DNA of 64,000 nt, from the NCBI RefSeq assembly GCF_026712205.1, contig NZ_JAPPUW010000010.1, positions 62,001 to 126,000 on the forward strand. The letters run 5' to 3'. The position numbers and the translations under genes were made by a program. This DNA comes from Pelomonas aquatica (GTDB lineage: Bacteria > Pseudomonadota > Gammaproteobacteria > Burkholderiales > Burkholderiaceae_C). Numbering within the stretch: the stretch's first letter is position 1; each line of letters starts with the position of its first letter. This document shows, one piece after another, positions 1 through 64,000 of the stretch. The notes under the pieces were generated by a model, which had not been told where the DNA came from, ran no database searches, and was given only the letters and a program-made list of their open reading frames with translations.

Positions 1-215
1 GCGGCCGCCTGACGGCCCCCATGCCCGGCAAGCTGATCGCCTTCCTGGCCAAGGCCGGCGACACCGTTACCCAGGGCCAGCCGCTGGCCGTCATGGAGGC
101 GATGAAGATGGAGCACACCATCAGCGCGCCGCGCGACGGCAAGGTGGCCGAGCTGCTGTTCGCCGTCGGCGACCAGGTGGGCGATGGCGCCGAGTTGCTG
201 AAGCTGGAAGCGTGA
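1..215 (+). CDS. mccA: Biotin carboxyl carrier (C-terminal) domain of an acyl-CoA carboxylase alpha subunit, probably 3-methylcrotonyl-CoA carboxylase; 5' truncated
   Basis: The frame is open from base 3 to the TGA at 213-215 and runs off the left edge. It encodes a biotinyl-lipoyl domain: a TAPMPGK opening, then the biotinylation motif EAMKMEHT with the acceptor Lys between the two Met residues. The visible part is only the last 70 residues of what is normally a 650-680-residue biotin carboxylase/carrier subunit. Such subunits carry carboxybiotin to the carboxyltransferase partner in the cytoplasm. HMG-CoA lyase lies 0.6 kb downstream on the same strand, which favours methylcrotonyl-CoA carboxylase (leucine degradation). 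Propionyl- or acetyl-CoA carboxylase cannot be excluded from this fragment alone. Confidence 0.85.
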   Translation, partial: GRLTAPMPGKLIAFLAKAGDTVTQGQPLAVMEAMKMEHTISAPRDGKVAELLFAVGDQVGDGAELLKLEA

Positions 216-225
216 CAATCCGGCC

Positions 226-423
226 ATGCTGCGCACGCTGAAGATCACCAATCGCAAGAGCCAGGCCGCAGAGGATCTGGCTTACTGGCGTTCGCGCCCG
301 ATGGCCGAACGCATGGCGGCCGTTGAAACGCTGCGACAGCAACTTCTGGCACCCCACGAGTCCGGCGATGCTGAACCAAGACTTCAAAGAGTTTGCCGAG
401 TTGCTCAACGCGCGAGGCGTTGA
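226..423 (+). CDS. Small protein preceding a nucleotidyltransferase (uncharacterised two-gene cassette, first gene)
   Basis: This 65-residue basic protein contains DLAYWRSRPMAERMAAVE and ends with EPRLQRVCRVAQRARR. The pattern (Y-W-x-S-R-P-x-x-E-R-x-A-A-V-E ... PRLQR) is one I recognise from small proteins encoded just upstream of DUF6036-type nucleotidyltransferases. It starts 11 bp after the carboxylase stop without a clear Shine-Dalgarno sequence. Its last 56 bp overlap the start of the next gene in another frame, so the two are probably translationally coupled. Function is unknown. An antitoxin or partner role is only an inference from the gene pairing. Codon use is visibly less GC-rich than in the flanking leucine-pathway genes. 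Confidence 0.6.
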   Translation: MLRTLKITNRKSQAAEDLAYWRSRPMAERMAAVETLRQQLLAPHESGDAEPRLQRVCRVAQRARR

Positions 424-814
424 GTACCTGGTTGTCGGCGGCTACGCGCTGGCCGCACACGGGCACCCGCGCTACACCGGCGATATCGACTTCTGGGTCC
501 GACTCAGTCAAGACAACATCCGGCGCCTGCTGGGCGCTCTGCAAGCGTTCGGATTCGGGTCACTCGCTTTGAAGGTGGAAGACTTCGACTCCGACACCAT
601 CCTCCAGCTTGGCCAGCCGCCCCGACGCATCGACATCTTGACGGCCATTGACGGCGTGGATTTCGATGCTTGTTTCGAGCGTCGCGAGTCGGCTGTGCTT
701 GGCGGCGTGCCGCTCAACGTCATCGGTCTGACCGATTTCATCGCCAACAAAAAGGCCAGCGGAAGACTGAAAGATCAGGTCGATCTCGAAGCCCTGGACC
801 CACCGCAGCAGTGA
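368..814 (+). CDS. Nucleotidyltransferase-fold protein (AbiEii/DUF6036-like), second gene of the cassette
   Basis: This 148-residue protein shows the minimal nucleotidyltransferase signature. YLVVGGYALAAHGHPRYTGD supplies the GG loop, followed by the acidic pair in GDIDFWV. Later segments GVDFDACFERRESA and the basic NKKASGRLKDQVDLEAL tail match the family that includes AbiEii-like toxins. ATG 368 is preferred over ATG 323 because homology begins at MLNQDFKEFAELLNARG. The stop is 7 bp before the HMG-CoA lyase start, so the cassette lies inside the leucine operon. Substrate and role are unknown; a toxin-antitoxin or defence role is an inference. Codons such as AAA, GAT and TTG are commoner here than in neighbours, suggesting recent acquisition. 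Confidence 0.75.
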   Translation: MLNQDFKEFAELLNARGVEYLVVGGYALAAHGHPRYTGDIDFWVRLSQDNIRRLLGALQAFGFGSLALKVEDFDSDTILQLGQPPRRIDILTAIDGVDFDACFERRESAVLGGVPLNVIGLTDFIANKKASGRLKDQVDLEALDPPQQ

Positions 815-821
815 ACCCATC

Positions 822-1730
822 ATGCCCCTGCCCACCCACGTCAAGATCCTCGACGTCGGCCCGCGCGACGGGCTGCAGAACGAGAAGGAGAACGTCGCCA
901 CAGAGCACAAGGCCCGCCTCGTCGCGATGCTGCAGGACGCCGGCCTGAAGGAGATCGAGGTCACCAGCTTCGTCAGCCCGAAGTGGGTGCCGCAGATGGG
1001 CGACAACGCGGCCGTGATGGCCGCGATCGAGCGCAAGCCCGGCGTCCGTTACTCGGTCCTCGTGCCCAACACCAAAGGGCTGGAGCCGGCGCTGGCTTCG
1101 AAGCCCGACGAGATCCTCGTGTTCACAGCGGCCAGCGAGGCCTTCACGCAGAAGAACATCAACTGCTCCATCGCCGAGAGCCTGGAGCGCTTCGCGCCCG
1201 TAGTCGCGGGCGCGCACGCGGCCGGCCTGAAGGTGCGCGCGGCGCTGTCCTGCGCGCTGGGCTGCCCCTACGAAGGCGAGATCAGCGCCGACCAGGTGGA
1301 GCGCGTCGTGCAGCCGCTGCGCGCGCTGGGCGTGGACGCGATCGACATCGCCGACACCATCGGCGTCGGCACGCCGCGCAAGGTGCAGGCGGCGATGGAG
1401 CGGGCGCTGAAGCACTTCCCTGGCCCGGAGGTGTCGGGCCATTTCCACGACACCTATGGCCAGGCGCTGACCAATATCTACGCCAGCATGGAGCTGGGCG
1501 TGCACAGCTTCCACGCCAGCGTGGCCGGCCTGGGCGGCTGCCCCTATGCCAAGGGCGCGACGGGCAATATCGCGACCGAGGACGTGGTCTTCATGCTGGA
1601 CGGCCTCGGCATCGCTACCGGCATAGTCCTCGACAAGCTGGTGGACGCCGGCGCCTTCATCTCCCAGGTGCTGGGCCGCCCGCCGATGTCGCGCGTCGCG
1701 CGCGCGATGCTGGCCAGGCGCGCCGGCTGA
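822..1730 (+). CDS. mvaB: Hydroxymethylglutaryl-CoA lyase
   Basis: HMG-CoA lyase cleaves HMG-CoA to acetyl-CoA and acetoacetate, the last step of leucine degradation, in the cytoplasm. The 302-residue product is full length for the family. It opens with VKILDVGPRDGLQNE (metal-binding Asp and catalytic Arg of the DRE-TIM barrel) and contains SGHFHDTYG (metal-binding His residues). It also has the diagnostic loop VAGLGGCPYAKGATGNIATE with the catalytic Cys. The start ATG lies 7 bp after the cassette gene and it is probably cotranscribed from the carboxylase operon. Also called liuE in this pathway. Confidence 0.95.
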   Translation: MPLPTHVKILDVGPRDGLQNEKENVATEHKARLVAMLQDAGLKEIEVTSFVSPKWVPQMGDNAAVMAAIERKPGVRYSVLVPNTKGLEPALASKPDEILVFTAASEAFTQKNINCSIAESLERFAPVVAGAHAAGLKVRAALSCALGCPYEGEISADQVERVVQPLRALGVDAIDIADTIGVGTPRKVQAAMERALKHFPGPEVSGHFHDTYGQALTNIYASMELGVHSFHASVAGLGGCPYAKGATGNIATEDVVFMLDGLGIATGIVLDKLVDAGAFISQVLGRPPMSRVARAMLARRAG

Positions 1731-1745
1731 GCGATTCGCCCGGCG

Positions 1746-2198
1746 TCAGACCGGCGGGTTCCTGAGGCGCTGGCTGAACCACCAAAGATGCCCGTCCGGG
1801 TCCACGCAGCCGTAGCTGCGGTCGCACCAGTGGGCGGCACCATAGTCGTTGTCCGTCGGCTCGTAGGTCACGCGGGCGCCGGCCGCGCGGGCCCGGTCGC
1901 AATGCGCGTCCACGTCGTCGACGTAGAGGAAGAGGCCCTGCGTGTTGACGCCGCCGATGGCCCGCGGTGCGCGGCCCGGCACGCCAAAGCGCGCCTTCCG
2001 CCCGGCGCTGCCCTCCGAGACCATGACGATGGCCTCGCCGTAGCGCAGCTCGCTGTGCATGACGCTGCCGTCGGGCGCGTCCACGACGATCTCGACCTCG
2101 AAGCCGAAGGCGTGCTGGTACCAGGCGATGGCCTCGCGCGCGTTCTCGCAGTAGAGGGCCGAGGACAGGCGCGGCCAGCCGGGCGGGGTGGGTTTCAT
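1746..2198 (-). CDS. VOC-superfamily (glyoxalase/bleomycin-resistance-like) protein
   Basis: The 150-residue single-module protein carries the paired beta-alpha-beta-beta-beta pattern. It starts with LSSALYCENAREAIAWYQHA and ends with GCVDPDGHLWWFSQRL, where a C-terminal Asp-Pro-Asp-Gly-His turn is typical of PhnB/glyoxalase-like VOC proteins. Members bind a metal or small ligand, and the substrate cannot be told from sequence. It is convergent with mvaB (15 bp apart) and lies 85 bp downstream of pfp on the same strand, so it may be read through from pfp. Confidence 0.8.
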   Translation of the reverse strand: MKPTPPGWPRLSSALYCENAREAIAWYQHAFGFEVEIVVDAPDGSVMHSELRYGEAIVMVSEGSAGRKARFGVPGRAPRAIGGVNTQGLFLYVDDVDAHCDRARAAGARVTYEPTDNDYGAAHWCDRSYGCVDPDGHLWWFSQRLRNPPV

Positions 2199-2252
2199 GG
2201 CGGTCTCCGGGGAGTGGGGCGCGGTTCAATTCCCGTCCCGATCAACGTCAAC

Positions 2253-2276
2253 GGCCCGGTTCATCAGACCCGGGCC
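2253..2276 (-). terminator. GC-rich hairpin between pfp and the VOC gene (weak terminator candidate)
   Basis: Arms GGCCCGG (2253-2259) and CCGGGCC (2270-2276) pair perfectly with a 10-nt loop, 8 bp after the pfp stop in transcript order. No T-run follows on the minus strand, so intrinsic termination is uncertain. Confidence 0.3.
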
Positions 2277-2283
2277 CTGAAGC

Positions 2284-3501
2284 TCAGCCGCGCCTGAGCA
2301 CCTTGGCGACGGGGTTGGGCCGCAGCCGGTAGGCGTCCGGCATGCCCGAGCCCAGCAGCGGGCGCAGATAGAGGCGGAAGGCGTCGGTCACGTCGGTGCC
2401 GGCGGCGTTGATGAAGTGGTCTTCCATCGTGCGCGTCTTGCCGGCCACGGCGGCCAGCGGCAGCAGCTCGTAGTCCACCGAGTAGTAGCCCACGCGCCGG
2501 ATGGCGACGGACCCGTCGCGGTCGCCATGGAAGGCGTATTGCACGGCCTTCTCGCCGACCTCTCTAGCCTCGCGCTGGTCCACGTCGGACACGCAGCCCA
2601 GGAAGCTGCGCTGCAGATAGCCGAAGGTGTCGCCGCGCACGCGCTTGATGCCGAGACGGGCCTTGATCTCCTCGCAGAGCAGGTCGGCCAGCGCGCCGGT
2701 GCCGCTGAGCTGCACATTGCCGTGGGCGTCGCGCTCCAGGTCGCCAGCCAGCCTGGACAGCATGGGCGCGCCCGAGGCGTCGTGGATGCCCTCGCTGACG
2801 GCGATGACGCAGCGGCCGTAGCGCGCGTGCGTGGCCTTCACGTCGTGCAGGAACTGCTCGATGTCGAAGCTGCGCTCGGGCAGGTAGATGAGATGCGGGC
2901 CGTCGTCGTCGAACTTCTTGCCCAGGGCCGCGGCCGCCGTCAGGAAGCCGGCGTGGCGGCCCATGACGACGCCGACGTAGACGCCCGGCAGCGCCGCGTT
3001 GTCGAGGTTGGCGCCGGCGAAGGCCTGGGCCACGAAGCGCGCGGCGGACGCATAGCCGGGCGTGTGGTCGTTGCCGACGAGGTCGTTGTCGATGGTCTTG
3101 GGGATGTGGATGCAGCGCAGCGGGTAACCGGCCGCCGCGGCCTCCTCGGACACGATGCGCACCGTGTCGGACGAATCGTTGCCGCCGATGTAGAAGAAAT
3201 GCGTGATGCCGTGGGCCTGCAGCACGATGAAGATCTCGCGGCAGTAGGCGGCATCGGGCTTGTCGCGCGTGGAGCCCAGCGCGGACGCGGGCGTGTTGGC
3301 CACCAGCTCCAGGTTGTGGCTGGTCTCCTGCGTCAGGTCGACGAAGTCCTCGTTGACGATGCCGCGCACGCCGTGGCGCGCGCCGTAGACCTTGCCCACG
3401 CCGGCCTGGCGCCGCGCTTCGAGCACGACGCCGACGAGGCTCTGGTTGATGACGGCGGTGGGGCCGCCGCCCTGGGCGACGAGGATCTTGGCGAGGCTCA
3501 T
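2284..3501 (-). CDS. pfp: 6-phosphofructokinase, pyrophosphate-dependent type
   Basis: Phosphorylates fructose-6-phosphate, probably reversibly with pyrophosphate, in glycolysis/gluconeogenesis. The 405-residue protein starts with the nucleotide/PPi loop VAQGGGPTAVINQSL and has the catalytic segment PKTIDNDL. It also contains YIGGNDSSDT and the substrate loop VMGRHAGFLT. Family knowledge: Asp after GG(D/N) and Lys in PKTIDND mark PPi-dependent enzymes, whereas ATP-PFKs have Gly at both places. Both marks are present here. ATG 3501 begins MSLAKILVAQGGG. No second PFK is seen in this window. Confidence 0.9.
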   Translation of the reverse strand: MSLAKILVAQGGGPTAVINQSLVGVVLEARRQAGVGKVYGARHGVRGIVNEDFVDLTQETSHNLELVANTPASALGSTRDKPDAAYCREIFIVLQAHGITHFFYIGGNDSSDTVRIVSEEAAAAGYPLRCIHIPKTIDNDLVGNDHTPGYASAARFVAQAFAGANLDNAALPGVYVGVVMGRHAGFLTAAAALGKKFDDDGPHLIYLPERSFDIEQFLHDVKATHARYGRCVIAVSEGIHDASGAPMLSRLAGDLERDAHGNVQLSGTGALADLLCEEIKARLGIKRVRGDTFGYLQRSFLGCVSDVDQREAREVGEKAVQYAFHGDRDGSVAIRRVGYYSVDYELLPLAAVAGKTRTMEDHFINAAGTDVTDAFRLYLRPLLGSGMPDAYRLRPNPVAKVLRRG

Positions 3502-3568
3502 GGGCGCTCCTGGCAGGTCGTGGCAACGGCGCAGTTTAGGGTTCCGCCGCCTCGGTGCAACCAGGGGT

Positions 3569-5782
3569 TCAGCGCGCCATGAAGCTCTCGAGCTGGTCCG
3601 CCGGCATGGGCTTGGCGAACAGCCAGCCCTGGCCTTCGTGGCAGCCCAGACCGATCAGGTAGCGGCGCTGCTCCTCGGTCTCGATGCCTTCGGCGATGAC
3701 CGTGAGGCCCAGGCCGCGGCCGAGGTTGATGACCATCTGCGCAATCGTGGAACCGGCCGACGAGGCCTGCGCCTCCTGCACGAAGGCGCGGTCGATCTTC
3801 AGGCGGTCCACCTGCAGTTGGCGCAGCTGGCTCAGCGACGAGAAGCCGGTGCCGAAGTCGTCGATGGCGACGGAAAAGCCCAGGCGCTTGATGTCGGCCA
3901 GCACGCGCAGCACGAGCTCGGCGTCCTCCATGGCCATGGACTCGGTGATCTCGAGCTCGATGCTCTGGCCGGCGACGCCGCTGTCCTTCAGCGCGCGGGC
4001 CAGCATGTCGAGGAAGGCCGGGTGGCGGAACTGGGCCATCGAGATGTTGACGGCCATGCGGAACTCGGCATGCCCCTGGTCCTGCAGCTCCCTGAGCTGC
4101 CGGCAGGCCGTGCGCATGACGAATTCGCCGATGGGGATGATGAGGCCGCTCTGCTCGGCCAGCGGGATGAACTGGTCGGGCGGGATGAAGCGGCCGTCCT
4201 CGGTGCGCCAGCGCAGCAGGGCTTCGGCGCCCAGCACGCGCCCGCTGCCCAGGTCGACCTGGGGCTGGTAGACGACGAAGAGGCGGTTTTCCTCGAAGCC
4301 GGTGCGCAGGCCCTTGAGCAGCTTGAAGCGCTCGCGCGCGTCGCTGCCCATGGCGGCGGAGAAATACTGCGAGGCGCCGCGCTGCTGCTGCTTGGCGCGC
4401 TTCAGCGCGATCTGGGCGTCCAGCAGCAGCTCGGAGCCCACGGCCGTGGACTCGCCCAGGCGCACGAGGCCGGTCGTGGCCGACAGCTGCAGCCGCTCGC
4501 CGGCGACGACGAAGGGCTCGGCGAAGACGGCCTGCACGCTGTCCGGGCAGACCTTGGCATGCTCGCCGAGCACGCCGAAGGTGTCGGCGCCGACGCGGGC
4601 CATGGCCGTGTTCAGGCCGAGCATCTCGCTCATGCGGTGCACGACGGCCTGCAGCACCTGGTCGCCGAAGTGGTGGCCGAAGGCGTCGTTGATGTCGGAG
4701 AAGTCGTCGATGTCGATCAGCGCGAGCGTGACGCCGGCCGGGTCCTTCAGGTTCTTGTCCAGCAGCTCGACGAAGCGGTTGCGGTTGGGCAGGCGCAGCA
4801 GCGGGTCGTTGTAGGCCTGGTCCAGCAGTTGGCTGTACAGCACGACGTTCTCGAAGCCGACCGCGATGTTGGAGCAGAAGGCGCGCAGCAGCTGCTGGTC
4901 GAGCTCGTCGAGCTCGCGGCCGACGTCGACCAGCGCGGCCATCGCGCGGCCCTGGCCCATGCCGAAGTAGAGGCAGGTGCCGTCGTCGTAGAGGTTGCGC
5001 TGCTCGCGCAGGCAGCGCTCCAGGCGCTCGCGCACGTTGGCGATCTTGACCTGGGCCAGCGGCCGGTCGATGAGGCCGCTGTACTGGCCGGCGGCGGCGA
5101 CGATGCGGACCTCCTCGCCGGCATCGCCGCCCATCTGCGCGCAGACCAGGCCCTCGGGCAGGATGCCCAGCAGCGCGCAGAGCTGGGTGACGACCCCTTC
5201 GGCGAAGCGCGAGAGGCCGCGCATGCGCGACAGCGAGGTGCTGCTCTCGACGATCATCTCCAGGCCGCGGCGGTTGGCCTCCAGCGCGCAGATCTGCCGG
5301 TAGGAGCGCACGGCCGCGGTCAGCACCGTGTACAGCCGCGTGCGGGTCAGCTCGGACTTGGTCTTGTAGTCGTTGATGTCATAGGCCTGCACCGTCTCGA
5401 TCTCGGGCGCATAGCCGGGCTGGCCGGTGCGCAGCACGATGCGCACCGCGCCCAGGCGCAGCTCGTCGCGGATGTGGCGCACCAGCTGCAGGCCGGCGTC
5501 CTCGCTCTCCATGACGACGTCGAGCAGCACGACGGCGAGGTCGTCCTCGCTCGCAAGCAGCTGGCGGGCCTGGGCGGCGGATGAGGCGTGCAGGAAGACC
5601 AGGGGCTGGCCTTCGACCGTGAGCCCCTGCATGGCCAGTTCGGTGGCCTTGTGGACGTCGCCGTCGTCGTCGACGATGAGGATGCGCCAGGGTCGGTCGT
5701 GGGGGCGGTGCTCCGCGTCCGCATGCTCGGGCTCGTCGAGCAGTTCGAGCAGGTCGTCGTCAGCGGCGGGCGTTTCTTGCAT
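3569..5782 (-). CDS. Response regulator with DUF3369, degenerate GGDEF and intact EAL domain (predicted c-di-GMP phosphodiesterase)
   Basis: The product has about 737 residues. An N-terminal receiver (RILIVDDDGDVHKA, phospho-Asp in VLLDVVME) is followed by a GAF-like DUF3369 region (about 180-330) and a GGDEF domain whose motif reads VGADTF near residue 397, so cyclase activity is unlikely. The C-terminal EAL domain has EALLRW (near 520), ELEITES, IDDFGTGFSSL and LKIDRAF, so metal and catalytic residues are present. The likely output is c-di-GMP hydrolysis controlled by phosphorylation. I chose the ATG at 5782 because a GGAG stands about 10 nt upstream. A longer frame opens at 5872 but lacks a ribosome-binding site. 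It lies alone between pfp and ygiQ; the partner kinase is not visible. Confidence 0.88.
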   Translation of the reverse strand: MQETPAADDDLLELLDEPEHADAEHRPHDRPWRILIVDDDGDVHKATELAMQGLTVEGQPLVFLHASSAAQARQLLASEDDLAVVLLDVVMESEDAGLQLVRHIRDELRLGAVRIVLRTGQPGYAPEIETVQAYDINDYKTKSELTRTRLYTVLTAAVRSYRQICALEANRRGLEMIVESSTSLSRMRGLSRFAEGVVTQLCALLGILPEGLVCAQMGGDAGEEVRIVAAAGQYSGLIDRPLAQVKIANVRERLERCLREQRNLYDDGTCLYFGMGQGRAMAALVDVGRELDELDQQLLRAFCSNIAVGFENVVLYSQLLDQAYNDPLLRLPNRNRFVELLDKNLKDPAGVTLALIDIDDFSDINDAFGHHFGDQVLQAVVHRMSEMLGLNTAMARVGADTFGVLGEHAKVCPDSVQAVFAEPFVVAGERLQLSATTGLVRLGESTAVGSELLLDAQIALKRAKQQQRGASQYFSAAMGSDARERFKLLKGLRTGFEENRLFVVYQPQVDLGSGRVLGAEALLRWRTEDGRFIPPDQFIPLAEQSGLIIPIGEFVMRTACRQLRELQDQGHAEFRMAVNISMAQFRHPAFLDMLARALKDSGVAGQSIELEITESMAMEDAELVLRVLADIKRLGFSVAIDDFGTGFSSLSQLRQLQVDRLKIDRAFVQEAQASSAGSTIAQMVINLGRGLGLTVIAEGIETEEQRRYLIGLGCHEGQGWLFAKPMPADQLESFMAR

Positions 5783-5909
5783 GGGGGCGGGGGCTCCGGG
5801 CAGGGCGGCAGCCACGGCGGCGCCGGCCTCTTCGGTCAGGACGCGCAAGCGTAGTGCATCCGCGCGCGGCATGTCACGTAAAGCGCGGGCAAATGTCCCG
5901 CAGTCCCCC

Positions 5910-8168
<2,259 letters not shown>

Positions 8169-8201
8169 AGCCATCAATTGTCGTTGCGCGGCCACGGAAA
8201 G

Positions 8202-8232
8202 CACAAAGCCCGCGCCAGGCGCGGGCTTTGTG
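8202..8232 (-). terminator. Strong hairpin terminator downstream of the cold-shock gene
   Basis: A perfect 15-bp inverted repeat (8202-8216 pairing with 8218-8232, effective loop 3 nt or more) lies 18 bp past the cspA stop. In the minus direction the 3' arm ends in GGCTTTGTG, giving a short T-run inside the stem end. It separates cspA from ygiQ. Confidence 0.8.
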
Positions 8233-8249
8233 TCGGGGCGACGCGTGAA

Positions 8250-8465
8250 TTACAGCGCGCGGATGTTCGAGGCCTGCAGGCCCTTGGGGCCCTGCTTCAC
8301 TTCGAACTCGACCTGGGCGCCTTCGGCCAGCGTGCGGAAGCCGCCGTTGTTCTTGATTTCGCTGTGATGGGCGAACAGATCCTTGCCGCCGTCGGCGGGA
8401 GTGATGAAGCCGAAGCCCTTGCCGTCGTCGAACCATTTGACGATGCCGGTTTGCATGGTGCTCAT
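8250..8465 (-). CDS. cspA: Cold-shock domain protein (CspA family)
   Basis: This 71-residue single-stranded nucleic-acid-binding protein acts as an RNA chaperone in the cytoplasm. It has RNP1 KGFGFI and RNP2-like DLFAHHSEI, and a C terminus ([11 protein letters not shown]) typical of betaproteobacterial Csp proteins. ATG 8465 is preceded by AGGAA with 6-7 nt spacing; an internal ATG at 8456 would give the shorter, equally family-like MQTGIVKWF start. A structured leader precedes it and a strong terminator follows, so it is probably monocistronic. Confidence 0.95.
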
Positions 8466-8469
8466 GAGA

Positions 8470-8534
8470 GATTCCTAGGTGTTGTTGGATCAGGATTCAT
8501 CCGCAGCCCGAGCGGCTGCGGCAAAACACAACAC
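8470..8534 (-). promoter_or_regulatory. Structured 5' leader of the cold-shock gene
   Basis: Upstream of cspA the transcript can fold into an inner perfect 8-bp hairpin (8514-8521 with 8501-8508, loop of 5) inside an outer 7-bp stem (8528-8534 with 8479-8485). The 3' strand of the outer stem ends 2-3 nt before the AGGAA ribosome-binding site (8472-8476). This could tune translation with temperature, as known for csp leaders; that function is inferred. Confidence 0.45.
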
Positions 8535-8595
8535 TCAAGATCAGACGACGCGGACGCCGGCGGCCGTTGCCGACCGGAGCGTGGATTGTAAAGGC

Positions 8596-8820
8596 TCAGA
8601 CCGCCAGCAGCGGCTGGACGGCGGCGGCCATGCCGCGGGCGCGCGGCGCACCGCCCTCGACGCGGCTCTCCTCGAAGACCGCGCAGGCGCAGTCGCGGCA
8701 GGCGCCGCAGGCCGTGGCCACGCGCAGATCGTCCTGCAGGGCCTCGAAGCTCGGGCAGCCGCTGGAGGCGGCAATCGCGATGTCGCGGTCGGAGACGCGG
8801 TGGCAGACGCAAACAATCAT
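8596..8820 (-). CDS. bfd: Bacterioferritin-associated ferredoxin (Bfd family, [2Fe-2S])
   Basis: This 74-residue ferredoxin donates electrons to bacterioferritin so that stored ferric iron can be released. Starting at ATG 8820 ([14 protein letters not shown]), the four cluster ligands are Cys4, Cys6, Cys38 and Cys41 (ACGACRDC), the Bfd_Fer2 arrangement. The longer frame to 8961 would run through the operator and is not used. It is divergent from bfr, and the start lies 12 bp from a Fur-box-like dyad, fitting iron-repressed expression. Confidence 0.92.
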
Positions 8821-8832
8821 GGTCGGAATTTT

Positions 8833-8851
8833 AATGCGAATCGATCTCATT
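8833..8851. promoter_or_regulatory. Fur-box-like operator between bfd and bfr
   Basis: The 19-mer AATGCGAATCGATCTCATT agrees at 16 of 19 positions with the ideal dyad AATGAGAATCATTCTCATT that I use as a Fur consensus for betaproteobacteria. It lies 12 bp upstream of the bfd start and 75 bp upstream of the bfr start. A site here would repress bfd when iron is plentiful; an effect on bfr is less certain. Confidence 0.65.
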
Positions 8852-8926
8852 TGCAGAAAGAGCGGTTTTGCCGAGGGGCTTTCGCTGGGGATACTGCCAG
8901 CCCAGTCCCACGTTCCGGAGAGCCCC

Positions 8927-9397
8927 ATGAAAGGCGACGCCCAGGTCATCGTCCACCTCAATCAGCAGCTCAAGCTGGAGCTGACCGCCATCAACCAGTA
9001 TTTCCTGCATGCCCGCATGCTGAAGAACTGGGGCCTGGCCAAGATGGCCAAGCACGAGTACGAGGAGTCCATCGAGGAGATGAAGCACGCCGACAAGCTC
9101 ATCGAGCGCGTGCTGGTGCTGGAAGGCCTGCCCAATCTGCAGGACCTGGGCAAGCTGCTGATCGGCGAGAACGCCGTCGAGACGATGGAGTGCGACCTGA
9201 AGATCGAGAAGGCCTCCCACGTCCACCTGAAGGACGCCATCGCCTACTGCGAGAGCGTGCGCGACTACGTCTCGCGCGAGATCTTCGTCGAGATCCTCGA
9301 CGACACCGAGGAGCACATCGACCACCTCGAGACCCAGCTGGAGCTGGTCAAGACGGTCGGCGAGCAGAACTACCTGCAGTCGCAGATGGCTGAATAA
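8927..9397 (+). CDS. bfr: Bacterioferritin
   Basis: This 156-residue haem-binding ferritin subunit assembles into a 24-mer that oxidises and stores iron. Ferroxidase ligands Glu18, Glu51, His54 and the haem-ligand Met52 are all where the family has them, in [10 protein letters not shown] and [14 protein letters not shown]; the second-site ligands lie in [17 protein letters not shown] 8927 ([15 protein letters not shown]) has GGAG 6 nt upstream; the open frame extends further upstream without homology. It is divergent from bfd, the standard iron storage/release pair. Confidence 0.96.
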
Positions 9398-9408
9398 GAC
9401 CGCCCCCA

Positions 9409-9493
9409 CGCGCTTCGCGCGCCCCCCCAAGGGGGCACTGCCAGTGGCCCGGCAAAGCCGGCTCCACGGCAGTCGCGCGAGGGGCAGTCGCGC
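9409..9493. repeat. Cluster of palindromes between convergent bfr and the DUF1854 gene
   Basis: Three hairpins follow each other: CGCGC/GCGCG (9409-9421), GCCCCC/GGGGGC (9421-9436), and a nested 13-bp imperfect stem at 9439-9471 made of TGCC/GGCA, GTGG/CCAC and CCGGC/GCCGG with loop AAA. Then come two direct copies of GGCAGTCGCGC (9468-9478, 9483-9493). It fills the 111-bp gap between convergent genes and may act as a bidirectional terminator. Confidence 0.55.
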
Positions 9494-9508
9494 TGCGCGC
9501 GAACCTTG

Positions 9509-9985
9509 CTACAAGAACCGCTCCAGCAGCCGCCTGGAATGCTTGTCCAGCGCCCAGCGGTCCGGCACCTGCAGCTGCACGCCGTGCGTGGACGTGATCA
9601 GCAGCCGGCCTTCTTCCAGGCGGCGGATGTCTTCCTCGCTCTTCAGCACGAAGTCGACCTCGCCGCGGTCGGTCTCGATGCGCCAGGTGCTGGGCGTCGC
9701 GAAGGTGTTCACGGCGATCAGGCGCTTGAGCGTCGGATGGAATTCGCGGGCGGCGAGTTCGCTCTCCAGCAGGCGGCGCGGGCCGTCGGGCAGGGCGGAC
9801 AGGTGCTCGACCCAGGCCAGCTCGTGGCCATGGCTACCGACCAGGGACAGGCCTTCGTCCGGCGCCGAGATCGGGTGGGCGCGCACCGGCGTCACGCCGA
9901 CGTGGGCGTCGCCGTTCAGGTCGGTCAGCACCAGCCGGCCGTTGGCATCGAGGTGCAGGTCGCGGAAGGGAAGCGTCGTGCTCAT
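9509..9985 (-). CDS. DUF1854 family protein associated with cyanophycin metabolism
   Basis: The 158-residue soluble protein begins MSTTLPFRDLHLDANGRLVL and contains the DUF1854 core (VNTFATPSTWRIETDRGEVD, then FVLKSEEDIRRLEEGRLLI). Family knowledge: this protein is repeatedly found beside cyanophycin synthetases together with the ABC transporter encoded just upstream. Biochemistry is unknown. Its ATG (9983-9985) overlaps the ABC transporter stop in an ATGA junction, so the two are translationally coupled. No signal peptide or membrane segment is visible. Confidence 0.85.
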   Translation of the reverse strand: MSTTLPFRDLHLDANGRLVLTDLNGDAHVGVTPVRAHPISAPDEGLSLVGSHGHELAWVEHLSALPDGPRRLLESELAAREFHPTLKRLIAVNTFATPSTWRIETDRGEVDFVLKSEEDIRRLEEGRLLITSTHGVQLQVPDRWALDKHSRRLLERFL

Positions 9986-12237
9986 GCGTTCACCGTGTGC
10001 GCATTCGGGTTGGGGGCCACGACCATCAGGCCGCCGTCCTCGGCGGCCTCGGCGTCGACGCGGCGGGCCTGGGCCTCCCACAGGCGCCAGTAATGGCCCT
10101 GCCGGGCGATCAGCTCGTCGTGCGGGCCCAGCTCGACGATCTCGCCGCGGTCCATGACGACGAGGCGGTCGGCCTTGCGCAGCGTGGACAGGCGGTGGGC
10201 GATGGCGATGGTCGTGCGGCCCTTGACGAGGTTGTCCAGCGCGCGCTGGATCTCCTTCTCGGTCTCGGTGTCGACGGCCGAGGTCGCCTCGTCGAGGATC
10301 AGGATGGCCGGGTCGATCAGCAGCGCGCGGGCGATGGAGATGCGCTGGCGCTCGCCGCCCGACAGGCCCTGGCCGCGCTCGCCGACGAGGCTGTCGTAGC
10401 CATGCGGCAGGCGCAGGATGAACTCGTGGGCATGGGCCGCGCGGGCGGCGGCCACGATCTCGTCGCGCGTCGCGTCCGGCTTGCCGTAGGCGATGTTCTC
10501 GGCGATGGTGCCGAAGAACAGGAAGGGCTCCTGCAGCACCAGGCCGATGTGGCGGCGGTAGTCGGCCACCTTCACTCTGCGCAGGTCCGTGCCGTCGACC
10601 TTGATGGCGCCCTCGGTCACGTCGTAGAAGCGGCAGATCAGGTTCACCAGCGTGCTCTTGCCCGAGCCGCTGTGGCCCACCAGGCCCACCATCTCGCCGG
10701 GGCGGATGTCGAGGTTGAGCGTGCGGATGACGGAGCGCGAGCCGTAGCGGAAGTTGACGCCCTGCAGGGAGATGGCGCCGGTCACGTTCTCGAACGGCTG
10801 GGGGTTGACCGGGTCGGGCACGTTGGAGACGTGGTCCAGGATGTCGAAGATGCGCTTGGCGCCGGCCGCGGCCTTCTGCGTGACGGACACGATGCGGCTC
10901 ATCGAGTCGAGGCGCCCGTAGAAGCGGCCGATATAGGCCAGGAAGGCGGTCAGCGTGCCCACCGTGATGCTCTGGTGGGCGATCAGCCAGATGCCGACGC
11001 CCCAGACGACCAGCAGGCCCATCTCGGTCAGCATCGCGACGCTGGGCGTGAACAGGCTCCAGGTCTTGTTCAACCGGTCGTTGACCTGCAGGTTCTTCTG
11101 GTTCGCGTCGCGAAAGCGCGTGGCCTCGCGCTTCTCCTGGGCAAAGGCCTTCACGACGCGGATGCCCGGGATGGTGTCGGCCAGCACATTGGTGATCTCG
11201 CCCCAGACGCGGTCGATCTTCTCGAAGCCGGTGCGCAGCTTGTCGCGCACGAGGTGGATCAGCCAGGCGATGAAGGGCAGCGGCACCAGCGTCGCCAGCG
11301 CCAGGCCGGGATGGATGCTGAACAGGATGAGGGCCGTCATCGCCAGCATCAGCACATCGGTGATGAAGTCCAGCGCGTGCAGGCTCAGGAACACCGAGAT
11401 GCGGTCCGTCTCCGAGCCGATGCGCGACATCAGGTCGCCGGTGCGCTTGTTGCCGAAGTATTCGAGCGACAGGCCGAGCAGGTGCTCGAAGGTCGCCGTG
11501 CGCAGGTCGGCCGCGATGCGCTCCGAGACCAGGGCCAGCAGATAGGTCTTGGCCCAGCCCAGCGCCCACGAGAACAGCGCCGCGCCAAGCAGGCCGCCCA
11601 GCAGCCACATGACGAGGCCGGGGTCGATGGCCTGGCCGTTCTGGAAGGGGATCAGCACCTTGTCCATCAAGGGCATGGTCAGATAGGGCGAGACCAGCGT
11701 CGCGCCGGTCGCGCCCATCATCAGCGCGAAGCCGAGCAGCAACTGGCCCTGGTAGGGCCGCGCGAAGCGCCACAGCCGCAGCAGCACCCAGGTGCTGGGC
11801 GGCGTGCCGGCCTCGCCGAAGTCGAAGCCGGAGTCCTCGCCCTCGGCCTCGTCGTCGAGCACGACATGGCCGGCCAGGCGCTGCAGCTCGCGCTCGAAGC
11901 CGGCGGCAAAGCGCACGGCGGCCGGGTTGCAGGCCAGCGTGAAGCGCCAGCGCGCCAGGCGCCGGTCGGCGCCGAACAGCTCCATGAAGGCCAGGCCGCC
12001 GTGGTCGATGAGCCTGAGGCTCTGGCCGACGGCCAGCGGGAACTCGGCCCAGCCGCCGCCCGCGGGCTCGAAGGCCAGCAGGCGTGAATTCGTCAGCGCG
12101 ATCAGCCCCTGGGCGAAGCGGCCGTCGGCGCCCAGGTCAACCTCCAGCGTGGCCACCACGTTCTCGCCGGCCAGGAGCCGCCCCTGCAGGGTGGCCATTT
12201 GCGGATGATGCGCTGTGACGGGAGGGTGGTCTTGCAT
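9982..12237 (-). CDS. ABC exporter-type transporter (fused membrane and ATPase domains) of the cyanophycin locus
   Basis: The product has about 751 residues. An N-terminal soluble domain of roughly 150 residues (opening ATLQGRLLAGENVVATLEVD) precedes a six-helix ABC type-1 exporter membrane domain (about 165-460). A C-terminal ATPase follows with Walker A GHSGSGKST (near 522), signature LSGGERQ (near 627), Walker B AILILDEATS and the H-loop IAIAHRLST. It should work as a homodimer in the inner membrane. The substrate is unknown; products or precursors of cyanophycin (Asp-Arg peptides) are an inference from position. ATG 12237 (MQDHPPVTAHH) is chosen over an upstream in-frame start at 12291 inside the divergent promoter region. 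Confidence 0.88.
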   Translation of the reverse strand: MQDHPPVTAHHPQMATLQGRLLAGENVVATLEVDLGADGRFAQGLIALTNSRLLAFEPAGGGWAEFPLAVGQSLRLIDHGGLAFMELFGADRRLARWRFTLACNPAAVRFAAGFERELQRLAGHVVLDDEAEGEDSGFDFGEAGTPPSTWVLLRLWRFARPYQGQLLLGFALMMGATGATLVSPYLTMPLMDKVLIPFQNGQAIDPGLVMWLLGGLLGAALFSWALGWAKTYLLALVSERIAADLRTATFEHLLGLSLEYFGNKRTGDLMSRIGSETDRISVFLSLHALDFITDVLMLAMTALILFSIHPGLALATLVPLPFIAWLIHLVRDKLRTGFEKIDRVWGEITNVLADTIPGIRVVKAFAQEKREATRFRDANQKNLQVNDRLNKTWSLFTPSVAMLTEMGLLVVWGVGIWLIAHQSITVGTLTAFLAYIGRFYGRLDSMSRIVSVTQKAAAGAKRIFDILDHVSNVPDPVNPQPFENVTGAISLQGVNFRYGSRSVIRTLNLDIRPGEMVGLVGHSGSGKSTLVNLICRFYDVTEGAIKVDGTDLRRVKVADYRRHIGLVLQEPFLFFGTIAENIAYGKPDATRDEIVAAARAAHAHEFILRLPHGYDSLVGERGQGLSGGERQRISIARALLIDPAILILDEATSAVDTETEKEIQRALDNLVKGRTTIAIAHRLSTLRKADRLVVMDRGEIVELGPHDELIARQGHYWRLWEAQARRVDAEAAEDGGLMVVAPNPNAHTVNA

Positions 12238-12329
12238 GTTGTTGTTCGCTCTGACGGGCTGTCGCAATTCTCCCCGATGACTTCGGCGCACAATTCCACG
12301 CGCTTCCCGGCGCCCAACTCCCCCACTCC
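12238..12329. promoter_or_regulatory. Divergent promoter region of the cyanophycin locus
   Basis: The 92-bp gap separates the leftward ABC/DUF1854 pair from the rightward cphA' and cphA genes, so it must hold both promoters. It is less GC-rich than its surroundings (GTTGTTGTTCGC, CACAATTCC). CACAAT (12290-12295) is a plausible rightward -10 element, but I see no convincing -35 and no clear regulator palindrome. Confidence 0.45.
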
Positions 12330-14504
12330 ATGAGCAAGAAGAACGACATCCGCCTGCTGCGCATCAACTACCTGCGCGGGCCGAATATGTGGACCTACCG
12401 GCCGGTGCTGGAGGTCTGGCTGGACCTGGGCGAGCTGGAGGACTGCCCCTCCAACCTGCTGCCCGGCTTCAACGACCGCCTGACCACCGCCCTGCCCGCG
12501 CTGATCGAGCACCATTGCGGCGTCGGCGAGCGCGGCGGCTTCATCGAGCGCCTGCGCGACGGCACCTGGATGGGCCACGTGCTGGAGCACATCGTCATCG
12601 AGCTGCTGAACCTGGCCGGCATGCCCACGGGCTTCGGCCAGACCCGCTCCACCAGCCAGCGCGGCGTCTACCGCATGGTCTTCCGCGCGCGCGACGAGCA
12701 GGTCGCCCGCGCCGCGCTCGCCGAGGGCCATGCGCTGCTGATGGCCATCATCAACGCCGAGGCCTTCGACGTGCCGGCCGCCGTGGCCCGCGTTCGCGAC
12801 AAGCTCGACGACTGCTACCTCGGCCCCTCCACGGCGGCCATCGTGGCCGCGGCCACGGACCGCCGCATCCCGCACATCCGGCTCAACGACGGCAACCTCG
12901 TGCAGCTCGGCCACGGCCAGCGCCAGCGCCGCATCTGGACGGCCGAGACCGACATGACCAGCGCCATCGCCGAGGGCATCGCCGGCGACAAGGACCTGAC
13001 CAAGACCCTGCTCAAGGCCGTCGGCGTGCCGGTGCCGGCGGGCCAGGAGGTCAAGACCGCCGCCGAGGCCTGGGAGGCGGCCCAGGACATCGGCCTGCCC
13101 GTCGTCGTCAAGCCCAGCGACGGCAACCACGGCCGCGGCGTCACGCTGGACATCTCGACGCAGGCCGACTGCGAGGCCGCCTTCAAGCTGGCCGATGCGC
13201 ACGGCTCGTCGGTGCTGGTGGAAAGCTATATCCGCGGCAACGAGCATCGGCTGCTCGTCGTCGGCGGCCAGGTCGTGGCGGCCTCGCGTGGCGAGGCGGC
13301 CTGGGTCCACGGCGACGGCCGCCAGACGGTCACCCAGCTCGTCGACAGCCAGATCAACGTCGACCCACGCCGCGGCCTGACCGAGGACTTCCCGCTGAAC
13401 CGCATCCGGGTCGCGGAAGACGGCGTCATCCTGCTGGACCTGCAGCGCCAGGGCCTCACGCCCGAGTCCGTGCCGGCCGCGGGCACGGCCGTGCTGATCC
13501 AGCGCAACGGCAATGTCGCGATCGACTGCACGCCCGAGGTCCACCCCGAGGTCGCCCACGCCGTGTCGCTGGCCGCCCGCACCGTGGGCCTGGACATCGC
13601 CGGCGTCGACCTCGTCACCGAGGACATCTCCAGGCCGCTGGCCGAGACCGGCGGCGCCATCGTCGAGGTCAACGCCGGCCCGGGCCTGCTGATGCACCTC
13701 AAGCCGGCCAGCGGCGCGCCCCAGCCCGTGGGCCAGGCCATCATCGACCACCTGTTCGCCGAGGACGAGTCCGGCCGCATCCCCATCGTCGGCGTCGCCG
13801 GCTCGCGCGGCGGCCACCAGATCACCCGCCTCGTCGCCTGGCTGCTGCACCTGAACGGCCGCCACGTCGGCCTGGCCTGCAAGGACGGCCTGTTCCTCGG
13901 CACGCGCCGCGTCGAGAAGCGCGACAGCGCCTGCTGGGACGCCGCCCACCGGCTGCTGATGAACCGCGGCGTCAACGCGGTCGTCGTCGAGAACGACGCC
14001 GCCTCCATCCTGCGCGACGGCCTGGCCTACGACCGCGCGACGGTCGGCGTCGTCACCGACCTCGACGGCATCGCGGCCCTGGCCGAGTTCGACGTGCAGG
14101 ACGCCGACCAGCTCTACAAGGTGCTGCGCACCCAGGTCGACGTCGTGCTCAGCGACGGCGCCAGCGTGCTGAACGCGGCCCACCCGCGCCTCGTCGACAT
14201 GGCCGAGCTCAGCGACGGCGAGGTCGTGTTCTATGCCGAGGACGGCACGCTGGAAGCCATCCGCCACCACCGCGACCGCGGCGGCCGCGCCGTCTTCCTG
14301 CGCGGCGGCGCCGCCGTGCTGGCGCAAGGCCCGGCCGAGACGCCCGGCGCCAACATCGAGGCCCTGCTGCGCCGCTTCGGCAGCAACGCGACGGACGCCG
14401 CCACGCTGCTCGCCGCCGTCGCCGCCGCCTGGGCCCTGGGCATCTCGCCCGAGCTGATCGCCGCCGGCCTCGACACCTTCGTTCCCGACCTCCACCTGGC
14501 ATAA
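12330..14504 (+). CDS. cphA': Cyanophycin synthetase-like protein CphA' with degenerate Mur-ligase domain (CphA2-like)
   Basis: This is the 724-residue paralogue of the following cphA. An N domain opens with INYLRGPNMWTYRPVLEVWL. The ATP-grasp domain is well kept (VVVKPSDGNHGRGVTLDI, VEVNAGPGLLMHLKP). In the Mur-ligase-like domain the P-loop reads VAGSRGGHQITRL instead of VTGTNGKTTVTRL, losing Lys and Thr of GKT near residue 495. The protein also ends about 140 residues early, lacking the C-terminal lobe. Family knowledge: CphA adds Asp with the ATP-grasp site and Arg with the Mur-like site, and truncated CphA2 enzymes join beta-Asp-Arg dipeptides. Here the Arg-adding activity is therefore predicted lost. 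The stop is 10 bp before cphA. Confidence 0.9.
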   Translation: MSKKNDIRLLRINYLRGPNMWTYRPVLEVWLDLGELEDCPSNLLPGFNDRLTTALPALIEHHCGVGERGGFIERLRDGTWMGHVLEHIVIELLNLAGMPTGFGQTRSTSQRGVYRMVFRARDEQVARAALAEGHALLMAIINAEAFDVPAAVARVRDKLDDCYLGPSTAAIVAAATDRRIPHIRLNDGNLVQLGHGQRQRRIWTAETDMTSAIAEGIAGDKDLTKTLLKAVGVPVPAGQEVKTAAEAWEAAQDIGLPVVVKPSDGNHGRGVTLDISTQADCEAAFKLADAHGSSVLVESYIRGNEHRLLVVGGQVVAASRGEAAWVHGDGRQTVTQLVDSQINVDPRRGLTEDFPLNRIRVAEDGVILLDLQRQGLTPESVPAAGTAVLIQRNGNVAIDCTPEVHPEVAHAVSLAARTVGLDIAGVDLVTEDISRPLAETGGAIVEVNAGPGLLMHLKPASGAPQPVGQAIIDHLFAEDESGRIPIVGVAGSRGGHQITRLVAWLLHLNGRHVGLACKDGLFLGTRRVEKRDSACWDAAHRLLMNRGVNAVVVENDAASILRDGLAYDRATVGVVTDLDGIAALAEFDVQDADQLYKVLRTQVDVVLSDGASVLNAAHPRLVDMAELSDGEVVFYAEDGTLEAIRHHRDRGGRAVFLRGGAAVLAQGPAETPGANIEALLRRFGSNATDAATLLAAVAAAWALGISPELIAAGLDTFVPDLHLA

Positions 14505-14514
14505 ACAAGAAACC

Positions 14515-17100
14515 ATGGACGTTTCCCGCACCCGCGCGCTGCGCGGCCCGAACATGTGGAGCCGCCACACGGCCATCGAGGCCGTCGTGCACTGCGCCGA
14601 CACCGAGCGCTCGCTCGAACGCCTGCCCGGCTTCGAGGCCCGCCTGCGCAAGCTCTTCCCCACCATCGGCGAGCTGCGCGCCGACGCCTCTCTGGCCCAG
14701 GTGCTGGAGCAGGCCGCGCTGGCCCTGCAGGCCCAGGCCGGCTGCCCGGTCACCTTCAGCCAGACCCACGTCACGCCCGAGGCCGGCACCTACCAGATCG
14801 TCATCGAATACAGCGAGGAAGACGTCGGCCGCCTGGCCTTCGAGCAGGCGCTGAAGCTCGTGCTCGCGGCGCTCAATAGTGACGGTAGCGGCGGCGAGTT
14901 CGACGCCGACGCCGTCATCGCGCAGCTGCGCGAGCTGGACGAGGACATCCGCCTCGGCCCCTCCACCGGCTCCATCGTCAATGCGGCCATCGCCCGCGGC
15001 ATCCCCTTCCGCCGCCTGACGCAGGGCAGCCTGGTGCAGTTCGGCTGGGGCGCCAAGCAGCGTCGCATCTGGGCCGCCGAGGTGGACGCGACCAGCGCGG
15101 TCAGCGAATCCATCGCCCAGGACAAGGACCTCTGCAAGCGCCTGCTGCAGGCCGCCGGCGTGCCGGTGCCCACGGGCCGGCCGGTCGACTCGCCGGACGA
15201 CGGCTGGGCCGTCGCGCAGGAGATCGGCCTGCCCGTCGTCGTGAAGCCTCAGGACGGCAACCAGGGCAAGGGCGTGACGGTCAACGTCGCCACGCGCGAG
15301 CACTTCGACAGCGCCTACAAGGCGGCCGACGAGATCGGCCCCGTGATGGTCGAGAAGTTCCTGCCCGGCTCGGACTACCGGCTGCTCGTCATCGGCGACA
15401 AGCTCATTGCCGCCGCGCGCCGCGACCCGCCCCACGTCATCGGCGACGCCGTGCACACGGTCAAGCAGCTGGTTGACAAGGTCAACGCCGACCCGCGCCG
15501 CGGCGATGGCCACGCGACGTCGCTGACCAAGATCCGCTTCGACGACATCGCCGTCGCGCGGCTCACGCAGCAGGGCCTCAGCCCCGAGTCCGTGCCCGAG
15601 AAGGGCCAGCGCGTCATCCTGCGCAACAACGCCAACCTGTCCACCGGCGGCACGGCCACCGACGTGACGGACGACGTGCACCCCGAGGTCGCCGCGCGCG
15701 CCATCGCCGCGGCCCAGGTCGTGGGCCTGCACGTCTGCGGTGTGGACGTGGTGGCCGAGAGCGTGCTGCGCCCGCTGGAAGAAATCAGCGGCGGCATCGT
15801 CGAGGTCAACGCGGCGCCGGGCCTGCGCATGCACCTCAGCCCCAGCTTCGGCAAGGGCCGCAACGTCGGCGAGGCCATCGTCGGCCACCTGTTCGGCGGC
15901 TCGCAGAAGTCCGGCGGCGCGGCCGAGGACGGCCGCATCCCCGTCGTGGCCGTCACCGGCACCAATGGCAAGACCACGGTCACGCGCCTGATCGCCCATC
16001 TGTTCGCCAGCTGCGGCCTCAAGGTCGGCATGACCAACACCGACGGCGTCTACGTCGACGGCCGCCAGATCGACAGCGGCGACTGCTCCGGCCCCAAGAG
16101 CGCCCGCAATGTGCTGATGCACCCCGACGTCGAAGCCGCCGTGCTGGAGACGGCGCGCGGCGGCATCCTGCGCGAAGGCCTGGGCTTCGACCGCTGCCAG
16201 GTCGCCGTCGTCACCAACGTCGGCGCGGGTGACCACCTGGGCATGAACTTCCTGCACACGGCGGAAGACCTGGTGCTGGTCAAGCGCGTCATCGTGCAGA
16301 ACGTCGCGCCCAACGGCTATGCGGTGCTGAACGCGACCGACCCGCTGACGGCGCAGATGGCCGCCATCTGTCCCGGCCAGGTCATCTACTTCGCGGCCGA
16401 CCGCCACCACCCGCTGATGGCCACGCACCGCGCCCAGGGCAAGCGCTGCGTCTATGTCGACGGCGACCAGCTCGTCGCGGCCCAGGGCGTCTGGCGCGAG
16501 AGCATCCCGCTGCGCGACGTGCCGCTGACGCGCGGCGGCCTGATCGGCTTCCAGGTCGAGAACGCGATGGCCGCCGTGGCCGCGGCCTGGGCCGTGGGCC
16601 TGGACTGGGACACCATCCGCCGCGGCGTCGGCAGCTTCGCCAACGACGCCGACAACGCGCCGGGCCGCTTCAACGTGATGGACTACAAGGGCGCCACCGT
16701 GATCGCCGACTACGGCCACAACGGCGACGCGATGAAGGCCCTGGTCGGCGCGGTGGCCGCGCTGCCGGCGAACAAGCGCAGCGTCGTCATCAGCGGCGCG
16801 GGCGACCGCCGCGACGAGGACATCCGCGTGCAGACCGAGATCCTCGGCGCCGCCTTCGACGAGGTCGTCCTCTACGAAGACGCCTGCCAGCGCGGCCGCG
16901 CGGCCGGCGAGGTCGTCGCGCTGCTGCGCCAGGGCCTGCAGGGCGCCGCGCGCACCCGGCACGTCGAGGAAATCGTCGGCGAGTTCATCGCCATCGACCG
17001 GGCGCTGGCGCGCCTGCAGCCGGGCGACCTCTGCCTGGTGCTGGTGGACCAGGTCGAGGAGGCGCTGGCCCATCTGGCCCGGCGCATCGCCGAGGCCTGA
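14515..17100 (+). CDS. cphA: Cyanophycin synthetase
   Basis: This 861-residue enzyme makes cyanophycin, a poly-Asp backbone with Arg side chains used as nitrogen/carbon reserve, without ribosomes. Domains in order are: N domain (LRGPNMWSRHTAIEAVV), ATP-grasp (VVVKPQDGNQGKGVTVNV, VEVNAAPGLRMHLSP), and Mur-ligase-like domain with intact P-loop VTGTNGKTTVTRL near residues 480-492 and C-terminal lobe (ADYGHNGDAMKAL, ISGAGDRRDEDI). Length and motifs match functional bacterial CphA. It follows cphA' by 10 bp and is surely cotranscribed. No cyanophycinase gene is present in the window. Confidence 0.95.
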   Translation: MDVSRTRALRGPNMWSRHTAIEAVVHCADTERSLERLPGFEARLRKLFPTIGELRADASLAQVLEQAALALQAQAGCPVTFSQTHVTPEAGTYQIVIEYSEEDVGRLAFEQALKLVLAALNSDGSGGEFDADAVIAQLRELDEDIRLGPSTGSIVNAAIARGIPFRRLTQGSLVQFGWGAKQRRIWAAEVDATSAVSESIAQDKDLCKRLLQAAGVPVPTGRPVDSPDDGWAVAQEIGLPVVVKPQDGNQGKGVTVNVATREHFDSAYKAADEIGPVMVEKFLPGSDYRLLVIGDKLIAAARRDPPHVIGDAVHTVKQLVDKVNADPRRGDGHATSLTKIRFDDIAVARLTQQGLSPESVPEKGQRVILRNNANLSTGGTATDVTDDVHPEVAARAIAAAQVVGLHVCGVDVVAESVLRPLEEISGGIVEVNAAPGLRMHLSPSFGKGRNVGEAIVGHLFGGSQKSGGAAEDGRIPVVAVTGTNGKTTVTRLIAHLFASCGLKVGMTNTDGVYVDGRQIDSGDCSGPKSARNVLMHPDVEAAVLETARGGILREGLGFDRCQVAVVTNVGAGDHLGMNFLHTAEDLVLVKRVIVQNVAPNGYAVLNATDPLTAQMAAICPGQVIYFAADRHHPLMATHRAQGKRCVYVDGDQLVAAQGVWRESIPLRDVPLTRGGLIGFQVENAMAAVAAAWAVGLDWDTIRRGVGSFANDADNAPGRFNVMDYKGATVIADYGHNGDAMKALVGAVAALPANKRSVVISGAGDRRDEDIRVQTEILGAAFDEVVLYEDACQRGRAAGEVVALLRQGLQGAARTRHVEEIVGEFIAIDRALARLQPGDLCLVLVDQVEEALAHLARRIAEA

Positions 17101-17147
17101 GGCTTGGCCGCATGGGCCTGGGCGCGGTCAGCGCCCGGGGCCAAGCC
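17101..17147 (+). terminator. Two-step hairpin after cphA, probable terminator
   Basis: GGCTTGGCC (17101-17109) pairs with GGCCAAGCC (17139-17147), and inside it GGGCGC (17120-17125) pairs with GCGCCC (17131-17136). It begins immediately after the cphA stop. The downstream bases (ATAATCC) give no long T-run, so it may be a weak or Rho-assisted terminator. The rest of the 194-bp gap to 17294 shows nothing else I can support. Confidence 0.5.
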
Positions 17148-17294
17148 ATAATCCGCGCGGGCGCCGCCGGGCCATGGTGGCGCCGGATCCATGCCGCTCC
17201 GGCCTGCATTCGAACCGCTTCGCGCCTGCCACGAAACCCGCGACGAACCGCCAGCCGGTGGCAGGCGCCGTCCCCCTCTCACTAGGCCGCCGCG

Positions 17295-18740
17295 ATGCGT
17301 TCAATTGCCGACTTCACCCGCCGCCTGCCGCCCTGGTGGCCCCTCGTCCTGCTGGCGCTGTGGCTGGTCGCCACGGCCGGCTGGCGGCCCGTGGCCCTGC
17401 CCGACGAAGGCCGCTACGGCGGCGTGGCCTACGAGATGCTGCGCAGCGGCGACGGGCTGACGCCAACTCTGTTCGGCATGCCCTATTTCCACAAGCCGCC
17501 GCTGATGTACTGGATCGACATTGCGGCCCTGAAAGTGCTGGGGCCCCATGCACTGGCCCTGCGCATGGCGCCGCTGGTGGGCGCCTGGGTGATGGGCCTG
17601 GCACTGTGGATCGAGGCCGGTGCGCGCTACGGGCACGACGGCGCATGCAAGGCGCTGGCCGTGCTGGCCGTGCTGCCGCTCTTCTACCTCGGCAGCCAGT
17701 ACGCCAACCACGACATGCTGGTGGCCGGCTGGATCTCGCTGGCCGTCGCCGCCGCGCGGCGTGCGCTGACGCCGCAGCGGCGCAGCCTCGCCTGGCTGTG
17801 CACGGCCTGGGGCGCGATGGCCCTGGCCCTGCTGTCCAAGGGCCTGATCGGCGTCGTGCTGCCCGGCCTCATCGTTGCCCCATGGCTGCTGGCGAACCGC
17901 CGCTGGGCCGACCTGCGCTTCGCGCTGCACCCGCTGGCCCTGCTCGTTTTCGTCGCCATCGCGCTGCCGTGGATGGTGGCCATGCAGCAGCGCTACCCGG
18001 GCTTCTTCGACTACTTCATCATCGAACAGCATTTCGCCCGCTACACCGAGGCGCGCTTCAACAACCCCCAGCCCTGGTGGTTCTTCCTCGTCGTGCTGCC
18101 GCTGGGCACGCTGCCGCTGAGCCTGCGCCTGCCCGGCGCGCTGCGCCGCACGGGCTTCGACCTCTGGTGGGTCGTCGTCATCCTGGCCTTCTTCTCGATG
18201 CCGCGCTCCAAGCTGGTCGGCTATGTGCTGCCGGCGCTGCTGCCGCTGGCCCTGCTGCTGTTCGAGGCCTGGCGCGGCCGGCGCGGCGAGCGCGCGGCCT
18301 GGGTCGTCGCGGCGCTGGTCTGCGTGCTCACGGTGCCCGCCGTCGTGTACTGGGGCCGCCCCGATCATTCGGACGTCGGCACCGCGCTGCGCGAGCGCCT
18401 GGCGCCGGGCGACCGCGTGCTGCTGACCGGCGGCTCCTTCTTCGACCTGCGCCTGCAGGCCCGCCTCGACGCGCCGCCCGCCGTGCTGGACGACTGGGAG
18501 GCGCTGCGCAGCCGGGGCGGCGACAGCTGGCGGCAGGAGCTGCTCGACGCGGCCCGCTTCGACCCCGCGCGCGGCGACGAGGTGCTGTGGACGCCGGCCC
18601 GGCTGGCCCGCGAACGCTGCCAGGCAGGCCGCATCTGGCTCGTGGCCGCGCCCGCGGACGCCCTGCCCGACGCGCGGCCCGTGTTCACCGGCCGCCGCGC
18701 GACGCTGTTCGAGCTGCCGCCACCCGCCAGTTGCCCATGA
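17295..18740 (+). CDS. ArnT-like/GT39 family polyprenyl-phosphate-dependent glycosyltransferase
   Basis: The 481-residue multi-spanning inner-membrane protein begins with a membrane helix (WWPLVLLALWLVATAGW). The family's first periplasmic loop follows, LPDEGRYGGVAYEMLRSGD, with the acidic pair that coordinates the lipid-phosphate donor, and then YFHKPPLMYW. About ten hydrophobic segments follow, then a soluble C-terminal domain (about 350-481). Such enzymes transfer a sugar from undecaprenyl or dolichyl phosphate to lipid A, protein or other acceptors; the acceptor is unknown here. Its stop overlaps the GtrA start (ATGA). With the GT2 enzyme encoded convergently it could form a donor-making plus transferring system. 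Confidence 0.85.
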   Translation: MRSIADFTRRLPPWWPLVLLALWLVATAGWRPVALPDEGRYGGVAYEMLRSGDGLTPTLFGMPYFHKPPLMYWIDIAALKVLGPHALALRMAPLVGAWVMGLALWIEAGARYGHDGACKALAVLAVLPLFYLGSQYANHDMLVAGWISLAVAAARRALTPQRRSLAWLCTAWGAMALALLSKGLIGVVLPGLIVAPWLLANRRWADLRFALHPLALLVFVAIALPWMVAMQQRYPGFFDYFIIEQHFARYTEARFNNPQPWWFFLVVLPLGTLPLSLRLPGALRRTGFDLWWVVVILAFFSMPRSKLVGYVLPALLPLALLLFEAWRGRRGERAAWVVAALVCVLTVPAVVYWGRPDHSDVGTALRERLAPGDRVLLTGGSFFDLRLQARLDAPPAVLDDWEALRSRGGDSWRQELLDAARFDPARGDEVLWTPARLARERCQAGRIWLVAAPADALPDARPVFTGRRATLFELPPPASCP

Positions 18741-19105
18741 AGCGGCTGGCGCGCTACGCGAGCGTCGGCGTCGCCGCCACGGCGGCGCACTATGCGCTGC
18801 TGGTGCTGGTGGTCGAGGCCTGGCACTGGCCGGCCTGGCTGGGCTCGGGCGCCGGCGCGCTGCTCGGCGCGCAGATCGCGTTCTGGGCCAACCGGCGCTA
18901 CACCTTCGACCACCGCGGCCCCTGGTGGCCCGCCTGGTGCCGCTTCCATGCGACGGCCGGCGCGGGCGCGCTGCTCGGCATGCTGCTGGTGGACGCCGGC
19001 GTGCGCGCCGGGCTGCACTATCTGCTGGCCCAGGGCGCGGCGACCCTCATCGTCATGCTGGCCAGCTTCGCGGCCAACCGGGTCTGGACCTTCGGGCAGC
19101 GCTGA
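18737..19105 (+). CDS. GtrA family membrane protein (putative flippase)
   Basis: The 122-residue protein has four predicted membrane helices and the family marks RYASVGVAATAAHYALL, FWANRRYTF near the middle and FAANRVWTF at the end. GtrA proteins are thought to flip undecaprenyl-phosphate-linked sugars across the inner membrane. The gene overlaps the ArnT-like gene by 4 bp and shares a likely pathway with it and with the GT2 gene at 20030-20986. Confidence 0.88.
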   Translation: MKRLARYASVGVAATAAHYALLVLVVEAWHWPAWLGSGAGALLGAQIAFWANRRYTFDHRGPWWPAWCRFHATAGAGALLGMLLVDAGVRAGLHYLLAQGAATLIVMLASFAANRVWTFGQR

Positions 19106-19114
19106 AGCAAGGTG

Positions 19115-19243
19115 CTCGCCCAGCCCCGCATCGCTGAACGCGGGCGAGTCTGGTCGGTCCCCCGCGGGACGAGGCTGTTTGCGGCATTGAGCCGCAAACA
19201 GCCTCAGGTGGGCCGGCTTGGGAGTGGCCCGGCGCTCGGCCCG
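19115..19243. repeat. Intergenic hairpin repeat, copy A
   Basis: This 129-bp element lies between convergent gtrA-like and chbG-like genes. It shares with copy B (61956-62086) a left block including TGGTCGGTCCCCCGCGGG and a right block including GGGCCGGCTTGGG and CTCGGCCCG. Between them stands a perfect 15-bp hairpin (19171-19185 with 19191-19205, loop ATTGA) whose sequence differs from that of copy B although the shape is kept. Confidence 0.8.
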
Positions 19244-19247
19244 GAAA

Positions 19248-20033
19248 TCAGCGGCTCAGTTCGACGCCAAACTCCGCCAGGTCAGCCGCGAAGGCCTCGC
19301 CGGCCAGATAGGCCATCTCGTTGACCCGCGCCGCGCCGATCGGGTCGCCGGCATCGGGTTCGCCCAGCGCCGGGTGGCAGAACAGCAGCGCGCCGTCGGG
19401 CGCGGCGGCCAGCCAGCCGCGCATCAGCGCACGGTAGTCGGCCCGCGGGTCGAAGCCGTAGACGCCCACCAGGGCCGTCGCGGATGCCACATGGCTCGCA
19501 CGCATCTCGGCCGCCAGCGCGCGGCCCCCGCAGGCCTCGATGACGCGGCGCTTGAACGCGAAGCCCTGGCCCGGCAGCCGGCCGGTGTTGCGCAGCGGCA
19601 CGCCCAGGCTGCGCGCGGCCGCCAGCGCATGAGGGCGCACGCCGGGCAGCGCATGCACATGCTGGTGACCGTCGATGAAGGCGGGCGGACGGCCCGTGAC
19701 GGCGACGAAGCGCTGCAGCTGGGCCTGGAACTCGTCGGCCACCGCGGCCGGCAGCCGGCGCAGGAAGGCCTGCGCGATGACGCTGCCGAGGGACGGGAAG
19801 CGCGGCCAGTGGCGGCGCAGCGCGGCGCTGAGCGGCTCGCCCTCGGTCAGGTTGAAGTGCAGGCCGGCGTCGGCCGGCACGTCGCGCAGGGCCGGCCCCG
19901 CCTCGGCCCAGCGCGGCGCCGTGACGAGGGCGCTCAGCGCCGTGACGCGGCCCTGAGCGGCCAGCGCCAGGATGCCGCGGTCCACCGCGGAGCCCTGGCC
20001 GTAGTCGTCCGCGCAGACGGCGAGCCGCTTCAC
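19248..20033 (-). CDS. ChbG/HpnK-like (YdjC family) deacetylase
   Basis: This 261-residue carbohydrate deacetylase-fold protein has the metal-binding start VCADDYGQGSAVDRGIL, then GLHFNLTEGEPL and FIDGHQHVHALPGVRP, the Asp and His ligands of the family. ChbG removes acetyl groups from chitooligosaccharides and HpnK acts on hopanoid intermediates. The neighbouring GT2 gene (4-bp ATGA overlap) suggests processing of a lipid-linked sugar. The natural substrate cannot be assigned. Confidence 0.88.
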   Translation of the reverse strand: MKRLAVCADDYGQGSAVDRGILALAAQGRVTALSALVTAPRWAEAGPALRDVPADAGLHFNLTEGEPLSAALRRHWPRFPSLGSVIAQAFLRRLPAAVADEFQAQLQRFVAVTGRPPAFIDGHQHVHALPGVRPHALAAARSLGVPLRNTGRLPGQGFAFKRRVIEACGGRALAAEMRASHVASATALVGVYGFDPRADYRALMRGWLAAAPDGALLFCHPALGEPDAGDPIGAARVNEMAYLAGEAFAADLAEFGVELSR

Positions 20034-20986
20034 CGCGGCTCGCCCGTGTCGTGGGCGACGACGTAGACCGGCCGCTGCTTGACCTCGTCGAAGATGCGGC
20101 CGACGTACTCGCCGATGATGCCGATGGACAGCATCTGGATGCCGCCGAAGAACATCAGGCCGACGACCATGGTCGCCCAGCCGGGGATCTGGTCGCCGAA
20201 GATCAGGTGCTCGACGACGATCCAGGCGCCATAGCCCAGGCCTCCGAGCGCCACCATGGCGCCCAGGCCGCTCCAGATGCGCAGCGGCATATTGCTGAAG
20301 GCGGTCACGCCGGTCAGCGCCAGCCGGATCAGGCGGCGCATCGAGAAGCTGCTGCGGCCGCCGGTGCGGGCCTGCGGCGTGTAGGGCAGGAACTCGGTGC
20401 GGAAGCCCACCCAGGCGTACAGGCCCTTCATGAAGCGGTTGCGCTCGGGCAGCGCGTTCAGCGCGGCGACGACGCGCCGGTCCAGCAGCCGGAAGTCGCC
20501 CGCGTCGGGCGGGATCTGCAGCTGCGAGGACGCGTTGACGATGCGGTAGAACAGGCTGGTGCCCAGGCGCTTCAACGCACCCTCCTCGTCGCGGTTGGCG
20601 CGCACCGCGCAGACCGTGTCGGCGCCGCGCTGCCAGGCCGCGTCCATCTGCGCGATCAGATCGGGCGCATGCTGGCCGTCGGAGTCCATCAGCAGCACGC
20701 GGTCGGCATCGGCCACGGCCAGGCCGGCGGTCAGCGCGGCCTCCTTGCCGAAGTTGCGCGACAGGCGCAGATAGCGGATGGGCGTGCCCGCCGCGATGGC
20801 CTGCTGCACGACGGCCGGCGTCGCATCGGCGCTGCCGTCGTCCACGATGATGAGGCGCCAGCGCGCCGACAGCGGCTCCAGCACCTGGGCGAGCATGGGC
20901 AGCAGCTGCGGCAGCGAGGCCGCCTCGTTGTAGGCGGGCAGCACCACGTCGAGGCTGGCGCGGGCGGGGCGGGGTTCGGTATGCAT
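20030..20986 (-). CDS. Family 2 glycosyltransferase with C-terminal membrane helices (DPM1/GtrB/ArnC-like)
   Basis: The 318-residue protein has a GT-A domain with VVLPAYNEAASLPQLL and IIVDDGSADATP, and the DXD-like LLMDSDGQHAPDLI. FGKEAALTAGL and QARTGGRSSFS are typical of polyprenyl-phosphate sugar synthases. Two C-terminal membrane helices (about 235-290) follow. It should make an undecaprenyl-phosphate sugar for the GtrA flippase and the ArnT-like transferase encoded convergently. ATG 20986 (MHTEPRPARASLDVV) is the first start at which homology begins. It is translationally coupled to the downstream deacetylase gene. Confidence 0.9.
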   Translation of the reverse strand: MHTEPRPARASLDVVLPAYNEAASLPQLLPMLAQVLEPLSARWRLIIVDDGSADATPAVVQQAIAAGTPIRYLRLSRNFGKEAALTAGLAVADADRVLLMDSDGQHAPDLIAQMDAAWQRGADTVCAVRANRDEEGALKRLGTSLFYRIVNASSQLQIPPDAGDFRLLDRRVVAALNALPERNRFMKGLYAWVGFRTEFLPYTPQARTGGRSSFSMRRLIRLALTGVTAFSNMPLRIWSGLGAMVALGGLGYGAWIVVEHLIFGDQIPGWATMVVGLMFFGGIQMLSIGIIGEYVGRIFDEVKQRPVYVVAHDTGEPR

Positions 20987-21012
20987 GCGCGCATTGTCCG
21001 CGCGCCGGCGGG

Positions 21013-22443
21013 TCAATTGACCCTGCAGACCTTCAGCATGTTGGTGCCGCCCGGGTAGCCCATCGGCTCGCCGCAGGTGATGGCATAGGTGTCGCCCGGC
21101 ATCAGCGCGCCGCGCTCGACGAGGATCTTCTCGGCCGCGGCCAGGGCCACGTCGCGGTCGTCGAACTTGGGCATCAGCAGCGGGCGCACATTGCGGTAGA
21201 GCGCCATCTTGCGCTGGCTGATCGGCTGCGTCGTCAGCGCGTAGATGGGCACCTGGATGCGGTGGCGGCTCATCCACAGCGCCGTCGAGCCGGACTCGGT
21301 CAGGGCCAGGATGGCCTTGCAGCCGAGGTGGTAGGCCGTGAACAGCGCGCCCATCGCGATGGACTGGTCGATGCGGCCGAACTGGCGGCCGGCGAAGTCG
21401 GTGTCGAGGCTGACGAACTCGGCGCGCTCGGCCTCCAGCGCGATGGCGGCCATCTGCTCGACGGTCTCGATGGGGAATTTGCCGGCGGCCGTCTCGGCCG
21501 ACAGCATGACGGCGTCGGTGCCGTCGAGCACGGCGTTGGCCACGTCGCTGACCTCGGCGCGCGTGGGCACCGGGTTCACGATCATGGACTCCATCATCTG
21601 CGTGGCGGTGATGGCGACCTTGTCGAGCTCGCGGGCCATCTTGATCATGCGCTTCTGCAGCGCCGGCACGGCCGCGTTGCCGACCTCCACGGCGAGGTCG
21701 CCGCGCGCCACCATGATGCCGTCGCTGGCCTTCAGGATGGCTTCGAGATGCGGGATGGCCTCGTAGCGCTCGATCTTGGCGATCATGGCCGGCTTGTGGC
21801 GGTAGGGCTCGCCGGCCACGTTGGCCAGCTGGCGCGCCATCTCCATGTCGGTCGCGTTCTTCGGGAAGCTCACGGCCAGGTATTCGCACTGGAAGGACAT
21901 CGCGGTCTTGATGTCCTCCATGTCCTTGCCGGTCAGCGCCGGCGCGGTCAGGCCGCCGCCCTGCTTGTTGATGCCCTTGTTGTTGGACAGCTCGCCGCCG
22001 AGCTTGACGACGGTGTGCACCTGGGCGCCGCGCACGGCCTCGACGGTCAGCACCAGCAGGCCGTCGTTGAGCAGCAGCGTGTCGCCGGGCTTCACGTCGC
22101 GCGGCAGCTCCTTGTAGTCGAGGCCGACGATGTCCTGGTTGCCGAGCTCGCTGCGGTCGGCGTCGAGGATGAAGGGCGTGCCGGGCACCAGCTCGATCCT
22201 GCCGTTCTCGAACTTGCCGACGCGGATCTTGGGGCCCTGCAGGTCGGCCATGATGGCCACCGACTTGCCGACCTTCTCGGCCACGGCGCGGACCATGGTC
22301 GCGCGGTCGATGTGGTCCTGGGCCTTGCCGTGCGAGAAGTTCAGCCGCACGACGTCGACGCCGGCGCGGATCATTCGTTCCAGCACCTCCGGCGTGTTGG
22401 AGGCGGGGCCGAGGGTGGCGACGATCTTGGTGGCGCGGGTCAT
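21013..22443 (-). CDS. pyk: Pyruvate kinase
   Basis: This 476-residue enzyme makes pyruvate and ATP from phosphoenolpyruvate. It shows TKIVATLGPAS, the substrate segment VRLNFSHG, MADLQGPKIRVG, IAKIERYEAI and the metal/catalytic loop DGIMVARGDLAVEV. ATQMMESMI and the C-terminal regulatory domain are complete. ATG 22443 (MTRATKIVATLGPAS) is where homology starts. It is a single gene, separated from the cyclase gene upstream by 67 bp. Confidence 0.96.
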   Translation of the reverse strand: MTRATKIVATLGPASNTPEVLERMIRAGVDVVRLNFSHGKAQDHIDRATMVRAVAEKVGKSVAIMADLQGPKIRVGKFENGRIELVPGTPFILDADRSELGNQDIVGLDYKELPRDVKPGDTLLLNDGLLVLTVEAVRGAQVHTVVKLGGELSNNKGINKQGGGLTAPALTGKDMEDIKTAMSFQCEYLAVSFPKNATDMEMARQLANVAGEPYRHKPAMIAKIERYEAIPHLEAILKASDGIMVARGDLAVEVGNAAVPALQKRMIKMARELDKVAITATQMMESMIVNPVPTRAEVSDVANAVLDGTDAVMLSAETAAGKFPIETVEQMAAIALEAERAEFVSLDTDFAGRQFGRIDQSIAMGALFTAYHLGCKAILALTESGSTALWMSRHRIQVPIYALTTQPISQRKMALYRNVRPLLMPKFDDRDVALAAAEKILVERGALMPGDTYAITCGEPMGYPGGTNMLKVCRVN

Positions 22444-22510
22444 GGCTGGTCTCAACTGATCTGGGGCGGCGGAATTATGGGCCGCCGAGCCCGCCGGAAG
22501 TTTCGCGCCG

Positions 22511-23770
22511 TTACGCGCGCGCGGCCCGCTCCACGCGGTCGCGGCCGGCATGCTTGGCGCGGTACATGGCCTGGTCGGCCTCGCGCATCGCGAGATCGAT
22601 GCCGGCCTCGTCGTTGGCCTGGGCCACGCCCCAGCTCGCCGTCACGGCCAGCCCGGCCGGCCATTCGACCTGGGTCAGCGCCTGGCGCAGCCGCTCGGCC
22701 ACGCCGGCCGCCTCGGCGGCCGAGGTCTGCGGCATCACGATGACGAATTCCTCGCCGCCCCAGCGCGCCAGCAGGTCGTCGCGCGGCAGGTTGGCGCGCA
22801 GCGTGCGGGCCAGATGGACCAGCACCTGGTCGCCGACGTCGTGGCCATGCTCATCGTTGATGCGCTTGAAGTGGTCGGCATCGACGAAGACGACGGCCAG
22901 CGGGAACACCTCTTCGCCCTGCACCTGATGCAGCAGTTCCAGCGCATGGTAGAGGCCGTCGCGGTTGGCGACGCGCGTCAGCGGATCGCGCTGCACGAGC
23001 TTTTCCAGCGCCTGCGAGCGCGTCAGCGAGGCCTGCAGCCGCCGCCGCGTGTGCCAGCTCTCCCAGCCGAGATAGGCCAGCAGGCTGCCCATCCACAGGC
23101 CGACCAGGCCGAGGCGGAAGCTCTCCGGCGCGATCCAGTTGCCGATCAGCTCGGCGCGCGCCAGCCGCAGCAGGTGCTCGCCCGACGCCGACTCGCCGCC
23201 GGTGCTGACGCTGAAGATGCGCACCCGGTCGAGCTCGGCGCCCTGCAGTTCGTCGGGCAGTTGGTGATCCTGTGCCCACCAGGTGGCGACGACGAACTGC
23301 GACAGGCGCAGCTCGATGGGCATCTGCCGGTTGCCGGGCGTCAGCACCACCTCGTGCGGTTTCAGGTCGGGGTGGGGGCCGCTGCCGGCATAGGCCGGGT
23401 TGTAGTTGCGCAGGAAGACACGCACCTGATCCGGCGCGCCGTTGTGCGTGGGGCCTTCGGCGCGCAGCCACAGCCGGATGCGGCTGAAGCGGTTCAGGTC
23501 CAGCCCCGGGGCGTCGAACTGGATGACCATCTCGCAGAAGGGCCACTGGTAGGTGCTGCGTAGCCGGCAGCGCACGGCCGGCCCGTGGCCGTCGTCGGGC
23601 AGCAGCGTGGCCTCGCTGTTGCCGCCGCTCTCGTCGTCACTGTAGACGAGCAGGCGCTGGCCGGCGCCGTGCCCGTCGAGCACGAGGGTGTGCATCGTCC
23701 AGTGTTCGTTGGCATAGAGGCCGACGAAGGTGAGGACGACGAGAACCGCGAGCAGCCAGCGCAGCACCAT
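22511..23770 (-). CDS. Membrane-bound diguanylate cyclase (GGEEF)
   Basis: The 419-residue product has an N-terminal membrane helix (WLLAVLVVLTFVGLY), a periplasmic domain of about 190 residues without a recognised name, a second helix (LGLVGLWMGSLLAYL) and a C-terminal GGDEF domain. The active-site motif ARWGGEEFVIV near residue 338 is intact, so it should make c-di-GMP from two GTP. The usual RxxD inhibitory site just before the motif is not evident (LPRDDLLARWGGEEF). The periplasmic part probably senses an envelope or extracellular signal. Confidence 0.9.
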   Translation of the reverse strand: MVLRWLLAVLVVLTFVGLYANEHWTMHTLVLDGHGAGQRLLVYSDDESGGNSEATLLPDDGHGPAVRCRLRSTYQWPFCEMVIQFDAPGLDLNRFSRIRLWLRAEGPTHNGAPDQVRVFLRNYNPAYAGSGPHPDLKPHEVVLTPGNRQMPIELRLSQFVVATWWAQDHQLPDELQGAELDRVRIFSVSTGGESASGEHLLRLARAELIGNWIAPESFRLGLVGLWMGSLLAYLGWESWHTRRRLQASLTRSQALEKLVQRDPLTRVANRDGLYHALELLHQVQGEEVFPLAVVFVDADHFKRINDEHGHDVGDQVLVHLARTLRANLPRDDLLARWGGEEFVIVMPQTSAAEAAGVAERLRQALTQVEWPAGLAVTASWGVAQANDEAGIDLAMREADQAMYRAKHAGRDRVERAARA

Positions 23771-23867
23771 GGGCCGATTGTGGCCGGGCGAGTGCGCCGC
23801 AGGCTTCTCGCAAGCCCGGGGCGGCGGGCGCGGAGCGTGACTTCGGTCAGGGTTGTGCGCCGCAACC

Positions 23868-26219
23868 TCAGCGGCCGGCGCGCACCTCGCAGACGTCGGC
23901 CGCGGCCAGCGCCGTCATGTTGACGATGCGGCGCACGGTGGCCGAGGGCGTCAGGATGTGCACGGGCCGGGCCGCGCCGAGCAGCACGGGGCCGATGGTC
24001 ACGCCCTGGCTGACGCTGATCTTCAGCACGTTGAACAGGATGTTGGCGGCGTCCAGCGTCGGCAGCACCAGCAGGTTGGCCGCGCCGCTGAGCTTGCTGT
24101 CGGGCAGGAAGGCCTGGCGCACGCTCTCGGACAGCGCCGCGTCGCCGTGCATCTCGCCGTCGCACTCCACGTCGGGGCGGGCGGCCGCGAACAGCTCGTG
24201 GGCGCGGCGCATCTTCAGCGCCGAGGGCCGCGTGCTGGAGCCGAACATCGAGTGGCTGACGAAGGCCAGCTTGGGCGGCAGGCCGAAGCGGCTGACCTCG
24301 TCGGCGGCCATCGCGGCGATGTCGGCCAGCGCCTCGGCGCTGGGGTCGTCGTTGACGAAGGTGTCGGTCAGGAAGAGGGTCATCCGGTCCAGCATCAGCG
24401 CGTTCATCGCGGCGAACTGGCGCGCGCCGGCGCGCAGGCCGACGAGGTCGCGCACCTGCTCCAGGTGGCGGTCGAAGCGGCCGACCATGCCGCAGATCAT
24501 CGCGTCGGCGTCGCCGAGCTCGATGGCGAGCGCGCCGATGGCCGTGTTGGAGCGCCGCACGGCCGACTTGGCCATCTCGGGCGTCACGCCGCTGCGCTTC
24601 ATGCGCGCGTGATAGGCCTCCCAATACCGGCGGAAGCGCGGGTCGTCCTCGGGGTCGATGACGGCCACGTCCGCGCCGAGCTTCAGGCGCAGGCCGGCGC
24701 GCTGGATGCGCGCCTCCAGCACGGCTGGGCGGCCGATCAGCGTGGGCCGGCACAGGCCCTCGTCCAGCGCGACCTGCACGGCGCGCAGCACGCGCTCGTC
24801 CTCGCCCTCGGCGTAGATGACGCGGGCCGGCGCGCCGGCCGCCGTCATCGCCTTGGCGGCGGAGAACACCGGGCGCATGAACATGCCGGTCTGGTAGACG
24901 AAACGCTCCAGCGACTGGCGGTAGGCGTCCAGGTCGGCGACCGGCCGCGTCGCCACGCCGTCCGCGGCCGCGGCCCTGGCGACGGCGGGCGCGATGCGCA
25001 GGATCAGGCGCGCGTCGAAGGGCTTGGGGATCAGGTAGTCGGGGCCGAAGGCCAGCTCCTGGCCGGCGTAGGCGGCAGCCACCTCATCCGAGGTCTCGGC
25101 CTTGGCCAGCGCGGCGATCTCGCGCACGCAGGCCAGCTTCATGCCTTCGGTGATCCGCGTCGCGCCGCAGTCCAGCGCGCCGCGGAAGATGTAGGGGAAG
25201 CACAGGACGTTGTTGACCTGGTTGGGGTAGTCGCTGCGGCCGGTGGCGACGATGCAGTCCGGCCGCACGGCCTTGGCCAGCTCGGGGCGGATCTCGGGCT
25301 CGGGGTTGGCCAGCGCCAGGATGATGGGCTGGCAGGCCATGGTCTTGACCATGTCGGTGGACAGGACCCCGGCGGCCGAGCAGCCGAGGAAGACATCGGC
25401 GCCGGCCACCACATCAGCCAGCGTGCGGGCCTTCGTGACCTGGCAGTAGCGCTGCTTGGACTCGTCCAGCCTGCCGGCCCTGGCGTCCTCGCGCTCGCTC
25501 TGGATGAGGCCGCGCGAGTCGCAGACGAAGACGTTCTCGCGCTTCACGCCCAGGCCCACCATCACGTCCAGGCAGGCGATGGCCGCGGCACCGGCGCCGG
25601 ACACGGCGACCCTGACCTTGGTGATGTCCTTGCCCACCAGCTCCAGCCCGTTCAGCAGCGCGGCCGACGAGATGATGGCCGTGCCGTGCTGGTCGTCGTG
25701 GAAGACCGGGATGTTCATGCGCTTGGACAGTTCGCGCTCGATGTAGAAGCACTCGGGCGCCTTGATGTCCTCGAGGTTGATGCCGCCCAGCGTCGGCTCC
25801 ATGGCCGCGATGATGTCGATGAGCTTGTCCGGGTCGCGCTCGGCCAGCTCGATGTCGAACACGTCGATGCCGGCGAACTTCTTGAACAGGCAGCCCTTGC
25901 CTTCCATGACCGGCTTGGCCGCCAGTGGGCCGATGTCGCCCAGGCCTAGCACAGCCGTGCCGTTGGTGATGACGCCGACGAGGTTGGCGCGCGACGTGAA
26001 CTCGGCCGCCAGCGACGGGTCGCGCTCGATGTCCAGGCAGGGATAGGCCACGCCCGGCGAATAGGCCAGGGACAGGTCGCGCTGGTTGGACAGCGCCTTG
26101 GTCGGCGTGACCGAAATCTTGCCGCGCGTCGGCGCGCGGTGGTACTCGCGGGCGGCGTCGCGCAGCGCGGCTTCGGCGGGCGCGAGTTCGGAAGGCAGGG
26201 GAGCGTTGTTCTTTTCCAT
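23868..26219 (-). CDS. maeB: NADP-dependent malic enzyme with phosphotransacetylase-like C-terminal domain
   Basis: This 783-residue enzyme decarboxylates malate to pyruvate with NADP. The malic enzyme part (about 1-430) has [39 protein letters not shown] and the nucleotide loop [12 protein letters not shown]. The C-terminal part (about 445-783) is the phosphate acetyltransferase-like domain of the long MaeB class, thought to be regulatory and usually not catalytic. Pyruvate kinase lies downstream and phosphoglycerate kinase upstream on the same strand, grouping pyruvate metabolism. A terminator separates it from pgk. Confidence 0.95.
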
Positions 26220-26319
26220 GACTGCGGGTCTTCAGAGCGGAACCTGCGAGGTTACGCCCGGTTTCGGCCCGCCGCCGATGCCGGTTTGCTGGCGCTCCAT
26301 GCCGAAGCCGATATCGCCC

Positions 26320-26345
26320 AAAAACGAAAGGCCCCGGTCGGGGCC
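26320..26345 (-). terminator. Intrinsic terminator of pgk
   Basis: Read leftward, GGCCCCG pairs with CGGGGCC (26339-26345 with 26330-26336) and is followed by TTTCGTTTTT at 26329-26320. It lies 25 bp after the pgk stop. The rest of the 150-bp gap to maeB (26220-26319) presumably holds the maeB promoter; no clear elements are visible. Confidence 0.85.
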
Positions 26346-26369
26346 CTTGGGCGTCGGGGGTGTCGGCGA

Positions 26370-27563
26370 TCAGCCGGCGGCGCGCCGGCCGAGGATCTCG
26401 AAGGCCGGCAGGGTCTTGCCCTCCAGCACCTCCAGGAAGGCGCCGCCGCCGGTGGAGATATAGCCCACGTCCTTCTCGATGCCGTACTTGGCGATGGCCG
26501 CCAGCGTGTCGCCGCCGCCGGCGATGCTGAAGGCGACGCTCTCGGCGATCGCGCGGGCGATGGCCTCGGTGCCATGGGCGAAGGCATCGAACTCGAACAC
26601 GCCGACCGGGCCGTTCCAGACGATGGTGCCGGCCGCCCTGAGCTTGTCCGCCAGCCTGGCGGCCGTCTTGGGGCCGATGTCGAGGATGAGGTCGTCGTCG
26701 TCCACGTCGGTGGCCGCCTTGACGGCCGCAGTCGCGCCGGCCGCGAAGGTCTTGGCGGTCACGACGTCCTCGGGAATGGGCACCTCGGCGCCGCGCGCGG
26801 CCATCGCCGCCATGACGGCCTTGGCCTGGTCGACGAGGTCGGGCTCGGCCAGCGACTTGCCGATCTTCAGGCCGGCGGCCAGCATGAAGGTGTTGGCGAT
26901 GCCGCCGCCGACGATGAGGCCGTCGACCTTGCTCGCCAGGCTCTGCAGGATGGTCAGCTTGGTCGAGACCTTGGAGCCGGCGACGATGGCCACCAGCGGG
27001 CGGCGCGGGTTGGCCAGGGCCTTGGTGATGGCGTCGATCTCGGCGGCCAGCAGCGGGCCGGCGCAGGCGACCCTGGCGTACTTGGCGATGCCATAGGTCG
27101 TGGCCTCGGCGCGGTGGGCGGTGCCGAAGGCGTCGTGCACGAAGATGTCGCACAGCGCCGCGAGCTTGCGGGACAGCTCCTCGCTGCACTTCTTCTCGCC
27201 CTTGTTGACGCGGCAGTTCTCCAGCAGCACCAGCTGGCCCGGCGCCACCGAGACGGCGTCCACCCAGTCGCGCTGCAGCGGCACCGGGCGGCCCAGCAGC
27301 TCGGCCATGCGCTCGGCCACCGGGGCCAGCGAGTCCTCGGGCTTGAACTCGCCTTCGGTCGGGCGGCCGAGGTGGGACGTGACCATGACGGCCGCGCCCG
27401 CGTCCAGCGCCATCTTGATGGCGGGCAGCGAGGCACGGATGCGGGTGTCCTCGGTGATCCTGCCGTTGTCGTCCTGCGGCACGTTGAGGTCGGCGCGGAT
27501 GAAGACGCGCTGGCCGGCCACCTTGCCGGCGGCGATCAGGTCGGAGAAGCGGATGACGTTCAT
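26370..27563 (-). CDS. pgk: Phosphoglycerate kinase
   Basis: This 397-residue glycolytic enzyme transfers phosphate between 1,3-bisphosphoglycerate and ADP. It carries [59 protein letters not shown] and the C-terminal [16 protein letters not shown] loop that binds nucleotide phosphate. Length is standard. It is followed by an intrinsic terminator and preceded by azlC-azlD on the same strand (61-bp gap). Confidence 0.97.
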
Positions 27564-27624
27564 GGTCGGGCGATGCAGTTGAGAAGAACTGGCCCGATTC
27601 TCGCCGCCCGCGCGCGCATGCCGG

Positions 27625-27954
27625 TTACCAGCCGAGTCCGAGCCTGAGCGGCAGCATCACCGCCATGCCGACCAGGATGGTGCCGAGGATGCCGCGGCGC
27701 CAGAAGTAGTAGGCCGTCGCGGCCAGCGCGGCGGGCCAGCGCGCGTCCTGCCAGGTCGTGATGACGTGGCCCTGGGTCATGAAGACCTCGGGCGCGACGA
27801 CGGCCACCAGGGCCGCCAGCGGCGCGACCTTGAGCAGCTCGCGCAGCCAGTCGGGGATGGGCAGGGGCCGGTCGCCGATCATGAAGAAGCCGCGCGTCAG
27901 CACCGTGACGCCGGCCAGGCCGAACAGCGCGATCCAGGTCATCAGCTCGCTCAC
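27625..27954 (-). CDS. azlD: AzlD family protein (branched-chain amino acid export partner)
   Basis: The small membrane protein (109 residues from the GTG, 105 from the internal ATG at 27942) has three to four helices, including [19 protein letters not shown] and [15 protein letters not shown]. AzlD works with AzlC in export of branched-chain amino acids or analogues. I place the start at GTG 27954, which overlaps the azlC stop (GTGA junction). The order azlC-azlD is the usual pair. Confidence 0.85.
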
Positions 27955-28667
27955 TTGGCAGACCTCCGTGCATCCAGCCACCAGCCCACCGCCCCGGCCG
28001 CGACGATGGCACAGAGGATGTTGAGCTTGAGCGGCAGCGAGTAGGTCGCGATGGACACCGCGCCGGCCGTGACGGCCACCCACCACAGCGTCTTCTCGGC
28101 CAGCAACGCGTAGGAGATGCCCAGCAGCGCCAGCACGCCGGCGAAGCCGATGCCCCACTGCGGCGGGATGCGGTCGGCCAGCAGGATGCCGGCGAAGGAG
28201 CAGGCCTGCCAGGTCGGCCAGTTGACGGCCACGCCGCCCCAGAAATAGCGCAGCTGGCCCGGCGCCGGAGCGGCGTCGGGATAGCGCTTCACGAAATAGG
28301 CGAAATTCAGGTCGGCCGCGAAGTACGTCGTCACCAGCCGGCGCGCGCGGGGCAGGTGGCCGAAGTAGTGGCGCCACTGCGCACTGAAGATGACAAAGCG
28401 CAGATTGACGCAGAAGGCCGTGGCCAGCAGCACCCACAGCGGGGCGCCGGCAGCGATCAGCGGCAGGGCCGTCAACTGGGCGCTGCCGGCAAACACCAGC
28501 AGCGACATGCCCATGGCCTGAGGCAGGCTGAGCCCAGCCTTCACCATCGTGACGCCCGCGACCAGGCCCCAGGCGGCCAGGCCCAGGGAGGGCGAGGCCA
28601 TGTCGCGCGCGCCGCTGCGGAAATCGGGGTCGGCCGCGAGCGCGCGCAGCCTTGCAGTCAGACTCAT
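27951..28667 (-). CDS. azlC: AzlC family permease
   Basis: This 238-residue inner-membrane protein begins with a short cytoplasmic region, then ASPSLGLAAWGLVAGVTMV, LLVFAGSAQLTALPLIA and NLRFVIFSAQWR, the last being the family's conserved loop. It is the larger subunit of the AzlCD branched-chain amino acid exporter. It overlaps azlD by 4 bp. No regulator of the Lrp type is visible next to it. Confidence 0.9.
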   Translation of the reverse strand: MSLTARLRALAADPDFRSGARDMASPSLGLAAWGLVAGVTMVKAGLSLPQAMGMSLLVFAGSAQLTALPLIAAGAPLWVLLATAFCVNLRFVIFSAQWRHYFGHLPRARRLVTTYFAADLNFAYFVKRYPDAAPAPGQLRYFWGGVAVNWPTWQACSFAGILLADRIPPQWGIGFAGVLALLGISYALLAEKTLWWVAVTAGAVSIATYSLPLKLNILCAIVAAGAVGWWLDARRSAK

Positions 28668-28692
28668 GCCGCCATTGTCGGCGGGTTAGGGA

Positions 28693-29451
28693 TCACTGGC
28701 CGATTCGGCGGACCTTGCCACTGCCGGCGATGGAGCTGGAGATTTCCGGCGAGCCGGCGTACCTCACGTCGCCGCTGCCGGCAATGCTGACATTGAGCCG
28801 CTTCGTCGCCTGCACCAGCGCATCGCCACTGCCGGCGATGCTGACCTTGACCTCCTCGGCGGCCAGCTCGGCGGCCTTCACGCCGCCGCTGCCGGCGATG
28901 GCGACGGTGGCGCTGCCCGCGCGGCCCGCCGCGACGATGTCGCCGCTGCCGCTGACCTTCATGCCCAGGCGCTCGGCGTCCAGGCCGGCGAAGCGGATGT
29001 CGCCCGAGCCGGCGATGGCCGCGTCGACACCGCCGGTCTTCATCGCCTCGACCTTCACGCTGCCGGAGCCGGCCACGGCCACGGCGCGCAGCGTGGGCAT
29101 CTCGAGGCTCAGGCCGGAGTTGTTCGACGTGGACAGGTCGACGCCCTTCTTCGGCCCGATCTCCAGCGTGCGGCCCCTGCTGCCCTCGACGACGCGGGTC
29201 TCGATATAGGGCAGCAGATTCCTGTCGGCCCTGACCTCGACCTTGTTGCCCTGGCCCTGGCGGATGACGACGCGGAAGCCGCCGGCCAGCGCCACGGCGT
29301 CGAAGGCGCCGGTCTCGCGAACCTCGGTGGCGACATCGCCGTTGCCGGTGATGCGCTCGCCGCTGCCCCAGCCCCAGGCCTGTGCGGCGGTCGTGGCGGC
29401 CAGCGCGGCGGCGAGGCCGGCGATGGTGAAGAGGCGGCGGGTGGTGTTCAT
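28693..29451 (-). CDS. Secreted head-GIN-domain (DUF2807) repeat protein
   Basis: The 252-residue exported protein has a signal peptide (RRLFTIAGLAAALAATTAAQA) followed by a DUF2807 domain. The second half is a beta-solenoid-like series in which AGSG or SGSG recurs about every 18-20 residues (VAGSGSVKVE, IAGSGDIRFA, VSGSGDIVAA, IAGSGGVKAA, IAGSGDALVQ, IAGSGDVRYA). Function is unknown; such proteins are periplasmic or cell-surface adhesin-like. ATG 29451 gives a normal signal peptide, and another in-frame start lies 12 bp earlier. It follows azlC only in map order; 25 bp separate them. Confidence 0.85.
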   Translation of the reverse strand: MNTTRRLFTIAGLAAALAATTAAQAWGWGSGERITGNGDVATEVRETGAFDAVALAGGFRVVIRQGQGNKVEVRADRNLLPYIETRVVEGSRGRTLEIGPKKGVDLSTSNNSGLSLEMPTLRAVAVAGSGSVKVEAMKTGGVDAAIAGSGDIRFAGLDAERLGMKVSGSGDIVAAGRAGSATVAIAGSGGVKAAELAAEEVKVSIAGSGDALVQATKRLNVSIAGSGDVRYAGSPEISSSIAGSGKVRRIGQ

Positions 29452-29577
29452 GGCGGGCTCCATCGGGTTGCGATGGGCCGCATCTTGGCCAGCCGGCCGG
29501 GGCCGGTCGAGGCCGGCGCGACGATGCGCCGGATCGGGGGCACGAAATGCGGGCGGCGCGGCCGGGCCGGCGCCGCG

Positions 29578-29955
29578 TCAGTGGCCCCTGGCCTTGTCGG
29601 CAGGCTTGTCGGCCGCCTTTTCCGCCGGCTTCTCGGCGGGCTTGGCAGCCTCTTCTTCGTCGGCCTTGGCCTTGGCGGCGCCCGGTCGCGGCACGACGGG
29701 CACGATGCCCTCGAGCTTGTTGTCGCGCATATAGGCGTCCATATCCAGCCAGCCGGCGTAGACGGCGGCCTTCTGGGCCTTGGGATTGAGGGTGTAGCAG
29801 TCCTCGATGGCGCGCATCGCATGCCGGCAGGCGCTGCCGATGGCCTTGCCCTCGGCCTCCTTGGCGGCGGCCAGCTTGACGGGGTCGTCGATGCCGAGCT
29901 GCTCGCAGGCGCTCAGGGCCGCGAGCAGGGGCAGGGCGAGAAGAAGGCGCTTCAT
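29578..29955 (-). CDS. Small lipoprotein with Ala/Lys/Pro-rich tail
   Basis: The 125-residue protein starts at ATG 29955 with the lipoprotein signal MKRLLLALPLLAALSACEQ, where LSAC is a good lipobox. The mature part has two Cys residues (SACRHAMRAIEDCYTLNP) that could form a disulphide. It ends in a low-complexity tail with repeated PAEK/PADK units. I do not recognise the family. It lies 36 bp after htpX on the same strand, so it may be cotranscribed with that protease gene. Confidence 0.7.
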   Translation of the reverse strand: MKRLLLALPLLAALSACEQLGIDDPVKLAAAKEAEGKAIGSACRHAMRAIEDCYTLNPKAQKAAVYAGWLDMDAYMRDNKLEGIVPVVPRPGAAKAKADEEEAAKPAEKPAEKAADKPADKARGH

Positions 29956-29991
29956 CGTGTCAGGTATCGGCCGCGGCGGCGCCAACTTGAG

Positions 29992-30846
29992 TCAGTGCCC
30001 GCCGCCGCGGGCCATCGCGAGCAGGCGCTGGATGCGCTCCTCGGTCGGTGGATGGGTCGCGAACAGGCCGGCGATGCCGCCGCCGGACAGCGGGTTCATG
30101 ATCATCATCTGCGCCGTCTCGGGATGGGCCTCGGCGGGCACGAGCGGGATGCCCTGGGCGACGCGGTGGATCTTGTCGAGCGCCGCGGCCAGTGCGGCCG
30201 GGTCGCCGGAAATCTCGGCGCCGCCGCGGTCCGCCTCGAACTCGCGGGCGCGGCTGATGGCCATCTGGATCAGGCTGGCGGCCAGCGGCGCGAGCAGCGC
30301 GATGGCGATGCCGGCGATGGGGTTGGTCGGCCGGCCGTTCTCGTCGCGGCCGCCGAAGAAGGCGGCGAAGTTGGCCAGCATCGAGATCGCACCCGCCATC
30401 GTCGCGCTGACCGTGCTGATGAGGATGTCGCGGTGGGCCACATGGGCGAGCTCGTGGGCCATCACGCCGCGCAGCTCGCGCTCGGACAGCAGGCGCAGGA
30501 TGCCGGTCGTCGCGGCGACGGCCGCATGCTCGGGGTCGCGGCCGGTGGCGAAGGCGTTGGGCGCGTCCTCGTCGATGAGGTAGACCTTCGGCATGGGCAG
30601 GCCGGCGCGCTGCGACAGCTCCTGCACCAGGCGGTAGAACTGCGGTGCGCTGCTCTCGTCGACCTGCTGGGCGTTGTACATCCTCAGCACCATGTCGGCC
30701 GAGAACCAGTAGCTGAAGAAGTTCATGCCGACGGCCACCAGCAGTGCCACCAGCATGCCGGTCTGGCCACCGATGTAGGAACCGATGACCATGAACAGCG
30801 CCGTGATGGCGGCCATCAGCACGGCGGTCTTCACGAGGTTGAACAT
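29992..30846 (-). CDS. htpX: Membrane-bound zinc metalloprotease HtpX
   Basis: This 284-residue inner-membrane M48 protease degrades damaged membrane proteins. It starts [18 protein letters not shown] with two N-terminal membrane helices. The zinc motif HELAH lies in [14 protein letters not shown] with the third ligand in [13 protein letters not shown], and a further pair of helices lies between them. The C-terminal [13 protein letters not shown] is a family hallmark. ATG 30846 is chosen; an upstream frame extension to 30921 lacks homology. Confidence 0.95.
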
Positions 30847-30901
30847 CTTGCGGACTCCAGGGTGCAGGCAACGCGGCAGATGGTGCCACGCGGCAGATGT
30901 T

Positions 30902-31843
30902 TCAAGCGCCGAAGCGCTCACCGACCTGAATGGGCCGCGCCTGCAGGAAGGCCACCGCCGGGCCGCGCTTGCCGCCGGCGCGCTGCAGTTCGGTGAGCCT
31001 CAGCGCGCCTTCGCCGCAGGCCACGACCGGCCCCGGCGCGATGACCTCGCCCGGCGCGCCGCGGCCCTCGACGACCTCGGCCCGCCAGACCTTGACGGCC
31101 TCGCCGGCCAGCGCCGCGACGCCGCCGGGGAAGGGGTCGAAGGCGCGCAGCCGGCGCTCGATCTCGGCGGCCGGCCGGGTCCAGTCGATGCTGCTCTCGG
31201 CCTTCTCGATCTTGTGGGCGTAGCTGACGCCTTCGGCCGGCTGGGGCGTCTGCGGCAGGCCGCCGCAGGCGGCCATCTCCAGCGCCTCGACGATGAGGCG
31301 GCCGCCCAGTTCGGCGAGGCGGTCGTGCAGCGTGGCCGTCGTGTCGCCGGCGCCGATCTTCAGCCGCTCCACGACGCACATCGCGCCGGTGTCCAGGCCC
31401 GCGTCCATCTGCATGATGGTGACGCCGGTCTCGGCGTCGCCGGCCTCGATGGCGCGGTGGATGGGTGCCGCGCCGCGCCAGCGCGGCAGCAGCGAGGCGT
31501 GGATGTTCAGGCAGCCGCGCCGAGGGGTGTCCAGCGCCCACTGCGGCAGGATGAGGCCGTAGGCGGCCACCACCATCACGTCGGCATCCGCGGCGACCAG
31601 CGCGTCGCGCGCGGCGGCGGCATCGGCCGCGTATTTGCCGTCCAGCCTCAGGCCCTGCGGCTGGGCGACGGACAAGCCGGCCGCGATGGCGCGCTGCTTG
31701 ACCGCCGAGGCCTGCAGCTTCATGCCGCGGCCGGCCGGGCGGTCGGGCTGGGTCAGCACCAGCGGCACCGTGAAGCCGGCGCGCAGCAGCGCGTCCAGCG
31801 CGACGGCGGCGAACTCGGGCGTGCCCGCGAAGACGACGCGCAT
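30902..31843 (-). CDS. fmt: Methionyl-tRNA formyltransferase
   Basis: This 313-residue enzyme formylates initiator Met-tRNA with 10-formyl-THF. It opens [19 protein letters not shown] and has [11 protein letters not shown] and the catalytic block [20 protein letters not shown] with the following [16 protein letters not shown]. The C-terminal tRNA-binding domain is complete. Its start is 5 bp after the def stop, so def-fmt form one operon whose products act on the same N-terminal formyl group. Confidence 0.97.
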
Positions 31844-31848
31844 CGGAC

Positions 31849-32385
31849 TCAGAGCCTCTGGTTGCGGCGCTTGGCTTCGAGCTCTTCCTCGCGGGCCTTC
31901 TTGACCATCTTGGTCTTGATGCGGTCGCGCTTGAGGGGGCTCAGGTATTCGACGAAGACCTTGCCCAGCAGGTGATCCATCTCGTGCTGCACGCAGACGG
32001 CGAGCAGGCCGTCGGCGTCGAACTCGACGACCTCGCCGTCGCGGTTGGTCGCGCGCACGCTGACCTCGGCATGGCGCGGCACCTTGTCGTAGATCTGTGG
32101 CACCGACAGGCAGCCCTCCTCGCCGTCGACCATGCGCTCGCTGACCTTGACCAGCTCGGGGTTGATCAGCACGCGCGGCGTGTCGCGCTCCTGCGAGGTG
32201 TCGATGACGACGACGCGCTCGTGCACGTCGACCTGGGTCGCGGCCAGGCCCACGCCGTCGGCGGCATACATGGTTTCGAGCATGTCGTCGACGAGCTTGC
32301 GGATGCGGGCGTCCACCTCGGCCACGGGCTTGGCGACGGTGTGCAGGCGCGGGTCGGGGTAGCGGAGGATGTGCAGTTGGGCCAT
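31849..32385 (-). CDS. def: Peptide deformylase
   Basis: This 178-residue metalloenzyme removes the formyl group from nascent proteins. All three motifs are present: [13 protein letters not shown] (metal-binding Cys) and QHEMDHLLG (HExxH). ATG 32385 ([15 protein letters not shown]) is the normal start; the open frame continues upstream into the divergent promoter region without homology. It is first gene of def-fmt and divergent from the LysM gene (127-bp gap that must hold both promoters; no convincing elements assigned). Confidence 0.96.
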
Positions 32386-32512
32386 GGGGTGTGGGCCGGC
32401 GGCCACGGCGCCTGTGTTGTAAGCACTCGCAAGCGCGGTCCGGCCGGGTTGAATGCGGGCAGAATCACCCGGATTTTCGCCGATCCGGCAACCCCTTCGG
32501 AGACTGCGCCTG

Positions 32513-33676
32513 ATGCCCGCTGCCCGCCCTGCCCACATTGCAGTCCTTGCGGCCTGCCTGACCCTCGCGACGACCTCGGCGTGGGCGCAAGCCAGCAAGC
32601 TCCCCATCACGCCCGAGCAGCGCCGCGTGGCCGACGCGGTCGCCAGCGTCGGCGTGCCGCTGTCCGAGCTGGCGCCCGACGCGCCCGACCGGCATGTCGT
32701 CGTGCCCGGCGACACGCTGTGGGACATCTCCAAGCTCTTCCTGAAAAGCCCCTGGCGCTGGCCCGAGCTGTGGGGCATGAACCGCGAGCAGATCCGCAAC
32801 CCCCACCTGATCTACCCCGGCCAGGTGCTGCTGCTCGTGAAGAAGGACGGCCGTGCGCGCCTGGAGTTCGGCCAGCGCGTCGGCGGCGATGCGGCCGGCG
32901 GCACGGTCAGGCTCAGCCCGCAGATGCGCATCTCGGCGCTGGACTCCAGCCCCATCCCCAACATCCCGCTGAACCTGATCCAGCCCTTCCTGTCCGACAC
33001 CGCCGTCTTCGACACCGACGTGCTGGCCACCGCGCCGCGCATCGTCGCCGCCCAGGAAGGCCATGTCGTGCTCGGCCAGGGCGACCTGGCCTATGCCCGC
33101 GGCGACTTCGGCGGCGCGACCGACTTCCGCGTCTTCCGTGGTGCGCGCGCGCTGCGCGACCCGGCCACGCAGGAAATCCTCGGCTACGAGGCGCCCTATG
33201 TCGGCACGGCCGACCTGGTCCGCGCCGGCGAGGACCGCCAGAACGCCGACGGCAAGACCGAGATCGTGCCGGCGACGCTGTTGATCAAGCAGGCCAAGCA
33301 GGAAGTCGGCATCGGCGACCGGCTCGCGCCCGCGCCGCAGCGCTCCCTGCAGCGCTATGTGCCGCATGCCCCCGACAAGCCGCTGGCCGGCCAGGTCGTG
33401 TCCATCTACGGCGAGGCGCTGAACGCCGGCCAGAACCAGATCGTCGCGCTGAACCGCGGCGCGGCCGACGGCGTCGAGCGCGGCCATGTGTTCGCGCTGT
33501 GGCGCAACGGCGCCGCGGCCGTCGACGCCACCGGCGACCGCTCGGTATCCATCCGCCTGCCCGACGAGCGCCACGGCGTGCTGTTCGTCTTCGAGGTCTA
33601 CCAGCGCGTGTCCTATGCGCTGATCATCACCGTGAAGGAGCCGGTCAAGGCCGGCGACCGCTTCACTCAGCCCTGA
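32513..33676 (+). CDS. Exported LysM-domain protein
   Basis: The 387-residue protein has a signal peptide ([18 protein letters not shown]) and one LysM module near residues 60-108 ([20 protein letters not shown], then [13 protein letters not shown]) that binds peptidoglycan. A long C-terminal region (about 110-387) is shared by betaproteobacterial proteins encoded in front of dprA; its role is unknown. The order LysM-dprA-smg beside def-fmt is a conserved block in Betaproteobacteria. Its stop is 10 bp before dprA. Confidence 0.92.
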
Positions 33677-33686
33677 CCCGCCGGCG

Positions 33687-34778
33687 ATGCTGGAGCCGGC
33701 CGAACTGGCCGCCTGGCTCAGGCTGACCGAGAGCGTCGGCCCGGTCGCCGCGCGGCGGCTGCTCGCGATGGCCGGCAGCCCGGAGGCCGTTTTCGAGCTG
33801 CCCGCCGCCGCGCTGGACCAGGCCCTGCCGCCACGCCAGCGCGCGGCCCTGGGCAAGCCGCCCGAACACCTGGCCGAGCTGCTGGGCAGGGCCGGGGCCT
33901 GGCTGGCCGAACCCGGCCACGGCCTGCTCGCGCTTGGCGACGCCGACTACCCGCCGCGCCTGCTGGCCACGGCCGACCCGCCGCTGCTGCTGTGGCTGCA
34001 GGGCCGGCGCGAGCTGCTGGCGGCGCCGTCCATCGCCGTCGTCGGCAGCCGCAACCCGACGGCCCAGGGCGGCGACAACGCCCGCGCGTTTGCGCGCGCG
34101 CTGGCGCAGAGCGGCTATGCCATCGTCTCCGGCCTGGCCCTGGGCGTGGACGCCGCGGCCCACGAGGGCGCACTGGATGCCGGCGGCGCCACCATCGCCG
34201 TCGTCGGCACCGGGCTGGACCAGGTCTACCCGCCCCGCAACGCCCGGCTGGCCGCCCGCATCCTGGCCGCCGGCGGCCTCATTGCCAGCGAATACTCGCT
34301 GGGCACGCCGGTCATGCCGGCCAATTTCCCGCGTCGCAACCGCATCATCGCCGGCCTGAGCCAGGGCTGCCTGGTCGTCGAGGCGGCCGTGCAGTCGGGC
34401 TCGCTGATCACCGCGCGGCTGGCCGTGGAGGCCGGGCGCGAGGTCTTCGCCATCCCCGGCTCCATCCACTCGCCGCAGGCGCGCGGCTGCCATGCGCTGA
34501 TCCGCCAGGGCGCCAAGCTGGTCGAGTCGGCCGAGGACATGCTGGAGGAATTGCCGCCGCTGGGCACCCCGCTTGCACCGCAGCCCGCGGAGGCGGCGCC
34601 GCACGGGCAGCAGGCCCTTCTGGACGCGATGGGCTTCGACCCGGTCAGCCTGGATGCGCTGATGGCCCGCTGCGGCTGGCCGGCGGCCGAGCTGAACGCG
34701 GCGCTGCTGGAGCTGGAACTCGACGGCCAGGTCGCCCGCCTGGCCGGCCAGCTGTTCCAGCGCCGCGGCCGGGGGTAG
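33687..34778 (+). CDS. dprA: DNA-processing protein DprA
   Basis: This 363-residue protein loads RecA on incoming single-stranded DNA during natural transformation. The Rossmann core is complete: VVGSRNPTAQGG, IVSGLALGVDAAAHEGAL, VVGTGLDQVYPPRN, SLGTPVMPANFPRRNRIIAG and VFAIPGSIHSPQARG. A C-terminal winged-helix-like domain (about 305-363) follows. It lies between the LysM gene and smg. Presence of dprA is compatible with competence but does not prove it. Confidence 0.96.
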   Translation: MLEPAELAAWLRLTESVGPVAARRLLAMAGSPEAVFELPAAALDQALPPRQRAALGKPPEHLAELLGRAGAWLAEPGHGLLALGDADYPPRLLATADPPLLLWLQGRRELLAAPSIAVVGSRNPTAQGGDNARAFARALAQSGYAIVSGLALGVDAAAHEGALDAGGATIAVVGTGLDQVYPPRNARLAARILAAGGLIASEYSLGTPVMPANFPRRNRIIAGLSQGCLVVEAAVQSGSLITARLAVEAGREVFAIPGSIHSPQARGCHALIRQGAKLVESAEDMLEELPPLGTPLAPQPAEAAPHGQQALLDAMGFDPVSLDALMARCGWPAAELNAALLELELDGQVARLAGQLFQRRGRG

Positions 34779-34864
34779 CGAGCTTATCCCCCGACATCAG
34801 AGCCGGAACCGAGGGCTTGTTCGCGTCCGGGCCCGTCAGGGCGCTGGGCTATCATCCCCTCACC

Positions 34865-35317
34865 ATGTTCGATGTCCTGGTTTATCTCTACGAGACCTAC
34901 TGGCGCCCGGACGCCTGTCCCGATTCCGCGCAGCTGGCCCGCAAGCTGACGGCGGTGGGCTTCGAGAACGACGAGATCCAGGAGGCGCTGAACTGGCTCG
35001 AAGGCCTGGCCACGGCCGGCGAGGCCTACCACGGCGAGCAGAGCCCGCATGCGCTGCGCGTCTACTCGGCCGCCGAGGTCGAGCACCTGGGCGAGGCCTC
35101 CATCGGCTTCATCAGCTTCCTCGAATCGGCCGGCGTGCTGCCCGGCGCGATGCGCGAGATGGTCATCGACCGCGCGATGGCCATCGGCGGCAACGCGATG
35201 GACCTGGAAGACCTGAAGATCATCGTGCTGATGGTGTTCTGGAGCCTGGGCGAGGAGCCCGACGCGCTGATCCTGGACGAGCTCTTCGTCGCGCCCGAGG
35301 ACCGGCTGATCCACTGA
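34865..35317 (+). CDS. smg: Smg family protein (DUF494)
   Basis: The 150-residue acidic protein MFDVLVYLYETYWRPDACPD matches the Smg/DUF494 family throughout, including ALRVYSAAEVEHLGEASIGF. Function is unknown; smg regularly follows dprA. It ends in a strong bidirectional terminator. In many relatives a topoisomerase gene follows; here the next gene is on the opposite strand. The 86-bp gap to dprA shows nothing notable. Confidence 0.93.
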   Translation: MFDVLVYLYETYWRPDACPDSAQLARKLTAVGFENDEIQEALNWLEGLATAGEAYHGEQSPHALRVYSAAEVEHLGEASIGFISFLESAGVLPGAMREMVIDRAMAIGGNAMDLEDLKIIVLMVFWSLGEEPDALILDELFVAPEDRLIH

Positions 35318-35333
35318 GCGGGTCTCACACAGC

Positions 35334-35358
35334 AAAACGGCGCCTGAGGCGCCGTTTT
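35334..35358. terminator. Bidirectional intrinsic terminator between smg and the DUF1631 gene
   Basis: AAAACGGCGCC (35334-35344) pairs with GGCGCCGTTTT (35348-35358), loop TGA, with T-runs on both strands. It serves the convergent smg and DUF1631 genes. Confidence 0.95.
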
Positions 35359-37749
35359 TCATTTCAGCAATTGCTCGGGGTCGGCGTCCAGCTTGGCCAG
35401 CGCCTTGCGCGTGGCCAGCACGGTGAGGGCCTCGTCCTGCGCCGGCAGCAGCAGGCCGGCCTGCAGGAAGGCGGCCATGCGGTTCAGCGAGAACAGCACG
35501 CCGCGGCCCTTGGGCGTGACGAACAGGGCCAGCTGCTTGCGCAGGCCGCGCCAGGCCAGCTGCACCTGCTCGTTGCGGCCGCGGTAGTCCAGCATGAACC
35601 AGCCGCCGACCTGCAGCTCGCGCGCCCAGGCGACCATGGCCGGCGTCGGCGCCGAGCCGCCCTCGGCGACGACCTCCATGCCCTCGGACTCGTGGCCCGA
35701 CAGGTCGCGCACCAGCATCTCGTCGACATGGCTGTCGCCGCCCTCGACGTCCTCGGGCAGCATGGCCTCCAGCGTCTCGAGCTGGTCCATCAGCTCGTCC
35801 AGCCGCTCGCGCGGGATGGCCGCCGTCTTGGCCGTGAAGGCGGCGGCCAGCGCGTTGTTCAGCTGGCGCACATGCTCGTCCTGCTTGTCGGTCGGCAGGC
35901 CGGCATGGCTCATGCCGTCGCGCAGCGTCTTCAGCAGCGGCGGCAGGCGGCGGATCACGTCGGCGCGCTCCTCGCGCGAACTCTTGGCGCTGGCCGACCA
36001 GATCAGGTCGGCCGCGGCGCGCTTCATCACCCGGGTCGTGTCGGACTGGGCGCCGGCGCGCACGGCCGTGACGGCCAGCACGTCGGCCCAGACGTGGAAC
36101 AGGAAGTCGCGCACGCCTTCCTGCACCGGCACCTCGGACAGCATCTTGCGCAGCTCGATGGTGTACTGGATGGCCAGCGTCTCGCGCTGCTCGACCTGCT
36201 GGGCCAGCGACACGCCGCGCCTGCTGGCCTGGTTCTCGTTCTCGAAATAGTGGTCGAGGAATTTCTCGAACTCGGTCAGCACGGTGGCGAACACGCGCCG
36301 GCCGGTGTCGGGGTAAGCCTCGACGACCTGCACGACGCGCTTGATCTCGCGCTCCAGCGCGTCGCCGCTGGCGCGGTCGGCGCCGGGGCCGCTGCTCTGC
36401 GCGGTGTTGAAGCCCATCACGCAGGCGCCCATGCGGTCGATCAGGCGGCGCGCCGGGTGGTCGGCGGCGGCGAAGAAGTCCGGCTCGCCGACGGCCACGC
36501 GCAGCACCGGCATCTGCAGCCGCGCGAACCAGACCCGCACCGTGGCCGGGATGCGCTCCTCGGTCAGGATGCTCTGGAACATCATCGCGACGATCTCGAT
36601 GGTCGCGCGCTCGGCCGGCGTGCCCGCCGCCTGCTTGAGCACCTGCTTGAAGGCCTGGTTGCGCGCGCCGATCTCCTCCAGCGCACGCGGTGCGCTGTGG
36701 CTGGCGATGTCGCCGGCATCGCCGCCGGGGCGGCGCTGCAGGGATTCCTGCGCATGCCGGATCGCGCCCATCAGGCGCGGCGACGAGGCCGCCCCGGCGC
36801 CTGGCAGGGGCGCGTCGGCCAGCGCCGGCCTGGGCGCGCCCATGTCGGCACCAGCCGGGGGGGCGCCGGCCAGGCTGGGCTTGCCGGCGCCGGGGCGGGC
36901 CGGCACCTGGCGGGTCGTGACCGGGAAGCCCGGCACATGGCGGGCCAGCACGCGCTGCAGCTGCGCCATGACCTCCTCGGCCTGGGCGCTGGCCTTGCTG
37001 CGCGCCGGCGCGCCCGAAGGTACGGACGCCGCGGCGGGCGCCGTCGGCGTCGGGTCGGGGCCCGCCGCGGACGCGGTGGCCGCGGCCTGGGCCGTGCGGC
37101 GGATGAAGGGCCGCAGGTCGACCTCGGGCAGCACCTGCTGCGCGATCAGCCAGCGGTTGGTCTCGTGGTAGGCCTCGCCGATGAGCTGGGCGAACTCCTC
37201 GTGCAGCTCGTGGTGCAGCAACTGCCAGATGTTGGCGTCCAGGCCGACGCGGCTCCAGGCGTCCAGCGCCATGCGGGCGACGACGTGGGCGCGCAGCAGG
37301 TCCAGCGGCGCCAGGTCGTCGTGGGACTCCAGCGCCTGCATGCGGGTGCGCAGGTCGGTGAACTCCCAGGTGGCGCGGTCCATCATGACCAGGGCCAGGC
37401 GGGAACTGGTGATCTCGCGTTCGATGGTCGAGTCGTCGACCAGGCTCATCTTCAGCGACGAGGGGCCCGGCGTCGTAGGCTCGTGCTCGCGGCCGGTGTC
37501 CGACACGCCATGCACGGCCGCGTGGCGCAGCGCGCCGACGACGGCCATCTGCCAGTTGGGGCCCAGCTTCTGCCAGGCCTGCACCGCGTCGCGGCGCGCC
37601 ATCATGACGGCATGCGGCGCGCCATGGGTCAGCAGGTTGGCGGCGCCCTGGCCGATGGCGGCAACGAGGGGCGTCATGCCCCGCACCAGGGCCTCGAGGT
37701 AGACGCGCCGTGCCTGGGTGGCCAGGGCCTGGTTGCGGGCGGCGGTCAT
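35359..37749 (-). CDS. DUF1631 domain-containing protein
   Basis: The large soluble protein of 796 residues belongs to DUF1631 over almost its full length: MTAARNQALATQARRVYLEALV at the start, then LSSRLALVMMDR-like helical segments. A Pro/Ala-rich linker (about 225-330) follows, then FQSILTEERIPATVRVWFARLQ and IDRMGACVMGFN. A C-terminal domain (WARELQVGGWFMLDYRGRNE) resembles a PilZ-like beta-barrel but lacks a clear RxxxR motif. Function is unknown. It is downstream of secF on the same strand and ends on the shared terminator. Confidence 0.85.
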   Translation of the reverse strand: MTAARNQALATQARRVYLEALVRGMTPLVAAIGQGAANLLTHGAPHAVMMARRDAVQAWQKLGPNWQMAVVGALRHAAVHGVSDTGREHEPTTPGPSSLKMSLVDDSTIEREITSSRLALVMMDRATWEFTDLRTRMQALESHDDLAPLDLLRAHVVARMALDAWSRVGLDANIWQLLHHELHEEFAQLIGEAYHETNRWLIAQQVLPEVDLRPFIRRTAQAAATASAAGPDPTPTAPAAASVPSGAPARSKASAQAEEVMAQLQRVLARHVPGFPVTTRQVPARPGAGKPSLAGAPPAGADMGAPRPALADAPLPGAGAASSPRLMGAIRHAQESLQRRPGGDAGDIASHSAPRALEEIGARNQAFKQVLKQAAGTPAERATIEIVAMMFQSILTEERIPATVRVWFARLQMPVLRVAVGEPDFFAAADHPARRLIDRMGACVMGFNTAQSSGPGADRASGDALEREIKRVVQVVEAYPDTGRRVFATVLTEFEKFLDHYFENENQASRRGVSLAQQVEQRETLAIQYTIELRKMLSEVPVQEGVRDFLFHVWADVLAVTAVRAGAQSDTTRVMKRAAADLIWSASAKSSREERADVIRRLPPLLKTLRDGMSHAGLPTDKQDEHVRQLNNALAAAFTAKTAAIPRERLDELMDQLETLEAMLPEDVEGGDSHVDEMLVRDLSGHESEGMEVVAEGGSAPTPAMVAWARELQVGGWFMLDYRGRNEQVQLAWRGLRKQLALFVTPKGRGVLFSLNRMAAFLQAGLLLPAQDEALTVLATRKALAKLDADPEQLLK

Positions 37750-37794
37750 GGGCGAGTCAGGGCGGCGCGGCGATCGTGGGTGTTGCGGATCACT

Positions 37795-38829
37795 CTACAC
37801 GACGGCCCCGGCGTTCGGGTCGCTGGGGTCGTCGCGGTTGATGGCAGTCTTCACCAGGTCCTCGCGCTTGACGCCCAGCCACATCGCGATGGCCGCGGCG
37901 ACGAACACCGAGGAGTAGATGCCGAACAGGATGCCGATGGTCAGCGCGACCGCGAAGTAGTGCAGCGTCGGTCCGCCGAACAGCAGCATCGAGATCACCA
38001 TCAGCTGGGTGCAGCCGTGGGTGATGATGGTGCGGCTCATCGTCGACGTGATCGCGTGGTCGATGACCTCGTGGGTGTTCATCTTGCGGAACTTGCGGAA
38101 GGCCTCGCGCACCCGGTCGAAGATGACGACGGATTCGTTGACCGAATAGCCCAGCACCGCCAGCACCGCCGCCAGCACCGCCAGCGAGAACTCCCACCGG
38201 AAGAAGGCGAAGAAGCCCAGGATGATGACCACGTCGTGCAGGTTGGCGATGATGCCGGCCAGCGCGAACTTCCATTCGAAGCGGATGGCCAGGTAGATCA
38301 TGATGCCGAGGATGGTCACGCCCAGCGCGCGCGCCGCGTCCCAGGCCAGCTCGGCGCCGACGGCCGGGCCGACGACCTCGGAGCGCGACAGCTTGATCGG
38401 CTCGGCGCCGTCCGTCTTCTTGCAGATCTGCTTACTGACCTGCTCGCCCTGGGGCGTGACCTCCTGGTGCTCGCTGACCGTGCCGGACTCGGCCGTGCAC
38501 AGCTCGCCGAAGACCTTGCCGACCAGCTCGGTCTGCTTGACGTCGCCGCGCACCGGCAGGCGGATCATCACGTCGCGCGAGCTGCCGAAGTTCTGCACCT
38601 GCACTTCGCCGAAGCCCATCTTCTCGACGACGAGGCGGGTCTTCTCGATCTCGGCCGCCTGCGGGTAGGCCACCTCGATGACGGTGCCGCCGGTGAATTC
38701 GATCGAGAAGTGCAGGCCGCGCGTGACCAGGAAGAACACGGCGGCGGCGAAGGTGATGAAGGAGATCGCGTTGAAGACCAACGCATGCTTCATCAGCGGC
38801 AGGTCGCGCTTGATGCGAAAGAGTTCCAT
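37795..38829 (-). CDS. secF: Protein translocase subunit SecF
   Basis: This 344-residue inner-membrane subunit helps drive late steps of Sec export using the proton gradient. It has six membrane helices, with FSIEFTGGTVIEV in the first periplasmic domain and the conserved cytoplasmic/membrane segment LGYSVNESVVIFDRVRE. An ATG at 38829 begins MELFRIKRDLPLMKHALVF. It is 11 bp downstream of secD, in the order yajC-secD-secF. Confidence 0.96.
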   Translation of the reverse strand: MELFRIKRDLPLMKHALVFNAISFITFAAAVFFLVTRGLHFSIEFTGGTVIEVAYPQAAEIEKTRLVVEKMGFGEVQVQNFGSSRDVMIRLPVRGDVKQTELVGKVFGELCTAESGTVSEHQEVTPQGEQVSKQICKKTDGAEPIKLSRSEVVGPAVGAELAWDAARALGVTILGIMIYLAIRFEWKFALAGIIANLHDVVIILGFFAFFRWEFSLAVLAAVLAVLGYSVNESVVIFDRVREAFRKFRKMNTHEVIDHAITSTMSRTIITHGCTQLMVISMLLFGGPTLHYFAVALTIGILFGIYSSVFVAAAIAMWLGVKREDLVKTAINRDDPSDPNAGAVV

Positions 38830-38840
38830 CGTTTGCTTTC

Positions 38841-40718
38841 TCAGGCCTTGGCGGCTTCGGTCGTCTCGGCCTCGGGCTTCCAGATCTGCCCGATGGAGAC
38901 GCTCTTGAGCTTCTTCTGGCGGCCGTACCAGAGGTTCACGAGGCCGCGCGAGAACACGACGGACGAGAACATCGAGGTCAGGATGCCCAGGCAGTGCACG
39001 ACGGCAAAGCCCTTGATCGGGCCGGAGCCGAACACCAGCAGCGCCACGCCGGCGATCAGCGTCGTCACGTTGGAGTCCAGGATGGTGGCCCAGGCGCGCT
39101 CGTAGCCGAGGTGGATGGCCTGCTGGGGCGAGGCGCCGCCGCGCAGTTCCTCGCGCACGCGCTCGTTGATCAGCACGTTGGAGTCGATGGCCATGCCCAG
39201 CACCAGCGCGATGGCCGCGATGCCCGGCAGGCTCAGCGTGGCCTGCATCAGCGACAGCGCCGCGATCAGCAGCAGCAGGTTCAGGCCCAGGGCCAGCGAC
39301 GAGAACAGGCCGAACAGCAGGTAGTAGATGCACATGAACACCGCGACCGCGGCAAAGCCCCAGCTGACGCTGGCGATGCCCTTCTCGATGTTCTCCTTGC
39401 CCAGGCTCGGGCCGATGGTGCGCTCCTCGATGATCTCCATCGGCGCGGCCAGCGAGCCGGCGCGCAGCAGCAGGGCCGTGTCGCTGGCCTCCTGCGTCGT
39501 CATCGCGCCGGTGATCTGGAAACGGTTGCCCAGCTCGGAGTTGATCTTGGGCGCCGTGACGACCTCGCCCTTGCCCTTCTCGAAGATCAGGATGGCCATG
39601 CGCTTGCCGATGTTCTCGCGCGAGGTCTCCTTCATGAGCCGCGCGCCCTTGGCGTCGACGGTCAGCGCCACGGCGGGCTGGTGGTTCTCGTCGAAGGCGG
39701 GCTGGGCGTCGTTCAGGTTGTCGCCGGTCAGGATGACCTGGCGCTTGACGATGATGGGGCCGAAGCCGCGGTCCATGAAGCGCTCGGTGCCGAAGGGCAC
39801 GGGGCCGTTGCCCTTCAGCGCCTCCAGCGCCTCGGCGCTGTCGTCCACCATGCGCAGCTCCAGCGTGGCGGTGCGGCCGATGATGTCCTTGGCCTTGGCG
39901 GTGTCCTGCACGCCGGGCAGCTGCACGACGACGCGGTCGGCGCCCTGCTGCTGGATGACGGGCTCGGACACGCCGAGCTCGTTGACGCGGTTGTGCAGCG
40001 TCGTGATGTTCTGCTTGATGGCCGCGTCCTGCACGGCGATCTGGGCCTTGGGGCTCAGGCCGCCGGTCAGCTGCAGCTCGCTGCCCTCGCCTTGCGGCGT
40101 CCAGATGACGTCGGGCAGTTGGTTCTTCAGCAGCTCGACGGCAGCAGCGCGCTGCTCGGCATCGCGGAAGGCCACCAGCACGGTGTTGCCCTCGCGGGTG
40201 ATGCCGGCATGGCGGATGTTCTTCTCGCGCAGCAGGGAGCGCACGTCGCCGGTCAGCGCCTCGGCCTTCTTCGTCAGGGCCGCCTTCATGTCGACCTGCA
40301 TCAGGAAGTGCACGCCGCCGCGCAGGTCCAGGCCCAGGTACATCGGGTCGGCATGCAGGGCCGACAGCCAGCGCGGCGAACGCGACAGCAGGTTCAGCGC
40401 GACGATATAGGTCGGCTCGGCCGGGTCGGCGTTCAGCGCCTTGCTGATGGCGTCCTTGGCCTTGAGCTGGGTGTCGGTGTCGCCGAAGCGGGCCTTGATG
40501 GAATTGCCGTCGAACTGCACATAGTCCGCCTGGACGCCGGCGTCCTTCAGAGCCGCCTCGATGCGGCTCTGCAGCGCAGTGTCGATCTTGACGGTGACCT
40601 TGGCCGAAGACACCTGCACGGCCGGCGCCTCGCCGAACAGATTGGGCAGGGTGTAGAGGGTGCCGATCAGCAGCGCGACGAGCAGGATCGCGTACTTCCA
40701 GAACGGATAGCGGTTCAT
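38841..40718 (-). CDS. secD: Protein translocase subunit SecD
   Basis: This 625-residue partner of SecF begins MNRYPFWKYAILLVALLIG, contains the P1 head with LGLDLRGGVHFLMQVD, and ends with the RND-like helices (LVLGMAIDSNVLINERVREE, the Asp being part of the proton path). The large periplasmic domain is complete. Its stop is 11 bp before secF and its start 43 bp after yajC. Confidence 0.97.
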   Translation of the reverse strand: MNRYPFWKYAILLVALLIGTLYTLPNLFGEAPAVQVSSAKVTVKIDTALQSRIEAALKDAGVQADYVQFDGNSIKARFGDTDTQLKAKDAISKALNADPAEPTYIVALNLLSRSPRWLSALHADPMYLGLDLRGGVHFLMQVDMKAALTKKAEALTGDVRSLLREKNIRHAGITREGNTVLVAFRDAEQRAAAVELLKNQLPDVIWTPQGEGSELQLTGGLSPKAQIAVQDAAIKQNITTLHNRVNELGVSEPVIQQQGADRVVVQLPGVQDTAKAKDIIGRTATLELRMVDDSAEALEALKGNGPVPFGTERFMDRGFGPIIVKRQVILTGDNLNDAQPAFDENHQPAVALTVDAKGARLMKETSRENIGKRMAILIFEKGKGEVVTAPKINSELGNRFQITGAMTTQEASDTALLLRAGSLAAPMEIIEERTIGPSLGKENIEKGIASVSWGFAAVAVFMCIYYLLFGLFSSLALGLNLLLLIAALSLMQATLSLPGIAAIALVLGMAIDSNVLINERVREELRGGASPQQAIHLGYERAWATILDSNVTTLIAGVALLVFGSGPIKGFAVVHCLGILTSMFSSVVFSRGLVNLWYGRQKKLKSVSIGQIWKPEAETTEAAKA

Positions 40719-40761
40719 GAGACTTCCTTGTTAGCGCCGCCGGAGGTGACGCCGGGCCGGC

Positions 40762-41085
40762 TTACTTCAAGCTGCCCCTAGGGAGAACCTGGGTGATGGC
40801 GCCGCGCTGGACCTGCAGCTCGACGCCGCTGGCCACTTCGAGGTGGACGAAGTTGTCGCCCAGCTTGGCGATCTTGCCGATGACACCGCCGGCCGTGACG
40901 ACCTCGTCGCCCTTGGCCAGCGCCTCGATCATGGCCTTCTGCTCCTTCTGGCGCTTCATCTGCGGCCGGATCATGACGAAATAGAGCACGACGAACATCA
41001 GCACCAGGGGCAGCATGCCGAGCAGGCCGGACTCTGGGCTGGCGGCGGCCGGGGCGGCCTGGGCATAGGCGTTGGAGATGAACAC
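40762..41085 (-). CDS. yajC: Preprotein translocase subunit YajC
   Basis: The 107-residue membrane protein has one helix (LLGMLPLVLMFVVLYFVMI) followed by RPQMKRQKEQKAMIEALAKG and GDEVVTAGGVIGKI, all diagnostic. I place the start at the GTG 41085 (product FISNAYAQAAP after fMet), because AAGGAAA lies about 6 nt upstream and relatives start with an equivalent (M)FIS/LIS sequence. It is the first gene of yajC-secD-secF and divergent from the Cache-GGDEF gene; the 83-bp gap contains both promoters. Confidence 0.95.
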   Translation of the reverse strand: MFISNAYAQAAPAAASPESGLLGMLPLVLMFVVLYFVMIRPQMKRQKEQKAMIEALAKGDEVVTAGGVIGKIAKLGDNFVHLEVASGVELQVQRGAITQVLPRGSLK

Positions 41086-41168
41086 GGTGATTTCCTTGAA
41101 TGAGCGGCTGCGGGAGGCGCAGGGCAACCTTGAATTCTAGTGCCGGCCGTCGGGCGCACTGCTAACCT

Positions 41169-42965
41169 GTGCCTGCCCTCGAACCGCTGCGGGAGCCGCC
41201 CTTGCCGATCAGAACCCTGGCCGACCGTCTCAGCCTGCGCAGCCTGCTCACGCTGCCCTATGTCGTGCTGGTGCTGGGCCTGGTGCTGCTGATGGGCACG
41301 CTGTCGTGGCGGGCCGGGCGCGACACGGTGGACACGCTGTGCGGCCAGCTGGTGGCCGAGGCCGTGAACCGCATCGGCGCCTCGCTGGCCCGCCACGTCG
41401 GCGGCGCCGACGCGGTGCTGGAGGTCGCTTTCCCGACCGGCCTGCCCGCACCCGAGGGCGGGCCGGAGCAGGAGCTGGCCACGCTGCGCGAGCGCTTCTG
41501 GCTCGCCACCTCGGTGCACCGCGACCCGAACAACTATGTCTACTACGGCGACCGCCACGGCCACTTCATCGGCCTGTGGCGCTTCTCCGAACAGGAGGCC
41601 GAGCTGAGGCTGCGCACCGGCGACGGCGGCCCGCGCACGATCTACCGGCTCAGCGGCATCCGCGGCACGCTGCGCTCGCCGGTCGGCGAGGACAGCATCT
41701 TCGAGGCCAGCGAGCGCCCCTGGTACCGGGCCGCGCTGGCCGGCACCCAGCCGCTGGCCTGGTCGCCGGTCTATATCGACTTCAAGGCCCGCGACCTCGT
41801 CACCACCCGCACCAAGCGCATCGGCAACGCGGCCGGCGAGACCGAGGGCGTCGTCGCGACCGACCTGCCGCTGCGCCAGGTCAGCGCGCTGCTGTCGCGC
41901 GTGACGCTGAGCGAGAACGCCGTCGCGATGGTCGTCGAGGCCGACGGCCGGCTCGTCGGCGTCTCGCGCGGCGCCCCCATGAAGTCGCCGCCGGGCGGCG
42001 GCGACCTGGCGCGGCTGAACGCGAACCAGAGCAGCGACGCCCTCGTCGCCGATGCCTACGACGCCGTCCGCCACCTGAGCGCCACGGCCGGCCCCGGGGC
42101 GCTGGGCACGGCGCCGCGCACGGCCGGTTTCGCCGACCGCGGCGGCCACCGCGTGATGCTGGGCTTCGCGCGCCTGGACCCGGCGCTGGGGCTGGACTGG
42201 ACCATCGTCGTCGCCGTGCCGCGGTCCGACTTCCTGGTCGGCCTGCAGCGCGGCTTCGTGCATGCCGGCCTGCTGGCCGCCGCGGGCGCCGCCATCGTGC
42301 TGGCCCTGGGCTGGGCCGTGCTCGGCATCGTCTCGCGCGAGCTGCGCCGGCTGGCCGACACGGCACGGCGCGTCGGCGACGGCATGCTGGACGAGCCGCC
42401 CGAGGTGCACCGCAACGACGAACTCGGCGAGCTCGCGCGCAGCTTCGCCGACATGCAGCGCCGGCTGCGCACCGACCAGCTCACCGGCCTGTCCAACCGC
42501 AGCGCCATCCTGCACCGCATCGAGGACCGCATCCTGCGGCAGCGCCGCCGCGGCGACCGCCGCCCCTTCGCCGTGATGTTCATCGACTTCGAGCGCTTCG
42601 AGGACATCAACCAGCGCTTCGGCCATGGCGTCGGCGACGCGGTGCTGCAGGAGGTCGGCCAGCGCCTGCGCGCCGGCGTGCGCAGCGGCGACCTCGTGGC
42701 CCGCTATGCCGGCGACGAGTTCGTGCTGCTGCTGGAATCGGTCGACGACCGTGCCGAGGCCGAGGCCATCCGGCAGCATCTGGAGGCGGCGCTGCGGCGG
42801 CCGCTGGACAGCCTGGCCGGCGCCGCGCCGGCCGGCCAGGCGGTCTGCGCCAGCATCGGCATCGCCGTCTACCCCGACGACGGCCAGCACACCGAATCCC
42901 TGCTCAGGCACGCCGACGCCGACATGTATGCCCGCAAGCAAGCCCCCGATGCCGACAGCCGTTGA
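41169..42965 (+). CDS. Transmembrane Cache-HAMP diguanylate cyclase
   Basis: The product has 598 residues from a GTG start at 41169. A membrane helix (about 30-45) is followed by a large periplasmic dCache-like sensor (about 50-360), with YYGDRHGHFIGLWR and ASERPWYRAALAG typical of that fold. Then come a second helix (about 368-390), a HAMP segment and a GGDEF domain (about 430-590). The active motif is AGDEF (near 513), a common active variant, with an RxxD inhibitory site (RSGD) correctly placed five residues before it. It should make c-di-GMP under feedback inhibition. Its end overlaps the next gene by 17 bp. Confidence 0.9.
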   Translation: MPALEPLREPPLPIRTLADRLSLRSLLTLPYVVLVLGLVLLMGTLSWRAGRDTVDTLCGQLVAEAVNRIGASLARHVGGADAVLEVAFPTGLPAPEGGPEQELATLRERFWLATSVHRDPNNYVYYGDRHGHFIGLWRFSEQEAELRLRTGDGGPRTIYRLSGIRGTLRSPVGEDSIFEASERPWYRAALAGTQPLAWSPVYIDFKARDLVTTRTKRIGNAAGETEGVVATDLPLRQVSALLSRVTLSENAVAMVVEADGRLVGVSRGAPMKSPPGGGDLARLNANQSSDALVADAYDAVRHLSATAGPGALGTAPRTAGFADRGGHRVMLGFARLDPALGLDWTIVVAVPRSDFLVGLQRGFVHAGLLAAAGAAIVLALGWAVLGIVSRELRRLADTARRVGDGMLDEPPEVHRNDELGELARSFADMQRRLRTDQLTGLSNRSAILHRIEDRILRQRRRGDRRPFAVMFIDFERFEDINQRFGHGVGDAVLQEVGQRLRAGVRSGDLVARYAGDEFVLLLESVDDRAEAEAIRQHLEAALRRPLDSLAGAAPAGQAVCASIGIAVYPDDGQHTESLLRHADADMYARKQAPDADSR

Positions 42966-44037
42966 CCTCCCCGCCCTGCGCCGCCACGCGGTCGCGCGCA
43001 GCCTCTTCACGCCGACGACGCTGCTGAAGGCCGTCGAGAAGCTCGGCGGCTTCGTGCAGGCCGACCCGCTGCGCGCCCCGGCCCGCGCCCAGGACCTGAC
43101 GCTGCGCCACCGCGTCAAGAGCTACCGGGCCGGCGACCTGGAGCGCCGCTACCCGCGCCTGCCGCTGCAGGAGGACTTCTTCATCAACTACGGCTTCGTC
43201 ACGCCCGCGCTGCGCGCGCTGATGCACCCGCGCACGGCGCGCCGCGTCTGGGACAAGGCGCGCTGGAAGCTCGCCGACGCGGTGCTGGCCGAGGTCGGGC
43301 GCCTGGGCGAGGCCCACCCGGCCGATGTCGACGCGGCGCTGGACCACGGACCGGTGAGGAACTGGTTCGGCGGCAACAGCCGGCTCTCGACCGAGCTGCT
43401 CGACGGCCTGCACTACCGCGGCCACCTCGACGTCGTGCGGCGCGACAGCGGCACACGGGTCTATGCGCTCGCCCCGCCCTGGGCGCCCCACCCCGACCCG
43501 CAGGCGGCGATGGACGCGATGGCCGACACCCTCGTGCAGAAATACGCGCCGCTGCCGGCCGGCAGCCTGTCCCAGCTCATCCACATGCTCTTCAACGCCG
43601 CCCACCAGTGGGAGTCGCTGCGCAAGCCGACGCTGCAGCGCGCGAAGGAGCGCCTGGCCCACGCCAGTGTCGACGGCACGGACTGGTACTGGCCGGCCGA
43701 CGAGGACCCGACGCGCGGCTGGCGCATCCCGGGCCAGGTGCGGCTGCTGGCCCCCTTCGACCCGGTCGTCTGGGACCGCCGCCGCTTCGAGCTGCTGTGG
43801 GGCTGGGCCTACCGCTTCGAGGCCTACACGCCGGCGACCAAGCGCGTGCGCGGCCACTACGCGCTGCCGCTGCTGTGGCGGGACCAGGTCATCGGCTGGG
43901 CCAATGCGGGCGTCAAGGAGGGCCAACTGCGGGTGGAGTACGGCTATGTGGCCGGCCGCGCGCCGCGCGATGCCGGGTTCAGGGCCGTGCTGGCCGACGA
44001 GGAACAGCGGCTGGCCGGCTTCCTCGGCCTCGGCTGA
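42949..44037 (+). CDS. YcaQ/AlkX-type winged-helix DNA glycosylase
   Basis: The 362-residue protein of the COG3214 (YcaQ/AlkZ) group opens with ALRRHAVARSLFTPTTLL and contains FVQADPL, corresponding to the catalytic Q-x-D/Q motif. FFINYGFVTPAL and the C-terminal ALPLLWRDQVIGWAN are also typical. Family knowledge: YcaQ/AlkX opens interstrand crosslinks and removes bulky N7-alkylpurines. The start ATG 42949 lies inside the end of the upstream cyclase gene (17-bp overlap), so expression is probably coupled though the functions look unrelated. Confidence 0.8.
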   Translation: MPTAVDLPALRRHAVARSLFTPTTLLKAVEKLGGFVQADPLRAPARAQDLTLRHRVKSYRAGDLERRYPRLPLQEDFFINYGFVTPALRALMHPRTARRVWDKARWKLADAVLAEVGRLGEAHPADVDAALDHGPVRNWFGGNSRLSTELLDGLHYRGHLDVVRRDSGTRVYALAPPWAPHPDPQAAMDAMADTLVQKYAPLPAGSLSQLIHMLFNAAHQWESLRKPTLQRAKERLAHASVDGTDWYWPADEDPTRGWRIPGQVRLLAPFDPVVWDRRRFELLWGWAYRFEAYTPATKRVRGHYALPLLWRDQVIGWANAGVKEGQLRVEYGYVAGRAPRDAGFRAVLADEEQRLAGFLGLG

Positions 44038-44101
44038 AGGCGCTGCCCACAGAAGAAAGGGTTTGCCCGCTGGTTGCGGCCCGGCGGGCGTCGCATGGTC
44101 G

Positions 44102-44136
44102 GGCCGGAGACCTCTCGCGACGGTCGCGAGCCGGCC
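44102..44136 (+). other. Long hairpin in the leader of the SGNH hydrolase gene
   Basis: GGCCGG (44102-44107) can pair with CCGGCC (44131-44136) around a perfect inner stem CTCGCGA/TCGCGAG (44114-44120 with 44124-44130, loop CGG). It lies 30 bp upstream of the hydrolase start. It could end the upstream transcript or structure the leader; no T-run follows. Confidence 0.4.
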
Positions 44137-44165
44137 TCAAACATCCACCCAAAGAGGCAGCTCCC

Positions 44166-45044
44166 ATGACCACCACCAGCAGCCCGCTGGCGCGCGCCGC
44201 GCGCCGCATCGCTCGTAGCGCAACGGCATTGCTCATGATCGGCACTTCGGCCCTGGCCCTGGCCGACGACGGCAAGGCCCCCATGCTCTCGCTCGGCGAC
44301 AGCGTGGTCTTCGGCTACATCGAGCAGGACGGCTATGCCTGGGTCAACCCCGAGAACTTCCTGGGCTACCCGGAGATCGCGGGGCATGCGCTGCACCTGG
44401 ACGCCAGCAACCCTTCCTGCCCCGGCGAGACCTCGGCCTCCTTCCTGTCGGCGACCGTGCCGGACAACGGCTGCCGCAGCTACCGCGCCAGCTTCCCACT
44501 GCATGAGCGCTACGCCGGCACCCAGATGGAGTTCGCGCGCAGCTTTCTGGCCGCCCACCGCAACACCCGCCTGGTCACGCTGAGCCTGGGGGCCAACGAC
44601 GGCTTCCTGCTCCAGGCCGCCTGCAAGGGCGACCCGGCCTGCATACAGGCGGGCCTGCCCGCGGCCCTGGCGGCCGTGTACGGCAACCTGAACACCATCC
44701 TGAGCAATCTGCGCGCCTCCGGCTTCAAGGGCGTGCTGATGGTGGTGAACTACTACTCGCTCGACTACAGCGACCCGGCCCAGACCGGCCTGTCCATCGC
44801 CCTCAACCAGGCCCTAGCCGGCGCGGCCGCCGCCAATGGCGCGGTCGTGGCCGATGCGTTCACGGCCTTCTACAAGGCGGCGGCCAGGCCCTTCGCGGCC
44901 GGCAACACCTGCAAGGCCGGCCTGCTCAACGGCAGCGCGGCCAGCCTCACCGCCTGCGACGTGCACCCCAGCCTGACGGGGCAGCGCCTGCTGGCCCGGA
45001 CGGTGCAGGCCGCCTACCTGGCCGCGCGGCGCGCCGGCGATTGA
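44166..45044 (+). CDS. Secreted SGNH/GDSL hydrolase
   Basis: The 292-residue exported esterase-like protein has a signal region about residues 15-37 ([15 protein letters not shown]). The nucleophile block [10 protein letters not shown] carries the catalytic Ser. LSLGANDGF (Asn of SGNH block III) and the C-terminal [10 protein letters not shown] (Asp-x-His pair) complete the active site. The substrate is unknown: lipids, acetylated polysaccharides or esters are all possible. Four or more Cys residues suggest disulphides. ATG 44166 gives a good signal peptide with GAGGCAG upstream. Confidence 0.85.
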
Positions 45045-45056
45045 GGCGCCGGGCCG

Positions 45057-45325
45057 CTAAGCGTTCACCGCCCCGATCTGCGCCGCCGGGTAGCGCAGGC
45101 CGGCCACGGCGTGCCGGCGCAGCAGCGCGTCGACGGCATCGCGCCGACCGTCTCCTCGATGGGCACGGTCTTGTCGACGCGGTGCTGGCAGTAGAGATCG
45201 ATGCGCTCCACGCCCAGGCGCTGCAGGCTGGCGTCGCAGGCCTCGCGGACATGGGCCGGGCTGCCGTCGATGCGCAGCATGCTGCCGTCCGGCGCGCGCA
45301 TATGGCCGAACCTGGCCGCCAGCGC
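45057..45325 (-). pseudogene. Aldo/keto reductase remnant
   Basis: Read leftward from about 45325, one frame encodes [12 protein letters not shown], then [20 protein letters not shown] and [20 protein letters not shown]. This is the typical middle of a 330-residue AKR (YakC/AKR13 type). Right after VGAM the homology jumps to another frame that reads [17 protein letters not shown] and stops at 45057, matching the AKR C terminus. So the N-terminal quarter is missing and an internal deletion with frameshift removed about half of the rest. It cannot make a working enzyme. Confidence 0.75.
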
Positions 45326-45437
45326 CGCCCGCCGCGTCGGCTACGAGAGCCCGTCGCAGTTCAGCCGCGAGTACCGGCGGCTGTTCGGCGCGCCGCCGCG
45401 GGAGGACATCACGCTGTTGCGCAGCGCCGCCGGCTAG
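45315..45437 (+). pseudogene. AraC-family regulator remnant (C-terminal helix-turn-helix only)
   Basis: About 38 codons in frame encode [20 protein letters not shown] followed by [12 protein letters not shown] and a TAG at 45435-45437. This is the second helix-turn-helix signature of AraC/XylS proteins, normally at the end of a 290-300-residue protein. The rest of the gene is gone. It stands head-to-head with the aldo/keto reductase remnant, the common regulator/target arrangement, so one deletion probably removed both 5' ends and the promoter between them. Confidence 0.75.
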
Positions 45438-45450
45438 AATGCCGCCTCTT

Positions 45451-45520
45451 CCGAGGAGCGTTGCAACCTCAGCTCGAGGCCAGGCTCGGAAGTCCAGCCC
45501 CCTGCAACTGCGCTCACCCG
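45451..45520 (+). promoter_or_regulatory. S-adenosylhomocysteine (SAH) riboswitch upstream of ahcY
   Basis: The conserved core is present: CCGAGGAGCGTTGCAACC (from 45451), CCAGGCTCGG (45480-45489) and CTGCAACTGCGCTCACCC (45502-45519). Pairings of the known fold exist: GAGCG (45456-45460) with CGCTC (45511-45515) for P1, CCTC with GAGG (45467-45470, 45476-45479), and CCGAG with CTCGG (45451-45455, 45485-45489) for the LL-type pseudoknot. SAH riboswitches turn on ahcY when SAH accumulates. A 7-bp inverted repeat (45514-45520 with 45536-45542) overlapping the P1 3' strand may be the expression platform. TAGAAT at 45435-45440 is a possible -10 box. Confidence 0.93.
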
Positions 45521-45595
45521 CTGGCCGTCCGTGCCCGGGTGAGGAATGCCCCACCCGTCGACCGCCAGCGGCTTCATTCGCTTGAAGGAGCCCGC

Positions 45596-47025
<1,430 letters not shown>

Positions 47026-47026
<1 letters not shown>

Positions 47027-47772
47027 TGCGCGCTGACCAGCTCCTCGTCGCCCAGGGCCTCGCGCCGACCCGCTCGGTGGCCCAGCGCCTGATCGCCAAC
47101 GGCGCGGCCGAATGGGCCTCGCCCACCGGCTGGGCCGCGCTGAGGAAGGCCGGCGAAGACCTGCCCGACACGGCCCAGCTGCGCGTCACCGACGACGCGG
47201 AGCTGCGCTATGTATCGCGCGGCGGACTCAAGCTGGAAGGGGCGCTCAAGCGCAGCGGCTTCGACGTCGCCGGCCACACCGTGCTGGACGTCGGCCAGAG
47301 CACGGGCGGCTTCACCGACTGCCTGCTCGCGCATGGTGCCCGCCATGTCGTCGGCGTCGACGTGGGCCACGGCCAGTTGCACCCGCGGCTGCAGGCCGAC
47401 GCGCGCGTGACGGCGCTGGAAGGCATGCATGTGCGCGAGCTGGACCTGCTGCGCCCGCATGCGCCGACGGGCGGCTTCACCCTCGTCGTCGGCGACCTGA
47501 GTTTCATTTCCATGGTGGGCAGCCTCCCGGAGCTGCTGCCCTGGCTGGAGGTGCACGGCCATCTGCTCGTGCTCATCAAGCCGCAGTTCGAGCTGGGGCC
47601 ACAAGCCCTGGGCAAGGGCGGCCTCGTCAAGGACGAGGCCGACTACCCGCGACTGGAAGCCCGCGTGCGCCTGGCCTGCACGGCCCTCGGCCTCAAGGTG
47701 CTGGACTATTTCGACAGCCCCATCACCGGCGGTGATGGCAACCGCGAATTCTTTCTACACGCGTCCCGATGA
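47026..47772 (+). CDS. tlyA: TlyA-like RNA methyltransferase (S4 plus FtsJ-type methylase)
   Basis: The 248-residue protein has an N-terminal S4 RNA-binding domain (MRADQLLVAQGLAPTRSVAQ). An SAM-dependent methylase of the RrmJ/FtsJ fold follows: YVSRGGLKLEGAL, the SAM loop VLDVGQSTGGFTDCLL, VVGDLSFISM, LIKPQFELG and NREFFLH, giving the K-D-K-E catalytic tetrad. TlyA proteins 2'-O-methylate rRNA cytidines. ATG 47026 overlaps the ahcY stop and its own stop overlaps the metF start, so it sits inside the SAH-controlled operon. Its product SAH would be consumed by the gene upstream. Confidence 0.9.
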
Positions 47773-48608
47773 GCACTTCCGTCTCGTTCGAATTCTTTCC
47801 CCCCAACACGCCGGTCGGCGTCGAAAAGCTCAAGACCGTCGTGCGCGAGCTGGGCGCGCTGGCGCCGCAGTATTTCAGCGTCACCTACGGCGCCGGCGGC
47901 TCCACCCGCGACAAGACCCTCGGCGCGGTGATGGACATCGCCGCCGCCGGCTTCGAGGCCGCGCCTCATCTCTCCTGCGTGGGCTCCACGCGCGAGAACA
48001 TCGCCGAGATCCTCGCGACCTACCGCGCCCAGGACATCCACCGCGTCGTCGCGCTGCGCGGCGACCTGCCCAGCGGCACGGCCACGGCGGGCGAGTTCCG
48101 CTACGCGTCCGAGCTGGTCGCCTTCATCCGCGAGACGCAAGGGCCGGACTGGCATATCGAGGTCGCCGCCTACCCCGAGGTGCACCCGCAGCAGCGCTAT
48201 GCCGCCAAGGACCTGCAGCACTTCGCCGACAAGATGCGCGCCGGCGCCGACGGCGCGATCACGCAGTTCTTCTTCAACGCCGACGCCTACTTCCATTTCG
48301 TCGACGAGGCCCGCCGCTTGGGCGTCACCCAGCCCATCGTGCCGGGCATCATGCCCTTCCACAACTACGGCCGCATCGCGCAGTTCGCGCAGCGCGACGG
48401 CATCGAGATCCCGCGCTGGGTGCAGATGAAGATGGAAGGCTTCATGGACGACGCCGCCGCCATCCGCGCCTTCGGCCTGGACGTCGTCACGCGGCTGTGC
48501 GAGCGCCTGATCGACGGCGGCGCGCCGGGCATCCACTTCTACACGCTGAACCAGAGCGCGCTGACGCTGGAGCTGTGCCGGCGGCTCGGTCTGGGCGTTT
48601 CGCCATGA
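47769..48608 (+). CDS. metF: Methylenetetrahydrofolate reductase
   Basis: This 279-residue flavoenzyme reduces 5,10-methylene-THF to 5-methyl-THF for methionine synthesis. Key segments are VSFEFFPPNTPVGVEKL, FSVTYGAGGSTRDKT, VALRGDLPSG and GAITQFFFNADAYFHF. It is the third gene of the SAH-riboswitch operon, coupled by an ATGA overlap on each side. Homocysteine from AhcY and methyl-THF from MetF are the two substrates of methionine synthase, which explains the joint control. Confidence 0.97.
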   Translation: MSTSVSFEFFPPNTPVGVEKLKTVVRELGALAPQYFSVTYGAGGSTRDKTLGAVMDIAAAGFEAAPHLSCVGSTRENIAEILATYRAQDIHRVVALRGDLPSGTATAGEFRYASELVAFIRETQGPDWHIEVAAYPEVHPQQRYAAKDLQHFADKMRAGADGAITQFFFNADAYFHFVDEARRLGVTQPIVPGIMPFHNYGRIAQFAQRDGIEIPRWVQMKMEGFMDDAAAIRAFGLDVVTRLCERLIDGGAPGIHFYTLNQSALTLELCRRLGLGVSP

Positions 48609-49090
48609 GCGTCCGCCGCATCCTGTTCTTCTGCATGGGCAATATCTGCCGCAGCCCGACGGCCGAGGGCGTCATGCGCGCCAGGCTGGCGGCGGCCGGG
48701 CTGCACATCGAAGTGGACTCGGCCGGCACGCAGGGCTACCACGCCGGCGAGCCGCCCGACGCGCGCAGCCAGGCCCATGCGCTGCGCCGCGGCTACGACC
48801 TCGGCGCACTGCGCGCCCGCCAGCTGCAGGCGGCGGACTTCGAGCGCTTCGACCTCGTGCTGGCCATGGACGACGACAACCTCGCTCGCGCCCGCCACCT
48901 GTGCCCGCCGGCGCGGCGCGAACGCCTCGGGCTGCTGATGGACTATGCGCCGGACGCCGGCTCGCGCATCGTGCCCGACCCCTACTACGGCGAGGCCGAG
49001 GACTTCGAGCGCGTGCTGGATCTCGTCGAGGCTGGCTGCGCCGGGCTGCTGGCCGCGCTCAGCCCAGCGCCGCGAACGCGTCCCGCGTGA
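48605..49090 (+). CDS. Low-molecular-weight protein tyrosine phosphatase
   Basis: The 161-residue cytoplasmic phosphatase has the P-loop FFCMGNICRSPTAEGVM (C-x5-R-S nucleophile motif starting at Cys10) and the general acid in VPDPYYG. DLVLAMDDDNL is also conserved. The best-known roles are dephosphorylation of tyrosine kinases in capsule production and small-molecule arsenate/phosphate chemistry; none can be chosen here. The ATG overlaps the metF stop (ATGA), so it is translationally coupled to the methyl-cycle operon. Its last 32 bp overlap the convergent pepQ gene. Confidence 0.92.
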   Translation: MSVRRILFFCMGNICRSPTAEGVMRARLAAAGLHIEVDSAGTQGYHAGEPPDARSQAHALRRGYDLGALRARQLQAADFERFDLVLAMDDDNLARARHLCPPARRERLGLLMDYAPDAGSRIVPDPYYGEAEDFERVLDLVEAGCAGLLAALSPAPRTRPA

Positions 49091-50390
49091 GGTTCTCCGG
49101 CGCCTCGCCGCCGGCCCGGCAGACCACGTCGTCCTCGATGCGGATGCCGCCGTAGCGCGCCAGGCGCTCGACGCGCGCCCAGTCCACCAGCGCGGCCTGC
49201 GGCGATGCGCGCAGCTGCTTCAGCAGCGTCGGGATGAAGTAGAGGCCCGGCTCGATGGTGACCACCATGCCGGCCTGCAGCGGGCGCGTCAGGCGCAGAT
49301 AGCGGTGGCCCTCGGGCTTGTCCGCCACGCCGCCGGTCTCGCTGGCCATGAAGCCGCCGACGTCGTGCACCTGCAGGCCCAGCAGATGGCCGATGCCGTG
49401 CGGGAAGAAGGGCTTGGTCACGCCCTCGGCCACCATGGCCTCCTCGCCCATCGCGACGATGCCGGCCTCGCGCAGCACGCGCGCGGTGCGGCGGTGGGCG
49501 CTGAGGTGGATGTCGCGGTAGTCCACGCCCTCGCGCACCTCGTCGACGAGGCCGAGCTGCGCGCCCTCCATCGCGGCGATCAGGTCCGCGAACTCGGCAT
49601 GGCCCGACGCGACCCAGGTGCGCGTGATGTCGCTGGCATAGCCGTTGACCTGGGCGCCGGCGTCGATCAGGAAGCTGCGCGATTCGGCGGGCCGGGCTTG
49701 GTCCTGGTACTGGTAGTGCAGCACCGCGGCATGCTCGTTGAGGCCGACGATGTTGCCGTAGGGCAGGTCGCGGTCGGTGTGGCCGCTGGCGACGAGATAG
49801 GCGCGGTGGATCTCGGCCTCGCTGGCGCCGGCCAGGAAGGCCTCGCGCGCGGCGATGTGGGCCGGCGCCGCGCGGCGCGATGCGGCCCGCAGCTGCGCCA
49901 GCTCGTAGGGCGTCTTCACGCCCCGCGCCCAGTGCAGCAGGTTCAGCAGCGCCTCGGGGTTGTTGGGCACCAGCCCGGGCAGGGCCGCATCGGCCTCGGC
50001 CAGGATGGCGGCGCGCGGCGTGACGAGGTCGGCCAGCGCCTGCGCGGCGTCCTCGGGCTCGCGGATGACGACGAGCTCGACCGCCTCCACCCACTCGCCG
50101 CCGGGCGCGCTGGGCGGCACATGCCAGTAGTCGTCGGGCTGGTAGTAGACGACGCGCGGCTTGCGGCCCGGCCGCACGGCCAGCCAGCAGTGCGGATGCT
50201 GGGGCAGCGGCAGCCAGTGCTTGAAGTGCGGGTTGGGCTGGAAGAGATAGGGCCGGTCGTCGAGAAAGGCGTACTTCTCGATGCCGGAGGCGATCAGCAG
50301 CGCGTCGTGGCCGCTGCGCTCCAGCGCGGCTTCGGCCTGGCGCCGCAGCGTCGCGAGATGGTCGAGGTAGAGGCTCGTCAAGGCAGCCAC
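49059..50390 (-). CDS. pepQ: Xaa-Pro dipeptidase (prolidase, M24B)
   Basis: This 443-residue cytoplasmic metallopeptidase cleaves X-Pro dipeptides; length equals that of enterobacterial PepQ. The dinuclear metal ligands are visible in FLIDAGAQVNGYASDITRTW (two Asp), FFPHGIGHLLGLQVHD (His), VVTIEPGLYFIP (Glu) and GGIRIEDDVV (Glu). The N-terminal domain opens LYLDHLATLRRQAEAALE. Its 3' end overlaps the phosphatase gene on the other strand, and its start lies next to the DUF1161 gene stop, so both may share a transcript. Confidence 0.94.
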   Translation of the reverse strand: MAALTSLYLDHLATLRRQAEAALERSGHDALLIASGIEKYAFLDDRPYLFQPNPHFKHWLPLPQHPHCWLAVRPGRKPRVVYYQPDDYWHVPPSAPGGEWVEAVELVVIREPEDAAQALADLVTPRAAILAEADAALPGLVPNNPEALLNLLHWARGVKTPYELAQLRAASRRAAPAHIAAREAFLAGASEAEIHRAYLVASGHTDRDLPYGNIVGLNEHAAVLHYQYQDQARPAESRSFLIDAGAQVNGYASDITRTWVASGHAEFADLIAAMEGAQLGLVDEVREGVDYRDIHLSAHRRTARVLREAGIVAMGEEAMVAEGVTKPFFPHGIGHLLGLQVHDVGGFMASETGGVADKPEGHRYLRLTRPLQAGMVVTIEPGLYFIPTLLKQLRASPQAALVDWARVERLARYGGIRIEDDVVCRAGGEAPENLTRDAFAALG

Positions 50391-50391
50391 C

Positions 50392-50625
50392 TCACTTGCG
50401 CAGGTAGGTCAGCTTCTTCGTGCCGCCGTCGCAGCTGCCGATGACCTTGGCCTCGCCCACCTTGTCGTTCTCGACGGCGGCGATCTCGTAGTTCTTGACG
50501 CCCTTCTCGTCGAGCTTGGCAGCGATCTCGGCCTTGAGCTCGTCGCAGGGCTTGGCGGCGGCCTGGGCGGCCTGGGCCAGCAGCAGCGCGGTGGCGGACA
50601 GGATCAACAGGGTCGGTCGGTTCAT
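50392..50625 (-). CDS. DUF1161 family exported small protein
   Basis: The 77-residue protein starts at ATG 50625 with the signal peptide MNRPTLLILSATALLLAQAA. The mature part KPCDELKAEIAAKLDEKGVK with a second Cys in VIGSCDGGTKKL is DUF1161, so one disulphide is likely in the periplasm. Function is unknown. It is one base upstream of pepQ in the same direction and divergent from creA. The frame extends 15 bp further to another ATG without added homology. Confidence 0.85.
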   Translation of the reverse strand: MNRPTLLILSATALLLAQAAQAAAKPCDELKAEIAAKLDEKGVKNYEIAAVENDKVGEAKVIGSCDGGTKKLTYLRK

Positions 50626-50701
50626 GGGGCCTCCTGGCAATGCGGGGAGCCATTGTCTGCCAGAGCCCTGCGCGGCGCGGATTTCGCCCTAGACTGGCCC
50701 G

Positions 50702-51172
50702 ATGAAGCCAGCCGCCCTCATCCTCCTGCTGCTCGCCGCCGCGGCACCGGCCCGGGCCGAGCCCATCGGTGCCGTCGACACCGCCTTCAAGCTCATCGGC
50801 CCCGACCACAGGATCGTCGTCGACGCCTACGACGACCCCAAGGTGCAGGGCGTGGCCTGCTATGTGTCGCGCGCCAAGACCGGCGGCATCAAGGGTGCGC
50901 TGGGCATCGCCGAGGACAAGTCCGAGGCCTCCATCGCCTGCCGCCAGGTCGGGCCCGTCCAGATCGGCCAGCCCCTGCCCCGCCAGGAGGAGGTGTTCAG
51001 CGAGCGCATCTCCCTCGTCTTCAAGCGGCTGCGCATCGTGCGGCTGGTGGACCCGGCGCGCAACACCCTGGTCTACCTGACCTACTCCGACCGCCTCATC
51101 GACGGCTCGCCGCAGAACAGCGTGACGGCCGTGCCGGTGCCGCGCGAGACGCCCATCCCGGTGCGCAAATGA
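50702..51172 (+). CDS. creA: CreA family protein
   Basis: The 156-residue exported protein begins [21 protein letters not shown] (signal peptide) and matches CreA through [40 protein letters not shown] and SIACRQVGP. It carries two Cys residues. Function is unknown although the family is widespread. The next gene starts within its stop codon (ATGA), so the GGDEF-like protein is coupled to it. Confidence 0.93.
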
Positions 51173-52329
51173 CCTTCACCGACGCGCTGTTCACGCTGAT
51201 GCCGATGCAGGCATTGGCCGCGGCGCTGGTGCTGATCACGCTGATCGGCTGGCGCGACGCCAATGCCGGCGGGCGCTGGGCCCAGTGCGGCCTCGCCGTG
51301 CTGACGCTGGGCCTGGCGCTGCTGAGCCCGATCTTCGGCGGCCGCCTGGCGCCGCCGCATGGCGTGCAGACGCTGGGCCTGGCCGCGATCAGCGCCGGCC
51401 TGTCGGCGCTGTGGTGGGCGCTGGCGCAGTGGTTCTCGCCCCAGCCCGGCCGCCGCCTGATGACGGCCGCGCCCGCCGTGCTGGCCGCCGCGCACGCGCT
51501 GCTGTGGCGCGACCGCGCCGCCGCCCAGGCGCTGGCCGATCTCGTCATCGCCGCCCAGCTCGCCTGGCTGGGCGTGTTGCTGGAGCGGCCCGGCCGCAAC
51601 AGCGTGCTGCAGGGCCTGAACAGCCGGCGCTGGCGGCTGCTCGGCCTGATCGCGGTGCTGCCGCTGCTGGCGGCCATCGCCTGGCGCGCCGCCGTCACCG
51701 GCCTGGCCCTGGGCAGCCTGGCCTGGCCCGATCTGCTGCTCGGCCTGGCCGGCCAGCTCGCGCTGCTGTTGCTGCTGCCGATGCTGCTGCTGGCCTGGCG
51801 CAGCCAGACCGAGGCCGAACTCGCGCGGCTGGCCCAGACCGACGGGCTGACCGGCCTCATCGACAACGCCGCGTTCACGCAGCGCTCGGTGGACCTGATC
51901 TCGATGGCACGCCGCTACGACGAGCCGCTGGCGCTGATGGTCTTCGAGCTGGACAACTTCCCGGCCCTGCTCGCCGAGCGCGGCCCCGACGTGGCCGACC
52001 GTGCGCTGGCGCTGTTCGCGAGCTGCGTGCAGGCCCAGATGCGCCTGGGCGACCTGGCCGGGCGACTGGCCGGCGAGCAGTTCGGCGTGCTGATGGCACG
52101 CTGCCTGCCCGAAGGCCCGATCGCGCTGGACGCGCGGCTGCGCGCCGCGCTGGCCGGGCGCGCGCCGGCCGAGCTGGGCCAGCCCCTGAGCTTCAGCGCC
52201 GGCTGGGGCCGGCTGCGCCCCGGCGACCGCGGCCTGCCCGACCTGCAGCGCCGCGCCGAGACGGCGCTCTACGAGGCCCGGCGCGCCGGCCAGGGCCGGC
52301 TGATGGCCGAACCCGGAGTCACGGATTGA
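51169..52329 (+). CDS. Multi-spanning membrane protein with degenerate GGDEF domain
   Basis: The 386-residue protein has about six to seven N-terminal membrane helices ([17 protein letters not shown] through [14 protein letters not shown], to about residue 205) and a C-terminal GGDEF-fold domain starting [13 protein letters not shown]. The active-site motif reads AGEQF near residue 300. The Glu that coordinates metal is replaced by Gln, so cyclase activity is doubtful. A receptor or regulatory role is an alternative. It overlaps creA by 4 bp and the aidB-like gene by one base (TGATG). Confidence 0.82.
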
Positions 52330-53921
52330 TGACCGCTTCCGACAACCTCGTCGACGAATGGGTGGGCCGCAACCTGCTGGCTACCGACCCCGCCCTGCTG
52401 GCCGCGCTGCGCGCCCAGGCGCCCCAGGCCGTCGAGCCGCTGACGCGCTACGGCGCCGAGCTCGGCAGCGACGAGACCGCCCAGCTCGCCCGCGACGCCA
52501 ACCGCCACGGCCCCGTGCTGCGCCAGCTCGACGCGCGCGGCCGGCGCATCGACGCGGTGGACTTCCACCCGAGCTGGCATGCGCTGCTCGCGCTGTACCG
52601 GCGCCAGGGCCTGGTCGGCGACGTGTACGCCACCGACACGCCGGGCCGCTGGGCCGCCTTTGCGGCCGGCTGCTATCTGCACGGCCAGGTCGAGGCCGGC
52701 TCGCTGTGCCCGGCGACGATGACGCAGGCCGCCATTCCGGTGCTGCAGAAGCAGCCCGAGCTGTTCGCGCCGCTGCGCGAGCGCTTCTTCAGCCGCGAGC
52801 ACGACCCGCGCGACCTGCCGCTGGCCGACAAGGCCTCAATCTGGGTCGGCATGGGCATGACCGAGAAGCAGGGCGGCTCCGACCTGCGCCGCGTGCAGAC
52901 GACCGCCGTCGAGCAGGCCGACGGCAGCTATGCCATCAGCGGCCACAAATGGTTCTTCTCGGCCCCCGGCAGCGACGCCCACCTCGTGCTCGCCCGCACC
53001 GACGCCGGCCCGACCTGCTTCTGGCTGCCGCGCCACACGCCCGACGGCGCGCGCAACGCGGTGCAGGTCATGCGCCTCAAGGACAAGCTCGGCAACCGCA
53101 GCAACGCCAGCGGCGAGGTCGAGTTCCACGGCGCCTGGGCGCAGCGCCTGGGCGACGAGGGCCGCGGCATCCCGACGCTGATCGAGATGGCCGGCTACAC
53201 GCGGCTGAACTGCGTCATCGGCAGCGCCGCGCTGCTGCGCGCCGGCTTCGTGCAGGCCCTGCACAACGCGCGCGAGCGCAGCGCCTTCGGCCGGCTGCTG
53301 GCCGAGCAGCCGCTGATGCAGACCGTGCTGGCCGACCTCGCGCTGGAGAGCGAGGCCGCGATGCGGCTGATGCTGCGCCTGGCGCGTGGCTTCGAGCACG
53401 CCGAGCCCGGCTGGCAGCGGCTGATGACGCCGGCCGCCAAGCTCTGGGTCTGCAAGCGCGCCATCGAATGCAGCGGCGAGGCCATGGAACTGCTGGGCGG
53501 CAACGGCTATGTCGAGGACGGCGTGCTGGCGCGGCTCTACCGCGAGGCGCCGGTCAACTCGATCTGGGAAGGCTCGGGCAATGTGATGGCGCTGGACGTA
53601 CTGCGCGCCGTGGCCCGCGAACCGGACGTGGCGCTGGCCCTGCTCGACGGCTTCGCCGCCAGCCCCGACGCGCCGGTCAAGGCCGAGGCCCGGGCGCTGC
53701 GCCAGCTGCTGACGGGCGCCCCCGCCGCGCTGGAGCCCCAGGCCCGCCGCGTCGCCCAGGGCCTGGTGCTGTGCGCGCAGGCGCTGCTGATGCGCGAGCA
53801 GTCGTCGACGGCCGCGGCCGATGCCTTCGTCGCGACGCGCTTCGGCGGCGATGGCCGGCTGCTGGGCACGACGGCCGTGCCGCAGGCGGCGCAGATCCTG
53901 GACGCGGCCCTGTCGGCCTGA
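52329..53921 (+). CDS. aidB: AidB-like acyl-CoA dehydrogenase family protein
   Basis: The 530-residue flavoprotein is close in length to E. coli AidB (about 540). It has SLCPATMTQAAIPVLQKQPE, GMGMTEKQGGSDLRRVQT (FAD-binding), ISGHKWFFSAPGSDAHLVLA and LLGGNGYVEDGVLARLYREA. VNSIWEGSGNVMALDVLR is the AidB-type ending. Family knowledge: AidB is induced by alkylation and binds DNA; its enzymatic role is unsettled. The start overlaps the upstream stop, and the gene ends convergently 55 bp from the NarL-type regulator gene. Confidence 0.85.
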   Translation: MTASDNLVDEWVGRNLLATDPALLAALRAQAPQAVEPLTRYGAELGSDETAQLARDANRHGPVLRQLDARGRRIDAVDFHPSWHALLALYRRQGLVGDVYATDTPGRWAAFAAGCYLHGQVEAGSLCPATMTQAAIPVLQKQPELFAPLRERFFSREHDPRDLPLADKASIWVGMGMTEKQGGSDLRRVQTTAVEQADGSYAISGHKWFFSAPGSDAHLVLARTDAGPTCFWLPRHTPDGARNAVQVMRLKDKLGNRSNASGEVEFHGAWAQRLGDEGRGIPTLIEMAGYTRLNCVIGSAALLRAGFVQALHNARERSAFGRLLAEQPLMQTVLADLALESEAAMRLMLRLARGFEHAEPGWQRLMTPAAKLWVCKRAIECSGEAMELLGGNGYVEDGVLARLYREAPVNSIWEGSGNVMALDVLRAVAREPDVALALLDGFAASPDAPVKAEARALRQLLTGAPAALEPQARRVAQGLVLCAQALLMREQSSTAAADAFVATRFGGDGRLLGTTAVPQAAQILDAALSA

Positions 53922-53976
53922 TCCGACAGCCCGGAGGCGCTCCGCCGGATTGACCGCCGACAAGCTGTTCGGGGCT

Positions 53977-54624
53977 CTACTGGATCAGCCCGTTCTTCAG
54001 CGCGTAATAGGTCAGGTCGCTGTTGGTCTGCAGCCTGAGCTTCTCGAGCACGCGCGTGCGGTAGGTGCTGACCGTCTTCACGCTGAGGAACAGCGCCTCG
54101 GCGATATGGCCCACCGTCTCGCCCTGGGCCAGGCGCAGGAAGACCTGGAACTCGCGTTCCGACAGCGCCTCGTGCAGCGGCTTGTCGGGCGGCGTGCCGG
54201 GGCTGCCGCCGACGACGCTGTCGGCCAGCTGCTCGGCCACGGCCGGGCTGATGTAGCGCCGCCCGCGCGCCACGAGGCGGATCGCGTTGGCGATCTCCTC
54301 CGGGTCGCATTCCTTGTTCAGATAGCCGCTGGCGCCCTGGCGCAGCAGCGTCGTCGCGTAGTGCGCCTCGGGGAAGCCGCTCAGGATCAGCACCGGCAGC
54401 TCGGGGAAGCGCGCCTTGATGGCGGCCAGCGCGTCCACGCCGCTCTGGTCGGGCATGGAGATGTCGAGCAGCAGCACGTCCACCTCGCCGCCGCGGGCCA
54501 TCTCGAGAGCGTCCTTGCCGCTGGCACCCTCGCCGGTGACGCGCAGGTCGACGTGGTCGGACAGGAACTGGCGCAGCCCGGTACGGACGATGGCGTGGTC
54601 GTCGACGATGCCGATGCGGATCAT
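53977..54624 (-). CDS. NarL/UvrY-type response regulator
   Basis: The 215-residue two-domain regulator has a receiver with IRIGIVDDHAIVRTGLRQFL, phospho-Asp in VLLLDISMPDQSG and Lys in SGYLNKE. The C-terminal LuxR-type helix-turn-helix reads EALSEREFQVFLRLAQGETV followed by IAEALFLSVKTVSTYRTRVL. ATG 54624 (MIRIGIVDDHA) is chosen because the open frame upstream has no homology. It is divergent from a receiver-CHASE3 kinase pair encoded from 54801. That kinase has a HisKA_3 domain, the class that normally pairs with NarL-type regulators. A palindrome in the shared promoter could be its own operator. Confidence 0.92.
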   Translation of the reverse strand: MIRIGIVDDHAIVRTGLRQFLSDHVDLRVTGEGASGKDALEMARGGEVDVLLLDISMPDQSGVDALAAIKARFPELPVLILSGFPEAHYATTLLRQGASGYLNKECDPEEIANAIRLVARGRRYISPAVAEQLADSVVGGSPGTPPDKPLHEALSEREFQVFLRLAQGETVGHIAEALFLSVKTVSTYRTRVLEKLRLQTNSDLTYYALKNGLIQ

Positions 54625-54692
54625 GGCGGGAATGGTTGACAGGGGACGCCAGCGTAGCAGCGCGGCGCCGCCGCGACAGCCGCAACCGCGCC

Positions 54693-54706
54693 TAGGACAA
54701 GTCCTA
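54693..54706. promoter_or_regulatory. Palindrome TAGGACAAGTCCTA, candidate operator of the NarL-type regulator
   Basis: A perfect 6-2-6 inverted repeat lies 69 bp upstream of the NarL-type regulator start and 94 bp upstream of the receiver gene start, in their divergent promoter region. Dyads of this size are typical for NarL/LuxR-type dimers. Related half-sites occur at 59389-59395 and 59423-59429. Regulator assignment is inferred. Confidence 0.5.
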
Positions 54707-54800
54707 CAGCGCGATGCGCCGCCCACGCCGCCGGCCCGCTGCCGAAGCGGTTCATACTTGCAACCCACCCCATCCCCTCCTCCGCTGCCTTGCGTCGGCC

Positions 54801-55205
54801 ATGCCAGCACTCAAAGCCTTCATCGTCGAAGACAGCCCGGTGATCCTGGAGAACCTGGTGGCCACGCTCGAAGAGCTGGCCCAGGTCGAGGTCGTCGGCT
54901 CGGTGCCCGACGAGGCCGGCGCGGTGCGCTGGATGAGCCGCGACCCCGATGCCAGCGCCGACCTCTTCATCGTCGACGTCTTCCTGCGCTCGGGCACGGG
55001 TCTGGGCGTGCTGCAGGCGGCCCAGCGGCTGGGCGTGCGCGCGCGCCGCGTCGTGCTGACGAACTACGCCACCGAGGAGATGCGCCGCCGCTGCGCCAGC
55101 CTCGGGGCCGAACGCGTGTTCGACAAGAGCCACGAGCTCGATGACCTGATCAGCTATTGCGCCGAGCTGGCGGAGCATGACGCGCCCCGCCCGGCCGCAG
55201 CCTGA
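54801..55205 (+). CDS. Single-domain response regulator (receiver only)
   Basis: The 134-residue receiver has acidic pocket FIVEDSPVILENLV, phospho-Asp in FIVDVFLRSGTG, Thr/Asn region VVLTNYATEEMRRR and Lys in RVFDKSHELDDL. No output domain follows. Its last 29 bp overlap the histidine kinase gene, so both are translated together. It probably competes for, or relays, phosphate between the kinase and the divergent NarL-type regulator. Confidence 0.9.
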   Translation: MPALKAFIVEDSPVILENLVATLEELAQVEVVGSVPDEAGAVRWMSRDPDASADLFIVDVFLRSGTGLGVLQAAQRLGVRARRVVLTNYATEEMRRRCASLGAERVFDKSHELDDLISYCAELAEHDAPRPAAA

Positions 55206-56637
55206 AGCCGTCACCGTGCTGCGCCGCGTGCTCCCCTGGCTGGAGGGCGCGCGCCGCCATCGCGGCCTGGCGCTGGGCCTGGCCACGCTGGCGGCGGCGG
55301 CCGTCATGGGCGTCAGCGAGGCGGCCTTCCGGGGCGCCGACGCGGCGCTGACCCAGGCCCAGGCCCGCCACCTGGCGCGCAACGACGGCCTGCACCTGCG
55401 CGAGCTGCTGACCGACGCCGAGACCGCCCAGCGCGGCTTCCTGCTGACCGGGCGCGACAACTACCTCGCGCCGCTGCAGCTCGCCACCCGCGAGCTGCCG
55501 GCCGCGCTGGCACGGCTGCGCGGCCAGTACGCCAGCTCCGAGTGGGAGGCCCTGGTGGCCGAGGCGGCCCAGCGCGCCAACGAGAAACTCTCCGAGCTGC
55601 AGCTCGTCGTCAAGCTCTACCGCGAGGGCTCGACGGATGCCTGGCAGGGGCTGATGCAGTCCGACATCGGCCGCGAAAAGATGCAGGCCGTCAGCGATGC
55701 CGTCGAGCAGCTCGACCGCAACGAACTCGTGCAGATCGCGCGCGACCGCGACGCGGTGTTGCGCTCGCTGACCTACGGCCGCATCGGCGTGCACGGCCTG
55801 ACGCTGCTCAGCCTGTTCGGCCTGGCCGTCTTCCTGCGCCGCAACGAGGCCCTGCACGCGGCGCGGCGCGAGCACGCGCAGGAGCTGGCCCGCGAACGCG
55901 ACCGGCTGGACGGCGAGGTCGTGCGCCGCACCGCCGAGCTGACCGAGCTGGCCCGCCACCTGCAGACCGTGCGCGAGGACGAGCGCGCCCACCTGGCGCG
56001 CGAGCTGCACGACGAGCTCGGCGCGCTGCTGACGGCGGCCAAGCTCGACGTCGCCCGCATCCGCCGCATGACGCGCACCGCCGCGCCCGAGATCGACGAG
56101 CGCCTCGTGCACATGAGCGAGCTGCTCGACCAGGGCATCGCGCTGAAGCGCCGCATCATCGAGGACCTGCGCCCCTCGGCCCTGTCCAACCTCGGCCTGA
56201 TCCCGGCGCTGGAGATCCTGACCCAGGAGTTCGCGCAGCGCTCGGGCCTGCAGCTCAGCCTGGAGCTCGTCAACACCGCCACCGACGACGCCGACCGCCT
56301 GGCGCTGTACCGCCTCGTGCAGGAGGCGCTGACCAATGTGCTGCGCCACGCCAGGGCCAGCCAGGTGCGCGTGGTCCTCGACGAGGCCGAGGGCTGGCTG
56401 CAGCTCAGCATCCGCGACGACGGCCAGGGCTTCAACCCCGAGTCCGTCGGCGCCGGCCACCACGGCTTGCTGGGCATGCGCTACCGCATCGAGAGCCTGG
56501 GCGGCACGCTGCAGCTGCTGTCCGCGCCGGGCGGCGGCACGCTGGTGCTGGCGCGCCTGCCGCGCCGGCCCGAGCCCGAGCCGCAGGACGAGCCAGCCGC
56601 CAGCGCGCCCGGCGAGCTGTCCGGCCCGGCGGGCTAA
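55177..56637 (+). CDS. CHASE3-domain sensor histidine kinase (HisKA_3 type)
   Basis: The 486-residue membrane kinase has a first helix at about 28-46, then a CHASE3 periplasmic sensor (about 50-190) with the mark DAETAQRGFLLTGRDNYL. A second helix (LTLLSLFGLAVFLRR) and a coiled-coil linker follow. The HisKA_3 box is EDERAHLARELHDELGALLT with the phospho-His near residue 279, and the ATPase domain shows DDGQGFNPESVG and a G2-like box. CHASE3 senses unknown extracytoplasmic signals. The immediate partner should be a NarL-type regulator, and one is encoded divergently. Its stop abuts the convergent GGDEF-EAL gene. Confidence 0.93.
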   Translation: MTRPARPQPEAVTVLRRVLPWLEGARRHRGLALGLATLAAAAVMGVSEAAFRGADAALTQAQARHLARNDGLHLRELLTDAETAQRGFLLTGRDNYLAPLQLATRELPAALARLRGQYASSEWEALVAEAAQRANEKLSELQLVVKLYREGSTDAWQGLMQSDIGREKMQAVSDAVEQLDRNELVQIARDRDAVLRSLTYGRIGVHGLTLLSLFGLAVFLRRNEALHAARREHAQELARERDRLDGEVVRRTAELTELARHLQTVREDERAHLARELHDELGALLTAAKLDVARIRRMTRTAAPEIDERLVHMSELLDQGIALKRRIIEDLRPSALSNLGLIPALEILTQEFAQRSGLQLSLELVNTATDDADRLALYRLVQEALTNVLRHARASQVRVVLDEAEGWLQLSIRDDGQGFNPESVGAGHHGLLGMRYRIESLGGTLQLLSAPGGGTLVLARLPRRPEPEPQDEPAASAPGELSGPAG

Positions 56638-59145
56638 CTAGGCCACGGCCGCCAGCCCCAGCAGCTCGGCCACCGGCTGCGGGCGGTGCAACAGGAAGCC
56701 CTGTACCTGCTCCACGCCCAGGCGCACCAGCTCCAGCAGCACCTCGGGCGTCTCGACGCATTCGGCCACCGTCGTCAGGCCGAGCGTGCGCGCCACGTCG
56801 ACGAAGCCGCGCACGGCGGCCTGGTCCAGCGGGTCGGTCATCAGTGCGCGCACGAACTGGCCGTCGATCTTCAGCAGGTCCACCGGCAGCGCCTTCAGGT
56901 GGCCGTAGGACGCGGCGCCGGCGCCGAAGTCGTCCAGCGCGACGCGCGCGCCCAGGGCCCGCATCTGCCCGATGAAGCGGGCCGCCTCGCCGAGCTGGGT
57001 GATGGCGGCCGTCTCGGTGATCTCCAGGCACAGGGCCGCCGCGCGCTGCGCGCCGAGTTCGAGCAGCAGCGTGCGCGCCTCCTGGTGGAAGGCGGCGTCC
57101 TGCAGCGTCAGCGCCGACACGTTGACCGACAGGCTGGCGATCTGCGGCTCGCCGCCGCGGCGCAGCAGCGCGACGGCCTGGCGCAGCACCCAGCGGTCCA
57201 GCCGCGGCGCGAGGTGGAAGCGCTCGGCCGCCGGCATGAAGGCGCCCGGCAGCACGCGGCTGCCGTCGCGCTCGCGCAGGCGCAGCAGCAGCTCGCCGCG
57301 CAGCCGGCCGTCGTCCGGGCCCTGGGCCGGCAGCACGCGCTGCAGGTCGAGCTCGAAGCGCTCCTCGTCCAGCGCCTGCTGCAGCCGCGTGACCCAGCGG
57401 TGCTCGCTCTGATGGGCGCGCAGCGCGGCGTCGTCGCGCGCCCAGACCTGCACGCGGTTGCGGCCCTGCTCCTTGGCCGTCATGCAGCAGGCATCGGCCT
57501 CGCGCAGCGCCGCATCGGCGTCGGGCCAGCGCCCGTCCAGCGGCGCCACGCCGATGCTCACGCCGATGCGAAAGCGCTGCTCGCCATGCACGTAGCGGTA
57601 CTGGTCCATCGCGTCGCAGAGCTTCTGCGCGACGCGCCGGGCCTCGTCCAGCGTGCAGTTCTCGAGGATGGCCGCGAACTCGTCGCCGCCCAGCCGCGCC
57701 ACGGTGTCGCGGCCCCGCACGCCGGCCTCCAGCCGCTGGGCGATCTCGCGCAGCACCTCGTCGCCGGCGGCATGGCCGCAGTGGTCGTTGACGAGCTTGA
57801 AGCGGTCCAGGTCGAGGGCCAGCAGCACGTGCTGGCGGCCTTCGCGCCGGGCGCGCTCGAAGCTGCGCGCCAGGCGCTGCTCGAACTCCGCCCGGTTGAC
57901 GAGGCCGGTCAGGCTGTCGTGGCTGGCCCGCCAGCGGATCTCGTCGAACTGGCGACGCTGCTGGGTCACGTCGCGGAACACCAGCACCGCGCCGAGCACG
58001 CGGCCCGCCGCGTCGCGGATGGGGGCGACCGAGTCGTCCACCGCGCGCAGCCCGCCGTCGCGGCCTAGCAGCACGGCGCCGGCCGGCAGCCGCGTGGGCC
58101 GGCCCGTCATCAGGCAGCGCTGCACCGGGTCGGGCAGGGGCCCGCCGCCGTCCTCGGACTGGGCCAGGAAGACGCGGCTGGCCGGCTGCCCGCAGGCCTC
58201 GGCGGCCGACCAGCCCGTCAGCCGCTGGGCCACCGGGTTGAGCCAGGTCACGCGGCCGGCGGCATCGGTGGTCAGCACCGCGTCGGCGATGGACTGCAGC
58301 GTCACCGCCAGCAGCTCGTGCTGCTCCTCCAGCTGCTGCCGCAGGCGGCGCGCCTCGCTGACGTCCCAGCAGACGCCCGACAGCCGCAGCGGCCGGCCGG
58401 CGGCGTCGCGCAGCACGCGGCCCGAGGCGCGCAGCACGCGCAGGCTGCCGTCGGGCCAGCGGACGCGCCACTCGCCCTCCAGCGGCGCGCCGCCCGGTCG
58501 CAGCGCGGCGACCACGGCGCGCGTGGCGGCGCGGCGGTCCTGCGGATGCAGGCGGCCGCGCCAGCGCCGCAGGCCCATCGGCTGGCCGCGCGGCACCTCG
58601 CCGTGCAGCTGCCACATCGCGTCGTCCCAGGCCAGTTCGCCGCGGCGGGCCTCCTGCAGGTCCAGGCCCCAGACGCCGACACCGCCGGCATGCGTGGCCA
58701 GGTCAAGGCGCTCCAGCGTGCGCTCCAGCTCGGCACGCACGCCAGCCGGCTCGGTCACGTCCAGCATGACGACGCCGACGCGGCGCCCGGCGCCGTCGTC
58801 GTCCAGGCCGCCGACGACGCGCATCACGCGCCGGCCGCGCGCGCCGGCATCGCAGGGCAGCTCCACGTCCCAGCCCTGGCCGTCGGCCTCGGCGCGCTGC
58901 AGTGCCGCGCCCAGCATGGCCGCGCCGTCGGGGCCAAAGCGCTGCAGCAGGGCCGCCAGCGCCGGCACCCGGCCGGGCGGCAGGCCGAGCAGCTCGCAGG
59001 CGGAGTCCGACAGCGTCAGCTGCCCGGTCTCGGCCTCCCATTCCCAGGCGCCGACGCCGGCCAGGCGGCTGCAGCGTTCCAGAAAGCGCGCGTTCTGCGC
59101 CAGGGCCTGCTGCGCCGCCGCGCCCGCCTGCAGAGGTTCGCTCAT
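56638..59145 (-). CDS. PAS-GGDEF-EAL bifunctional c-di-GMP protein
   Basis: The 835-residue cytoplasmic protein has three PAS-like modules (about 20-140, 145-270 and 275-400), then GGDEF and EAL. The GGDEF motif RLGGDEFAAIL near 485 is intact. In the EAL domain the signature reads GELLLRL, still fitting ExLxR. LSVNVSALTLQD, LCLEITETAA, VALDDFGAGAASYG, LLKIDGQFVRAL and VAECVE are present, so phosphodiesterase activity is also possible. Start ATG 59145 (MSEPLQAGAAAQQALAQ) is preceded by GGGAG; the frame further upstream has no homology. It converges on the histidine kinase gene with no gap. Confidence 0.92.
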   Translation of the reverse strand: MSEPLQAGAAAQQALAQNARFLERCSRLAGVGAWEWEAETGQLTLSDSACELLGLPPGRVPALAALLQRFGPDGAAMLGAALQRAEADGQGWDVELPCDAGARGRRVMRVVGGLDDDGAGRRVGVVMLDVTEPAGVRAELERTLERLDLATHAGGVGVWGLDLQEARRGELAWDDAMWQLHGEVPRGQPMGLRRWRGRLHPQDRRAATRAVVAALRPGGAPLEGEWRVRWPDGSLRVLRASGRVLRDAAGRPLRLSGVCWDVSEARRLRQQLEEQHELLAVTLQSIADAVLTTDAAGRVTWLNPVAQRLTGWSAAEACGQPASRVFLAQSEDGGGPLPDPVQRCLMTGRPTRLPAGAVLLGRDGGLRAVDDSVAPIRDAAGRVLGAVLVFRDVTQQRRQFDEIRWRASHDSLTGLVNRAEFEQRLARSFERARREGRQHVLLALDLDRFKLVNDHCGHAAGDEVLREIAQRLEAGVRGRDTVARLGGDEFAAILENCTLDEARRVAQKLCDAMDQYRYVHGEQRFRIGVSIGVAPLDGRWPDADAALREADACCMTAKEQGRNRVQVWARDDAALRAHQSEHRWVTRLQQALDEERFELDLQRVLPAQGPDDGRLRGELLLRLRERDGSRVLPGAFMPAAERFHLAPRLDRWVLRQAVALLRRGGEPQIASLSVNVSALTLQDAAFHQEARTLLLELGAQRAAALCLEITETAAITQLGEAARFIGQMRALGARVALDDFGAGAASYGHLKALPVDLLKIDGQFVRALMTDPLDQAAVRGFVDVARTLGLTTVAECVETPEVLLELVRLGVEQVQGFLLHRPQPVAELLGLAAVA

Positions 59146-59220
59146 CGGATCTTGCTCCCATGCCAAGAAGGGCGACGCCGAATAGGTTCCCGCGATGCAG
59201 CGCACCCTGGTTTGAGATGG

Positions 59221-59278
59221 GCTGCAAGGCGCAAACCGCAGCCGTAGCGCGGGCTACGGCGAGGATTTGCAACGCAGC
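59221..59278. repeat. Palindromic intergenic repeat
   Basis: A perfect 7-bp hairpin GCCGTAG/CTACGGC (59241-59247 with 59254-59260, loop CGCGGG) sits inside flanks that also pair (GCTGC at 59221-59225 with GCAGC at 59274-59278; GCGCAAA against ATTTGC). It resembles palindromic repeats common between genes in Betaproteobacteria (from general recollection, no search). It occupies part of the 374-bp gene-free gap 59146-59519. Confidence 0.55.
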
Positions 59279-59388
59279 AGACCGCCCAAAGCAGGGATGC
59301 GCTGCGCGCGTGGGACCTGTTCGGCGTTGCCTTGTGAGCTTGGGGCCGGCCCCGCCCGCCCGGCGTCGGCCCGGCGGGCGCCACGCTG

Positions 59389-59429
59389 TAGGACAAGGCC
59401 GCGTTCGGCCGCGCCCGCCGCCTGTCCTA
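59389..59429. promoter_or_regulatory. Two inverted TAGGACA half-sites upstream of the secreted His/Asp-rich gene
   Basis: TAGGACA (59389-59395) and its reverse complement TGTCCTA (59423-59429) stand 27 bp apart. Each matches a half of the palindrome at 54693-54706; the left one extends to TAGGACAAG, identical over 9 bases. They lie about 90-130 bp before the start at 59520. Together with the repeat at 59221-59278 they are all I can see in the 374-bp gap. Confidence 0.4.
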
Positions 59430-59519
59430 CAAGCGCCCCGGCCTCAGGCTGACAACCGCGGCGCGCGCTTTCGCGTTCACTGCAGGCCACGGCAACGCCG
59501 AGATCCCAAGGAGAAACTG

Positions 59520-59981
59520 ATGACCACCCACCGCCACTCCCCCATCCGCTGGCTCGCGCCGGCCCTGGTCGCGCTGGCCGGGCTGTCCGCCCTGCCCGCG
59601 GCGCGCGCGGCCGACGTGGCCGTCTCCATCGGCTTCAGCCAGCCGGGCGTCTACGGCCGCGTCGACATCGGCCGCTATCCGCAGCCGGTGCTGGTGGCGC
59701 CGCAGCCGGTCTACGTCGGCCCGCCGGTCTATGCCGAGCCCGTCTACCTGTGGGTGCCGCCGGAGCAGCGCCGCGACTGGCGCCGCTACTGCTACCGCTA
59801 CGGCGCCTGCGGCGCGCCGGTCTATTTCGTGCAGGACGGCTGGTACCAGCAGAACGTCGTCGTGCGCTACGAACGGGAGCGCCAGCATGGCTGGCGCGGC
59901 CGCGACCGCGACGACTGGCAGGACGACGATCACGACCATGACCACGACCGGGGTCGCGGCCATGGCCATCACGACGACTGA
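59520..59981 (+). CDS. Secreted Tyr/Pro-rich protein with His/Asp-rich tail
   Basis: The 153-residue protein starts at ATG 59520 (AAGGAGA upstream). It has a signal peptide ending near ALPAARAAD, then a Tyr/Pro/Val-rich segment (VLVAPQPVYVGPPVYAEPVY) and WVPPEQRRDWRRYCYRYGAC. The C terminus is dense in His and Asp (DDDHDHDHDRGRGHGHHDD) and could bind metals such as nickel, copper or zinc. The middle resembles a family of small exported proteins of unknown function in Betaproteobacteria. It stands alone after a long promoter region containing candidate response-regulator half-sites. In the 188-bp gap after it I see only a short hairpin GTGGC/GCCAC near 60029-60042. Confidence 0.75.
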   Translation: MTTHRHSPIRWLAPALVALAGLSALPAARAADVAVSIGFSQPGVYGRVDIGRYPQPVLVAPQPVYVGPPVYAEPVYLWVPPEQRRDWRRYCYRYGACGAPVYFVQDGWYQQNVVVRYERERQHGWRGRDRDDWQDDDHDHDHDRGRGHGHHDD

Positions 59982-60169
59982 AGCGGCGCCAGGCCGGGCG
60001 GTCGGGCCAGCCCTGCCGACCCGCGGACCGTGGCAAATGCCACACCCGGCCGCGGTTCAAGCGGCGAGTTGTTGCCACAGGTAAGCAACGGCACCGCCAG
60101 GCAACCTCGCGTTACCACCGGCGCAGGCTCCGGCGGCCAAGATGCATGGTCCTCACCCCGGAGCCGACG

Positions 60170-61942
60170 ATGCCGCAGCGCCAGCCCGCCCCCCGTCCCG
60201 CGCGCCGGGCCGCCACCGCCGCACTGGCCCTGTCGGCCGCGACACTGGTCCTGTCGACCGCGATGCTGTCCGGCTGCGGCGGCGGGTCGGGCGGCAACCC
60301 CGGCGCCCCGCCGACGGCGCCCGGCACTGCCGGCGCGCCGCCGATGAGCCAGCGCGACGCGGTGCGCCTGGCCTCGCAGGCCAGCTTCGGCGCGACCGAG
60401 GGCCTGGTCGCGCAGATGCGCACGCAGAGCGCCTCAACCTGGGTGCAGGCCCAGTTGGCGCTGCCGCAGGGCTCGCACTACAGCTCGGGCGGCGGCAGCG
60501 CCATCCACGCCGACGTCAACGACACGGCCTTCTGCGACCGTGCCGCCAACAAGGGCGACAACTGCTGGCGCGACTGGTTCTCCAGCCAGCCGCTGCTGTG
60601 GGACTTTTACCGCAACGCCGTCGGCCAGCCCGACCAGCTGCGCCAGCGCATGGCCTTCGCGCTGCAGCAGATCCTCGTCGTCAGCAACCTGGCGGTGGAA
60701 GGCACCTACGGCCTGCGCCGCTACCAGAACGCGCTGCTGGACAACGCGCTGGGCAACTACCGCGACGTGCTGCGCGCGGTGGCGCTGAGCCCGGTCATGG
60801 GCGACTACCTGAACGGCGTCAACAACGACAAGGCCGCCCCCAACGAGAACTTCCCGCGCGAGCTGCTGCAGCTCTTCTCGCTCGGCACCTGCCTGCTGGA
60901 GATGGACGGCAGCCTGAAGGGCGGACGCTGCCAGCCCACCTACGGCAACACCGATGTGCGCGCCTATGCCTATGCGCTGACCGGCTGGACCTACCCGGCC
61001 GGCGGCAAGGCCGCCTGGGACTGCTCGCCGCAGGGGGCCAACTGCCAGTTCTACGACGGCGACATGGTGCCGCTGCCGGCCCTGCACGACACGACCGAAC
61101 GCGCGCTGCTGGCCGGCGGCAAGGCGCCCGCCGGCAGCACGCCGTCCCAGGCGCTGGACGCCGTGCTGGACAGCCTGATGGCCCATCCCAACATGCCGCC
61201 CTTCATCGGCCGCCAGCTGATCCAGGCCCTGGTGCGCTCCAACCCGTCGAGCGGCTATGTGGGCCGCGTCGCCGCCGCCTTCCAGGGCGGCCGGTTCAGC
61301 AAGGACGGCATCAGCTTCGGCAGCGGCCGCGTGGGCGACCTGGGCGCCACGGTGGCCGCCGTGCTGCTGGACGCCGAGGCCCGCGGCGACGCCCCGCCCG
61401 GCAGCGCTGGCGGGCGGCTGCGCGACCCCGTGCTGATGATGACGGGCGTGCTGCGCGCGCTGAACGGCCGCACCGACGGCGACGCGCTGGGCTGGTGGTG
61501 GGGCGAGGCGCTGCGCCAGCATGTCTTCCGCTCGCCCTCGGTCTTCAACTTCTACCCGCCCGACTACCCGGTGCCCGGCACCCGGCTGAGCGGCGGCGCC
61601 TTCGGCATCCACAACGCCAACACGGCGCTGGAGCGGCTGAACTACCTGGCCTATCTGCTCGACTGGGGCGGCTCGGCGCCGTCCGCCGGCGTGCCGAACG
61701 CGACCGGCACCGCCGTCACGCTGGACGCCTTCGACGCCGATGCCGCCGACGCGGGCAAGCTGGTCGATCGCCTGTCGCTGCTGGCCCACGGCGAGGTGCT
61801 GCCAGACCCCGCGCGCGCCAAGATCGTCGACGCGGTCTCCTGGTGGACGGACCAGACCGACGCCAAGACCTGGCAGCGCAACCGCGTGAAGACGGCGGCC
61901 TATCTCGTGTTCGCCGCATCTCAGTACCAGATCGTCCGCTAA
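60170..61942 (+). CDS. DUF1800 family exported lipoprotein
   Basis: The 590-residue protein carries a long signal region with lipobox LSGC (LVLSTAMLSGCGGGSGG), so an acylated Cys near residue 38 is likely, then DUF1800. Typical segments are DAVRLASQASFGATEGLVAQ, RQRMAFALQQILVVS, NFPRELLQLFSLGTC, PPFIGRQLIQALVRSNPSSG and FNFYPPDYPVPGT. DUF1800 and DUF1501 genes are commonly adjacent, as here with the gene at 62123. Their joint function is unknown. An in-frame ATG 24 bp upstream (60146) is an alternative start. Confidence 0.9.
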   Translation: MPQRQPAPRPARRAATAALALSAATLVLSTAMLSGCGGGSGGNPGAPPTAPGTAGAPPMSQRDAVRLASQASFGATEGLVAQMRTQSASTWVQAQLALPQGSHYSSGGGSAIHADVNDTAFCDRAANKGDNCWRDWFSSQPLLWDFYRNAVGQPDQLRQRMAFALQQILVVSNLAVEGTYGLRRYQNALLDNALGNYRDVLRAVALSPVMGDYLNGVNNDKAAPNENFPRELLQLFSLGTCLLEMDGSLKGGRCQPTYGNTDVRAYAYALTGWTYPAGGKAAWDCSPQGANCQFYDGDMVPLPALHDTTERALLAGGKAPAGSTPSQALDAVLDSLMAHPNMPPFIGRQLIQALVRSNPSSGYVGRVAAAFQGGRFSKDGISFGSGRVGDLGATVAAVLLDAEARGDAPPGSAGGRLRDPVLMMTGVLRALNGRTDGDALGWWWGEALRQHVFRSPSVFNFYPPDYPVPGTRLSGGAFGIHNANTALERLNYLAYLLDWGGSAPSAGVPNATGTAVTLDAFDADAADAGKLVDRLSLLAHGEVLPDPARAKIVDAVSWWTDQTDAKTWQRNRVKTAAYLVFAASQYQIVR

Positions 61943-61955
61943 TGACCGTGAGCCC

Positions 61956-62086
61956 CTCGCCCACCCTTGCGCTGCTGAACGCAGGCAAGCCTGGTCGGTC
62001 CCCCGCGGGGACGGCGATGCTTGCCGGATCGACCGGCAAGTACATCGCCCACCGGGCCGGCTTGGGGCGGCCCGGTGCTCGGCCCG
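61956..62086. repeat. Intergenic hairpin repeat, copy B
   Basis: This 131-bp element shares blocks with copy A (19115-19243): GCTGAACGC, CTGGTCGGTCCCCCGCGGG and GGGCCGGCTTGGG. The central hairpin has a different sequence: GGCGATG (62013-62019) with CATCGCC (62043-62049), and CTTGCCGG (62020-62027) with CCGGCAAG (62033-62040), loop ATCGA and a 2-nt bulge. It lies between the codirectional DUF1800 and DUF1501 genes and would be transcribed if they form an operon. Confidence 0.8.
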
Positions 62087-62122
62087 CAGGTTCACCGCGC
62101 GCAACCGCGTGAAAGGTTTTCG

Positions 62123-63541
62123 ATGTCTCACCACCCACATCAACATTCGGCCTCGCGCCGCCGCCTGCTCGCCGGCGCCCTGGGCCTCGGCGGCCTGGCG
62201 GCCCTCGCGCCGCTGCGCCTGGCCCGTGCGGCCGACTTCAAGGCCCTGGTCTGCGTCTTCCTGTACGGCGGCAACGACGGAATGAACACCGTCGTGCCGA
62301 TGGACGCCGGCCGCTATGCCGACTACGCCAAGGTGCGCGCCGGCCTGGCCCTGCCCCAGGCCAGCCTGGGCCGCCTGGGCACGAGCGACTTCGGCCTGCA
62401 CCCGGCGCTGGCCGCGCTGAACCCGCTGTTCGCCGCCGGCAAGCTGGCCGTGCAATTCAACGTCGGCCCGCTCTACGCGCCGCTGACCAAGGCCCAGTAC
62501 CACGCCGACGCCGGCCAGACCGCGCTGACGCCGCCCAGCCTGTTCTCGCACAGCGACCAGCAGGTGCTGTGGGAGTCCGCCAGCACCGACGCGCAGAGCC
62601 GCACCGGCTGGGGCGGCCGCAGCGCGGTGGCGCTGGGCCTGGCCAGCCCGGTCGTCAGCGTCGGCGGCAACGGCCACTTCGGCCTGTCGGAGCTGGTCGC
62701 GCCGCTGGTGCTGCCCGGCCCGGGCGAGGGCTTCGGCGCCGCCGGCCTGGGCGCCGCCGACATCGGCTGGAAGCCCAACGCCCTCAAGCTCGACGCCGTG
62801 AAGGCCCTGGCCGCGCAGGCGGCCGACACCGACCTCGCCGGCGCCTTCCAGAAACAGCAGCAGGCCGCGATGGCCCTGGCCGACCAGCTCGGCCCGCTGA
62901 TCCAGCGCAGGCCCGGCGACGCCGGCAGCAACGCCGCCATCGACACCGCCTTCGCGCCGCTGATCGCCAACGGCAACGTGACGACCGGCCTGGGCCAGCA
63001 GCTCTACCAGACCGCCAAGCTGCTCGACGTGCGCGCCACGCTGGGCGGCACGCGGCAGATCTACTTCGCCCAGCTCGGCGGCTTCGACACCCACGGCGGC
63101 CAGGCCGGTGCCAACGTGCTGGCGGGCACGCATGCCGCACTGCTCAAGCAGCTGGGCGACGCGCTGGCCTGCTTCCAGGCCGCGCTGACGGCCCTGGGCC
63201 TGGCCGACTCGGTCACGACCTTCACGCAGAGCGACTTCGGCCGCACCTTCCTGCCCAACAACAGCGGCGGCACCGACCACGCCTGGGGCAACCACCACCT
63301 CGTCTTCGGCGGCGCGGTCAAGGGCGGCCTCTACGGCGCCTACCCGACGCTGGCCCTGGGCGGGCCGGACGATGTCGGCGTCGACAGCTGGGAGCAGCAG
63401 GGCCGCTGGATCCCGACCAGCTCGGTGGACCAGTACGCGGCGACGCTGCTGGGCTGGATGGGCGCGAGCGACAGCCAGCTCAACAGCGTGCTGCCCAATC
63501 TGCCCAACTTCGGCAGCGCCAGGAACCTAGGTTTCGTCTAG
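62123..63541 (+). CDS. DUF1501 family exported protein (Tat signal)
   Basis: The 472-residue protein begins with a twin-arginine signal: HSASRRRLLAGALGLGGLAA followed by ALAPLRLARA. DUF1501 segments are CVFLYGGNDGMNTVVPMD, RYADYAKVRAGLAL, FSHSDQQVLWES, YFAQLGGFDTHGGQ, TFTQSDFGRTF and GTDHAWGNHHLVFGG. The His/Asp-rich motifs resemble sulfatase/alkaline-phosphatase-like folds, but activity is undefined. It pairs with the upstream DUF1800 gene. Its TAG overlaps the TAG of the convergent peptidase gene within CTAG. Confidence 0.93.
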   Translation: MSHHPHQHSASRRRLLAGALGLGGLAALAPLRLARAADFKALVCVFLYGGNDGMNTVVPMDAGRYADYAKVRAGLALPQASLGRLGTSDFGLHPALAALNPLFAAGKLAVQFNVGPLYAPLTKAQYHADAGQTALTPPSLFSHSDQQVLWESASTDAQSRTGWGGRSAVALGLASPVVSVGGNGHFGLSELVAPLVLPGPGEGFGAAGLGAADIGWKPNALKLDAVKALAAQAADTDLAGAFQKQQQAAMALADQLGPLIQRRPGDAGSNAAIDTAFAPLIANGNVTTGLGQQLYQTAKLLDVRATLGGTRQIYFAQLGGFDTHGGQAGANVLAGTHAALLKQLGDALACFQAALTALGLADSVTTFTQSDFGRTFLPNNSGGTDHAWGNHHLVFGGAVKGGLYGAYPTLALGGPDDVGVDSWEQQGRWIPTSSVDQYAATLLGWMGASDSQLNSVLPNLPNFGSARNLGFV

Positions 63542-64000
63542 CGTTTCGGCAGCGGGAAGCTCGCCAGGCTGGCGAACCCCTTACGCGACACGGCCTGCAC
63601 GCCGAAGACGACGTTGTCCTTGCTGACCGGCAGCGTCACGCGCGTCGCCAGGCCGACGTCGCTGGACTGCTGCCAGGTGGCCGAATCGGTGTCGCGCCAG
63701 ACGATGCGGTAGCCGGTCACCTCGGGGTCGGCGCTGGCGGTCCACTCCAGCGTCGAGTCGTTGCTCAGGCCGCCGGCGTCCAGCCTCACGCCCTTCGGCG
63801 GCGCCGGCGCCCAGGCCAGCGTGGCCAGGCCGGCGAGGTTGGCGCGCGCCACGTCGGCCACGTAGCCGAAGTCGACGAACTCGGGCAGGTCGCCGTAGAC
63901 GACGCCGTTCTCGGTCCTGGGGTTCTGGTGCTGGTGGGCGAAGTTCTCGAAGGGCTCGCTGAAGCGCACCGCCGCATAGCCGCGCTCGAGGAAGGGGATG
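63538..64000 (-). CDS. M28-family metallopeptidase, C-terminal part with fibronectin-type-III-like domain; 5' truncated by window end
   Basis: The frame is open to the right edge. The first visible residues IPFLERGYAAVRFSEPFENF, then AHQHQNPRTENGVVYGDLPE and FVDFGYVADVARANLAGLA, match the end of secreted M28 peptidases/aminopeptidases. A beta-rich domain of about 90 residues follows (GGLSNDSTLEWTASADPEVT, GYRIVWRDTD) that looks like fibronectin type III. The catalytic metal-binding residues lie outside the window, so activity cannot be judged. It converges on the DUF1501 gene with a 4-bp overlap. Confidence 0.8.
   Translation of the reverse strand, partial: IPFLERGYAAVRFSEPFENFAHQHQNPRTENGVVYGDLPEFVDFGYVADVARANLAGLATLAWAPAPPKGVRLDAGGLSNDSTLEWTASADPEVTGYRIVWRDTDSATWQQSSDVGLATRVTLPVSKDNVVFGVQAVSRKGFASLASFPLPKR

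Follow-up and report, generated by a model that had tools for sequence, protein, structure and literature searches.

Two copies of a repeat lie 43 kb apart in the window, the stretch of 64,000 nucleotides of Pelomonas aquatica analysed here, and a first-pass annotation described them as conserved flanks around a hairpin kept in shape only. The locus raises the question of what kind of element these copies represent, and whether their pairing is maintained on behalf of an RNA or at the level of DNA. Both copies were recovered on the forward strand with the covariance model R1 and in the sequence itself, copy A at 19111-19243 (contig 81111-81243) and copy B at 61952-62086 (contig 123952-124086), a window coordinate being the contig coordinate minus 62000. 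Copy A is located between an open frame with a C-terminal GtrA domain (17174-19105, forward strand; the start is putative and another ORF lies inside its first part) and a convergent YdjC-like gene (19248-20033, reverse strand). Its left edge is 5 nt past the stop codon ending at 19105, and the YdjC stop lies 4 nt beyond its right end. Copy B is flanked by two co-directional genes, DUF1800 upstream (60146-61942, forward strand) and DUF1501 downstream (62123-63541, forward strand; the ATG at 62123 was picked from the alignment with relatives), with the TAA stop 9 nt before it and the next start codon 36 nt after it. As whole copies on the forward strand they fold with z values of -3.6 (A) and -4.5 (B), and none of 200 shuffles folds equally well. 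The strong central stem with its 5-nt loop was confirmed in both, with z values of -7.5 (A) and -6.8 (B) and again no equal among 200 shuffles.

Both copies belong to the L class, whose consensus fold lines up four hairpins (HP1 to HP4). HP1 carries the loop TGAAC, HP2 has the arms GTCCCC and GGGGAC, HP4 has the arms GGGCCGGCTTGGG and CCCGGCGCTCGGCCC, and HP3 is the central stem of the first-pass annotation. In copy A, the consensus fold places the long form of HP1 at 19117-19156, HP2 at 19157-19170 and HP4, the most conserved module, at 19210-19242; HP3, a stem of 15 bp with the loop ATTGA, was placed at 19171-19205 by alignment and fold. In copy B, alignment places HP1 at 61958-61997, HP2 at 61997-62012 and HP4 at 62053-62086, and alignment and fold place HP3, with the loop ATCGA and a two-base bulge, at 62013-62049. 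Folded singly, A and B agree with the consensus fold in HP3, while HP1 or HP4 depart from it. The flanks are shared by the two copies, as had been reported, but what were taken for blocks are pieces of the further hairpins HP1, HP2 and HP4. That the centres differ almost completely is too strong a statement, since the alignment has the same base at 23 of 35 positions, with gaps at 2 further ones, and other copies bridge the two centres.

Lengths across the family are nested, with few copies in between: S of about 78 nt, M of about 118 nt and L of about 135 nt. S consists of a short HP1, HP2 and HP4 without HP3; M is S with HP3 added, and L is M with the long HP1. Loci from named records were found through the exact HP4 pattern, among the matches listed, and the shares of the classes among them are no census. 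Copies lacking the central stem had been named in advance as a finding that would speak against a conserved hairpin family; such copies do exist in one part of the family, the S class, and HP3 is therefore an optional module. In the window's genome, HP2 holds an extra insert in four copies (L072, L074, L075, L098) and HP4 in five (L013, L017, L073, L080, L099), at positions that look identical by eye. One orthologous site carries an M copy with short HP1 in the window's genome (L028) and an L copy with long HP1 in G016 (L277). The earlier idea of a cassette with an exchanged centre was thus partly right, given the modular hairpins, the presence or absence of HP3, the two forms of HP1 and the inserts in HP2 and HP4. 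Distances among 97 copies, taken separately in HP1, HP3 and HP4, are uncorrelated from module to module (r of -0.05, -0.04 and -0.02; 0.06 and 0.08 for pairs with HP2), values that a star-like radiation would yield equally with module exchange. Tandem S units, seen as two HP4 matches about 90 bases apart, occur among the matches listed at L108, L116, L128, L147 and L165. Six L copies (L003, L004, L049, L152, L168, L224) have a 3' tail in common; it ends near GGATAACTGACATG at the start codon that follows, as if the element spanned the distance from stop to start codon.

The two copies described at first are indeed present in the stretch, but the pair is too narrow a view, as the window's genome holds about 49 strong copies. 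R1 gives 70 matches there at E <= 0.1 (a few overlap) and 49 at E < 1e-6, and BLAST gives 49 matches, pieces counted. In a survey of 60 genomes with R1 at E <= 0.001, in which at most 55 candidates were scored per genome and filters were stricter, matches were found in 20 of 20 genomes of the genus (the window's genome included), in 4 of 16 from other genera of the same family and in 0 of 24 from other families of the order. The short (S) form is represented by the model R2, which matched 72 of 250 genomes of the family at E <= 1e-5, distributed amongst 47 of 141 genera. In a class sample of 274 genomes, R2 matched the window's genome and 0 of the 273 others, at least 2 of which belong to the same family. 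Among the matches listed, the exact HP4 pattern occurs in Roseateles, Pelomonas, Rhizobacter, Aquabacterium and Methylibium, and also in Piscinibacter, Ideonella, Paucibacter, Leptothrix and Sphaerotilus. Plasmid and phage records gave no match to copy B (query 61966-62086) at E 1e-5. Rfam left the repeat unmatched in the window, where it recognised a SAH riboswitch elsewhere (45447-45522, 64.5 bits), and found nothing in 13 loci that contain the element, with E allowed up to 1. No description of this repeat was found in the titles and abstract openings searched, a body of text that excludes most subscription journals.

Copies differ in their presence at orthologous sites. Copy A is lacking in all 9 relatives whose two flanks were read, other relatives matching on one side only, and copy B is lacking in all 6 such orthologues. 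For further sites, the joined flanks were searched in four relatives, a straight match across the junction marking an empty site. By this criterion, 10 of the 14 further L/M sites are empty in one or more of the four. Gaps consistent with an occupied relative were found at 8 of the 14 (L006, L007, L012, L014, L018, L019, L028, L062); three of these (L012, L019, L062) had no empty relative, so that some copies are not recent, and L004 gave a one-side match only. Twenty relative loci were read for the 10 L/M sites, 16 empty and 4 occupied. Among 10 S sites, 9 have at least one empty relative of four, and L090 gave a one-side match only; 19 of the 20 relative loci fetched for these 9 sites were read, and the S element is at the site in none of them. 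Fetched relative loci had been selected mainly for looking empty in the match tables. Two relatives (L345, L346) have another insert in place of the S copy L079, and where the S copy L091 stands, about 590 bases separate the flanks in G016 (L344).

Position and orientation follow rules that depend on class. Gene ends were called with a codon-usage score trained on this window, by which 193 of 209 distinct copies were readable at the left edge and 16 were unreadable. The left edge of L and M lies at a stop codon, in sense, in 107 of 119 copies, 99 of these within -1 to 12 nt. In S the left edge lies at a reverse-strand start codon in 58 of 74 copies, at exactly 4 nt in 33, and at a stop codon in 16 of 74; the odds ratio of class by orientation is 32. 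In a second set, found with R2 and overlapping the first at 3 or more loci, 27 of 29 loci could be read, and the spacing is exactly 4 nt for 17 of 23 starts. The ATG is visible as a base signal across 79 S copies, with A in 75%, T in 70% and G in 73% at positions -6, -5 and -4. On the mRNA, S ends in ...CGAGGGGC-NNNN-ATG, which is Shine-Dalgarno-like; where S is reversed and the start codon stands exactly 4 nt from the edge, its end GAGGGGC reads as a Shine-Dalgarno sequence. The distance from such a GAGGGG-type sequence to the ATG is normal for Shine-Dalgarno sequences. The fixed spacing of 4 nt may reflect a start codon that belongs to the element itself. Confinement to gene ends would come either from target choice or from the loss of harmful insertions. 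A TAACTGA motif stands near some start codons, reminiscent of PMC4679880.

GC-rich hairpins placed directly past stop codons could be intrinsic transcription terminators that have spread through the genome, and 15 of 69 L/M copies from the window's genome and the genus, with both sides scored, do lie tail to tail. Against this, 52 of the 69 have co-directional neighbours (48 copies in sense, 4 reversed), and no terminator-like site, defined as a GC hairpin followed by a T-run, was found in the two window regions. A role as terminators is accordingly very improbable.

The best explanation, to which we assign a probability of about 0.75, is that copies A and B belong to a non-autonomous, modular, mobile small interspersed element of Roseateles and other genera of the family. 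The core, composed of the left end GCCCCTCG, HP1, HP2 and HP4, would be spread by a putative enzyme, perhaps one acting on folded DNA or RNA, and transposition is the probable mechanism. Extra hairpins (HP3, and the inserts in HP2 and HP4) would be gained or exchanged as modules. Copies stand nearly always at gene ends and break neither neighbour, L and M lying on the sense strand directly past a stop codon and S mostly in reverse, where GAGGGGC, four bases and ATG would form the translation start of the next gene. At an overlapping junction, insertion would part the two genes and the overlap would be duplicated. GAGGGG would then serve as a portable ribosome-binding site, and translational coupling or mRNA stability might be affected as well. 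A mobile element with its home at gene ends and a ribosome-binding site of its own would readily supply changes in operon expression without the loss of any gene.

The mobile-element reading was compared with the usual marks of transposition. Flank repeats, set against re-paired flanks, indicate no general target-site duplication in L/M copies: no excess appears in the own, genus and named L/M sets, the one exception being 5 of 47 genus copies that at 150 nt exceed the 99% level. Some excess is present in the named S set, in which tandem units are counted. By eye, single S sites suggest duplications of different size, about 8-9 bp at L095 and about 5 bp at L088, the others showing only the duplicated overlap; as these lengths are inconsistent across sites, a single clean transposition signature is missing. 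Copy B is bracketed by a 15-bp direct repeat, GCGCAACCGCGTGAA, at 61876-61890 and 62099-62113, perhaps a decayed long target-site duplication. Inspection of the left end GCCCCTCG against the reverse-complemented right end CGGGCCGA found no terminal inverted repeats. The window's genome has two PF01797 matches, 1 above the cut-off and 1 below, and no R2 match occurs in the two fetched loci; no RAYT/Y1 gene was thus found beside a copy in this genome.

Several known systems share parts of this description. Integron attC sites are hairpin sites directly past stop codons, conserved in shape. By that general description the likeness lies in hairpin-site size, post-stop position and conserved shape, whereas the present element occurs as single copies scattered over contigs. 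Like MITEs it is short and non-coding and its insertion differs among species, but terminal inverted repeats (by inspection) and a constant target-site duplication are missing. Like REP/REPIN sequences with their RAYT, it consists of extragenic imperfect palindromes in many copies; however, a REP is one palindrome of 20-40 bp (PMC3733652), whereas several different hairpins are joined here, and the fetched loci of the PF01797 matches hold no copy. The resemblance in kind is to BOX-like small interspersed modular repeats, of the BOX/MITE kind. Such a repeat is expected to show many intergenic copies, modules in variable combination and insertion polymorphism, and here we find 49 R1 matches at E < 1e-6 with the placement given above, size classes together with HP2 and HP4 inserts, and polymorphism at orthologous sites. 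According to PMC3049150, Streptococcus pneumoniae has 125 BOX elements in one genome (besides RUP and SPRITE), with predicted stem-loops and a TIR similar to that of an IS; the likeness, by description only, lies in intergenic repeats with hairpin modules in variable number. The present element is set apart by its tie to stop and start codons, its orientation by class, the Shine-Dalgarno-like end of S and the lack of a visible TIR, which BOX possesses in that same account.

Pairing is kept despite changes of sequence, as had been proposed from the two copies. The L alignment (A3, 97 distinct copies) has 97.2% of cells paired and 184 double-change cells, compared with 31.9 +/- 4.7 in shuffles, and double changes occur in 13 of 15 HP3 pairs. 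The S alignment (A4, 99 distinct copies) has 97.7% paired and 99 double-change cells against 16.6 +/- 3.4. A3 and A4 were drawn from 100 and 96 loci chosen as L-class and S-class, and both were aligned to the structure model, which favours its pairs.

Such covariation in both classes is what a regulatory RNA that acts in cis and is under selection for its fold would show, its spread being a side effect, with L/M as a 3' UTR stabiliser or processing site and S as a 5' leader controlling the ribosome-binding site. The strictly sense position of L/M after stop codons fits this explanation, and so do the mismatches in HP1 of S (1 G.T and 14 A.C on the element strand), which, on the mRNA strand of reversed S, correspond to an excess of G.U. 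Another L copy, in G002 (L223, about 1501-1636), lies at a distant DUF1800-DUF1501 junction of the same type as that of copy B, between proteins 42-43% identical to those of the window (84-87% for the G016 orthologue); either a second insertion took place there or this junction is preferred, and such a preference could be functional. However, sites vary among species, Rfam has no match, and the mismatches in HP3 of L lean to the non-transcribed strand, with 11 G.T and 25 A.C cells on the element strand, which is the mRNA strand of the upstream gene. The inner stem of HP1 in L leans the opposite way (10 G.T, 3 A.C) and HP2 is even. Mismatch cells are mutually dependent, and strand mutation bias could also produce a G.T/A.C asymmetry. 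A regulatory RNA of this kind therefore appears rather unlikely. The first-pass annotation had proposed selection on RNA or cruciform structure; the covariation stands, and the RNA part is unsupported, as HP3 has no G.U preference on the transcribed strand.

Without that preference, a DNA hairpin or copying from arm to arm explains the covariation of HP3 equally well. The stems could be kept entirely at the DNA level, with a mobilising enzyme that needs single-stranded hairpins and template switching between arms that maintains pairing, and with no role for RNA. Inversions of a single arm, by which some copies have GCTCGC in both arms, point in this direction, as does HP4, the least variable module, in which two T.G pairs are kept in both classes. 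The invariance of HP4 is in part a selection effect, however, since HP4 served as search pattern and element finder; moreover, no enzyme was found in the searches above, and mutation bias bears on the strand asymmetry here too. Maintenance at the DNA level is thus conceivable but still doubtful. Covarying stems in repeats alone do not prove a functional RNA, and the copies together with their empty orthologous sites allow a test of whether covariation in a repeat reflects RNA selection or the mobility of DNA hairpins.

Returning to the mobile element as the preferred reading, the empty sites also suggest what insertion may do to neighbouring genes. Both relatives read at L082 carry CAATGACCTC, with an overlapping ATGA; in the window's genome gene 1 keeps ATGA and gene 2 starts as CGAGGGGCAGACATGACGACCTCC. 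By eye, the element separates genes whose stop and start codons overlap in at least one empty relative at L082, L079, L091 and L085, and at L010, L066 and L014. No such overlap is present in relatives at L083, and elsewhere the genes converge or are divided by short gaps. Tentatively, S may enter the stop/start overlaps of co-transcribed genes, the overlap being duplicated and coupling replaced by the Shine-Dalgarno sequence and start codon of the element, and the addition of HP3 (M/L) may lead to the post-stop sense form. If so, operon stoichiometry would be rewired by a transposable element with no gene broken, and the copies with their empty orthologous sites offer a way to test how overlapping genes become uncoupled. 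At the S copies L131 and L180, about 35-40 bases of flank are, by eye, repeated on both sides, a short frame is left that runs from the adjoining ATG up to the next gene, and the junction resembles fabG-fabF. At L203, a stretch of flank of about 30 bases or more likewise stands on both sides of the S copy.
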